From NCBI GenBank assembly GCA_030647435.1, contig JAUSJX010000090.1:1-41110 (forward strand): a DNA stretch of 41,110 bases, given 5' to 3'. This DNA is from Candidatus Rokuibacteriota bacterium (GTDB taxonomy: Bacteria > Methylomirabilota > Methylomirabilia > Rokubacteriales > CSP1-6). A program made the position numbers and the translations under genes. Of the stretch, positions 1-41,110 are shown piece by piece; position 1 is the stretch's first letter; the number at the start of each line of letters is the position of its first letter. Under the pieces are notes generated by a model. It did not search any database. It was not told where the DNA came from and saw only the letters and a program-made list of their open reading frames with translations.

Positions 1-187
1 GGAAAAGGACGGCCGAGAGCTGCGCGCCCTCGTCCTTGAGCGTGAAGTAGGCGTGGCCCGAGCCGGGCGTGCGCAGGTTCGAGATCTCCCCCTCGACCCA
101 CACGCCCGGACATGTCTCCTCGAGCGCCGCCTTGAGCCGCACCGTCAGCTCCGACACCGTAAAAACCCGCCGCTCACCCTCGCTCAC
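1..187 (-). CDS. xseA: Exodeoxyribonuclease VII large subunit, N-terminal part (cut by window edge)
   Basis: Only the first 62 codons are inside the window. They read as the N-terminal OB-fold of XseA, with the family signatures [11 protein letters not shown] and HAYFTLKD followed by AQLSAVLF. XseA is the catalytic subunit of ExoVII, which degrades single-stranded DNA in the cytoplasm with XseB. I chose the GTG at 187: its last two bases form a GTGA overlap with the stop of the upstream DUF559 gene, implying translational coupling. A second in-frame GTG lies 10 codons in and cannot be excluded. In many genomes folD directly precedes xseA; here a DUF559 gene and repeats sit between them. Confidence 0.9.
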
Positions 188-306
188 AGCCCCCTCACCT
201 CTAGCCCCCTCACCCTACCCTCTCCCCGCTGGGGAGAGGGTTTCATTCGAATGGGCCTCCCGGATTCCCTCTCCCCCTTGGGGAGAGGGCAGGGTGAGGG
301 GGAAGT
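183..306. repeat. GC-rich palindromic repeat pair (left cluster)
   Basis: Two facing copies of a hairpin of the type ccctctcccc-nnnn-ggggagaggg lie at about 210-240 and 270-300. The flanking 'cctcaccct' and 'agggtgagg' arms extend the dyad. Related copies occur at 650-760 and 9121-9158. This is a dispersed intergenic palindrome family. Here it is translated as the C-terminal tail of the DUF559 gene and runs up to the xseA start. Confidence 0.8.
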
Positions 307-660
307 TCCATTGGCGCCGAGCGCCTCAACGATGCGGAGGAGTACGCCTTCCGTATTTGCCAGGGCCTCGTTGTCCCAGAAGCGAAGGATGCGATACCCT
401 TGGGACTCGATGTACTGCGTACGTACCTGATCTTCACGCAGCCGCAGCGCGTGCTGGCCACCGTCGAGCTCGATAACCAGTTTGCCTTCCGTGCAGCAAA
501 AATCTGCGATGAAGGGACCGATGGGATGCTGGCGGCGGAATCTCGCACCGCAGAGTCGGCGATCACGAAGCCGCGACCACAACTTCCTCTCCGCATCCGT
601 CTGGTCGCGTCGAAGTCGACGCGCGTAGCAACGCAGATGCTCGCGAACCTGCCCCCTCAC
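184..660 (-). CDS. DUF559 / Vsr-like endonuclease-domain protein
   Basis: The core, about residues 5-120, matches the DUF559 fold, a PD-(D/E)xK nuclease-like domain related to Vsr. It begins with an arginine-rich helix ([12 protein letters not shown]), continues with the [15 protein letters not shown] strand, and has the acidic centre [11 protein letters not shown]. The family's function is not established. The GTG at 660 is my best start because no ATG lies near the domain boundary. Both ends of the reading frame run through the palindromic repeats, so about the last 35 residues are repeat-encoded and probably not functional. The stop overlaps the xseA start (GTGA). It sits between folD and xseA as an insertion in an otherwise ordinary gene pair. 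Confidence 0.7.
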
Positions 661-825
661 CCTGCCCTCTCCCCCGATGGGGGAGAGGGGGACTCTGGTG
701 ATCCCCACCCCTGCCCCGATGGCCCGTTCCGAACCCCTCTCCCCTTTGGGGAGAGGGTAGGGTGAGGGGCGGAGAGGTGAGGGGCGGAGAGGTGAGGGGC
801 AGAGAGGTGAGGGGCGGAGAGCGGT
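648..825. repeat. GC-rich palindromes plus four 15-bp tandem repeats (right cluster)
   Basis: Two palindromes of the same family as at 183-306 lie near 655-692 and 735-765. They are followed by four direct copies of a 15-bp unit, ggtgaggggcggaga, at 761-775, 776-790, 791-805 (one mismatch) and 806-820. A partial version of the unit occurs at the left cluster in opposite orientation (about 188-215). The DUF559 gene is therefore bracketed by inverted copies of the whole arrangement, directly after the folD stop. Confidence 0.8.
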
Positions 826-1679
826 CACGAGACACCCAGTTGGCGCGTGGCCGCGAGGAGGGTGTTCTTCATGAGCATGGCCACGGTCATCAGGCCGACG
901 CCGCCCGGCACGGGGGTGATGGCGCGCGCCCGCTTCGAGGCGGAGTCGAAATCCACGTCGCCGGCGAGCTTGCCGGTGTCGAGGCGGTTGACGCCGACGT
1001 CGATGACGACGGCGCCCTCCTTCACCATGTCGCCGGTGATGAATCGCGGCCTGCCGGCGGCCACGCAGAGGACGTCGGCGCGGCGGCAGTGCTCGGCGAG
1101 GTCGCGCGTGCGCGTATGGCACATGGTCACCGTCGCATTGCGCGCGAGCAGCAGCTGGGCCAGCGGCTTGCCGACAAGACGCGAGCGCCCGACCACGACG
1201 GCCTCGGCGCCCTCGAGCGGAATGCCGTAATGATCCAGGATCTCGATGCAGCCGGCGGGCGTGCACGGGACCATGGAGGGCTTGCCCGCCAGCAGGTTGC
1301 CCAGGCTCATTGGGTGCAGACCGTCGGCGTCCTTGGCGGGGGCGATGGCATTGACGGCTTCGTTCTCGTCCAGCCCCTTGGGCAGCGGCAGCTGGAGGAG
1401 GATGCCGTGGACGGACGGATCCGCGTTGATCTTCCGGATCGTCTCGGACAGCTCCGCCTGGGAGCAGCCGGCGGGGAAGAGGAAGTCGCGCGAGGCGATA
1501 CCGACGTCGTCGGCCGCGCGCTTCTTGTTGCGAACGTAGATCTGCGACGCGGGGTCTTCGCCGACCAGGATGACCGCGAGCGTCGGCTGGACGCCGGTCC
1601 TGGCTGTGAGGGCGGCGACGCCGGCCTTGACCTCGGCCAGGACCTTCGCCGCGACCGCCTTGCCCTCGAGGATCTGCAC
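825..1679 (-). CDS. folD: Bifunctional methylene-THF dehydrogenase / methenyl-THF cyclohydrolase
   Basis: The enzyme interconverts 5,10-methylene-, methenyl- and 10-formyl-tetrahydrofolate with NADP in the cytoplasm. The 284-residue length is normal. Visible family motifs are the catalytic YVRNKKRAADDVGI segment (Tyr and Lys), the QLPLPKGLDE loop, the nucleotide-binding VVVGRSRLVGKPLA stretch and the C-terminal TPVPGGVGLMTVAML signature. The start codon is GTG at 1679, five bases after the ymdB stop, with a weak AAGG upstream. It belongs to the rny-ymdB-folD run and is followed by the repeat-rich DUF559 insertion instead of directly by xseA. Confidence 0.95.
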   Translation of the reverse strand: MQILEGKAVAAKVLAEVKAGVAALTARTGVQPTLAVILVGEDPASQIYVRNKKRAADDVGIASRDFLFPAGCSQAELSETIRKINADPSVHGILLQLPLPKGLDENEAVNAIAPAKDADGLHPMSLGNLLAGKPSMVPCTPAGCIEILDHYGIPLEGAEAVVVGRSRLVGKPLAQLLLARNATVTMCHTRTRDLAEHCRRADVLCVAAGRPRFITGDMVKEGAVVIDVGVNRLDTGKLAGDVDFDSASKRARAITPVPGGVGLMTVAMLMKNTLLAATRQLGVS

Positions 1680-1684
1680 CGGCC

Positions 1685-2479
1685 TTAGTCGGGGAGAGGG
1701 ACGCGCAGCCGCTCGATGGACAGCCCCCGGCCCGTGTCGGGGTCGATCCGGATCACGACGCCGTGGAGGGCGACGGGGCCCTTGGCGGGCTCGAAGCGAT
1801 TCGGCATCTGCGAGAGGAAGCGCTGGAGCGCCAGGTCCTTGTCCACGCCGATGACGGAGTCGGTCGGGCCCGTCATGCCGAGGTCGGTGATGTAGGCGGT
1901 GCCCTTCGGCAGCACGCGCTCGTCCGCGGTCTGCACGTGCCGGTGCGTGCCGACCACGGCGCTGACCCGCCCGTCGAGATACCAGCCCATGGCCTGCGAC
2001 TCGCTCGTCGCCTCCGCGTGCATGTCCACGAGGATCACCGGCGTGTCCTTGCGGAGCTCGGCCACGAGCTCGTCGGCCTTCTGGAACGGGCAGTCGATCG
2101 GCAGCATGAACACCCGTCCCATCAGGTTCAGCACCGCGACCTTGTGCGGGCCGGCTTTGACGGTGACGTGGCCGACACCCGGGGTGCCAACAGGGAAGTT
2201 CGCCGGGCGGAGCAGGAGGTTCTCCTTGGCGATGTACTCGATGATCTCCTTCTTGTCCCAGATGTGGTTGCCGGAGGTCATCACGTCCACGCCGTGCTCG
2301 AGGAACGTCCGCGCGATCAACGGCGTGACCCCGAAGCCGGCCGCGGCATTCTCCACGTTGACGACGGCCAGGTCGGCCTCGTACTGCTTGCGGAGGCGCG
2401 GGAGGAGCGCGTGCACAGCCTTGCGCCCCGGCTCTCCGAAGACGTCGCCGACGCAGAGGATGGTGAGCGGCTTGGCCAA
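1685..2479 (-). CDS. ymdB: YmdB-family metallophosphoesterase (TIGR00282)
   Basis: Calcineurin-like phosphoesterase of the YmdB family, described in Bacillus as a 2',3'-cyclic-nucleotide phosphodiesterase and habitually encoded beside RNase Y, as here. Metal-site motifs are visible: GDVFGEPGR at the N terminus, TSGNHIWDKKE in the middle, and VDMHAEATSE and VGTHRHVQTAD later. The open frame extends 20 codons upstream to an ATG, but that stretch only translates a G-rich palindrome. The conserved region begins at AKPLTILCVGDV, so I take the TTG at 2479 as start, giving 264 residues, the usual family length. Confidence 0.9.
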   Translation of the reverse strand: MAKPLTILCVGDVFGEPGRKAVHALLPRLRKQYEADLAVVNVENAAAGFGVTPLIARTFLEHGVDVMTSGNHIWDKKEIIEYIAKENLLLRPANFPVGTPGVGHVTVKAGPHKVAVLNLMGRVFMLPIDCPFQKADELVAELRKDTPVILVDMHAEATSESQAMGWYLDGRVSAVVGTHRHVQTADERVLPKGTAYITDLGMTGPTDSVIGVDKDLALQRFLSQMPNRFEPAKGPVALHGVVIRIDPDTGRGLSIERLRVPLPD

Positions 2480-2489
2480 GGGTCTATCT

Positions 2490-2527
2490 GGTCCTGGGGG
2501 GGAGCGGCGCCGCTCCTCCCCCAGACC
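2490..2527. repeat. Imperfect G-rich palindrome between rny and ymdB
   Basis: Two 19-nt arms meet at a gcggc|gccgc centre and match at about 16 of 19 positions. The element lies just upstream of the chosen ymdB TTG start and in the minus-strand transcript would fold into a strong hairpin. There is no U-tract, so it is not a standard intrinsic terminator. It may be an mRNA-processing or stability element or a dispersed repeat. Confidence 0.55.
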
Positions 2528-2581
2528 CCCCCACCGCATTGAGCATCCGCGTCGCCGCCAGAGTCATCCTCCTTGGGCGCT

Positions 2582-4189
2582 TCACTTCGCCACTTCCACC
2601 GCGCGCGTCTCGCGGATGACGATGACCTTGATGTGGCCGGGGTACTGCATCTCGGCCTCGATGCGCTTGGAGATGTCCTTGGCCAGCTGGTGGGCGTCGA
2701 GGTCGGAGATCTGTTCGGACTTGGTCATGACGCGGAGCTCGCGCCCGGCCTGGATCGCGTAGCACATCTCCACGCCCTTGTAGGACATGGCGATCTCCTC
2801 AAGCTTGGCCAGGCGCTTGATGTAGCTCTCGAGGACGTCACGGCGCGCGCCGGGCCGGGCCGCGGAGATGCCGTCGGCCGCCTCGGTCAGCACCGCCTCG
2901 ATGGTCTCGGGCTCGACGTTCTCGTGGCCGCAGAGCGCGGCGTTGATGATCTGCGGCGACTCGCCGTACTTGGTCAGCACCTGCAGGCTGAGCTCCGGGT
3001 GGCTGCCCTCCTGCTCGTGCGTGAGCGCCTTGCCGATGTCGTGGAGCAGCCCCATGCGCTTGGCCAGCTTGACGTCGGCCTTGATCTCGGCCGCCATCAT
3101 GCCCGCGAGCCAGGCGACTTCTTTCGAGTGCTGGAGGCAGTTCTGCCCGTAGGAGGTCCGGTACTTCATGCGCCCCACGAGCTTGACGAGCTCGGGGTGC
3201 AGGCCGTGGACGCCCACCTCGAAGCAGGCCTTCTCGCCCTCTTCCTTGAGCTGCTCCTCCATCTCCTTCTTGACCTTCTCGACGACCTCCTCGATGCGCG
3301 CTGGATGAATCCGCCCGTCGGCGATCAGCTTCTGGAGCGCCAGCTTCGCGATCTCCCGGCGATACGGGTCGTAGGCGGAGATGAGGACGGCCTCAGGCGT
3401 GTCGTCGACGATCAGGTCCACGCCCGTGTGCAGCTCGAGCGCGCGAATGTTTCGCCCCTCGCGGCCGATGATGCGCCCCTTCATGTCGTCCGACGGCAGG
3501 TTCACGATGGACACCGAGGTCTCGACCGTGTAGTCGGGCGCCAGCCGCTGGATCGTCGTGGCCAGGACTTCCCTCGCCTTGACCTGGGCGGTCTCCTTCG
3601 CCTCTTCCTCGAGCCGCATGCCGAGGAGCTGGGCCTCGCGGCGGCACTCGACCTCGACCTGGGCCATGAGCTGCCGCTTGGCCTCTTCCGCGGTGAGACC
3701 GGCGATGCCCTCGAGCTTCCTCCGCTGGTCATCGAGCGCGGAATTCAGCTGCGCCTCTTTCGTGGCAATGCCCTTGTCCCTTTCGCCCAGCGCGCGATCG
3801 CGGGACTGCATCTCGCTCTCGCGCCGGCCGAGCTGGTCGAGCTGACGGGCCAGCTGCTCTTCCTGCTGGACCACGCGGCGCTCGACCTCCTGGATCTCTT
3901 TCTGGCGCGCGCGCGTCTCCTGCTCGAGCTCGCTACGCGCCTTGAGCGCCGTCTCCTTGGCCTCGAGCTCGACGGCGCGGATGCGGGCCTCGCCCTCGCG
4001 GAACTTGACTTCGGCCTCCGCGCGCGCCTGCTCCACGGCGCGCTGGGCGTCGTCGAGGATGCGCTTGGCGCGAGTCTCGGCGTCGCCGAGGGTACGGGCG
4101 ATGGCGAGCTTGTGCGCCATGTAGCCGACGAAGAGTGCCAGGAGGGCGACGAGCGGAACCAGGACGATCAGAACAAGCTTGACGTCCAT
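2582..4189 (-). CDS. rny: Ribonuclease Y
   Basis: Membrane-anchored endoribonuclease that starts mRNA decay. Domain order is as expected: an N-terminal membrane helix (residues about 3-24), a long charged coiled coil to about 200, a KH domain with [17 protein letters not shown], and an HD domain with LLHDIGKAL metal ligands. The length of 535 residues is normal. The ATG at 4189 has GGAG six bases upstream; an in-frame TTG four codons earlier overlaps this ribosome-binding site and is less likely. It is followed by ymdB, its usual partner, and preceded by 6S RNA, a dense cluster of RNA-metabolism functions. Confidence 0.96.
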
Positions 4190-4201
4190 TGCTATCTCCA
4201 A

Positions 4202-4217
4202 CCGGGGACAGCCCCGG
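4202..4217 (-). promoter_or_regulatory. Short GC hairpin directly upstream of the rny ribosome-binding site
   Basis: A CCGGGG-CTGT-CCCCGG stem-loop ends two bases before the rny GGAG. There is no U-run, so it is not a clear terminator of the 6S transcript. It could influence rny translation or mRNA stability. The assignment is structural only. Confidence 0.4.
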
Positions 4218-4303
4218 ATTTAATAAGGACGATCAGGACCTTCGCGACAGCGAAAAATCATCGGAAGTATAAGCTCTTTGCGGAAGGAAAGTCAACGAAG
4301 GAG

Positions 4304-4488
4304 GCGCCCCGCCTCTGCCGTGTGCCGACGGTGTTTCGAACCTGGCAAGCCAGGTGGGCGCCAAAATGGAGGGCTTCAGGCTTCCCCTCGTGTGAGGGGC
4401 ATGCGCACCACCCTCTTGAGCGGCGTCCTCATGTGTATCGAGGTTGAAACTCCCCCCCGACATCACAAACAGCGCAGGGCTTCCCCTG
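4304..4488 (-). ncRNA. ssrS: 6S RNA
   Basis: This non-coding stretch directly follows zapA, the classical position of 6S RNA, the regulator that sequesters sigma-70 RNA polymerase. On the minus strand it shows the E. coli-like central pattern: a GGUGCGCAUGCCCC segment (compare GGUGAGCAUGCUC), then a short arm and GGGGAAGCCUGAAG (compare CCGAGAAGCCUUAA). Further down CACCUGGCUUGCCAGGUUC corresponds to CACCUUGAACCAAGGGUUC. The GCATGC centre is at 4399-4404. Ends are estimated from the E. coli length (184 nt) and may be off by 10-15 bases. The 3' flank contains a GAGGC-GGGGC-GCCTC hairpin that could be the terminal stem or terminator. Confidence 0.82.
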
Positions 4489-4523
4489 TGTACCCCCCTT
4501 GCCTCAGGCAAGTCAAGCGATAC

Positions 4524-4826
4524 CTACCGTTGGCCCTTGGCGGGGACGATCGCCTCCAGCAGGTCCACCATCGCGCCGATGCGCTTGGGCAGGTCGCCCT
4601 CGAACGTGGACAGCTCCTCGCGGGCACGGAACAGCTCGTCGGCGATATACAGGCCCGCCAGCGCCAGCGCCTTGACCGGGTCCTGGCCACGCATCTGTCC
4701 TTCCACGCTCTTGACGCGTTTCTCGACGTAGGCCGCAAGGTCGCGGACGTACTTCGGATCGGCCTCGCTCCTGATCGTGTACTTCTGCCCGAGGATCTCG
4801 ACCTCGACCCGCTGCATCTCGCTCAT
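4524..4826 (-). CDS. zapA: Cell-division protein ZapA
   Basis: A 100-residue ZapA-family protein that bundles FtsZ filaments and stabilises the Z-ring. It has the N-terminal VEVEILGQKYTIRSEAD strand pair, the D(P)KYVRDLAAYVEKRV helix, and the VKALALAGLYIADEL region typical of the family, followed by a short coiled coil. Its ATG overlaps the stop of the upstream coiled-coil gene (ATGA). The 6S RNA gene follows, an arrangement also known from proteobacteria. Confidence 0.93.
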   Translation of the reverse strand: MSEMQRVEVEILGQKYTIRSEADPKYVRDLAAYVEKRVKSVEGQMRGQDPVKALALAGLYIADELFRAREELSTFEGDLPKRIGAMVDLLEAIVPAKGQR

Positions 4827-5044
4827 AGGTCGAGCTTCTCCATTTCCTTGAGCATGGCGTTGACCTGCGACAGCGTCTCCTTGCGCTCCTGGCGCAGGCG
4901 CTGAAGCTCGGCGCGGTCGGCGTCGCCCGCCCCCGCCCTGGACGCGAGAGTGTCGCGCTCCTTGCGGAGCGTCGCGATGACCTCCGCCGCGCGCCTGACG
5001 GCCTTCTCGAGCTCCTCCAGTCGCTCCCCGAGCGGCTCGGTCAT
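4823..5044 (-). CDS. Small coiled-coil protein, ZapB-like
   Basis: A 73-residue, highly charged protein predicted to be almost entirely one coiled coil (heptads from LGERLEELEKAV through RLRQERKETLSQVNAMLKEM). Size, composition and its place directly before zapA suggest a ZapB-type division factor, but coiled coils carry little family signal and this is contextual. It overlaps pheT by four bases (ATGA) and zapA by four bases, so it is translationally coupled on both sides. Confidence 0.75.
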   Translation of the reverse strand: MTEPLGERLEELEKAVRRAAEVIATLRKERDTLASRAGAGDADRAELQRLRQERKETLSQVNAMLKEMEKLDL

Positions 5045-7494
5045 GACACCCCCCTGATCTCGGCCGCGAAGCGGCGGCCGACCTCGGCGACGATCTTGGC
5101 GTGGAGATCATTGACTTCCTTGTCGGTGAGCGTGCGGTCGGCCGCCTGGAAGGTCAGGCTCCAGGCGAGGCTCCGCTTGCCGGCGCCGACCTGGCCGCCC
5201 TCGTAGACGTCGAAGAGCGTGATCCGCGACAGGAGCGGCAGCTTCATCGCGCGGATCGCGGCCTCGACCTGCCCCGCCGTCACCTCGGCCTGGACGACGA
5301 CGGCGAGGTCCCGCTGGACGGCCGGGAAGCGCGGCAGCGGCTCGTAGCGGATCTCGCGACGCGGCAGGGCGAGCAGCGCGGTCAGCGACACTTCGGCGAG
5401 GAAGATGGGCGCCGGCAGGTCGAAGGCCTCGCGCACGTGGAGCGCGACCTCGCCGAACCAGCCGATCTCGCGGCCGCCGGCGGTGAGCGCCGCAGCGCGG
5501 CCCTCCTCAAGGTAGCGCGGGCCCTTGCCGGGCGCATACGGCGTGACGCCCGCCTCGCCCACTCCCGCGGCGCCCACGACCAGCTCGGCGGCGCCCTTCG
5601 CGTCGTAGACGTCCGCGCGCTCACGGCCCGCGTGCCAGGCGCGGGTCGCGCGCTGCCCCGTCATCACCACAGCGACCCAGAGCTCTTCGTGGGCGGGACA
5701 ATCTCCGTCTTCATCCCGATGGGGAGCGAAGGTCTGGCCGATCTCGAACACGCGCACGTCGGGAATCTGGCGGCTGCCGTTGAGCGCGACCACCTCGAGG
5801 AGCCCCGGGGCCAACGACGGGCGCAGGACGGAGCGCTCGACGGAGATCGGGTTCTGGAGCGCGATCAGGGCCTCGGGCGCGCTCCAACCCATCGCCGCGA
5901 GGCGCCCGGGATCGACGAAGGCATACGTGACGGCCTGGTAGAGGCCCGCCGCGGTCAGCGCGGCCGTCACGCCGCGAGAGAGCGTGAGATCGGCGGGGCG
6001 CGTCACGGGCTGGAGCTGGCTGCCCCTCGACAGCGTCGAGGGGATCTTGTCGTAGCCCCAGACGCGGATGATCTCCTCGACCAGGTCGTCCTCCTGGGCA
6101 ATGTCGCGCCGGAAGCTCGGCACCACCACCTGGAGCGCGATCCCCGAGTCGTCCACGGCGAAGCCCAGCCCCTGAAGGATCTTCACGACGTCTTCGTGAG
6201 TCGGGCAGGCGCCGATGAGCCGCTCGATGCGCGAGCGGCGAAGCGCGATGCGCGGGCGGGGCTTCGGCCCCGGGTAGACATCGACGACGCCCTTGGCGAC
6301 GGTGCCGCCGCCGAGGTCGGCCATGAGCTGGGCGGCGCGGTCGAGGGCCTCGCGGAGCCCTTCGATGTCGGCGCCGCGCTCGAAGCGGTACGCGGCATCG
6401 GTGTGCAGGCCGAGCGCGCGCGCCGTCCGGCGGACGGAGCCGGGGTTGAAGTAGGCGCTCTCGAGCAGCACCGTCGTCGTGGCCGCCGTCACTTCCGTGT
6501 TGCCGCCGCCCATGACGCCGCCGATGGCAACGGCGCGCTCGGGATCGCAGATCATCAACATGTCGGGCTCGAGCGCTCTGTCCTGCCCGTCGAGCGTCCG
6601 GAGCCGCTCGCCCGGCCGCGCCCGCCGCACCACGATCGCGTGCTGGGAGATGGTGGCGTAGTCGAAGGCGTGGAGCGGCTGGCCCAGCTCCCAGAGGACG
6701 TAGTTGGTCACGTCCACGAGGTTGTTGATGGGGCGCAGGCCCACCGCGCGGAGCCGCTGGGCGAGCCACGGCGGCGAAGGCTTGACCGTGAGGCCGGTGA
6801 TGACGCGCGCCGCGTAGCGCGGGCAGAGGTCGGGGTCGAGGATCTCGACCGTCGCGAGCGAGCCGGCCTCGGTCTCCCCTTCCTTGACCGCGATCTGCGG
6901 GAAGCGGAAGGGCGCGCCCGTGAGCGCCGCGACTTCCCGCGCGACGCCGACGATGCTGAGCGCGTCAGGGCGGTTCGGCGTGATTTCGATCTCGAGGATG
7001 GCATCGTCGAGGCCCAGGTACTGGATGAGCGGGGCGCCGAGCGGCGCGTCGGCGGGCAGCTCGAGGATGCCCGAGCCGTCCTGGCCGATGCCGAGCTCCA
7101 GCTCGGAACAGAGCATCCCGTCGGAGACCGTGCCGCGGATCTTCGCGGCCTTGATGGCGCGTCCACCGGGAAAAGCGGCGCTGGCCGGCAGCGTCGCCCC
7201 CGGAGGGGCGAAAGCCGTGCGCAGGCCGGGCGCGGCATTGGGCGCGCCGCAGATCACCGAGAATTTCTTGTCGGGCAGCGCGACCCGGCAGAGGCGATTG
7301 TGGTGGCCGGCGGGTGTGACGCCCAGGTCTTTCTCGATCGCCTCGATCTCACCGACGACCACGCCCGAGAGCCCCTCGACGAGCGGCGAGACGGAGGGCA
7401 CCTCGATGCCGGCGTTGACCAGGCGGTCGGCGATCGCGGCGGGCGGGAGGTCCGTCTCGACGAACTCGAGCAGCCAGCGGTGGGAGATCCTCAC
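5041..7494 (-). CDS. pheT: Phenylalanyl-tRNA synthetase beta subunit
   Basis: The 817-residue beta chain of the (alpha-beta)2 PheRS charges tRNA-Phe in the cytoplasm. It begins with MRISHRWLLEFVET, continues through the tRNA-binding EMAP-like domain (VVGEIEAIEKD, VICGAPN), the B3/4 editing region (INNLVDVTNYVLWELGQPLHAFD), the B5 domain, the catalytic-like core and a C-terminal ferredoxin-like anticodon-binding domain (RFPAVQRDLAVVV). The start codon is GTG at 7494, overlapping the pheS stop (GTGA). Full length, no anomalies seen. Confidence 0.97.
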   Translation of the reverse strand: MRISHRWLLEFVETDLPPAAIADRLVNAGIEVPSVSPLVEGLSGVVVGEIEAIEKDLGVTPAGHHNRLCRVALPDKKFSVICGAPNAAPGLRTAFAPPGATLPASAAFPGGRAIKAAKIRGTVSDGMLCSELELGIGQDGSGILELPADAPLGAPLIQYLGLDDAILEIEITPNRPDALSIVGVAREVAALTGAPFRFPQIAVKEGETEAGSLATVEILDPDLCPRYAARVITGLTVKPSPPWLAQRLRAVGLRPINNLVDVTNYVLWELGQPLHAFDYATISQHAIVVRRARPGERLRTLDGQDRALEPDMLMICDPERAVAIGGVMGGGNTEVTAATTTVLLESAYFNPGSVRRTARALGLHTDAAYRFERGADIEGLREALDRAAQLMADLGGGTVAKGVVDVYPGPKPRPRIALRRSRIERLIGACPTHEDVVKILQGLGFAVDDSGIALQVVVPSFRRDIAQEDDLVEEIIRVWGYDKIPSTLSRGSQLQPVTRPADLTLSRGVTAALTAAGLYQAVTYAFVDPGRLAAMGWSAPEALIALQNPISVERSVLRPSLAPGLLEVVALNGSRQIPDVRVFEIGQTFAPHRDEDGDCPAHEELWVAVVMTGQRATRAWHAGRERADVYDAKGAAELVVGAAGVGEAGVTPYAPGKGPRYLEEGRAAALTAGGREIGWFGEVALHVREAFDLPAPIFLAEVSLTALLALPRREIRYEPLPRFPAVQRDLAVVVQAEVTAGQVEAAIRAMKLPLLSRITLFDVYEGGQVGAGKRSLAWSLTFQAADRTLTDKEVNDLHAKIVAEVGRRFAAEIRGVS

Positions 7495-8519
7495 GGGGCG
7501 AACTGTCCGAGGAAGCGCATGTCGTTCTCGAAGAAGAGGCGGATGTCGTCGATCCCGTACTTCAGCATGGCCACCCGCTCGACGCCCATGCCGAAGGCCC
7601 AGCCCGTCACCTGCTCGGTGTCATAGCCCACATTGCGCAGCACGTTGGGATGCACCATGCCCGAGCCAAGGATCTCGAGCCAGCCCGACTGCGAGCAGAC
7701 GCGGCACCCGGCGCCCGCGCAGGCGAAGCAGCGGACGTCCGCCTCCGCCGAGGGCTCCGTGAACGGGAAGAAGGACGGGCGGAAGCGAATAGCGGCGCCC
7801 GGGCCGAACATCTCGCGGGCGAAGAGCTCGAGCGTGCCCTTGAGATCGCCCATGGAGATATTGGCGTCCACCGCCAGGCCCTCCACCTGGTGGAACATCG
7901 GGGAATGCGTGTTGTCGGCGTCACGGCGGTACGTTTTGCCCGGGCAGATGACGCGCACCGGTGGCGGCTGCGCCTTCATGGTCCGGATCTGCACCGGCGA
8001 GGTGTGCGTGCGGAGCAGCGTGTCCGCCGACAGGTGGAAGGTGTCCTGCATGTCGCGCGCGGGGTGGTCGTCGGGGAAGTTGAGCGCCGCGAAGTTGTAG
8101 TAGTCGCTCTCGACCTCGGGCCCCTCGGCCACGGAGAATCCGAGCCCCTCGAAGATCCCGATGATCTCGTCCTGGACGCGGATGATCGGGTGCACGGCGC
8201 CCGGCCGTGTAGCGCGCCCAGGCAGCGTCAGGTCCACGCGCCGGGAGGCGAGCAACTGGCGGTGCTCCTCGGGCTTGAGCGCCTCGAGCCTGGCGGCGAG
8301 CCCCTCCTCGATCCGCTCCTTGGCGCGGTTGGCCTCCTGGCCGACCCGCGGGCGCTCGGCGGCGGCGATCTTGCCGAGCCCGCGCAGAAGCGCCGTCAGC
8401 TCGCCGGAGCGCCCGAGCACGCGGACGCGCAGCTGCTCGAGGGCGGACGTGGATCGGGCCCCGGCGACATCCGCCAGGGCCCGGTCGAGGATTTCCTGGA
8501 CCCGCGGGTCCCCTGCCAC
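7491..8519 (-). CDS. pheS: Phenylalanyl-tRNA synthetase alpha subunit
   Basis: Catalytic class II subunit of PheRS. The N-terminal coiled coil (EILDRALADVAGARS to ARLEALKPEEHRQLL) is followed by motif 2 around DMQDTFHLSADTLLRTHTSPVQ, HSPMFHQVEGLAVD, and motif 3 in GWAFGMGVERVAMLKYGIDDIRLF. The start is GTG at 8519, six bases after rplT, giving 342 residues, the normal length. The open frame continues upstream inside rplT but has no family similarity there. A CAGG just before the GTG is a poor ribosome site, so coupling to rplT is likely. Confidence 0.95.
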   Translation of the reverse strand: MAGDPRVQEILDRALADVAGARSTSALEQLRVRVLGRSGELTALLRGLGKIAAAERPRVGQEANRAKERIEEGLAARLEALKPEEHRQLLASRRVDLTLPGRATRPGAVHPIIRVQDEIIGIFEGLGFSVAEGPEVESDYYNFAALNFPDDHPARDMQDTFHLSADTLLRTHTSPVQIRTMKAQPPPVRVICPGKTYRRDADNTHSPMFHQVEGLAVDANISMGDLKGTLELFAREMFGPGAAIRFRPSFFPFTEPSAEADVRCFACAGAGCRVCSQSGWLEILGSGMVHPNVLRNVGYDTEQVTGWAFGMGVERVAMLKYGIDDIRLFFENDMRFLGQFAP

Positions 8520-8524
8520 CCTGC

Positions 8525-8881
8525 TCAGCCCCGCTGGGCGGCGACGATCGACGCGAGCTTCGCGAAGGCGGGCGGATCCGAGACGGCGAGCTCGGCCAGG
8601 ATCTTGCGGTCGAGCGTGATGCCGGCCTTCTTGAGCCCGGCCATGAAGACCGAGTAGGAGAGACCCACCTGCCGGCACGCGGCGTTGACGCGGATGATCC
8701 AGAGTGCGCGCGCGCGGCGCTTCTTCTGCTTGCGGCCCTTGTAGGCGAAGGCCCCGGCGCGGAGCACCGTCTCGGCGGCCGTGCGGTAGAGCTTGCGGCG
8801 CCCGCCGAAATAACCCTTGGCCTGCTTGAGCACCTTCTTCCTGCGCTGGCGGGTCTTGGACCCGCCCTTTGCCCGTGGCAT
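8525..8881 (-). CDS. rplT: 50S ribosomal protein L20
   Basis: 118-residue L20, an early 23S rRNA-binding assembly protein. It has the canonical basic N terminus ([20 protein letters not shown]), the RRALYR-like RKLYRTA helix and the conserved [13 protein letters not shown] core, with the family [11 protein letters not shown] tail. It sits in the standard infC-rpmI-rplT order and is followed closely by pheS, so ribosome and synthetase production are linked. In several bacteria L20 represses this operon; I see no specific L20-binding mimic here. Confidence 0.97.
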
Positions 8882-8902
8882 GTAAGTGTCTCCTTCCTGC
8901 TC

Positions 8903-9100
8903 TTATAGGTACGGGACGAGCCGCTTGAGTCTCGGCACGTCCGCTTTAGCGATCAACCTCGGCCCGCGAAGCTTGCGCCGCCGCTTGGGGCTCTTGGCTT
9001 CCAAGAGGTGCCGCTTCCATCCGCTCCTGCCCATGAGCTTGCCGGTCCCCGTCACCTTGAGGCGCTTGGCCGCGGCCTGCTTCGTCTTCATCTTCGGCAT
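8903..9100 (-). CDS. rpmI: 50S ribosomal protein L35
   Basis: 65-residue L35 with the family start PKMKTKQAAAKRLKVTGTGK, a central HLLEAKSPKRRRKLR segment and a short C terminus. The ATG at 9100 has an AGGAAAGG-like purine run upstream. It lies between infC and rplT in the conserved IF3 operon. A dispersed palindrome occupies the gap before it. Confidence 0.96.
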   Translation of the reverse strand: MPKMKTKQAAAKRLKVTGTGKLMGRSGWKRHLLEAKSPKRRRKLRGPRLIAKADVPRLKRLVPYL

Positions 9101-9118
9101 AATGAGCCTTTCCTCCCT

Positions 9119-9158
9119 ATCCCCCTCGCCCCTCTGGGGAGAGGGCAGGGTGAGGGGG
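9119..9158. repeat. Dispersed GC palindrome between infC and rpmI
   Basis: One copy of the same element as at 183-306 and 650-760: ccctctggggagaggg core with cctcgcc and agggtgagg arms. It separates the infC stop from rpmI and is transcribed with the operon, so it may act as an mRNA-processing or stabilising hairpin. It also shows that the family is not confined to DUF559 flanks. Confidence 0.75.
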
Positions 9159-9160
9159 TC

Positions 9161-9676
9161 TTAGTGTGGCTTCGGCGACAGGATCATGGAGAGCATGCGC
9201 CCTTCCATCCGAGGGTGGCTCTCGATGATCGCCATGTCGGCCATGATCTCCGTCATCTTGTTCAGCATCTTCCACCCAAGCTCCGTATGGGCCATCTCGC
9301 GTCCCTTGAAGCGCACGGTCACCTTGGCCTTGTTGCCTTCTTCAAGGAAGCGCCTCACGTGCTTCGCCTTGAAATCGAAATCGTGAGTGTCCGTCTTGGG
9401 CCCGAGCTTGACCTCCTTCACCTGGATCGTCGTCTGCTTCTTCCGCGCGTCCTTCTGGCGGCGCGCCTGCATGTACTTGTACTTCCCGAAGTCCATGATC
9501 CGGCACACGGGGGGCGCCGCCTCGGCCGCCACCTCGACGAGATCCATCTCCCCCTGCCGCGCCAGCTCCAGCGCCTGCGCGATGGGCAGAACCCCCAGCT
9601 GCTCGCCGTCGGCGCTGACCACGCGGACCTCCCGAACGCGAATGCCCTCGTTGATGCGGATCTCCTTGGACTGTAT
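9161..9676 (-). CDS. infC: Translation initiation factor IF-3
   Basis: IF3 dissociates 70S ribosomes and discriminates against non-canonical start codons. Both domains are present: an N domain with IRINEGIRVREVRVV and VCRIMDFGKYKY, the basic linker ARRQKDARKKQ, and a C domain with KHVRRFLEEGNKAKVTVRFKGREMAH. No ATG, GTG or TTG fits the N terminus. The AUA at 9674-9676 lies eight bases after a TAGGAG and begins the protein exactly at the family boundary, giving 171 residues. An upstream in-frame extension would run into thrS and lacks similarity. The gene begins 28 bases after the thrS stop. Confidence 0.92.
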   Translation of the reverse strand: MQSKEIRINEGIRVREVRVVSADGEQLGVLPIAQALELARQGEMDLVEVAAEAAPPVCRIMDFGKYKYMQARRQKDARKKQTTIQVKEVKLGPKTDTHDFDFKAKHVRRFLEEGNKAKVTVRFKGREMAHTELGWKMLNKMTEIMADMAIIESHPRMEGRMLSMILSPKPH

Positions 9677-9690
9677 GGGCGTGGCTCCTA
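9674..9690 (-). promoter_or_regulatory. infC ribosome-binding site with rare AUA start codon
   Basis: TAGGAG at 9685-9690, then an 8-base spacer and ATA at 9674-9676, followed by CAG TCC AAG GAG ATC CGC ATC AAC. IF3 in E. coli starts at AUU, which IF3 itself rejects, creating autogenous repression; an AUA start would serve the same purpose. An ATC four codons on (after AAGGAG, which is too close) is the only nearby alternative. Confidence 0.7.
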
Positions 9691-9704
9691 GCTGCGGGCG
9701 GCGC

Positions 9705-11501
9705 TCAACCTGAGCGGCCCACGGTGAGGGTGGCGGAACGGCCGCCGATCTCGGCGGCCAACGCGGCAAGGATCTCGTTCATGGGCAACACGGCCGACTG
9801 GTCGCTGCCGCGGGGACGCAGGCTCGCCGTGTCCTGCTGCGCCTCGCGCTCACCGACCACCAGCGTGTAGGGCACCTTGTGCACCTGCGCCTCGCGGATG
9901 CGGTAGCCGAGCTTCTCGTTGCGGTCGTCGAGGTGAGCGCGGATCCGGGCCGCGCGCAGCCGCGCGTACACGGCCTTGGCGTACTCGGCGTGCTTCTCGC
10001 TCACGGGCAGGACGCGCGCCTGCACGGGCGCGAGCCACGTCGGGAAGGCGCCGGCGAAGTGCTCGGTCAGGATGGCGATGAAGCGCTCGTAGGAGCCGAA
10101 GATGGCGCGGTGGATCACCACCGGCCGCTTGGGCTGGCCGTCGGTGTCGATGTACTCGCACCCCATGCGCTCGGGCAGCATCGTCAAATCCACCTGGATC
10201 GTGGCGAGCTGCCACTGCCGCGCCAGCGTGTCCTCGACGTCGATATCGATCTTCGGCCCGTAGAAGGCCCCACCTCCCTTGTCCTGGTCGTAGGCGAGAC
10301 CGTTCGCGCGCAGCGCCTCGTAGAGGCCGTCCTCGGCCTGGTCCCACTGCTGCTCCGTGCCGAGCTTGTCGGCCGGACGCGTCGAGAGACGGTACGACGG
10401 CCGGAGACCGAAGGTCCCGTACCACTCGCGCACGAGGTCCAGCAGGTCCGTGATCTCCGCCTGGAGCTGGTCCGGGCGGCAATAAATGTGCGCGTCGTCC
10501 TGGGTGAACTGCCGCACGCGGATCAGGCCCGTGAGCGTGCCCGAGCGCTCGTTGCGGTGGCAGCGGCCCATCTCGGAGTACCGGATCGGCAGGTCGCGGT
10601 ACGACCGCACCGTCCGACGGTACACGTACGTCGACTCGGGGCAGTTCATCGGCTTCAGGCTGAAGGTCTCGTCCTCGACCTCGACCTTGAACATGTTGTC
10701 CTGGTAGTGGTCCCAGTGTCCCGATTGCTCCCACAGCTTCTTGTTCACGAGCATCGGCGTCGAGATCTCCTGGTAGCCCCGGGCATCCAGGGACTCGCGC
10801 GCGAACTTCTCCAGCTCGCGGACCAGGACCATCCCGCCCGGCAGCCAGAAGGCGGCGCCCGGCGAGATGTCGTGGAACTCGAAGAGGTCGAGCTCGCGTC
10901 CGAGCTTGCGGTGGTCGCGTTTCTTGGCCTCTTCGAGCCGCCAGAGGTACTGGTCCAGCTCTTCCTTGGTCAGCCACGCGGTGCCGTAGATCCGCTGGAG
11001 CATCGGGTTCTTCTCGCTCCCACGCCAGTAGGCGCCCGAAGACGAGAGGAGCTTGAAGAACCGGATCGCCCCGGTCGAGGCCACGTGCGGCCCGCGGCAG
11101 AGGTCCACGAAGTCGCCCTGGCGGTAGAACGAGACGGTGGGCGCGTCGATGCCGTGCAGGATCTCGACCTTGAAGGGCTCGCCGCGCTCCTCGAAGAAGC
11201 GGATCGCCTTGTCGCGCGCCATCTCCTCGCGAGCGAAGGGCAGGTCCTGCTTCGCCAGCTCGCGCATCCTGGCTTCGATGCGCTCGAGGTCCTCGGGCGT
11301 GAAGGGCGCGGGCTTCGCGAAATCATAGTAAAAGCCGTCCTCGATGGCCGGGCCGATGGCGACCTTGACCTCGGGGAAGATCTGCGTGACGGCCTGGGCC
11401 ATCAGGTGCGCCGTCGAGTGGCGGAGAGTCGGCAGCGGCTCCGGGGCGCAGTCCGCCTCCCCAGCGAGCTTGAGGTGCCGATCCTCTTCGGAATTGATCA
11501 T
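9705..11501 (-). CDS. thrS: Threonyl-tRNA synthetase lacking the TGS domain
   Basis: 598 residues. The protein starts directly before the editing (SAD) domain: HSTAHLMAQAV supplies the HxxxH and VDLCRGPHVASTG the second half of the editing site. The class II core follows (KPMNCPES with a zinc Cys, RYSEMGRCHRNE, VIHRAIFGSYERF) and then the anticodon-binding domain (LGYRIREAQVHKVPYTLVVG). The usual ~60-residue N-terminal TGS domain is absent; only 24 residues precede LRHSTAH. The ATG at 11501 is preceded by an in-frame region without similarity. It heads the infC-rpmI-rplT-pheST run and lies 35 bases after an intrinsic terminator. Confidence 0.95.
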   Translation of the reverse strand: MINSEEDRHLKLAGEADCAPEPLPTLRHSTAHLMAQAVTQIFPEVKVAIGPAIEDGFYYDFAKPAPFTPEDLERIEARMRELAKQDLPFAREEMARDKAIRFFEERGEPFKVEILHGIDAPTVSFYRQGDFVDLCRGPHVASTGAIRFFKLLSSSGAYWRGSEKNPMLQRIYGTAWLTKEELDQYLWRLEEAKKRDHRKLGRELDLFEFHDISPGAAFWLPGGMVLVRELEKFARESLDARGYQEISTPMLVNKKLWEQSGHWDHYQDNMFKVEVEDETFSLKPMNCPESTYVYRRTVRSYRDLPIRYSEMGRCHRNERSGTLTGLIRVRQFTQDDAHIYCRPDQLQAEITDLLDLVREWYGTFGLRPSYRLSTRPADKLGTEQQWDQAEDGLYEALRANGLAYDQDKGGGAFYGPKIDIDVEDTLARQWQLATIQVDLTMLPERMGCEYIDTDGQPKRPVVIHRAIFGSYERFIAILTEHFAGAFPTWLAPVQARVLPVSEKHAEYAKAVYARLRAARIRAHLDDRNEKLGYRIREAQVHKVPYTLVVGEREAQQDTASLRPRGSDQSAVLPMNEILAALAAEIGGRSATLTVGRSG

Positions 11502-11530
11502 GTCTGTGCCTTGCGTCCAGTTAGTGAAGA

Positions 11531-11567
11531 CAAAAAAGCATCACGGGGATTGCGCCCGGTGATGCTT
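11531..11567 (-). terminator. Intrinsic terminator between tRNA-Val and thrS
   Basis: A 13-position stem with one C-C mismatch (arms AAGCATCACCGGG and CCCCGTGATGCTT) around a 6-nt loop, followed by six T residues on the minus strand. It ends the tRNA-Val transcript. Only about 30 bases separate it from thrS and I see no promoter there, so it may be leaky or act as an attenuator for thrS. No T-box consensus is present in the leader. Confidence 0.85.
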
Positions 11568-11638
11568 CGCACTCCCTCAACCACACACGTGCTGCCTGTT
11601 CCCGACGATGTGCACTCCTCAACGACTGGTGGAGTAAA

Positions 11639-11713
11639 TGGTAGGCTCGGGCGGTGTCGAACCGCCGACCTCTACCGTGTCAAGGTAGCGCTCTCCCGCT
11701 GAGCTACGAGCCT
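11639..11713 (-). tRNA. tRNA-Val (anticodon GAC)
   Basis: A complete 75-nt cloverleaf: acceptor stem AGGCTCG/CGAGCCT, D arm GCTC...GAGC, anticodon stem CTACC/GGTAG with loop TTGACAC (anticodon GAC, Val), variable loop AGGTC, T arm GGCGG/CCGCC with TTCGACA, discriminator A and an encoded CCA. It is transcribed toward thrS and followed by an intrinsic terminator. Confidence 0.96.
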
Positions 11714-11732
11714 ACGCCGAAAAGTACAAACG

Positions 11733-11762
11733 AGACTACAGGATAGCCGACACGGCTGTCAA
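11733..11762 (-). promoter_or_regulatory. Probable sigma-70 promoter for tRNA-Val
   Basis: TTGACA (11757-11762), an 18-base spacer and TAGTCT (11733-11738), placing the start of transcription about 10 bases before the tRNA. The -35 is perfect; the -10 matches three of six positions. It may also drive thrS by read-through. Confidence 0.6.
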
Positions 11763-11786
11763 GAGGACCTGCCTCGCTCCGGGGCC

Positions 11787-12749
11787 TCAACGGAGATAGT
11801 TGTTGATGAGGCCGGAGCCGAGGATGTGGTAGCGGAAGCTGCCGTTGATGGGCAGGCCGCCCTTGGAGATCGCGTCCGGCACGGGCGGGAAGGGCGAGGC
11901 CAGCTGGACGGCGCGCATGGCATAGTCGTCGAGGATCTCGGTGCCGGAGGAGCGACGCTTCTCGATGAACTGAAGCTCCCCGCTCTTCGCGATGCCGAAC
12001 TCGATCTGCAGCTCGCCCTCGATACCGCGGCTGGCTGCCTCGGGCGGGTAGATCCACTTGCTCTTGATCCGCTCGCGGACCTGGTTGAAGTAGTCCTGGA
12101 ACTTCGGCTCCGGCGTGTCGAGCGGGATTGGCTCGCCCTCGATGCCTCCCCGGCCGCCCTTGAGCCCTCCTCCCCCTCCCCGGCGGAACATCGCCGCCGC
12201 GGGCGGAGGCTGCGGCGGCGCCGAGGCGACGCGCGGATCGGCGGCCGGCGCGAGAGGCTGAGGCTGCGCCGCGGGCGGTTGTGGCGCCGCCTTCGCGCTC
12301 TGACTTTGGTCGGGAACGGGGGTCGGCGGAGTCGCCTTGGGCGCGGGGCCGGGATCGGCGGACTTGGGCGCCGCGGGCGGCGCTTTGGGCGCGGCCTTGG
12401 GAGCTTCCGCGACTCTGGGAGCCGCGGGCGCTGGCGGAGCCGACGCGGCCTTGGGAGCAGGCGGCGTTGGAGGCGCGGCCTGTCGCGGCGGCTCGGGCGC
12501 GTTGGGGCCGACCGGCCGCGAGGGATTGCCGAGCGGGGCCGTCTCTTTCGGCTTGTCGGGTGCAATGTCCACGAGGATCGCCTCGCCGCGCTTGGCGATA
12601 ATCTTCCGCTGCTCGATGTCGCCGCCCACGATCAGCCCCACGCCGATGAGGATGTGGAAGAGCACCGATACGATGACCGTGACAACCAGATACCGGTTGG
12701 TCCGGTCCTCGGGCAAGTATTTCAGACACCACTCCCACACGCCGCGCAT
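11787..12749 (-). CDS. TonB-family energy-transducer protein
   Basis: 320 residues with the TonB layout: a short cytoplasmic start, one membrane helix (about residues 20-42, LVVTVIVSVLFHILIGVGLIV), a long Pro/Ala-rich spacer (about 60-195), a glycine-rich patch, and a C-terminal TonB domain (KFQDYFNQVRERIKSKWIYP, GELQIEFGIAKSGELQ). Such proteins couple the inner-membrane proton gradient to outer-membrane receptors, or in variants act in envelope maintenance. No exbB, exbD or receptor lies nearby, so its partner is unknown; a TolA-like role is also possible. The spacer's strong codon bias leaves long open frames in the other phases, which I treat as shadows. Confidence 0.85.
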   Translation of the reverse strand: MRGVWEWCLKYLPEDRTNRYLVVTVIVSVLFHILIGVGLIVGGDIEQRKIIAKRGEAILVDIAPDKPKETAPLGNPSRPVGPNAPEPPRQAAPPTPPAPKAASAPPAPAAPRVAEAPKAAPKAPPAAPKSADPGPAPKATPPTPVPDQSQSAKAAPQPPAAQPQPLAPAADPRVASAPPQPPPAAAMFRRGGGGGLKGGRGGIEGEPIPLDTPEPKFQDYFNQVRERIKSKWIYPPEAASRGIEGELQIEFGIAKSGELQFIEKRRSSGTEILDDYAMRAVQLASPFPPVPDAISKGGLPINGSFRYHILGSGLINNYLR

Positions 12750-12800
12750 ACGCAGTCAGTATAAGCCACCGGGGCCGTTGGCCGTCGCCACAGGACGGTA

Positions 12801-12897
12801 GGGAGCCGGGGGCCGGGGGGCCCGGGGGATGCCCCCCGAACCCCCGTGCAGTTGGGGGTGACGGGGGCGCCCCCGGGCCCCCCGGCCCCCGGCTCCC
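12801..12897. repeat. Giant GC palindrome with perfect 28-bp arms
   Basis: Arms at 12801-12828 and 12870-12897 are perfect reverse complements, made almost only of G and C runs. Inside, gccccc (12831-12836) pairs with gggggc (12863-12868), and ccccc (12841-12845) with ggggg (12854-12858), extending the stem toward a small loop. It fills the 153-base gap between the DAHP synthase pair and the tonB-like gene. Without a U-tract it is not a standard terminator, though it would block or pause transcription in either direction. Confidence 0.9.
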
Positions 12898-12902
12898 GGC
12901 GA

Positions 12903-13919
12903 CTACAAGCTGCGCCCGACGGCCTCCGCGACGGGACGAAGCTCGCGCATGAGCTGGGCGAACTTCGCGGGCTTGAGGGACTGCGGCCCGTCGGAGAGCG
13001 CCTCCTCGGGCTTCGGATGCACCTCAATGATGAGCCCGTCGGCGCCGCAGGCGACCGCCCCCTTGGCCATCGGCGCGACCAGGTCCCAGTGCCCCGTGCC
13101 GTGCGACGGATCCACGAAGACCGGCAGGTGGGAGAGCTTCTTCAGCACCGGCACCGCGTTCAGATCGAGCGTGAAGCGCGTCGAGGTCTCGAACGTGCGG
13201 ATGCCGCGCTCGCACAAGATGACGTTCGGGTTGCCCGCGGCCAGGATGTACTCGGCCGAGAGCAGGAACTCCTGGATGCTGGTCGCCATGCCGCGCTTGA
13301 GCAGGACCGGCTTGCCCATCTCCCCTACCCGCCGCAGCAGCGTGAAGTTCTGGATGTTGCGCGCGCCGATCTGCAGGATGTCCGTGTACTGGGCCACCAT
13401 CTCGACGCTCTCCGTCTCGAGCACCTCGGTCACGACCGGCAGCCCCGTACGCTTGCGCGCCTCCGCCAGGTACTTGAGCCCCTGCTCCTTGAGCCCCTGG
13501 AACGCGTACGGCGAGGTCCGCGGCTTGAACGCGCCGCCGCGGAGGATCTTCGCGCCCGACTCCTTGACGCGGTCGGCGACTTCGAGCACCTGGGCCTCCG
13601 ACTCGACCGAGCACGGCCCGGCCATGACGACGACGGCCTTGCCGCCGATGACCACGCCGTTGACCCGTACCTCGGTGGGCTCCTGCCGGACTTCACGGCT
13701 CGCGAGCTTGAAAGGCTGCTGGACGGGCATGACCGACTCGACCGTCTCGACCGCCTCGAGCAGGCGGAGATCGGGCCGCCCCCGCTCTTCTCCGACCGCC
13801 GCGACAATGGTCTTGAACTCGCCGCGAATGATGTGCGGCGCGTAGCCCATCTCGGTCACGCGACGGCAGACGTCGTCGATCTCCGCGTCTCCGACACCCG
13901 ACTTCAGGATAATGATCAC
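12903..13919 (-). CDS. aroF: DAHP synthase, copy 2 (N-terminal ACT-like/FL regulatory domain)
   Basis: Condenses phosphoenolpyruvate and erythrose-4-phosphate in the first step of the shikimate pathway. The 338 residues match the Thermotoga maritima type: a ferredoxin-like regulatory domain (about 1-70, [16 protein letters not shown]) then a KDO8P-synthase-like barrel with [60 protein letters not shown] and [10 protein letters not shown]. The start is GTG at 13919 with GGAGG five bases upstream, overlapping the stop of copy 1 (GTGA). The catalytic barrel is close to copy 1 but the regulatory domain diverges more, suggesting different feedback sensitivity. Confidence 0.93.
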
Positions 13920-14932
13920 AGCGACCTCCCCAGCACCTGGGCCAACGGCCGAAGTTCGGCCATCAGCTTGGCGAAGCGGTCCGGCTTGAGCGACTGCGGC
14001 CCATCCGAGAGCGCTTCGGCCGGATTGTTGTGCACCTCGATGATGAGCCCGTCGGCCCCGGCGGCCAAGCCCGCCTTGGCCATGGCGGACACGTACTCCC
14101 AGTGGCCTGTACCATGCGAGGGATCCACCAGCACCGGGAGATGAGAGAGCTTCTTGACCACGGGGATGGCGTTGAGATCGAGCGTGTAGCGTGTCGAGGT
14201 CTCGAAGGTCCGGATGCCGCGCTCGCAGAGAATGACGTTGGGGTTGCCGCCGGCCAGCACGTACTCGGCCGAGAGCAGCCACTCCTGGATCGAGGTCGAC
14301 ATGCCGCGCTTCAACAGCACGGGCTTGCCGCACTCGGCGACGCGCTTGAGGAGCGAGAAGTTCTGCACGTTGCGCGCGCCGATCTGGAGAATGTCGGCGT
14401 GCTGCGCCACCACGTCCACCTTGTCGGGCTCCATGACCTCCGTCACGACGGGCAGGCCGGTCGCCTTGCTCGCCTCGCTCAGGAGCTTCAGCCCCTCCTC
14501 CTCGAGCCCCTGGAAGGCGTAGGGCGAGGTCCGCGGCTTGAACGCCCCGCCGCGGAGAACCTGGGCGCCGCCCGCCTTGACGCCTTCGGCGATGGCCATG
14601 AGCTGCGGCCGCGACTCGACGGAGCAGGGCCCGGCCATGACGACCAGCTGCGTGCCGCCGATGGGCACGCCGTGGACCTTGAACTGGGTCGCGTCGGGGT
14701 GCGCCTCGCGGCTCGCCAGCTTGAAAGGCTGTAGGATCCGCACCACGCTCTCCACGCAGTCGAGCGACTGCAGCGCGAGCAGCTGCTCCTTGGCGCGGTC
14801 GTCGCCGACCACGCCGACGATGGTGCGGACGTCCCCGCGTGAGAGATGGGTCTTGAAGCCCATGTCCCGCACGCGGCGCGACACGTCCTCGATGTCCGCG
14901 TCGCTCGATCCCGGCTTCAGCACGATGATCAT
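13916..14932 (-). CDS. aroF: DAHP synthase, copy 1 (attenuator-controlled)
   Basis: Also 338 residues and of the T. maritima type: N-terminal regulatory domain ([30 protein letters not shown]) and barrel with [51 protein letters not shown] and [10 protein letters not shown]. All active-site motifs are intact. ATG at 14932 is preceded by AGGAGA; the open frame reaches further upstream but only through the attenuator. The two copies form a tandem, translationally coupled pair, the product of a local duplication. Expression should depend on the leader peptide and terminator at 14958-15129. Confidence 0.94.
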
Positions 14933-14957
14933 GTCCGTCTCTCCTGTCTCGAAATGG

Positions 14958-14987
14958 AAAACGCCGCGGGTCCGTAACCCGCGGCGT
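14958..14987 (-). terminator. Attenuator terminator (segments 3:4) before the DAHP synthases
   Basis: An 11-bp perfect stem, ACGCCGCGGGT / ACCCGCGGCGT, with a TACGG loop, continuing into TTTT then CC. It lies 26 bases before the start codon of the first DAHP synthase, so it must be bypassed for expression. Confidence 0.85.
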
Positions 14988-15092
14988 CTGGTGTCTGTCT
15001 TCGCCACGGGCCGGCGGTAGGTCCGCCCCGTGGCTCCTCGGTTCAGCTCATGGGAGCCAGCGGGCAGACGTGGGGAAAGTAAAAATACCGCC
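14977..15092 (-). promoter_or_regulatory. Alternative RNA pairings of a transcription attenuator
   Basis: Segment 1 (GGCGGTA, 15086-15092, overlapping the Trp-Arg-Tyr codons of the leader) is complementary to segment 2 (TACCGCC, 15013-15019). Segment 2 continues as CCCGTGGCG (15002-15010), which pairs with CGCCGCGGG (14978-14986), the first arm of the terminator, over nine positions with one G-U. Stalling on the aromatic codons would free segment 2 to form this antiterminator. A local CCACGGG/CCCGTGG hairpin (15004-15033) may compete. Confidence 0.75.
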
Positions 15093-15129
15093 ACCAGCCC
15101 TGCGCGGTACCGCTTCCCGTCTGATTCAC
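15043..15129 (-). CDS. Aromatic-amino-acid leader peptide
   Basis: A 28-codon ORF, GTG to TGA, that encodes WWRYFYF near its middle: two Trp, two Tyr and two Phe within seven codons. GGAGG lies 10 bases before the GTG; an in-frame ATG at 15147 would give 34 residues but lacks a ribosome site. It sits between a sigma-70 promoter and an intrinsic terminator, ahead of two DAHP synthase genes whose pathway makes exactly these three amino acids. Ribosome stalling here under aromatic starvation would prevent termination. The peptide itself probably has no other role. Confidence 0.85.
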
Positions 15130-15163
15130 CGGCTCACAACCTCCCATGGAGAAAGTGCCGCCG

Positions 15164-15193
15164 ACTGTACCCCTGTCTGCCGGACCCTGTCAA
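15164..15193 (-). promoter_or_regulatory. Sigma-70 promoter of the DAHP synthase operon
   Basis: TTGACA (15188-15193), 18-base spacer, TACAGT (15164-15169). Predicted transcription start near 15157, about 28 bases before the leader-peptide GTG. It lies in the gap after the TVP38 gene stop. Confidence 0.75.
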
Positions 15194-15210
15194 GTCTTGT
15201 CGGGACCGCC

Positions 15211-15999
15211 TCAGGAGCCCGCTCCGCGCCGCCGACGGTGCTTGCGCCGCTTCTTGCCCTGCTTGCCGTCCTGATCCTTCGCGTTCTCCCCGTCCTGCGC
15301 CTCGTCATCCTGGGTCCGCCCCTCGAACCACGCCATGATGCGGTGGCGATAATAGTAGGCCGGCACGGCGAGAGCGGCGACGGCGGCCGTCAGGAGGGCT
15401 ACCTCTATATAGTGCCCCGTGGCGGTCTTGGCCCCCTGGGCCGACAGGACCCAGGTGCCGGGGATGCGGCCGAGCGTCGAGACCACGGCGAAGACCCAGA
15501 AGGGCATGGGAGACAGCCCGAAGAGATAGCAGGCGATGTCCTTGGGCAGCCCCGGGATGAGGTAGATGATGAAGCAGAGAATCGTGCCCTCAGCCTCCAC
15601 AATGAACCCGAGCTTGTTCCAGGTCTCCTCGCTGACGAGGTGCCTCACGTAGGCGTCGCCCAGCCACCGGCCGAGCGCGAACGCCAGGAGCGAGCCCCCC
15701 GTGAGCCCGATCGTCGAGTAGATGAGCCCCAGCCACTGACCGAAGACGAAACCGCCGAGAATGCCGGTCACCTCGCCGGGGACGGGCGCGAGGACGACCT
15801 GCAAGGACTGGATCAGGATGAAGATGACGGGCGCCGCCGCTCCCCACTCAACCAGCTTCTCCTTCATGTACTGGTTGTCGTGGAACAGGCGGTAGCAGAA
15901 GCGGTAGGCGGGCGCGTCCGTCCAGACGATCCACGCGAAGAACGCGCACACACCGAGGGTGACTGCCAGCGCCAGCGCCCACCGCGTGCGGGTGGTCAG
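15211..15999 (-). CDS. TVP38/TMEM64-family (DedA-like) membrane protein
   Basis: About 262 residues with the SNARE-associated/VTT domain: several membrane helices, PVPGEVTGILGGFVFG and IPGLPKDIACYLFGLSPMPFW, which are typical of this family of proposed lipid scramblases or transporters. The C terminus is a strikingly basic cytoplasmic tail (KQGKKRRKHRRRRG). No ATG, GTG or TTG precedes the first membrane helix. A CTG at 15999 after AGAGG is my best guess; a GTG at 15951 would remove most of the first helix. It lies 28 bases after the flavoprotein gene and is probably co-transcribed with it. Function here is unknown. Confidence 0.75.
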   Translation of the reverse strand: MTTRTRWALALAVTLGVCAFFAWIVWTDAPAYRFCYRLFHDNQYMKEKLVEWGAAAPVIFILIQSLQVVLAPVPGEVTGILGGFVFGQWLGLIYSTIGLTGGSLLAFALGRWLGDAYVRHLVSEETWNKLGFIVEAEGTILCFIIYLIPGLPKDIACYLFGLSPMPFWVFAVVSTLGRIPGTWVLSAQGAKTATGHYIEVALLTAAVAALAVPAYYYRHRIMAWFEGRTQDDEAQDGENAKDQDGKQGKKRRKHRRRRGAGS

Positions 16000-16027
16000 A
16001 GCCGCCTCTCGGTCGCGCCCTGCGCGG

Positions 16028-17086
16028 TCACGCCACCGGCGACGGGTCGGGATCGAAGCGCCCGAACCAGCCGTAGCGCGGCCACCAGCGCGGCAGCACC
16101 GGGTGGCGCGCGGCCAACCCCGTGAGGGCGGCGAACAAGTGGGTCGGGACGTGCTCGGCCGCCCACTGCGCCAGCCGCAGGATGCGGTAGGCGCGGCGAT
16201 AGCTGTCCACGAGCGTGCGGTAGCGCTCGAGCCCGTCGCTGAGACCCACGCGGCCCTCGAAGATCTGCTGGATGATGCGCCCGCACTCGACCCCGAAGTA
16301 GAGCGCCGGCCTGATGCCCTCGGCCGTGAGAGGCAGACACTGCCCGGCCGCGTCGCCGACGGCAAAGAGCCGCCCCACGGTCGGGCGGAAGAGGCGGTTC
16401 GGGAAGTACGTGCCGTGGTAGGTGGTCGCCACCGTGCCGCGGTCGCGCAGGAAGCGCTCGAGGGCCGGCTTGAGCTTGGACAGCCCCACGTAGGAGCCGA
16501 GCCCGATGAGGCTGCCCTTGCCAACGGGGAAGATCCAGCCGAGCCCGCGCGGAATCAGGCTGCCGTCGAGCCAGAAGGACAGCCCCTCGTCTTCGAGCGC
16601 GGTCCGCGTCTCGAGCCCGAACGAGAAGTCGCCGCGGGCCGGCGTCGCTGCGCTGCCGCTGTTGACGAGGGCGCCCCGCCAGCCCGAGCAGTCCACGATC
16701 ACCGGCGCCGTGAAGCGCCCGTCGCTCGTCAGCACCGCGCCGTCCTCGACCCCCGTCACCGAGGCCCTGAGGAAACGCGCCCGCGTCTGCTCGAGGAGCC
16801 CCTCGCAGAAGCGCTTGTAGTCGAACGTGCAGAAAGGCACCGCCGAGAGGTCGTAGGTGACCGTGCGCGTCGGGGCCCGCACGGTGAGCTTGTCGTGGAC
16901 CTGGAGCACGCTGTCGGCGACGCCGAGCGCCTGGGGAACCCAGAGCGGCGTGCCGCAGGCCGAGGTCTGTACCGCGCCGACCTCGTTGCGGTCGAGGAGG
17001 AGGACGCGCCCGGTGAGCCGGCGCGCCACCGCCAAGCCGGCAAAGCTGGCACCCACTATGATGGCGTCGTAGTCCCGGCCAGCCAT
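16028..17086 (-). CDS. FAD-dependent oxidoreductase, geranylgeranyl-reductase-like
   Basis: A 352-residue flavoprotein with an N-terminal dinucleotide-binding motif (DAIIVGASFAGLAVARRL), a central VIVDCSGWRG segment, GLGWIFPVGKGSLIGLGSY, and the FAD-binding LFAVGDAAGQCLPLTAEGI motif. This is the pattern of the geranylgeranyl reductase/FixC superfamily (COG0644), which reduces isoprenoid double bonds or passes electrons to quinones. The substrate cannot be told from the sequence. It lies downstream of the cco cluster but beyond a terminator-like hairpin, so it may be a separate unit together with the TVP38 gene. Confidence 0.82.
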   Translation of the reverse strand: MAGRDYDAIIVGASFAGLAVARRLTGRVLLLDRNEVGAVQTSACGTPLWVPQALGVADSVLQVHDKLTVRAPTRTVTYDLSAVPFCTFDYKRFCEGLLEQTRARFLRASVTGVEDGAVLTSDGRFTAPVIVDCSGWRGALVNSGSAATPARGDFSFGLETRTALEDEGLSFWLDGSLIPRGLGWIFPVGKGSLIGLGSYVGLSKLKPALERFLRDRGTVATTYHGTYFPNRLFRPTVGRLFAVGDAAGQCLPLTAEGIRPALYFGVECGRIIQQIFEGRVGLSDGLERYRTLVDSYRRAYRILRLAQWAAEHVPTHLFAALTGLAARHPVLPRWWPRYGWFGRFDPDPSPVA

Positions 17087-17126
17087 GTCACCGGATACTC
17101 CGACAGACCGCGGGAGAAGTCAAATC

Positions 17127-17144
17127 GGGCGGCGAAGGCCGCCC
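17127..17144 (-). terminator. Hairpin after ccoS, probable terminator
   Basis: GGGCGGC-CTTC-GCCGCCC immediately follows the ccoS stop codon and is continued by GATTTGACTT. The stem is strong, the U-tract poor. It marks the likely end of the cbb3 transcript. Confidence 0.55.
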
Positions 17145-17333
17145 TCACGGACTCTGCCGGGATGGCCCCGGCGGCTCGTCGTCATGCCCCGCCGACTCGT
17201 CATCGTAGAGGATGCGCACGGCCGGAGTGTGGACGTCGTCATACTGGCCGGACAACGCCGCCCAGATGAAGACGCCCAGGGCGGCGGCGGCGAAGACCAG
17301 TGCCAGCGGCAGGAGGATGAACATCACCGACAC
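17145..17333 (-). CDS. ccoS: cbb3 oxidase maturation protein CcoS
   Basis: 62 residues: one membrane helix (about 4-27, ILLPLALVFAAAALGVFIWA) followed by GQYDDVHTPAVRILYDDE, the hallmark of CcoS, which is needed to insert haem and copper into CcoN. It overlaps the end of ccoI by 10 bases, the usual order. The acidic tail is a little longer than in short family members. Confidence 0.92.
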   Translation of the reverse strand: MSVMFILLPLALVFAAAALGVFIWAALSGQYDDVHTPAVRILYDDESAGHDDEPPGPSRQSP

Positions 17334-19789
17334 GATGGCTCCCCAGCGCGCGTGAAGCTTCTCGCCCGGTAGGAGCTGGCGATCACCGTGATGGAGGACA
17401 GCGGCATCAGCACGGCGGCGACGACCGGAGTGATCAGACCCGCCATGGCGAGCGCCACGCCGACCGCGTTGTAGCAGAGGGAGAGGACGAGGTTGCGGCG
17501 CACCGTTTTCATGGCGCGCGCCGCCCCGTCGAGCAGGTCCGCCACGCGCGCGACACCCGGCCGCGTGATGAACACGTCCGCAGCGGCCAGCGCGGCCTCG
17601 GCGCCGCCGTGCACGGCGATGCCGACCGTGGCCGCCGCGAGCGCCGCGGCGTCATTGACGCCGTCGCCGACCATGACGACCGATCCGGCGGCCGCCCCGT
17701 CCCGCACCGCGCGGAGCTTGGCCTCCGGCGAGACCCCGCCCCGGCAGTCCTCCGGATCGAGGCCCAGGCGGGTCCCGACGGCCGCGACCACCACGTGGTC
17801 GTCGCCCGAGAGGATGCCGACGCGCCAGCCGTGGTTGCTCACGCGGGCGAGCGCGGGCCCCGCGTCCCCGCGCAGCGGGTCGCCGAAGCCGGCCGCCGCG
17901 ACCACGGCGCCGTCCACGGCCACCAGCACCGGCGTGAGCCCGCCTTCGGAGAGATCGCGCGCATGACCCGCGAACTCGGGCGGTACGAAGCCGACGCGCG
18001 CCCCCACGAAATCGGGCGAGCCCAAGACCACGGCGCGGCCCGCCACCTCTCCCTCGATGCCGCCGCCGTGCGTCTCGGTGATCGTCACGGGCAGGTCGGG
18101 CGCCGGGCCCAGGGCGGCCACGAGCGCGCGTGCCAGCGGGTGTGACGAGTGGGCCTCGGCGGCGGCCGCGAGCGGCCTGGCCGCCGCGTCGCCCCACCAG
18201 GCGAGCAGCGCGGCGCGCCCGGCCGTGAGCGTGCCGGTCTTGTCGAGCCACATACGGCCGGGCCGTGTCAGCTTCTCGATCACGTCGGCGCCCTTGATCA
18301 GGAAGCCCGCGCGGGCCGCCTGCCCGATGGCCGCGCTGAGCGCCAGCGGCGTCGCCAGGCCGAGCGCGCAGGGACACGTGACGATCAGGAGGGCGACGGC
18401 GTGGTCCACCGCCCGCCCCGCGTCCACGCGCGCCCAGAGCGCGAACGTCAGCGCCGCCAGGACCAGCACGGCGGCGACAAAATGTCCGGCGATGCGGTCG
18501 GCGAGCTCCACGATGGGCGCGCGGCGCCGCCCATACTCCTCGACGAGCTTCATCAGCCGGCCGATGCGCGTGTCCTCACCGGTCTGCTCCACCAGAACCT
18601 CGAGGCGGGAGGAGAGATTGACCGTGCCCGCGTGCACCCGGTCGCCGGGTCCGGCGCCCATCGGGCGCGATTCGCCCGAGAGCAGCGAGAGGTCGAGGGC
18701 CGAGCGGCCGGACGCGATGACGCCGTCGGCGGGCACGACGTCGCCCGCCCGCACTTCGACGCGCGCGCCCGGCAGGAGCGCCTCGAGCGGCACCTCCCGA
18801 ACGCCGCGCGCCTCGATGACCCGCGCGGCGCTCGGAGCGAGCGCGGCCAGGAGCTCTGCCGAGTCCGCGGCGGCGCGCTGCTGGCGACGCTGGACGTAGC
18901 GGCCGGCCAGGAGCAGGAAGATCAGCGCCGTCACCGAGTCGAAGTAGACGTCCCCCGCCCCGCGGAGCGTGTTGACGGCGCCGTGGAGAAACCCTGCCAG
19001 GAGCCCGATGCTGATGGGCAGATCCATGTGCAGCGTCCGCATCCGGAGCGCGGCCCAGGCGCCGCGGAAAAAGACGCCGCCGCCCCAGATGACGGACGGC
19101 ACCGTGATCGCGAGGCTCGTCCAGCGGAAGAGCGAGGCGTACTCGGGCTCCATGCCGTGGAAGGCGCCGCCGTACAGCGCGAAGGCGATGGCCATGACGT
19201 TGGCCGCGACAGCGCCCGCCAGCCCGATCCGCGCCAGCATCCTCCGGTCCTCTTGCCGGCGGAGCGCCCGCGCCTCGAGGCCGCGGCTCGGGTGAGCGCG
19301 GTATCCCAGCGCGTCGAGCTGCCGCGCGGCGGCGGACAGCAGCACGGCCCGCGGGTCCCAGCGCACGAGCGCGCGGGAGCGCGGCAGGTCGAGGCGGACC
19401 TCCAGCACCCCGGGCACGAGGCCCGGCAGACGCTCCACGAGCCAGACGCAGGCCGCGCAGTGGACGCCCTCGAGGTAGAGCTCCGTCGCTGCGAGACCGT
19501 CGGCAGTGCGCCAGCAGGCGCGGGCCTGAAAGCCGGGGTCGTCGAATTCGCCGTACGACCTGCCGGTCGGGTTCGCCGGTGCGGGCGCGGCGTCCGTCGA
19601 GTCGCGGAGCGCGTAGTAGCGGTCGAGACCGTGCTCGTGGATCACCGCGTACACGGCGCGGCAGCCGTGGCAGCAGAACTGTCGCGGCGCGCCCCCGTCC
19701 ACCAGGCCGGGCGGTACACCCAGCCCGCAGTGGGCGCACTGGGCGAAGGCGGCGCGCGGCGGGGCGACCGCGCCTTCAGCGATGCTCAT
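17324..19789 (-). CDS. ccoI: Copper-translocating P-type ATPase CcoI
   Basis: 821 residues. It starts with a Cys-rich domain (CAHCG at 18-22, CCHGC at 39-43) typical of CcoI/FixI, then a heavy-metal domain with CAAC at 111-114, eight predicted membrane helices with the CPC metal site (CPCALGLATPLAL), the phosphorylation motif DKTGTLT (Asp516) and the hinge GDGVNDAAALAAA. It exports copper across the inner membrane for assembly of the cbb3 binuclear centre. It overlaps the TauE-like gene upstream by 14 bases and ccoS downstream, so the maturation genes are tightly coupled. Confidence 0.95.
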   Translation of the reverse strand: MSIAEGAVAPPRAAFAQCAHCGLGVPPGLVDGGAPRQFCCHGCRAVYAVIHEHGLDRYYALRDSTDAAPAPANPTGRSYGEFDDPGFQARACWRTADGLAATELYLEGVHCAACVWLVERLPGLVPGVLEVRLDLPRSRALVRWDPRAVLLSAAARQLDALGYRAHPSRGLEARALRRQEDRRMLARIGLAGAVAANVMAIAFALYGGAFHGMEPEYASLFRWTSLAITVPSVIWGGGVFFRGAWAALRMRTLHMDLPISIGLLAGFLHGAVNTLRGAGDVYFDSVTALIFLLLAGRYVQRRQQRAAADSAELLAALAPSAARVIEARGVREVPLEALLPGARVEVRAGDVVPADGVIASGRSALDLSLLSGESRPMGAGPGDRVHAGTVNLSSRLEVLVEQTGEDTRIGRLMKLVEEYGRRRAPIVELADRIAGHFVAAVLVLAALTFALWARVDAGRAVDHAVALLIVTCPCALGLATPLALSAAIGQAARAGFLIKGADVIEKLTRPGRMWLDKTGTLTAGRAALLAWWGDAAARPLAAAAEAHSSHPLARALVAALGPAPDLPVTITETHGGGIEGEVAGRAVVLGSPDFVGARVGFVPPEFAGHARDLSEGGLTPVLVAVDGAVVAAAGFGDPLRGDAGPALARVSNHGWRVGILSGDDHVVVAAVGTRLGLDPEDCRGGVSPEAKLRAVRDGAAAGSVVMVGDGVNDAAALAAATVGIAVHGGAEAALAAADVFITRPGVARVADLLDGAARAMKTVRRNLVLSLCYNAVGVALAMAGLITPVVAAVLMPLSSITVIASSYRARSFTRAGEPSCR

Positions 19790-20489
19790 GCGGCGCTCCC
19801 GTCTCCGAGTGCTGGATCGCGTGTCTCTCCGGAGCCCTCGCGCGCCCCGCGACGGCGAGGAGCCCGACCACGATCATGGCGACGGCGCAGACGGCCGGCA
19901 TCCAGCGGCGGAACCCACCCGCCAGGGCCTGGACGGCCACACCGAGCCCCGCCATCACCGGCAGGGTGCCCAGCCAGAACACGGCCATCAGTCCCGCGCC
20001 GCGAAGCGGATCGCCCGTGCCCGCCGCCGTGACGATAAACGCGTAGAGCCAGCCGCACGGCAGGAGGCCGGTCAGAAGACCGATCACGAGAGCGCGCGTC
20101 ACGGGGGGCTGGGCGGCGACCGCCGCCACACCACGGGCGACGGCGCCGCGGAGCGCGGCCGGAGGCTCGAGCCGCGCCACGCGCACTCCGGCCGTCTCGA
20201 GGAGCGTCCGCGTCCCCCACAGCGCGATCAGGACCCCGGCCAGCACCGCCGCGCCCCGCTGGATCCCCGCGGGCGCCGCGGCCAGGTCGAGGGCCGCGCC
20301 GAGCGTGCCCGCCAGCGCGCCCAGGGTCGCGTACGCGGCGAAACGGCCGAGGTTGTACGCGGCGTGGCCGAGCCCCGGGCGGCGACCGGCGGCGCCCGTG
20401 TAGAAGGCGACGAAGCCGCCGCACATGCCGGCGCAGTGAAGGCTGCCCACGAGGCTCGCCCCGAGCACGGTCAGGGCGAGGGTTGTCAC
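19776..20489 (-). CDS. TauE/SafE-like membrane protein of the cco cluster
   Basis: 237 residues with about six membrane helices and the SLHCAGMCGGF motif that marks the cytochrome-biogenesis-like branch of the sulfite exporter TauE/SafE family (often annotated DsbD/CcdA-related). Cys in CAGMCGG and the LPCGWLYAF segment resemble metal- or thiol-handling residues. Such genes are common between ccoH and ccoI, and a role in copper supply for the oxidase has been suggested for this context, but the substrate here is unproven. The start is GTG at 20489, overlapping the ccoH stop. The His-containing tail (APHEHR) could bind metal. Confidence 0.85.
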   Translation of the reverse strand: MTTLALTVLGASLVGSLHCAGMCGGFVAFYTGAAGRRPGLGHAAYNLGRFAAYATLGALAGTLGAALDLAAAPAGIQRGAAVLAGVLIALWGTRTLLETAGVRVARLEPPAALRGAVARGVAAVAAQPPVTRALVIGLLTGLLPCGWLYAFIVTAAGTGDPLRGAGLMAVFWLGTLPVMAGLGVAVQALAGGFRRWMPAVCAVAMIVVGLLAVAGRARAPERHAIQHSETGAPHEHR

Positions 20490-20968
20490 CGGGCCTCCGG
20501 CACGTCGCGCATGAGGGTCGCGGTGAAGACGTCCGGGCCGCGCGTGACGCGCATGCGGAATTCCCAGAGACCCGGCCGCTCGAGCGGCATCGCCGCCACG
20601 TAGCCCAGACCCCGAGGCTCGAGGACCGCCGTCAGCACCCGGCTCGCTCGCGCGTTGTGCAGCGCCTCGATCGCGATGCGCGCGCCCGGGAGCGGCGCGC
20701 CCGCGCCATCGGTGAGGCGCGCGGCCACCGTCATCCCGCCGCGCTCTCCTGTCGGCTCGACACTGAGCCCGAGCGACCAGCCGAGCGCCTCGTTGCGCGC
20801 CTGCTGGGCCATGGTCTCGTCCCAGGCGAGCGCCTTCGCGTAGTAGTTGGGCTCGACCGCGAAGGAGGCGTCGCGCGAGGTGATGACGACAAGCGCGATG
20901 TTGGCTCCCGCGGAGCCGACGAGGAGCGCCGCCAGGCCCACCGGCCAGTACCAGCCGCGGCTCCTCAC
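20486..20968 (-). CDS. ccoH: cbb3 oxidase assembly protein CcoH (FixH family)
   Basis: 160 residues: one N-terminal membrane helix (about 6-30) and a periplasmic domain. It has the family's NYYAKALAWDETMAQQARNEALGW segment, PLPGARIAIEALHNARAS and a C-terminal PGLWEFRMRV strand. FixH/CcoH is a stable assembly factor of the oxidase. The GTG at 20968 overlaps the ccoG stop (GTGA), and the end overlaps the TauE-like gene. The open frame continues far upstream antiphase to ccoG, but that portion is a shadow. Confidence 0.9.
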   Translation of the reverse strand: MRSRGWYWPVGLAALLVGSAGANIALVVITSRDASFAVEPNYYAKALAWDETMAQQARNEALGWSLGLSVEPTGERGGMTVAARLTDGAGAPLPGARIAIEALHNARASRVLTAVLEPRGLGYVAAMPLERPGLWEFRMRVTRGPDVFTATLMRDVPEAR

Positions 20969-22386
20969 GGCCGCGTCTCCTCGGGTCCGAGCAGGCGGTA
21001 CGGCACAGAGGCGGCAAAGCCGGCGCCGTCCCCGACCCGGAAGCGGATCTCGCGCGCGCCGCCGTGGAACGCCGCGCGCGGCGCGGTCACGAAGACCGTC
21101 GCCGTGGCCGCGTGCCCGGCCGCAACGGCGAGCGGGTTGTCGGGCGCGATGAAGTGGAGACCCTCGCCGTCGGCGAGCTCGATCAGGTAGCGGCGATCGC
21201 CGTCGGCGCGGTTGACGATCTTGACCCGGATCTGGTTCGACACGTCGCCCGACGGCAGGAGCGTGAACGGGCTGCCGAGCCCGCGCAGGACCGTCACGTC
21301 GGCGCTCGCCCGGTGCGCGAGCGCCCAGCCGAGCATCCCCCAGACCGCGATCAATAAGATCGGGTAGAGGACGACGCGCGGCCGGAGGATGCGCCGCGGC
21401 GCCCCGCCCAGCTCGTCGCTCGAGCTGTAGCGGATCAGCCCGCGCGGCCGGCCGATCCGCTCCATGATCGAGTCGCACGCGTCCATGCACTGCGTGCAGT
21501 GGATGCACTCCATCTGCAACCCGTCGCGGATGTCGATGCCCGTCGGGCACGTGACCACGCACGCGCCGCAGTCGATGCAGTCGCCCAAGGCCAGCGGCGG
21601 AGCGCCGGGGCCGTTGCCCGCACGGCGCGCGAGGCGCCCGCGCGGCTCGCCGCGGCGGAAGTCGTAGCCGACGATGAGCGAGCGCCGGTCGAGCAATGCT
21701 GACTGGAAGCGCCCGTACGGGCACGCCACGACGCAGACCTGCTCGCGGAACCAGCCGAAGTCGAGGAACATCAGCGCGGTGGTGCCCGCCATCACGAGGA
21801 AGGCGGCCGGGTGCTCGAAGGGCGAGCGCGTGATCCAGTGACGGAGCGCCTCGACGCCCACGAAGTACGCGAGGAAGGTATGGGCGAGGAACATGCTGAG
21901 GGCGCCGAAGACCGCGTACTTGACGAGTCGCCGCGGCGCGAGCCGCCGGCCGTCGAGGTCGCGCTGCGCGCGCGGGCCGCCCTCGATGAGCCGCTCGATG
22001 GGGCGGTAGAGAAACTCCATGTAGACCGTTTGGGGACAGGCCCAGCCGCACCAGACGCGGCCGTAGATCGCCGTCAGGAGGAAGATGCCGATGAAGAGGC
22101 CCACGAGGAGGAGCATCAGCAGCATCGTGTCCGTCGGCAGGAACGTGGCCCCGAAGAGGATGAAGCGCCGATTGACGACGTCGAGCAGGATGACGGGCTT
22201 GCCGCCCATCCTGAGATACGGCAGGACGGTGAAGAGCCCGATGAGCGCCCAAGCGAGCGCCCGCCGGCGCCGAAGGAAACGCCCCTCGAAGAGCTTGGGG
22301 CGCATCCAGCGTCGCGTGCCGTCCAGGTTGAGCGTGGGAAGGACGCGCTCCTTGGTCGCTGAGGGCAGCGGTGGCGGCGCGGGCAT
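20965..22386 (-). CDS. ccoG: Iron-sulfur membrane protein CcoG (RdxA/FixG)
   Basis: 473 residues with the CcoG layout: membrane helices in the first half including GRVWCGWACPQTVYMEF, the VCVVACPYGRFQ motif, then two ferredoxin 4Fe-4S motifs (CIDCGACVVTCPTG and CIHCTQCMDACDS) and a C-terminal Ig-like domain. CcoG reduces Cu(II) for the cbb3 assembly pathway. I favour ATG at 22386 after GAGAGGG; a TTG four codons earlier overlaps the ccoP stop (TTGA) and is possible. Order and orientation match cco maturation operons. Confidence 0.93.
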   Translation of the reverse strand: MPAPPPLPSATKERVLPTLNLDGTRRWMRPKLFEGRFLRRRRALAWALIGLFTVLPYLRMGGKPVILLDVVNRRFILFGATFLPTDTMLLMLLLVGLFIGIFLLTAIYGRVWCGWACPQTVYMEFLYRPIERLIEGGPRAQRDLDGRRLAPRRLVKYAVFGALSMFLAHTFLAYFVGVEALRHWITRSPFEHPAAFLVMAGTTALMFLDFGWFREQVCVVACPYGRFQSALLDRRSLIVGYDFRRGEPRGRLARRAGNGPGAPPLALGDCIDCGACVVTCPTGIDIRDGLQMECIHCTQCMDACDSIMERIGRPRGLIRYSSSDELGGAPRRILRPRVVLYPILLIAVWGMLGWALAHRASADVTVLRGLGSPFTLLPSGDVSNQIRVKIVNRADGDRRYLIELADGEGLHFIAPDNPLAVAAGHAATATVFVTAPRAAFHGGAREIRFRVGDGAGFAASVPYRLLGPEETRP

Positions 22387-22394
22387 CGTCCCTC

Positions 22395-22973
22395 TCAACG
22401 GGTCGGTGAGCCGTCCGCGGCGGCCTTCTGGCCCTCCGGCGGCTTGGGGTTGGGCGGATGCGTGCCCCGCAGCGTTCCAACGTAGGCGGCCATGGCGGCG
22501 ATTTCAGCGGGCGAGAGCTGGGTCTTCCAGGGCACCATGCCCTTCTCGGGCACACCCTCGCTGATCGTCTCGTAGAACTCGGTCAGCCGCCCGCCGTGCA
22601 GCCAGTATTCGTCCGTGAGGTTGGGCCCGACGATGCCCTGGCCGCGATCGCCATGGCACGGCGCGCACCGGGTGGCGAAGATCCCCTTCGCCTTGGCCAT
22701 CGCGGCCGCGTCCTTCTCGAGCGCCGCCAGCGAAGCGTCCGTGACCGCACTGGCCACCGCCTTGGGCTGCCGCTCGGCCGCCGCCCTCATCTCGGCCTCG
22801 TAGACGGCGACCACCGACGGCCCCGGCCCCAGCTGGTAGTAGGCCCAGTACCCGAGCGAGAACGCGATAGTCACCCAGAAGATCCACACCCACCAGCCGG
22901 GCAGCGGGTTGTCATACTCCTCGATGCCGTCCTGGGCGTGCGGCAGCAGCCGGTCGCGGTCGGCGTCACTCAT
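22395..22973 (-). CDS. ccoP: cbb3 oxidase subunit III CcoP, single-haem form
   Basis: 192 residues. The N terminus is classic CcoP (DGIEEYDNPLPGWWVWIFWVTIAFS) with one membrane helix, followed by a single cytochrome c domain: C103-A-P-C106-H107 and distal Met candidates in EKGMVPW. Normal CcoP is around 300 residues with two CxxCH domains; here there is only one, so electrons would reach CcoO with one haem fewer. The Pro-rich C terminus ends cleanly at a TGA and the downstream ccoG start touches it, so this is not an obvious truncation. It overlaps ccoQ by eight bases. Confidence 0.92.
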   Translation of the reverse strand: MSDADRDRLLPHAQDGIEEYDNPLPGWWVWIFWVTIAFSLGYWAYYQLGPGPSVVAVYEAEMRAAAERQPKAVASAVTDASLAALEKDAAAMAKAKGIFATRCAPCHGDRGQGIVGPNLTDEYWLHGGRLTEFYETISEGVPEKGMVPWKTQLSPAEIAAMAAYVGTLRGTHPPNPKPPEGQKAAADGSPTR

Positions 22974-23169
22974 GGGTCGCTCTCTCCCCTGTCAGCGGCG
23001 CGCTCGGCTCGTCCTCGAGGGGCAGAAAGCGGGCGCGCTCGAAGTGCTCCCGGTTGCGCCGGAGAAACGTGGTCACCGCGATCGCGAGGAAGGCGGCCCC
23101 GAACAGCACCAGGCCGGCCTCGGCGAAGATCTGCAGCCCGAAGCCGCTCATCACGTCGGTGAGGCTCAT
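22966..23169 (-). CDS. ccoQ: cbb3 oxidase subunit IV CcoQ
   Basis: 67 residues with one membrane helix (about 13-35) and the charged RRNREHFERARFLPLEDE segment, typical of CcoQ, which stabilises the oxidase. It lies between ccoNO and ccoP, 1 base after the former and overlapping the latter. Confidence 0.85.
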   Translation of the reverse strand: MSLTDVMSGFGLQIFAEAGLVLFGAAFLAIAVTTFLRRNREHFERARFLPLEDEPSAPLTGERATHE

Positions 23170-23170
23170 G

Positions 23171-25387
23171 TCACCGCCTCGGCTCCGGGTGGGGTTGGGG
23201 CTGCGGTAGGGCTTCGGCCCGGCGTCCGCTGGGGCCGGCCGCGGCCGGGCTCTTCTTGATATCGGTGCCGAGCCGCTGGAGGTACGCGATGAGCGCCACG
23301 AGCCGAGTCTCCTCGAGCCCCTTGGGCCCGCCCTGCGCGACGATCGCCTGCGCGATCTTCTTCCCCTGCGCCCGCGCGAGCTCCGGGGCGCCCTTGACCT
23401 GCTGGGGCGTGTACGGAACGCCGAGCGTCACCTGCGCCGCCACGCCGCGCTCGACGGCCGCGAAATCGAGCGGCCGCTTCGCCAGCCACGGGTATGGCGG
23501 CATGATGGACTGCGGCGTGGTCGAGCGCGGGTCCTCCATGTGGCGCACGTGCCAGAGGTTCGGGTACTTGCCGCCGATCCGCTGCAGGTCCGGGCCGATG
23601 CGGCGGGAGCCCCAGAGGAACGGATGGTCGTAGACGAACTCGCCCGGCTTGCTGTATTCCCCGTAGCGCACCGTCTCGGAGCGGATGGGCCGGATCATCT
23701 GCGAGTGGCAGTTGTTGCAGCCCTCCGAGATGTAGACATCGCGCCCGGCGAGCTCCAGCGGCGTGTAGGGCATGACCGCGGCGATCGTGGGCACGTTCGA
23801 GCGGATGAGGAACATGGGGATGATCTCGAAGAGCGAGGCGCTCACCACCGCGACGACGACCCAGATGGAAAAGGTCAGCGGCATGCCCTCCCAGCGCCGG
23901 TGCCACGCCGCGCGCTTGAAGCCGGCGGCCGTCACCTCGGCCCGGTACTCGCGGGTCAGCGCGGGCGCCTCGTGCACGGGCTCCGCATACGCCGCGGGCG
24001 CGCGCCGCCACGTCATCACCACGTTCCACGCGCAGAGCGCCATGCCGGCGATGTAGAGGCCGCCGCCCAGCACGCGCACCCAGTACATGGGCATGAGCCG
24101 TACGGTCGCCTCGATGAAGTCCGGGTACGCGAGCCGCCCGCTCTCGTCGAAGGCGCGGAACATGAGTCCCTGGGTCAGCCCGGCCGCGTAGATGGCCACG
24201 ATGTAGAGCAGGATGCCGATCGTGCCGATCCAGAAGTGCAGCTCGGCCAGCTTCTTGCTCCAGAGCTCCGTCTGGAAGAGGCGCGGCAGGAGCCAGTAGA
24301 TCATCCCGAAGATCATGAAGCCGACCCAGCCGAGCGTGCCCGCGTGGACGTGGGCGATGGTCCAATCCGTGTAGTGCGAGAGCGCGTTGACGCTCTTGAT
24401 CGACAGGAGCGGCCCCTCGAAGGTCGACATGCCGTAGAAGGTCACCGCCACCACGAAGAACTTGAGCACGGGATCGTCGGTCACCTTCGACCACGCGCCA
24501 CGGAGCGTCAGAAGCCCGTTGATCATCCCGCCCCAGGACGGCATCCACAGCATGACCGAGAAGAGCATGCCGAGCGTCGAGGCCCAGGCGGGCAGCGCCG
24601 TGTAGTGGAGGTGGTGCGGCCCCGCCCAGATGTAGATGAAGACCAGAGTCCAGAAGTGCAGGATCGACAGGCGGTAGGAGTACACCGGCCGTTCGGCCGC
24701 CTTGGGCAGGAAGTAGTACATCATGCCGAGGAACGGCGTGGTCAGGAAGAAGGCGACCGCGTTGTGGCCGTACCACCACTGCATGAAGGCGTCCTGCACC
24801 CCCGCGTAGATCGAGTAGCTCTTCATCGGCCCCGCCACGACCACGAGGTTGTTGAAGATGTGGAGCACGGCGATGGCCACCAGCGTGGCGATGTAGAACC
24901 AGAGCGCGACGTAGAGGTGCCGCTCGCGCCGGCGGGCCAGCGTGCCGAAGAAGTTCGCGGCGAAGACGACCCAGATGACGGCGATGGCGATGTCGATGGG
25001 CCACTCGAGCTCCGCGTACTCCTTCGACTGGCTGTAGCCGAGCGGCAGCGTCACGGCGGCGGCGACGATGATGGCCTGCCACCCCCAGAAGTGTAGCCGG
25101 CCCAGCGCGTCGCTCCACATGCGCGCCTTGAGGAGGCGCTGCGAGGAGTAGTAGACGCCCGCGAAGATCGCGTTGCCCGCGAAGGCGAAGATCACCGCGT
25201 TGGTGTGCAGCGGGCGCAGCCGGCCGAAGGAGAGCCACGACGTCTGGAAGTTGAGGACGGGCAGGACGAGCTGGAGCGCGATCAGCAGGCCCACGGCCAT
25301 GCCGACCAGGCCCCACAGCACGGTGACCAGCAGGAACATGCGGACGATCTGGTCGTCGTAGACGAACCGTTCGACGCGGTCGCTCAT
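23171..25387 (-). CDS. ccoNO: Fused cbb3 oxidase subunits I and II (CcoN-CcoO)
   Basis: 738 residues in one unbroken frame. Residues about 1-480 are CcoN: haem-copper oxidase core with WWYGHNAVAFFLT (Cu/haem ligand His), GPHHLHYTALP and TDWTIAHVHAGTLGWVGF. A linker with a new helix (LTFSIWVVVAVVSASLFEIIP) leads to CcoO, residues about 500-738: YISEGCNNCHSQMIRP with haem Cys557, Cys560 and His561, and GPDLQRIGGKYPNLWHVRHM. The complex reduces O2 with high affinity in the inner membrane and pumps protons. Most organisms encode these subunits separately; fusions are known in some lineages. I see no frameshift or residual start site at the junction. Confidence 0.96.
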   Translation of the reverse strand: MSDRVERFVYDDQIVRMFLLVTVLWGLVGMAVGLLIALQLVLPVLNFQTSWLSFGRLRPLHTNAVIFAFAGNAIFAGVYYSSQRLLKARMWSDALGRLHFWGWQAIIVAAAVTLPLGYSQSKEYAELEWPIDIAIAVIWVVFAANFFGTLARRRERHLYVALWFYIATLVAIAVLHIFNNLVVVAGPMKSYSIYAGVQDAFMQWWYGHNAVAFFLTTPFLGMMYYFLPKAAERPVYSYRLSILHFWTLVFIYIWAGPHHLHYTALPAWASTLGMLFSVMLWMPSWGGMINGLLTLRGAWSKVTDDPVLKFFVVAVTFYGMSTFEGPLLSIKSVNALSHYTDWTIAHVHAGTLGWVGFMIFGMIYWLLPRLFQTELWSKKLAELHFWIGTIGILLYIVAIYAAGLTQGLMFRAFDESGRLAYPDFIEATVRLMPMYWVRVLGGGLYIAGMALCAWNVVMTWRRAPAAYAEPVHEAPALTREYRAEVTAAGFKRAAWHRRWEGMPLTFSIWVVVAVVSASLFEIIPMFLIRSNVPTIAAVMPYTPLELAGRDVYISEGCNNCHSQMIRPIRSETVRYGEYSKPGEFVYDHPFLWGSRRIGPDLQRIGGKYPNLWHVRHMEDPRSTTPQSIMPPYPWLAKRPLDFAAVERGVAAQVTLGVPYTPQQVKGAPELARAQGKKIAQAIVAQGGPKGLEETRLVALIAYLQRLGTDIKKSPAAAGPSGRRAEALPQPQPHPEPRR

Positions 25388-25442
25388 ACGCGCGCGCTCT
25401 CCTCTTCGATCGGTGTGGAGGATGGAAACGCCGACCGCGGGG

Positions 25443-25997
25443 TCACGGACCCCGGCGGTCGAGCCAAACGAGTGCCGCGCCGCACACGGCGACCAGGGGC
25501 ACGATGACGACCCAGTGGTTGACGCCGAGCAGGCCGGGCAGCGTCAGCTTTCCAAAGTCTCCGACTCGCAGCAGCGTGTCCTTGATGAACGGATAGACCT
25601 CCGAGTAGACGCCCGCTCCCAGCAGGATTCCCAGCACTCCCCTCAGCAGCCCGTCCATGCGGCCTTCACCGAAGGCCCCGGCGCAGGTGCCGGGTCAGAA
25701 TCCGAGGAGCAGCATGCCCGCGCCGAAGACGAGCCCGCCCAGGACGTTGGCGGCGAGGACCGTCGGCTTGATGTGAAGGTTGACGAGACCGAGCGAGTAG
25801 AGGGCGTACACGGCCACCATGCCGGAGAGGATGCCGCCCATCATCACCTTGAGCATGGTCAGGTCGGTCAGGCGGAAGAAGGACACGATCTTGTCGTAGC
25901 GGGTCATCTGCCCCTTCTGGAGGACGAAGCCGAAGGCGATGCCCGTCGCGAGCCCGAGCAGGAGCCTCGCAGCGCCCGTCAGATCAAGCGGCCCCAT
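25443..25997 (-). CDS. YeeE/YedE-type (DUF6691) membrane protein with in-frame TGA, candidate selenoprotein
   Basis: Read with TGA as selenocysteine this is a 184-residue membrane protein, C-terminal half of a split YeeE/YedE transporter. The first 100 codons end ...AGMLLLGF, then TGA at 25695-25697, then PGTCAGAFGEGRMDG in the same frame, continuing through GVYSEVYPFIKDTL and GKLTLPGLLGVNHWV. In homologues the position of the TGA is the conserved Cys of a G(Y/F)CPGT motif. A hairpin with a GGU loop follows at the right distance for a bacterial SECIS. If the TGA is a true stop or sequencing error, the gene is two fragments (25695-25997 and about 25443-25658). YeeE relatives import thiosulfate; an analogous sulfur or selenium substrate is inference. 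Confidence 0.75.
25661..25697 (-). promoter_or_regulatory. Candidate SECIS element and UGA codon
   Basis: UGA at 25695-25697 is followed by a CCCGGC-ACCTGC-GCCGGG hairpin (25677-25694) and then GGCCTTC-GGT-GAAGGCC (25661-25677, sharing one G). The second has a 7-bp stem and a GGU apical loop whose first G lies 24 bases after the UGA. Bacterial SECIS elements have an apical-loop G within about 16-37 bases of the UGA; the E. coli fdhF loop also contains GGU. Confidence 0.6.
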
Positions 25998-26520
25998 TGT
26001 CAGGCCCCCTGAAGACGAACCGCGCCGCCACGATGCCCGCGAGCATCATCGCGCCGAGGAAGATCCAGCTGCTCACCGCCATCTGGAGTCCCCCGCTGAG
26101 CCCGTGGCCCGACGTGCAGCCATCGGCAAGCCGGGCTCCGAAGCCCACGAGGAAACCGCCCAGGAGGCCGACGGCCCACCGGCGGCCCCGACTCGTCCCG
26201 AACCGGCTGACCCAGAGCGCCGGCATCTCCGTGGTGAACGCGACGCTCCCGCGGCCGAGCCGCGCCGCCAGGTAGGCGCCGAGCGGAATGCCCAGGACCA
26301 GCATGAACTGCCAATCCACGACGGGCTTGACCATCCGGTAGTAGGCGTTGGCGGCCACGTGCGCGGGCGCCACGAGGCCCACGATCATGCCCGCGGCGCG
26401 CGAGAAGGTCGTCGAGGTCGAGAGGTAGTAGTTCGCCGTGTAGAAGACAAAAGCATTGAGGAGGCCCAGCATCAGGCCCGCCTGCCACCACGGCCACTCC
26501 GCTTTCCGCAGCCAGCTCAT
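25984..26520 (-). CDS. YeeE/YedE family membrane protein, N-terminal half
   Basis: 178 residues with about five membrane helices and the diagnostic GFGARLADGCTSGHGLSGG motif of YeeE/YedE (PF04143), whose Cys is one of the thiol residues that relay thiosulfate in characterised TsuA/YeeE proteins. The family is often split into two genes, as here: the downstream gene (overlapping by 14 bases) supplies the second half with its own CPG-type motif, where the Cys position is a TGA. It probably imports a reduced sulfur or selenium compound; the substrate is not shown by sequence. It lies between the universal-stress genes and the cbb3 oxidase operon. Confidence 0.9.
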   Translation of the reverse strand: MSWLRKAEWPWWQAGLMLGLLNAFVFYTANYYLSTSTTFSRAAGMIVGLVAPAHVAANAYYRMVKPVVDWQFMLVLGIPLGAYLAARLGRGSVAFTTEMPALWVSRFGTSRGRRWAVGLLGGFLVGFGARLADGCTSGHGLSGGLQMAVSSWIFLGAMMLAGIVAARFVFRGPDNGAA

Positions 26521-26530
26521 GCTGCCCTCC

Positions 26531-27103
26531 TCAGGCCGAGGACCCGCGGCGGCCCGCCCGCTCGGATTCGATCTTGTGCTCGAGCGCCTCGCCCCGGATG
26601 CGCGCGCGGCACGTTTCGCAGACGAGGTCGTCGGTCTGCCCCGCGCAGACGATGCAGCGATGGGGCACGGGGGGCGCGCCCGCGTGCGCCAACGATGCCG
26701 CAGGCGTCCCAGCCGTGGGCAGCGCCATGGGCACGGTCAGCACGAGGCAGGGCGAGAGCCGCACGACGGCTTCGGCCACGCTGCCGAGCAGGGTCCGGCT
26801 CACGCCCGTGCGGCCGTGGGTGCTCATCACGATGAGGTCGATGCCCTTGTCGCGCGCGTATGCGGTAATCTCCCGGGCCGCCCGGCCGGAGAGGAGCGCG
26901 AGCTCGAGGGCGAGTCCCGTGCCGAGCTGGCGGCCGAGCCGGGTCAACTGCTCCGAGCCCAATGATGGGTCGGTGGCCGGGGGCACGACGTGCACCACGT
27001 GCAGCCGCGCGCCGGTCTCCCGCGCCATGGCCGTCGCGACCAGAGCGGCCGCTTCGGCTGCGGCCGAGAAGTCGGTCGGCAGCAGGATCTCGCTGATCTT
27101 CAT
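26531..27103 (-). CDS. Universal stress protein with C-terminal zinc-ribbon-like tail
   Basis: Residues 1-140 form a complete UspA domain: start KISEILLPTDFS, strand HVVHVVPP, and the nucleotide-binding VMSTHGRTGVSRTLLGSVAEAVVRLSPCLVLTV. After it comes a linker and a C-terminal extension with CIVCAGQTDDLVCETCRARI, four Cys in two CxxC pairs, which looks like a small zinc ribbon. That combination is unusual for a universal stress protein and may mediate binding to nucleic acid or a partner. It lies 10 bases before the yeeE pair and 5 bases after another usp gene, so it is probably co-expressed with both. Confidence 0.88.
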   Translation of the reverse strand: MKISEILLPTDFSAAAEAAALVATAMARETGARLHVVHVVPPATDPSLGSEQLTRLGRQLGTGLALELALLSGRAAREITAYARDKGIDLIVMSTHGRTGVSRTLLGSVAEAVVRLSPCLVLTVPMALPTAGTPAASLAHAGAPPVPHRCIVCAGQTDDLVCETCRARIRGEALEHKIESERAGRRGSSA

Positions 27104-27108
27104 GTTCG

Positions 27109-27576
27109 TTACCTCACGATGAGGACCGGGACAGGCGCTCGCTTGAGGGCACCGTCAGCCACGCTGCCGAGGAGGAGGCGCGCGGCGCCCCCCGCTCCAC
27201 GGGCGCCCAGGGCGAGCATCCCTGCCCGCTCCTCGCGGACGGTCCGGAGCAATTCAGGCAGCGGCACCCCGACACGAACGGTTCCGTGCGCGCGCCACCC
27301 CGCACGCCTGAGGCGCGCGACCGCAGCTTCCACCTCGCGCCGCGCCGTACGCACGCGCGCGCCCATATCCGCCCGGACCAGGCCCGCAACGGCGGCCCGC
27401 ACGGAAGCCGGAACGAACGCGAGCGAGGGCACCCTCACGGGCTCGACGACTCGCACCACCACCGCCCTGCCGCGGCCCGACCAGCGCGCCAGGTGGGCGA
27501 CCACGCGGGAGGCGTGGGACGACCCGTCGAGCCCGACGACAACCCGGCGGGGCGCCCCGGCGGGGCGCGCGCTCAC
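27109..27576 (-). CDS. Universal stress protein (divergent)
   Basis: 155 residues with a UspA fold: RRVVVGLDGSSHASRVV at the start and LALGARGAGGAARLLLGSVADGALKRAPVPVLIV at the end, the G-2x-G-9x-G(S) ATP-binding pattern being recognisable. It is Arg/Ala-rich and more divergent than its neighbours. The start is GTG at 27576; it overlaps the stop of a 44-codon basic ORF (GTGA), which suggests the two are translated together. Confidence 0.88.
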   Translation of the reverse strand: MSARPAGAPRRVVVGLDGSSHASRVVAHLARWSGRGRAVVVRVVEPVRVPSLAFVPASVRAAVAGLVRADMGARVRTARREVEAAVARLRRAGWRAHGTVRVGVPLPELLRTVREERAGMLALGARGAGGAARLLLGSVADGALKRAPVPVLIVR

Positions 27577-27707
27577 GCCGGGGCGCGCCGCGGAGAGCGC
27601 CGCGGCGATTTCGCCGCGCGGCGAACTGTCTCGTCCCGCTTCACCGCGATAGCGGAAATGGGCCGCTTGTTCTTCTTGTTCTTGCCGTAGCTCTTCCGGA
27701 TGCCCAT
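27573..27707 (-). CDS. Small, very basic 44-residue protein
   Basis: ATG at 27707 with GGAG five bases upstream; the stop overlaps the GTG of the next usp gene. The N terminus is Lys/Asn-rich (GIRKSYGKNKKNKRP), followed by a short hydrophobic stretch (ISAIAV) and an Arg-rich tail (RRSPRRAP). No family is recognised. Charge suggests binding to RNA, DNA or an acidic partner. Good ribosome site and overlap support translation; conservation is unknown. The gene fills an otherwise unexplained 144-base gap in the stress cluster. Confidence 0.65.
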   Translation of the reverse strand: MGIRKSYGKNKKNKRPISAIAVKRDETVRRAAKSPRRSPRRAPA

Positions 27708-27720
27708 GTCGTCTCCGTTC

Positions 27721-28131
27721 TTACTCGAGCGCCGAGAGGAGCGCGTCGAGCGCGTCCGAGGTCGTGAAGATGCCGACGATGCTCTCGCCGTCGCGCACCG
27801 GCAGGCAGCCGATCTTCCGCTCGAGCAGCACGCGCGCGGCGACCGTCACCGGCGTCTCCGGCGCCACCGTCACGGGGTCTTCGGTCATGATGCTCGCGAC
27901 GGCCTGACTCTCCCAGCCGGCCGACGTCTCGCCGGTCTCGAGCCGCCGCCAGTCCCGGTGCGAGACGATGCCCACCAGCCGGTCGGCGTCCACCACGAGG
28001 AGGTGCCGCACCTCGGCGCGGCGCATGCGCGCGAGCGCCGCGCCGATCGAGGAGTCCGGCGCCACCGTGGCGGGCTGCTTCGTCATCCAGTCGCGCACGG
28101 CCCCGCAGCGCTCCGTCGATCGGTCCGCCAT
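27721..28131 (-). CDS. CBS-domain pair protein
   Basis: 136 residues made of two CBS motifs (WMTKQPATVAPDSSIGAALARM with HLLVVDADRLVGIVSHRD, and IMTEDPVTVAPETPVTVAARVLLERKIGCLPVRDGESIVGIFTTSD). Tandem CBS domains bind adenine nucleotides and sense cellular energy. No enzyme or transporter domain is attached. It lies inside the universal-stress cluster, three bases after a usp gene, so an energy-sensing stress role is a reasonable inference. A second CBS protein is encoded at 37460-37882. Confidence 0.9.
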   Translation of the reverse strand: MADRSTERCGAVRDWMTKQPATVAPDSSIGAALARMRRAEVRHLLVVDADRLVGIVSHRDWRRLETGETSAGWESQAVASIMTEDPVTVAPETPVTVAARVLLERKIGCLPVRDGESIVGIFTTSDALDALLSALE

Positions 28132-28134
28132 GCC

Positions 28135-28599
28135 CTACTCCGTGTCCCGCACGGTCACGACCGGGCACGGCGCGAGGCGGATCACGCGGTCGGCGACGCT
28201 GCCGAGCAGCGCGCGATCGAGGCCGCCCCGCCCGTGCGTCCCGATCACGATGAGATCGGCGCGCTCGCGGGCCGCCGCCCCGACGATCTCCTTGTACGGC
28301 ACGCCGGTCCGCAGGACCCAGCGCGCGGAGATGCCCGCGGCCGCGGCGGTCGCGGTCCACTCCCCGAGTGTCTTCACGGCCCACGCTCGCGCCGCATCGA
28401 AGACGCCGCGCGCCCGCTTCATGGTGAAGGGCCCCTCCGAGTAGAGCGGAGTCTCGACCAGCACGTGGACCAGCACCAGCTCGGCGCCGAGCCGCGCAGC
28501 CAGCCGACGCGCCTCGGCCCATGCGCGCTCGGAACCCTCGGAAAAATCCGTCGGCACGAGGATCCGCGCGAGACCGTCGGCGGCCTGGTCAGCGGCCAT
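28135..28599 (-). CDS. Universal stress protein
   Basis: 154-residue single UspA domain: ARILVPTDFSEGSERAW at the N terminus, the LVLVHVLVE strand and the ATP-binding VIGTHGRGGLDRALLGSVADRVIRLAPCPVVTV motif. It is preceded and followed by other stress genes, overlapping the upstream usp gene by 11 bases. Function is generic (stress survival, often under hypoxia). Confidence 0.92.
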   Translation of the reverse strand: MAADQAADGLARILVPTDFSEGSERAWAEARRLAARLGAELVLVHVLVETPLYSEGPFTMKRARGVFDAARAWAVKTLGEWTATAAAAGISARWVLRTGVPYKEIVGAAARERADLIVIGTHGRGGLDRALLGSVADRVIRLAPCPVVTVRDTE

Positions 28600-29038
28600 G
28601 GGCCCGCACCGTCAGCACGGGGCAGCGTGATTCGCGCACGACGCGCTCGGCGACGCTGCCCATGAAGACGCGGGACACGCCGGTGCGTCCGTGCGTGCCC
28701 ATCACGATGAGGTCGGCCCGCGTGCGCCGCGCCGCGCGCAGGATCTCGTCCGCCGGGAGCCCCTCCGCGAAGATCGCCCGGGCGCGCACGCGCTTCCGCC
28801 TTACGCGGGCGAGGGCGGCGGCGAGCCGCCGTCTGGCGGAGCGCTGGGCCAGGATGAGCAGGTCGGCGTAGCTGCTCGGCAGCGTGCCCTCGCCGATGAA
28901 CGGGGACGGCGGCGTCATGACGTGGACCAGCACGAGTGGCGCGCGGCACGCCCTCGCCAGGGCCACGGCGCGCCGAAGGGCCGGCGCCGAGGCTCGCGAG
29001 AAGTCCGTTGGATGCAGGATGCGGCGGAAGGCGGTCAT
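28589..29038 (-). CDS. Universal stress protein
   Basis: 149-residue UspA domain starting at ATG 29038 (TAFRRILHPTDFSRASAPALRRA) and ending with VMGTHGRTGVSRVFMGSVAERVVRESRCPVLTV. A longer open frame upstream overlaps the cytochrome gene and lacks similarity. Arg-rich helix in the middle (RRRLAAALARVRRKRVRAR). It follows the cytochrome c gene by four bases. Confidence 0.92.
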   Translation of the reverse strand: MTAFRRILHPTDFSRASAPALRRAVALARACRAPLVLVHVMTPPSPFIGEGTLPSSYADLLILAQRSARRRLAAALARVRRKRVRARAIFAEGLPADEILRAARRTRADLIVMGTHGRTGVSRVFMGSVAERVVRESRCPVLTVRAHGR

Positions 29039-29042
29039 GGCG

Positions 29043-29378
29043 TCACTTGAGGGAAGCCAGGTAGGCGGCGATCGCCCGGGCATCCGCCTCGGCCATCTCG
29101 ATCTTCGGCATGTGCGCCCGCGGCTTCTGCTGCTTGGGCTCGCGCAGCCATTGGCGCAGGTAGCTCTCAGGGTACTTCGAGCCCACCTGCGACAGATCGT
29201 TCGCGATGGGTGTGCCGGCCTTGCCGACAGTGTGGCAGCCGTAGCAGCCCTGCTCGGTGAACAGGCGCTTGCCCTGCGAGGCGAGCGCGGTACCGTCTTG
29301 CCCGAACGCCACGGTCGCCGCCAGGGCGATCGCCGCGGCCACCGACGCTGCCCTCACGTCGCGCGCCCACGCAATCAT
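29043..29378 (-). CDS. Periplasmic c-type cytochrome
   Basis: 111 residues. A signal peptide (about 1-26, AASVAAAIALAATVAFGQ) is followed by one haem site, C45-Y-G-C48-H49, with candidate axial Met in RAHMPKIEMAEADA. It is a class I mono-haem cytochrome of the small soluble type, possibly an electron donor to the cbb3 oxidase encoded downstream; the single-haem CcoP makes an extra periplasmic carrier plausible. The start codon overlaps the dksA-like stop (ATGA). Confidence 0.9.
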   Translation of the reverse strand: MIAWARDVRAASVAAAIALAATVAFGQDGTALASQGKRLFTEQGCYGCHTVGKAGTPIANDLSQVGSKYPESYLRQWLREPKQQKPRAHMPKIEMAEADARAIAAYLASLK

Positions 29379-29758
29379 GAGCGCACGTCTCTGGGCCGCT
29401 CGTCCCTGGTCTGGCAGCCGAGACAGTGACGCGCCCAGGGCACCGCCCGCAGCCGCGGCAGCGGGATGGCGCCGCCGCAGTCCTCGCACACGCCGAAGCT
29501 GCCCGTCTCGAGCCGCGCCTGCGCGGCCTGGATCTCGTCGAGCTCATGGCGCTCGCGACCTTCGAGCCGCGCCAGCAGGTCCGCCATGATGCCCCGCGCC
29601 GAGTCCTCCACGAGCGAGCCGGGTTCGTGGTCCGACAGCGAGGCGAGCTCGCCGTCCGTCACCACCACGGTGCGAAGCAGCTGGTGGCGCGCCTCGCGCA
29701 GCAGCCCACGGAACTCGCTGCTCCTGTCCGCGTCCAGCTGTCCCTTGCCTGCCGTCAT
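29375..29758 (-). CDS. TraR/DksA-family zinc-finger protein
   Basis: 127 residues. A coiled-coil N-terminal part leads to the zinc finger with CEDCGGAIPLPRLRAVPWARHCLGCQ, two Cys pairs of the DksA/TraR C4 type. DksA-like proteins bind RNA polymerase through the secondary channel and tune the stringent response. The ATG at 29758 has GGAGG seven bases upstream. It is the first gene of the stress-respiration run, 56 bases after a sigma-54 type promoter. Confidence 0.9.
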   Translation of the reverse strand: MTAGKGQLDADRSSEFRGLLREARHQLLRTVVVTDGELASLSDHEPGSLVEDSARGIMADLLARLEGRERHELDEIQAAQARLETGSFGVCEDCGGAIPLPRLRAVPWARHCLGCQTRDERPRDVRS

Positions 29759-29813
29759 GGAAAGCCTCCTGAGCGTTGTGTAGCCACGTCGAGCGCGACC
29801 GTCATACCCGGAT

Positions 29814-29829
29814 TGCAAGGCGGATGCCA
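29814..29829 (-). promoter_or_regulatory. Sigma-54 promoter before the dksA-stress-respiration run
   Basis: TGGCAT (29824-29829), five bases, TTGCA (29814-29818): the -24 GG and -12 GC are separated by exactly 10 bases, as sigma-54 requires. Predicted start near 29803, leaving about 45 bases before the ATG. The rest of the gap to rtcB shows no gene. Confidence 0.65.
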
Positions 29830-29936
29830 CGGTTCAACGGCGCTACACGCCCACAGAATCGTGAAGTTGCGACGGGTGGCGGCACCGCGCTGTGGGGTCG
29901 CGCTCACCCGGCTGGGGCGGCGGCGCCCCGACGAGC

Positions 29937-31406
29937 CTAACCCTTGATGTTGCCGATAGGCGAGAGCGTGGCGACGCGGCGGGAGAGGTCGAGACGGTGG
30001 AGCACGTCCACCACGGCGGAGAGATCCTTGTAGGCGAAGCCGGCCTCCTCGGCCACGCCGGACTTGGAGGCGGCACGCACGACGATGCCGCGCGCGGCCA
30101 TGTCGCGAATCAGGGTGTCCCCCCTTACGAGCTTCTTGGCCTGGGCGCGGGACATGGTGCGCCCGGCGCCGTGCGCCGTGGAACCCCAGGTTTCTTCCAT
30201 GGCGTGGGCCGTTCCCACGAGGAGCGCCGAGCCCGTCTCCATGGAGCCGCCGATGATGACCGGCTGGCCGATCGTCCGGTAGGCCGACGGCACGTCGGGA
30301 GCGCCCGGGCCGAAGGCCCGCGTGGCGCCCTTGCGGTGGACGACCAGCTCCATCTCGCGGCCGTCCACGCGATGGCGCTCGAGCTTGGCGGTGTTGTGGC
30401 AGACGTCGTAGATCATGTCGAGCCCGAGCGTCCGCGCATCCCTGCCGAAGATCCGCGAGAAGACCTCGCGCACCCGGTGGGTGATCACCTGCCGGTTGGC
30501 GAAGGCGGAATTGGCCGCGGCCGTCATGGCCCCGAAATACGCCTGCCCCTCTGGGGAGCGAAACGGCGCGCAGGCAAGCTCGCGGTCGTTGACCCTGATC
30601 CCGTAGCGCGGCATGGCCTGGTCGAAGATGCGGAGGTAGTCCGTGCCGATCTGGTGACCGAACCCGCGCGAGCCGCAGTGGAGCATGACGAAGACCTGGC
30701 CGGGCGCTTCGACGCCGAGCGCGCGGGCTGCGACCGGATCGTGGATGCCGCCCTCGCGCACGACCTGGATCTCGAGGTAGTGGTTGCCCGAGCCGAGCGT
30801 GCCGAGCTGCTCCATGCCGCGCGAGACGGCGCGCGCGCTGACGTGGGTCGGATCGGCGCCCGGCAGGCATCCCTGACCTTCCATCCGTTCGAGGTCCTCG
30901 GGCCAGCCGTAGCCGTGCGCCACGCACCAGCCGGCGCCCTGGACCATGATGCGGCGGAAGGACTCCTCGGTGAGGCGCACGAAGCCCTTGGCGCCCACGC
31001 CGGACGGCACGGCCTCGAAGAGCGCGTCGATGAGCTCCGTGATGCGGGGGCGCACCTCCCCCTCGCTGAGCCCGGTCCGGATCAGGCGCATGCCGCAGTT
31101 GATGTCGAAGCCGATGCCGCCAGGCGAAATCACGCCGTCCTCGGCGTCGAAGGCCGCGACACCGCCGATCGGGAAACCGTAGCCCCAGTGGCCGTCAGGC
31201 ATGCAGAGCGCCGCGCGGACGATGCCCGGCAGGCAGGCGACGTTCGTCACCTGCTCGAAGACGCCATCATCCATCTGGCCGAAGAGCGCCTCGGAAGCGT
31301 AAATGCGCGCGGGCACCCGCATCCCGGCCTTCTCGGACGGCGCGATCTCCCAGACGCAGTCGCCCGCCGGCCTGGCCTTTGCCCGGAGCTCCGGCGATGT
31401 CCTCAT
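29937..31406 (-). CDS. rtcB: RNA-splicing ligase RtcB
   Basis: 489 residues. RtcB joins 2',3'-cyclic phosphate and 5'-OH RNA ends using GTP and Mn, repairing tRNA and rRNA breaks. Metal and catalytic motifs are present: CMPDGHWGYGFPIGG, GGIGFDINCGMR (metal Cys104), GSGNHYLEI, LHCGSRGFGHQIG, YDVCHNTAKLE, and the guanylylated-His motif AHGAGRTMSR. The C terminus is typical (AYKDLSAVVDVLHR...ATLSPIGNIKG). It follows its activator archease by six bases and the hsp20 gene upstream, all behind a sigma-54 promoter. Confidence 0.97.
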   Translation of the reverse strand: MRTSPELRAKARPAGDCVWEIAPSEKAGMRVPARIYASEALFGQMDDGVFEQVTNVACLPGIVRAALCMPDGHWGYGFPIGGVAAFDAEDGVISPGGIGFDINCGMRLIRTGLSEGEVRPRITELIDALFEAVPSGVGAKGFVRLTEESFRRIMVQGAGWCVAHGYGWPEDLERMEGQGCLPGADPTHVSARAVSRGMEQLGTLGSGNHYLEIQVVREGGIHDPVAARALGVEAPGQVFVMLHCGSRGFGHQIGTDYLRIFDQAMPRYGIRVNDRELACAPFRSPEGQAYFGAMTAAANSAFANRQVITHRVREVFSRIFGRDARTLGLDMIYDVCHNTAKLERHRVDGREMELVVHRKGATRAFGPGAPDVPSAYRTIGQPVIIGGSMETGSALLVGTAHAMEETWGSTAHGAGRTMSRAQAKKLVRGDTLIRDMAARGIVVRAASKSGVAEEAGFAYKDLSAVVDVLHRLDLSRRVATLSPIGNIKG

Positions 31407-31412
31407 GGCGCC

Positions 31413-31841
31413 TCAGATGTCGATGACGAGCCGGGCCCGCCAGCCGTCGGCGGTTTGTTCGAGGACGAACTGGTGGAAGGTGACGGCCTTGGGGTCGGCG
31501 CCGAGGGTCGTGTGTTCCGCGTCGATGGTGCCGCCCCGCGCGATCGCGTCGAGCCTGAAGGGCCCCTTGCCCGCGATTGTGACCTGAGCGGCCGGGAAGA
31601 CCTGCCGGTCGCGGTCCTTGAGGTAGATCAGCTCGGACAGCCAGTCGTAGAGCAGCAGGTCGAGCTGCGGCGCTTCGATGGTCACGGCCCGCTCGACGGT
31701 GATGGACAGCGTGGCCGGATCGACCATGAGACAAGCCAAAGCCGAAGCCGCAGTCTCGAAGAGGTCGGCGGGGTCTCGGCCCTCGACCTCGACCGCGCAG
31801 TCGGCGAGCGCGACCTCTTCGAGAAAGCGGTAATGGCCCAG
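31413..31841 (-). CDS. Archease (RtcB activator) with CTG start
   Basis: 142 residues. Archease promotes RtcB guanylylation and turnover. The N-terminal HYRFLEEVALADCAVEVEGRD and LFETAASALACLMVDP segments, the central WLSELIYLKDRDRQVF, and the closing ARLVIDI strand are family features. There is no ATG, GTG or TTG before the conserved N terminus: an in-frame TAG (the hsp20 stop) lies one codon upstream. A CTG at 31841 is six bases after CGGAG and fits. The first conventional start (TTG at 31739) would delete the first 34 residues including conserved Asp. It lies between hsp20 and rtcB. Confidence 0.85.
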   Translation of the reverse strand: MGHYRFLEEVALADCAVEVEGRDPADLFETAASALACLMVDPATLSITVERAVTIEAPQLDLLLYDWLSELIYLKDRDRQVFPAAQVTIAGKGPFRLDAIARGGTIDAEHTTLGADPKAVTFHQFVLEQTADGWRARLVIDI

Positions 31842-31844
31842 ACG

Positions 31845-32282
31845 CTACTCCGTCTTGATCGGGATCATCGTGCCCTTGGCGGCGGGCGTCTTGGGCAGGG
31901 TGACCGTCAGCAGCCCGTTCTTAAAGGATGCGCTGACCCTGCTGCCGTCCACGGCCACGGGCAGACGGACGCTGCGGGTGAAGGCCCCGTAGCTCCGCTC
32001 CGCGCGGTAGTAGCGCTCCTCTTTCTCCTCCTTGTCGATCTGCTTCTCGCCCTTGATGGTCAGAAGCTGCTCCTGGAGCGAGATCTGGATGTCCTTCGGA
32101 TCCATGCCCGGGACTTCCGCCTTGACCATCACGGCGTCCTTCGTCTCGGAGACATCCATGCTCGGCGCCCACTCGCCCGTCGCCGGGAACTCCTCCAGCT
32201 TGAAGTCGGCGAACCGGTCGAAGAGCTTTTCCATCTCCTGCTTGAGGTTCGGCATCCCCATCCACGGCATCAGCGAACGCAT
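31845..32282 (-). CDS. Hsp20/alpha-crystallin family small heat-shock protein
   Basis: 145 residues, an ATP-independent holdase chaperone. An N-terminal segment with PNLKQEMEKLFDRFADF precedes the alpha-crystallin domain (SMDVSETKDAVMVKAEVPGMDPKDIQISLQ, LLTIKGEKQIDKEEKEERYYRAERSYGAFTRSVRLP, ASFKNGLLTVTLPK). The C-terminal I-x-I motif is present as IPIKTE. A strong purine ribosome site (GGAGGAG) precedes the ATG at 32282. It is the first gene of hsp20-archease-rtcB, joining protein and RNA repair under one promoter. Confidence 0.95.
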   Translation of the reverse strand: MRSLMPWMGMPNLKQEMEKLFDRFADFKLEEFPATGEWAPSMDVSETKDAVMVKAEVPGMDPKDIQISLQEQLLTIKGEKQIDKEEKEERYYRAERSYGAFTRSVRLPVAVDGSRVSASFKNGLLTVTLPKTPAAKGTMIPIKTE

Positions 32283-32337
32283 GACTTACTCCTCCTTTCC
32301 ACGTTGGTCGAGGCGAGGGCCTCCGCTCCATGGAAGA

Positions 32338-32353
32338 AGCAACCGCGGTGCCA
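32338..32353 (-). promoter_or_regulatory. Sigma-54 promoter of hsp20-archease-rtcB
   Basis: TGGCAC (32348-32353), five bases, TTGCT (32338-32342), an essentially perfect -24/-12 sigma-54 site with correct spacing. Predicted start near 32327, about 45 bases before hsp20. In E. coli, rtcBA is also sigma-54 dependent, under the activator RtcR; no activator gene lies in this window. The remaining gap to the plus-strand ald (32354-32492) holds only GC-rich hairpin sequence. Confidence 0.8.
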
Positions 32354-32492
32354 GCGCGAGGCCACGGTGTTACGCGGACTTGGCGAGCGCCCCCGCGTCC
32401 GGCTGGGGCGGCCGCGCCCGGATTGGGGCGGGCCCACCCCATGGCCGCCGCCCCGGCTTGCCCGCCGGAATCCCGGCGCGCATATTGGCAAC

Positions 32493-33602
32493 ATGGTCAT
32501 CGGCGTGCCGCGGGAGATCAAGGTCGGCGAACAGCGCGTAGCGCTCACGCCCGCAGGCGCGAGGGCTTTCTCAGAGGCCGGCCACCGGGTGCTGGTCGAG
32601 GCGGGCGCCGGGGCAGGAAGCGGGTTCCGAGACAAGGAGTACACCCAGGCCGGCGCCGAGCCCGGCGAGGTGGGCGCAGTCTGGAGCCGGGCCGAGCTCG
32701 TGCTCAAGGTCAAGGAGCCGCTCGCCGAGGAAATTCCGCGCATTCGCGAGGGCCAGACGCTCTTCACCTATCTCCACCTGGCGCCCGTGCCCGACCTGGT
32801 CCGCGCGCTCCAGGCGCGCGGCGTCCTCGCCATCGCCTACGAGACCGTCGAGCGGGCCGACGGCAGCCTGCCGCTCCTCACGCCCATGAGCGAGGTGGCT
32901 GGACGGCTCGCGGTCCAGGAAGGCGCCCACTACCTCGGCCGCGCCTACGGCGGTCGCGGCATCCTGCTCTCGGGCGTGCCCGGCGTTCCCCGCGGCAACG
33001 TGGTCATACTGGGAGCGGGCACCGTGGGAATCAACGCTGCCAAGGTTGCGCTCGGCCTGGGAGCCGACGCCGCGCTCCTCGACATCAACCTCGACCGCCT
33101 CCGCGCCGCCGACGATCTCTTCAACGGGCGGGTCGTCACGCTGTCCTCGAACGCCTTCAACATCGAGCAGGCGGCGCAGCGCGCCGATCTCCTCGTCGGC
33201 GGGGTGCTCGTGGCGGGCGCCAAGGCGCCGAGGCTCGTCACGGAGACCGTGGTCGCCCGCATGAAGCCCGGCGCCGTCATCGTGGACGTCGCGGTGGACC
33301 AGGGCGGCTGCGTGGAGACGATCCGCCCGACGACGCTCGTGGAGCCGGTCTACACGCTCCACGGCGTGCTGCACTACGGCGTCACCAACATGCCGGCGCT
33401 GGTGCCGCGCACCTCGACCTTCGCGCTCACCAATGCCACCCTGCCCTACGCGCTGGATCTCGCGCGCAAGGGCGCGCTCAGGGCGGTGCGCGAGAGCGCC
33501 GAGCTGGCCCGCGGCGTCAACGTCTGGCGGGGGCGCGTCGTCTATCCCGCGGTCGCCGCCGCCGTCGGCGAGACGCCCCTGCCGCTCGATCAGCTCCGTT
33601 GA
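32493..33602 (+). CDS. ald: Alanine dehydrogenase
   Basis: 369 residues, NAD-dependent oxidative deamination of alanine to pyruvate and ammonia, or the reverse. Signatures: [19 protein letters not shown] at the start, substrate region [17 protein letters not shown] and [19 protein letters not shown], the dinucleotide motif [22 protein letters not shown], and the tail [21 protein letters not shown]. Transcribed away from hsp20, opposite to most neighbours. Its stop overlaps the TTG start of the methyltransferase gene. Confidence 0.96.
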
Positions 33603-34210
33603 CGGGGCATCCTGTCTTCGCGGCGGTGTACGACCGCCTGACGCGCTCGGCCGAGCGGAAGTTCCTCGGCGCCCATCGCGCGTGGCTCTGCGCCCGCGCG
33701 ACCGGGCGTGTGCTCGACCTGGGCGCGGGGACCGGCGCCAACTTCCCCTACCTCGACGCAGATGCGCAGGTGCTGGCAGCCGAGCCCGATCCGTACATGC
33801 TTGCCCGCGCGCGGCGGCGCGCCCGGGCGCTGGGACTCTCCGTCACCTTCCTGCCCGATGCCGCCGAATCGCTCCCGCTCGAGGCGGCGTCCGTCGACGC
33901 CGTGCTCGCCACCCTCGTCCTCTGCACGGTCGAGGATCCGGCGCGGGCGCTCCACGAGATCCGTCGGATCCTGAGACCGGGGGGCCGGCTCCTCTTCCTC
34001 GAACACGTGAGGCTCGAGCACCCCGTCTGGGGCAGAGTGCAGGACGTCGTGGCGCCGGCGTGGAAGGCGCTGTTCGCCGGCTGCCACCCGAACCGGGACA
34101 CGGTGACGGCGGTCCGCCGGGCGGGCTTCACCATCGAGGAGCTCGAGCGCTGTGCGTGGGGCCCGCTGCCGGGCCCGCTCTTCGTCCGCGGCGCTGCGGT
34201 TCCCGCCTAA
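33599..34210 (+). CDS. Class I SAM-dependent methyltransferase
   Basis: 203 residues with the Rossmann SAM motif [16 protein letters not shown], the acidic post-motif ([10 protein letters not shown]), [12 protein letters not shown] and [16 protein letters not shown], a Methyltransf_11-like pattern similar to phosphatidylethanolamine/ubiquinone-type methyltransferases. The substrate is not identifiable. The start is TTG at 33599, overlapping the ald stop (TTGA); upstream the same frame reads antiphase to ald and is a shadow. It ends tail-to-tail with the P-type ATPase gene, overlapping by four bases. Confidence 0.87.
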
Positions 34211-36735
34211 ATCGAGTACCGGCGGTAGAACCAGCGCTTGACGACCTCGACGAGCCCGAGATACGTCACGATCATCAGCACGAGGATCGCGAAGAAGAGC
34301 GGCGGCAGCGGCGTGAAACCGAGCCACGGCGCCAAGGGCGTGAACGGGATCGCGGCGCCCGCCGCCACGCAGGCGCACACACCCCAGGTGAGACCCGCGC
34401 TCGGCCGGCTCTTCCACGGCCGTCCGGCGGTGCGGATGACGAAGATCACGAGAGTCTGAGTCGCGAGCGATTCGACGAACCAGCCGGTCTGGAACAGGGA
34501 CTCGTTGGCGTGGAAGAGCCACAGCATCACGGCGAAGGTCAGGAAGTCATAGATCGAGGAGAGCGGCCCGATCACCAGCATGAACCGCCGGATGAAATGC
34601 ACGTTCCAGCGCTTGGGCTTGAGCGTGTAGGTGCCGTCCACGCGGTCCGACGGGATGGGTACCTGCGCCAGGTCGTACAGGAAGTTGTTGAGCAGGATCT
34701 GCAGCGGCAGCATCGGCAGGAAGGGCAGAAACATCGAGGCCGCTGCCATGCTCAGCATGTTGCCAAAGTTTGAGCTCGTGCCCATCAGCACGTACTTCAT
34801 GATGTTGCCAAAGCTCCGCCGACCCTCGAGCACGCCTTCGTGGAGAACGTCGAGCCGCTTCTCGAGCAGGATGATGTCGGCGGCGTCCCGCGCCACGTCC
34901 ACGGCCGTATCCACCGAGATGCCGACGTCGGCCGATCGCAGCGCCGGGGCGTCGTTGATGCCATCGCCCATGCATCCCAACACGTGGCCGCGCGAGCGCA
35001 GCGCCAGAATGATCCGGTTCTTCTGCATCGGCGACGCGCGCGCGAAGACCTGAGTGCGCTCGGCCACGGCCGCCAGTGCCGGGTCGGACATGCGCTCGAC
35101 CGCGTCTCCCAGCACGATCTCGTCGGCGTCGAGGCCGACCTGCCGGCAGATGTGCTGGGTCACGAGCTCGTTGTCCCCCGTGATGATCTTGACCGTGATG
35201 CCATCGGCCTTGAGCGCGGCCAGCATGTCCGCTACGCCCTCGCGGGGCGGGTCCAGGAAGGCGGCGAAGCCCACGAACCGAAGCTCGCACTCGTCGGCGA
35301 TGCCGTAGGCGGCCTGGCGCGGCACGGGCCGGTACGCGACCGCGAGGACGCGGTAACCGTCGCCGGAGAGGCGCCGGAACAGCGCCTCGATCTCGGCCCG
35401 GGCCGCCGCGTCGAGCGGGGTGGACGCGCCCGCGAGCTCGAGCGCGCCGCAGGCCGGCAGCACGCTCTCGGGCGCGCCCTTGGTGATCAGGAGGCGCTCG
35501 CCGCCGCTCTCGACGACCACGGACATGCGGCGCCGCTGAAAATCGAACGGGATCTCGTCGCACGAGCGGTAGCGCACGACGTCGGGATGCTCGTGACGGA
35601 GGATGGCCTCATCCATCGGGCTCTTGAGGCCTGTCTGGAAAGCGCTGTTGAGCGCAGCCAGGCGGATCACCGCCTCGTCCTCCTCGCCGCGGGCGTTGAC
35701 GTGGCGCGAGACGGAGATCTCGCCCACCGTCAGCGTGCCCGTTTTGTCGCTGAAGAGGATGTCCATGCTACCGAAGTTCTCGATGGCGGCCAGGCGCTTG
35801 ACGATGACCTTCTTCCGCGCCATGCGGACGGCACCCGAGGCCAGCGTCACCGAGACGATCATGGGCAGGAGCTCGGGCGTGAGTCCCACGGCCAGGGCCA
35901 CGGCGAAGAGGAAGGACTCGAGCGGGTCGCGCCGGACCAGGGCGTTGACCAGGAACACGAAGAGGACCAGCAGGAGCACAATCTGGAGGATGAGCATCCC
36001 GAACTGGCGCGCGCCGCGCTCGAACTCGGTCTCCGGCACGCGACCGGCGAGCCGCGCCGCCACCTGCCCGAATTCGGTGCGGGCGCCGGTGCGGACGATC
36101 ACAGCCTCGCCGAGGCCGCTCACCACGGACGTGCCCTGGAGCACGGCCGTGGGGGCTTCCCCGAGCGACGTCCCGGCCCCGACCGCCGCGTCGGCGTGCT
36201 TCTCGCGCGGGAGCGACTCGCCGGTCAGCGCGGCCTCGTTGAGGAAGAGGTCCCTGCTCGACAGCAGGCGGCCGTCACCCGGGACGAGGTCGCCGGCTGT
36301 GAGACGGACGACGTCGCCCGGCACCACCTCCCGCGCCGGGATTTCCTGCGCCCGGCCGTCGCGCAGGACGGTGGCGCGCTGGCCGACCCGGTCGCGGAGC
36401 CACCGCGCCGCCACCTGCGACTGATACGCCTGGCTGAAGTTGAGCGCAACGCTCAGCAGCAGCATGCAGGCGATGATCAGGGAACTCACCACCTGGCCGA
36501 AGGCGGCCGACACGGCGCTCGCCACGAGCAGGATCAGGACCAGCGGGTTGACGAGGTAGGCGCCGAGCTCTCTGAGCGCTTCGAAGCGACGCGGCGGCGC
36601 GTGCTCGTTGGGACCGACGCGCTTGAGGCGGGCCCCGGCGTCGTCGGAGCTGAGACCGGCGCTCGAGCTGCCGGCCTCGGCCAGGACGTCGTCGCGGGTC
36701 GCAGCCCAGAAGGGCTGGGAAGCCATCGTGCCCAT
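34207..36735 (-). CDS. mgtA: MgtA-type P-type ATPase (magnesium import)
   Basis: 842 residues, P3B-like MgtA/MgtB family. It has an N-terminal actuator with TGESLP, helix M4 with [12 protein letters not shown] (the MgtA LTPEMLP signature), phosphorylation motif DKTGTLT (Asp330), [22 protein letters not shown] hinge, and the C-terminal helices typical of Mg importers. It should bring Mg2+ into the cytoplasm. It lies 29 bases after the small secreted-protein gene and likely shares its sigma-54 promoter. Other P-type specificities (Ca) are less likely given the ELLPM motif. Confidence 0.93.
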
Positions 36736-36764
36736 TCTAGCCGGGCCGCCTCACGGAAGACGGC

Positions 36765-37172
36765 CTACCGCGTGTCGAGCTCCGACACGGTCACCCGCGT
36801 CGCCACCTGCCGCTTGCCCACCCGCTGGACCTCGACGGTTGCGTAGTCGCCGAGCTTGAGCCCCCAGGCATCCTGCGGAACCTCGATGAACTCGCCGTCC
36901 CACCCCGAGGGACCGGCGCCGGCCGCGCGCCGTGCCCGCGTCCACGCGGTGGATCCATCCGGCTTGACCGTGAAGCGAGTGGTCACGGTCCGGCCATCTT
37001 TGACGCGCCAAGGCCCGATCGCCTCGATGGTGATCGTGCCCGCGGCCCGGTCCACCGCCACGACAGTTCCCGAGTGGCGGGTGGCGGCGGCCTGGGCCAA
37101 TCCGGGCGCCGCCAAGCTCAGAAGCACCAGGCCAACAGTGGACGCCGTCCACCAAGCATGCCGGCTCGTCAT
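36765..37172 (-). CDS. Secreted protein of unknown function, partner of the ATPase
   Basis: 135 residues with a clear signal peptide (about 1-28, VGLVLLSLAAPGLAQA). The mature part is predicted beta-rich: GTVVAVDRAAGTITIEAIGPW, RTVTTRFTVKPDG, FIEVPQDAWGLKLGDYATVEVQRVGKRQVATRVTVSE, resembling small OB/DUF-type periplasmic domains. No family is recognised with confidence. It is the first gene of the unit that contains the MgtA-type ATPase. Upstream (37173-37459) lie two divergent sigma-54 type sites. Confidence 0.8.
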   Translation of the reverse strand: MTSRHAWWTASTVGLVLLSLAAPGLAQAAATRHSGTVVAVDRAAGTITIEAIGPWRVKDGRTVTTRFTVKPDGSTAWTRARRAAGAGPSGWDGEFIEVPQDAWGLKLGDYATVEVQRVGKRQVATRVTVSELDTR

Positions 37173-37200
37173 AGCAGACTCCTCCTCGGACTCTCAACCA

Positions 37201-37216
37201 GGCAAGGAGAGTGCCA
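37201..37216 (-). promoter_or_regulatory. Sigma-54 promoter of the secreted protein-mgtA unit
   Basis: TGGCAC (37211-37216), five bases, TTGCC (37201-37205): exact -24/-12 spacing, one mismatch at the last base. Predicted start about 37190, 18 bases before the ATG at 37172, which is preceded by GGAGGAG. Confidence 0.7.
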
Positions 37217-37365
37217 GCACTTGACCGGCTTGCGCTGCGTAAATCCGCCCTCTTGCATACCCGGGCCGGGGCCGCCGCGCCCCAGGTGTCGCAGGAACTT
37301 CCATCACGGTGCCCCTCCGCCTACCCGGCGGAGGCGGCAAACGGCCTCCGAACGCTGGATGCTCG

Positions 37366-37381
37366 AGGCATCTCGCTTGCA
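37366..37381 (+). promoter_or_regulatory. Possible sigma-54 promoter of the CBS gene
   Basis: AGGCAT (37366-37371), five bases, TTGCA (37377-37381). Correct GG-GC spacing but A instead of T before GG. The start would be near 37393, about 67 bases before the CBS-gene ATG at 37460. Weaker than the three minus-strand sites. Confidence 0.4.
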
Positions 37382-37459
37382 CAGTGAGAGGCCAAAGGGT
37401 GTCGCCATGCCCTGGAAGCTTGTCAACTGCGGCGTCCCGAACCCCAGAAGGAGGAAGCC

Positions 37460-37882
37460 ATGCTCAAGCAGATCGCCGTGAAGCCCGTCGTCACCGCCTC
37501 GGCCCGCATGACCATCGCCGAGGCCGCGCGCGCCATGAAGCAGAAGAATGTGGGCGCGCTGATCGTTGTCAACGCGGGGCGGCCGCTCGGCGTGCTCACC
37601 GACCGGGACATCGCCATGGACGTGGTCGCCGCGGGCAAGGACCCGGACGCCGTGCGCGTGGAGGACGTGATGCGGAAGAAGCCCGCCACGCTCCGGGAGG
37701 ACCTGGGACTCATGGACGCCGCCCGGATCTTCGCCAAGACCGGCGTCCGGCGCCTGCCGGTGGTGGACAAGGCCGGGCGGGTCTCCGGCATCGTCGCCCT
37801 CGATGACCTGATGATGCTGCTCGGCAACGAGATGGGCCTCGTGGCCGGCGCCCTGGCTGCAGGGCTCCGGAAGGCGAGCTAG
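37460..37882 (+). CDS. CBS-domain pair protein
   Basis: 140 residues, two CBS motifs (ITASARMTIAEAARAMKQKNVGALIVVNAGRPLGVLTDRDIA-like, then VMRKKPATLREDLGLMDAARIFAKTGVRRLPVVD). No other domain. It probably binds an adenine nucleotide, perhaps as an energy sensor. ATG at 37460 follows GGAGGAAGCC. It is divergent from the secreted protein-mgtA unit and 24 bases upstream of the ligase/acyltransferase gene, with which it is likely co-transcribed. Confidence 0.92.
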   Translation: MLKQIAVKPVVTASARMTIAEAARAMKQKNVGALIVVNAGRPLGVLTDRDIAMDVVAAGKDPDAVRVEDVMRKKPATLREDLGLMDAARIFAKTGVRRLPVVDKAGRVSGIVALDDLMMLLGNEMGLVAGALAAGLRKAS

Positions 37883-37906
37883 CCCCGGCGCCGCTCCGGT
37901 GTCGCG

Positions 37907-40711
37907 GTGAGCGAGGGCCGCGCGTCGGTCGAGCGGCGGGTGCTCGCTATCGTTGCGGGCCTCGTGGTGGAGTTGGGCGGCCCGTCCGCGGGGCGGGCGC
38001 CCAGCCTCGACGACACGCTCGACCGGGATCTTGGCATCGGGAGCCTCGAGCGTGTCGAGCTCCTGCTGCGGATCGAGAAGTCCTTCGGGGTCCGCCTGCC
38101 CGATGCCGTCATGGAAGAAGCCTCGAACCCGCGGGATCTGGCGAAGGCTGTGCTGGTGGGCGGCCCGCGCGGGGTCGAGGCGCCGCCCGAGGCTGTCCGA
38201 CTGCCGGGCCCCGGGGTGCCGGCCCCGGCTTCCGCCGGCACGCTCGTGGACGTTCTGGCGTGGCAGGCCGAGGCGCGCCCGGATCGGGTGCACGTCCTCC
38301 TTCGACAGGAGGACGGCAGCGAGCGCCCCATCACGTACGGCGATCTCTGGCGCGGCGCCCGGGCGGCCGCAGCCGGCTTGCGTGGTCTCGGGGTCGATCC
38401 CGGCGCGGCCGTAGCGCTCATGCTGCGCACCGAGCCGGCCTTCTTCGAGGCCTTCTTCGGCGCGCTGATGGCCGGCCTGGTGCCCGTACCGATCTACCCG
38501 CCGTTCAGACGTGACCGCATCGAGGAGTACGCGCGCCGGCAGGCCACCATCCTCGCGAACGCCCAGGCCCGCGTCCTCGTGACCTTCGCGGAAGGTCTGC
38601 CGGTGGGGCACCTCCTGCGCTCCCTGGTGCCTTCGATCGGTGCCGTCACGACAGTGCCCGCTTTGGAGGCTGCGGCACCGGAGCTGTCCCTGCCCCACGC
38701 CCTGGCCGAAGAGCCCGCCCTGATCCAGTACACTTCGGGCAGCACGGGCGAGCCCAAGGGCGTCCTCCTCTCCCACGCCAACGTCCTCGCGAATATCCGC
38801 GCCATAGGCCAGGCGATCGACATACGCCACGATGACGTGGCCGTAAGCTGGCTGCCGCTCTACCACGACATGGGGCTGATCGGCTGCTGGCTGGGCGCGC
38901 TCTACTTCGGCGTGCCGCTCGTCCTCCTCTCGCCAATGACTTTCCTCGCGCGTCCGGCACGCTGGCTCTGGGCGCTGCACGCGCACCGGGGCACGCTGTC
39001 GGCCGCGCCGAATTTCGCGTTCGACCTCTGCGTGCGGAAGGTGGCCGACGACGAGATCCGCGGGCTCGATCTCTCGTCGTGGCGCCTGGCGCTCAACGGC
39101 TCCGAGGCGGTGAGCGCGGAGACTGTCGAGCGCTTCACCCGGCGCTTCGCCGCCTACGGCCTCAAACCCGAGACGGTCTGCCCGGTGTACGGGCTCGCGG
39201 AAGCTTCCGTCGCGCTCTCCGTCCCCCGGCTCGGCGCCCCACCCCGTATCGACCGCGTAGGACGCGACGCCTTCGAGCGGACGCGGCAGGCGCGGCCGGC
39301 GGACCAGTCCGAGCAGGCGCCGCTCCGCGTCGTCGGCTGCGGACGTCCGCTGACAGGCCACGAGATCCACATCGTGGACGAGACAGGCCGCGCGCTCGGG
39401 GAGCGCCTGGAGGGACGCATCGAGTTCCGGGGACCGTCGGTGACGAGCGGCTACTTCCGCAATCCGGTGGCGACACGCGACGCCGTCCGCGATGGCTGGA
39501 TGGACTCGGGCGACCTCGGCTATGTCGCCGACGGCGACCTCTTCGTGACGGGCCGGCGGAAGGACCTGATCAAGAAGGCGGGCCGGAACCTCTACCCGCA
39601 GGAAGTGGAGGAGATCGTGGGCGGCGTGCCTGGGGTCCGGCGCGGGTGTGTGGCGGCCTTCGGGGTTCCGGATCCTGAGATCGGGACCGAGCGGCTCGTA
39701 GTGGTCGCCGAGACCCGCGAGGCTCTCGGTGCGCAGCCGTCCCGGCTGGAAGCCGCCGTGCAGGACCGTGTCGTCGCTGCCCTCGGCGTGCCGGCCGATG
39801 CAGTCGTCATCGGCCCGCCGGGGGCAGTCCTCAAGACCTCGAGCGGGAAGATTCGGCGCGGGGCCACACGCGAGGCGTACGTCAGCGGCACTCTCGGACG
39901 CCTGCGAGGGTCGCCCCGCGTCCAGTGGTGGAGGCTCCTCCGCGGCACCCTCCGCAGCAGGCTGGGCCGTGCGGCCGTGCGCTTCGGGGGCTGGGCGCTC
40001 GGGTGCTACCTCGGAGTGCTCCTCCTGGTGACGCTGCCGGCCCTCTGGCTCGGCATACTCGTGGCGCCGGGGGCGCGGGTTGCCGACCGCGTGGTGCGGC
40101 TGTGGTGCCGGGTCATCCTGGCCCTCAGCGGTTGCGCGATCCGCCTCGAAGGCGCCGAGCACCTGCGGGGCGGCGGCCCCGCCGTCCTGGCCGCGAACCA
40201 CGCGAGCTACCTCGACGTGGTCCTCCTGCTCGCGGCCCTGCCTGCCGACTTCCGATTCGTGGCCAAGCGTGAGTTGCTCAGCGCACCGCTGGTCGGCAGG
40301 CTCATCCGCAAGGTCGGCCACCTCACCGTCGAGCGGGGCCGGGCGCCGCAGAGCGTCGCCGATGCCGCCCGCGTCACCGAGGCCCTCCGCGCCGGCGTCT
40401 CGGTCCTCGTGTTCCCCGAAGGCACGTTCGTCCGGTCGGCCGGCATCCTGCCGTTCCGGCTCGGCGCCTTCAAGGCCGCAATGGAGACCGGCAGTCCTAT
40501 CATCCCGATCGTGTTGCGCGGCACGCGGGAGGTGCTTCCGGCCGAGGTGTGGCTGCCGCGACCGGGACCGCTCACCGTGGCGGTGGGTACGCCCCTGCGC
40601 TCCGGCAAGGATGGCTGGCCCGAGATGGTGCGGCTGCGCGACGAGACGAGGAACTGGATCGCCCGCCGCTCAGGCGAGCGGCTTCTGGAGCGTGCCCCTA
40701 CCGCTTCGTGA
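37907..40711 (+). CDS. ACP - acyl-AMP ligase (FAAL-like) - PlsC acyltransferase fusion
   Basis: 934 residues starting at GTG 37907. Residues about 1-85 are an acyl-carrier domain with [20 protein letters not shown] (the Ser of GIGS is the predicted phosphopantetheine site). About 105-660 is an adenylate-forming ligase: [31 protein letters not shown] (FAAL-like), [24 protein letters not shown] and [10 protein letters not shown] (catalytic Lys). About 690-934 is a membrane-associated PlsC domain: NHASYLDVV (HX4D) and FPEGTFVRS. One polypeptide could thus activate a fatty acid, load it on its own carrier domain and transfer it to a phospholipid acceptor. This is inferred from domains. Confidence 0.9.
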
Positions 40712-40750
40712 TCTCGGGCTTGGCCGTGCCCCTTCGTCCACCGTCCGCGC

Positions 40751-41110
40751 TCACCCGAGGGCTGGCGCGGGCATCTTGTCCTTTTCCTCTTCCGCCTCGG
40801 TGAGCGTCGCCGATGATCGTCGTCGCCTCCTTGTCCACCACGATGCGCTTGGCGCGGCCGAGATGCCGGGGCTCGACGTTCTCGAGCTTGATGCCCAGCT
40901 CCTCGCTGATCACCTGCCCGCCGGTGAGGACCGCGATGTCCTCCAGCATCTCCTTGCGGCGGTCGCCGCAGCCGGGCGCCTTCACGGCCACGCAGCGCAG
41001 CGCGCCCCGGAGCTTGTTCACCACGAGGGTCGCCAGCGCGTCGCCCTCGATGTCCTCGGCGATGATCAGGATCGGCTCGCCCGTCCGGGCGACCTGCTCG
41101 AGCAGCGGCA
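40751..41110 (-). pseudogene. groEL: groEL remnant with large internal deletion and frameshift (continues past window edge)
   Basis: From the edge inward the minus strand reads GroEL apical-domain sequence: [64 protein letters not shown] and [13 protein letters not shown], about residues 235-295 in E. coli numbering. After ...TTIIGD the family sequence stops. In the next reading phase [18 protein letters not shown] follows and stops at 40751-40753, resembling the C-terminal tail of GroEL. About 200 codons (rest of apical, intermediate and equatorial domains) are therefore missing, and the frame has changed; in the original frame the tail is unrelated and ends at 40698. The gene faces and overlaps the end of the acyltransferase gene. 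Almost certainly non-functional. Confidence 0.8.

Follow-up and report, generated by a model that had tools for sequence, protein, structure and literature searches.

A predicted selenocysteine in one half of a split YeeE/YedE-type transporter from Candidatus Rokuibacteriota

Here, we describe a minus-strand gene of Candidatus Rokuibacteriota (25443..25997) whose in-frame UGA (25697-25695) is, by comparative evidence, almost certainly decoded as selenocysteine (Sec). The gene lies in the window (i.e., the whole 41,110-nucleotide stretch, positions 1 to 41,110 of contig JAUSJX010000090.1 of assembly GCA_030647435.1) and is predicted to encode a PmpB-like product, the N-terminal half of a YeeE/YedE transporter that is split over two genes. 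The full explanation, in which Sec decoding is combined with a sulfur-transporter half that carries the Sec within a cysteine relay, is likely, and the part of it that is based on sequence comprises homology, a column of alternating Cys and Sec codons, the decoding machinery and selection after the UGA.

Results

The first-pass annotation had recognized half of a YeeE/YedE transporter at 25443-25997, with the frame open and family sequence present on both sides of a TGA. Its coordinates and assignment stand, and the strand, which it left unstated, is the minus strand. Codon 1 lies at 25997, the UGA is codon 101 and the gene's own stop is the TGA at 25445-25443. With the UGA read as Sec, the product is MGPLDLTGAARLLLG...GMLLLGF-U-PGTCAGAFGEGRMDGLL...WLDRRGP (184 residues), with the motif LLGF-U-PGTC around the UGA. 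This read-through protein scores 53.1 bits against PF04143 (Sulf_transp, YeeE/YedE), above the gathering cut-off of 27, and family sequence extends both 5' and 3' of the UGA. The ATG-initiated ORF of 71 amino acids 3' of the UGA (25443..25658, minus strand) is what a gene caller would report; its family sequence and the selection on the 12 codons that precede it indicate that it is just the tail of the predicted Sec protein. A search of plasmids for homologues gave two matches, both distant.

Directly upstream lies a partner gene (26520 to 25984, minus strand) that overlaps the Sec gene by 14 nt. Its product scores 82.1 bits against PF04143 (gathering cut-off 27) over the C-terminal half of the model. 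Because each product matches a part of PF04143, we read the two overlapping genes as together encoding one YeeE/YedE-type protein in two halves. The same arrangement is known from PmpB/PmpA, which are encoded by adjacent N-half and C-half genes with one conserved Cys position each (Cys91 and Cys293) (PMC11582611). The Sec gene shares the PmpB-type traits, namely an N-terminal half, the Cys91 position (as Sec) and a PmpA-type gene alongside. It differs in that the Cys91 site is Cys in PmpB/PmpA and predicted Sec in the window half; PmpB and PmpA are also about 130 residues long, and the window halves have 184 and 178. PmpB has four transmembrane helices, while about five long helices are modeled for the 184-residue half, and because of this length and helix count we call it no more than PmpB-like.

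Residue 101 was aligned by phmmer with Cys91 of the Spirochaeta thermophila transporter StYeeE (YeeE/TsuA; 6LEO, 6LEP, 8K1R), with which the window protein shares its fold; 6LEP is the inactive C91A mutant. StYeeE is a single chain with three conserved Cys, whereas the window protein is a half in which the Cys22 position is Thr32 and the Cys91 position is Sec. An AlphaFold model of the Sec half (mean pLDDT 75) found its best structural match in residues 1-186 of StYeeE, with a Z of 9.4-10.4 over 163-171 residues, well above that of every other chain. Foldseek alone gave E 0.069 and probability 1.00 against 6LEP, and the fold claim is carried by a second look with VIA-align together with the sequence match. 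In StYeeE, Cys91 and Cys293 are reported to lie about 8-9 Å apart. Cys91 and Cys293 are reported to be indispensable in YeeE, PmpB/PmpA have been proposed to form a heterodimer (PMC11582611), and published work describes a line of cysteines that thiosulfate encounters one after another (PMC11073785; PMC11582611). A relay of thiosulfate through Cys, which the first-pass annotation had mentioned for characterized YeeE proteins, is described in PMC11073785. TsoY, which the first-pass annotation had named with the remark that it could not tell whether it is this family, is not this protein: NF047643 was not matched at E 0.01 in NCBIfam 20.0. TsoY is likewise a predicted bacterial selenoprotein, with the motif UxxV (PMC13188914).

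We consider it reasonably probable that the Sec-gene product is half of a transporter for a sulfur compound. The main competing view accepts the selenoprotein and holds that the pair moves a selenium compound, or that it senses sulfur or redox state for nearby stress and oxidase genes. It draws on YedE relatives that are predicted selenium transporters (PMC5322559, PMC9312934), on SoxT1B, a YeeE relative that works in signaling (PMC11582611), and on the surroundings of the window pair, namely universal stress proteins on its upstream side and, directly downstream on the same strand, a cbb3 oxidase (fused CcoNO, CcoP and CcoG; 20965-25387, minus strand). These neighbors, being stress proteins and an oxidase, do not name the substrate. 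Several observations count against this view. The selenium-transporter YedE models TIGR04112 and NF033796 gave 27.8 and 27.9 bits against cut-offs of 200 and 350, and the best model was that of the thiosulfate transporter TsuA, although its 43 bits also fall below a cut-off of 400. The Sec half-gene is not adjacent to selD. Furthermore, the neighbors of related loci suggest sulfur and thiol chemistry, again with no substrate named: TauE/SafE relatives lie near several homologous loci, and in relative G077 (locus L109) the order is DUF302, OsmC-like, protein disulfide oxidoreductase (PDO) with UGA, UGA partner and UGA half (i.e., three successive UGA-containing genes). That PDO, a glutaredoxin-like protein with its UGA in the motif UPYC, lies directly before the UGA transporter pair (4085-4738, minus strand), and another UGA-containing PDO (2979-3527) lies near a UGA half from a different Sec clade (L021). 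On balance, we regard selenium transport or sensing as rather unlikely, though more probable than the other rival readings considered here. Elsewhere in the window is a 6S RNA (4302-4483, minus strand; RF00013, 72 bits).

For the codon-101 column, homologues were gathered by searches that read through stops, and in 110 non-duplicate loci the column held TGA (30), TGC (58) or TGT (22), with no TAA, TAG or any other residue. The first-pass annotation had placed the TGA at a conserved Cys and had named Cys/Sec alternation at this column as support, and another stop codon or decay at the site as refutation. With 30 TGA against 80 Cys codons and the alignment to Cys91 of StYeeE, the placement is confirmed and the alternation is what we found. 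In a maximum-likelihood tree with Sec coded as missing, parsimony counted at least nine changes between Sec and Cys, at least six of which are forced by well-supported branches. The clade of the window gene (support 99) comprises five Sec loci, including the window, and one Cys locus. The other Sec loci (L080, L081, L112 and L114) encode proteins 72-74% identical to the window protein; the Cys locus (L115) has TGT at the column and is 69% identical. A 69%-identical relative comes from a Methylomirabilota MAG of the same class as the window. Fused full-length YeeE genes from the window's class and order (L091-L101, L043) also carry UGA at a Cys91-like column, in the motifs GGU[A/G]SGS and GGUTTG, with close Cys relatives intermixed.

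Within the window's clade, pN/pS was 0.15-0.51 after the UGA and 0.09-0.34 before it, and differences in the 12 codons that separate the UGA from the next ATG are mostly at third positions. With the UGA as a stop, these 12 codons would not be translated; the pattern indicates that codons 3' of the UGA are under protein-level selection. An ordinary stop, either in a decaying pseudogene or created by a sequencing error and in both cases followed by an ATG ORF of no significance, would agree with a standard gene caller's cutting the gene at the UGA and with the loss of frame near the C-terminus in one relative (L112/L048). It is at odds with 30 of 110 loci that carry TGA and never TAA or TAG, with selection on both sides of the UGA and with the recurrent Sec/Cys changes on the tree, which together make it very improbable; at the family level, the relatives rule out a pseudogene or sequencing error. 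In L112/L048 itself, the frame is lost in the last ~37 codons, after residue 147 (LLKLGPD, then stops), which leaves a Sec-half copy that lacks the C-terminal helix.

The genome is also equipped to insert Sec. In this assembly (5.79 Mb, 98.5% complete), selB (380 bits) adjoins selA (584 bits) on contig 56, a tRNA-Sec called by both Rfam and ARAGORN lies ~1.4 kb upstream of selA, and selD (343 bits) is found on a separate contig, so that a search for selA, selB, selC and selD, as the first-pass annotation had proposed, recovered all four. Because selD holds one in-frame TGA, its product is probably itself a selenoprotein. The presence of selB is weak support since most genomes of the order carry it (54 of 60 above cut-off); among UGA-form relatives, no full selB is present in G041 (77% complete), while G095 shows a selB fragment only. 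Methylomirabilota have been noted for large selenoproteomes, with 63 predicted selenoproteins in one MAG (PMC13188914). UGA is the ordinary stop of the Sec half-gene and of most neighbors checked in the window and is therefore not simply reassigned, which rules out genome-wide reassignment. That the UGA is instead read as Trp, Cys or another amino acid by a reassigned or special tRNA is highly unlikely: Cys is the sole replacement of UGA in relatives, so its insertion would fit the protein, but UGA still terminates the Sec gene and most neighbors, a canonical tRNA-Sec is present with selA, selB and selD, and hairpins accompany the UGA forms.

The first-pass annotation had described a 7-bp hairpin whose GGU loop follows the UGA at a distance of 24 nt, within the range of bacterial SECIS elements. 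This SECIS-like hairpin (GGCCUUC-GGU-GAAGGCC, 25661..25677, minus strand; stem from 17 nt after the UGA) is within all published limits, which are a loop of 3-9 nt, a stem of 4-16 bp, a G among the first two loop nucleotides, a distance of 16-37 nt between UGA and loop and an energy of at most -7.5 kcal/mol (PMC13188914); the hairpin alone has -10.0 kcal/mol. Its folding is less clear-cut. Folded alone, it predominates up to +41/+48 nt (P 0.82-1.0), but longer pairings displace it once 60 nt are folded (hairpin P 0.13). Against synonymous-codon shuffles it is unremarkable in this single sequence (p about 0.1). An Rfam scan around the UGA gave just two chance snoRNA matches, on the opposite strand.

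Across the family, SECIS-type hairpins are far stronger in Sec than in Cys loci, with a mean best hairpin of -9.3 against -5.2 kcal/mol (Mann-Whitney p about 2e-6, an optimistically small value because the loci are related and not independent). GGU/GGC-type hairpins recur in Sec forms, and the first-pass annotation had named a conserved GGU hairpin in such forms as support: L112 and L114 have a 9-bp version with loop GGC or GGU, a T-A to C-G change preserves the stem in L080, and in L081 the register of the pairing is shifted and the loop is CGGGGA. L115, the Cys sister, and L112 encode 18 identical residues (PGTCAAAFGEGRLDGLFR), and through synonymous changes their best hairpins are -4.2 and -14.4 kcal/mol, respectively, with a 5-bp hairpin core still formed in L115. 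In other Sec clades the hairpins differ in sequence, and their loops are again G-rich: GGCCGU-GGGU-GCGGCC lies at +17 in one form, and CUUACCG-GUC-CGGUGAG lies at +19/20 in another. One TGC member, L116 (site 1728, minus strand), retains the hairpin GGCCGT-GGGC-GCGGCC of its UGA neighbors L117 and L088, possibly as a result of a recent change from Sec to Cys.

Finally, we found that the partner half can carry a UGA of its own in close relatives, a new observation that the first-pass annotation had missed and that gives predicted Sec/Sec transporters. In the window, the partner position is Cys135 (TGC at 26118-26116, motif GCTSGHG), which is invariant in the alignment and, through the PmpA mapping of PMC11582611, is the predicted counterpart of Cys293 of StYeeE. 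The corresponding codon is TGA in L080, L081, L112, L114 and L062. Because four of the five nearest relatives have UGA there, Sec was likely lost from the partner half in the window's lineage. TGA partners with the motif GUPSGHG also occur beside Cys N-halves (L050, L051, L053-L056, L152 and L154-L158), including six loci (L152, L154-L158) in an order that includes a Geobacteraceae genome. Across loci the partner motif is GU[T/P]SGHG, and Cys/Cys, Cys/Sec, Sec/Cys and Sec/Sec pairs all exist. Partner UGA loci have stronger SECIS-like hairpins, and none is found at the TGC site of the window. In the L115 partner, TGA occupies codon 11 (WP*WQ), a Trp position in relatives, which may reflect an error, a later start or decay.

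Discussion

From these data, we infer Sec insertion in the cell, a heterodimer, its substrate and its chemistry. SelA, SelB, SelC and SelD would decode the UGA at codon 101 as Sec, aided by the hairpin just 3' of it, and the resulting N-terminal half would pair with the product of the overlapping partner gene. Sec101 would replace the central member of the cysteine line across the membrane, which is Cys91 in StYeeE, and Cys135 of the partner would take the role of Cys293. The sulfur compound carried would probably be thiosulfate or a different donor of sulfane sulfur, and the lower pKa and better nucleophilicity of selenium could ease contact, or a transient bond, with the sulfane sulfur; thiosulfate as the substrate and the exact part played by selenium are likewise inferred. 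A bolder proposal, which we hold to be doubtful, is a membrane sulfur conduit with two Sec, one per half, of which the window pair keeps one with Cys in the partner; it would move sulfane sulfur by way of transient Se-S bonds and be restored by thiol exchange, and would not solely allow thiosulfate to slip by through hydrogen bonds. This proposal draws on a clade-specific Cys four residues past the Sec (U-PGT-C) and on the UGA-containing PDO that adjoins the transporter pair in one relative.

A predicted Sec YeeE/YedE family has already been published, with the motif GUxSG and the record WP_012471001.1 (PMC13188914, PMC9312934); the main text of the primary papers cited for that record (PMC2398784, PMC5029168) does not name YeeE. 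Like that family, the window protein belongs to PF04143 and has one predicted Sec at a conserved Cys. It is set apart by its own motif, GFUPGT, and the GUxSG motif fits instead the partner-half UGA site of the Geobacter-related order (GUPSGHG) or the fused GGU[A/G]SG forms of the window's class. Because the rule in the review separates subfamilies by Sec position or motif, the FUPGT Sec half is a separate subfamily of an already known kind of Sec YeeE/YedE protein. In the open-access literature searched, Sec at FUPGT, a split Sec transporter and a Sec/Sec pair were undescribed, an absence that is no proof of novelty.

Few membrane transporters have Sec in their path, and the table of the cited selenoprotein review lists no transporter among experimentally verified selenoproteins. 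Gene callers split such genes at the UGA, and Sec transporters are therefore probably under-counted. The family offers a natural experiment, with two functionally mapped Cys, solved structures and four Cys/Sec combinations in otherwise similar proteins, and these combinations make the contribution of selenium to a sulfur relay directly testable.
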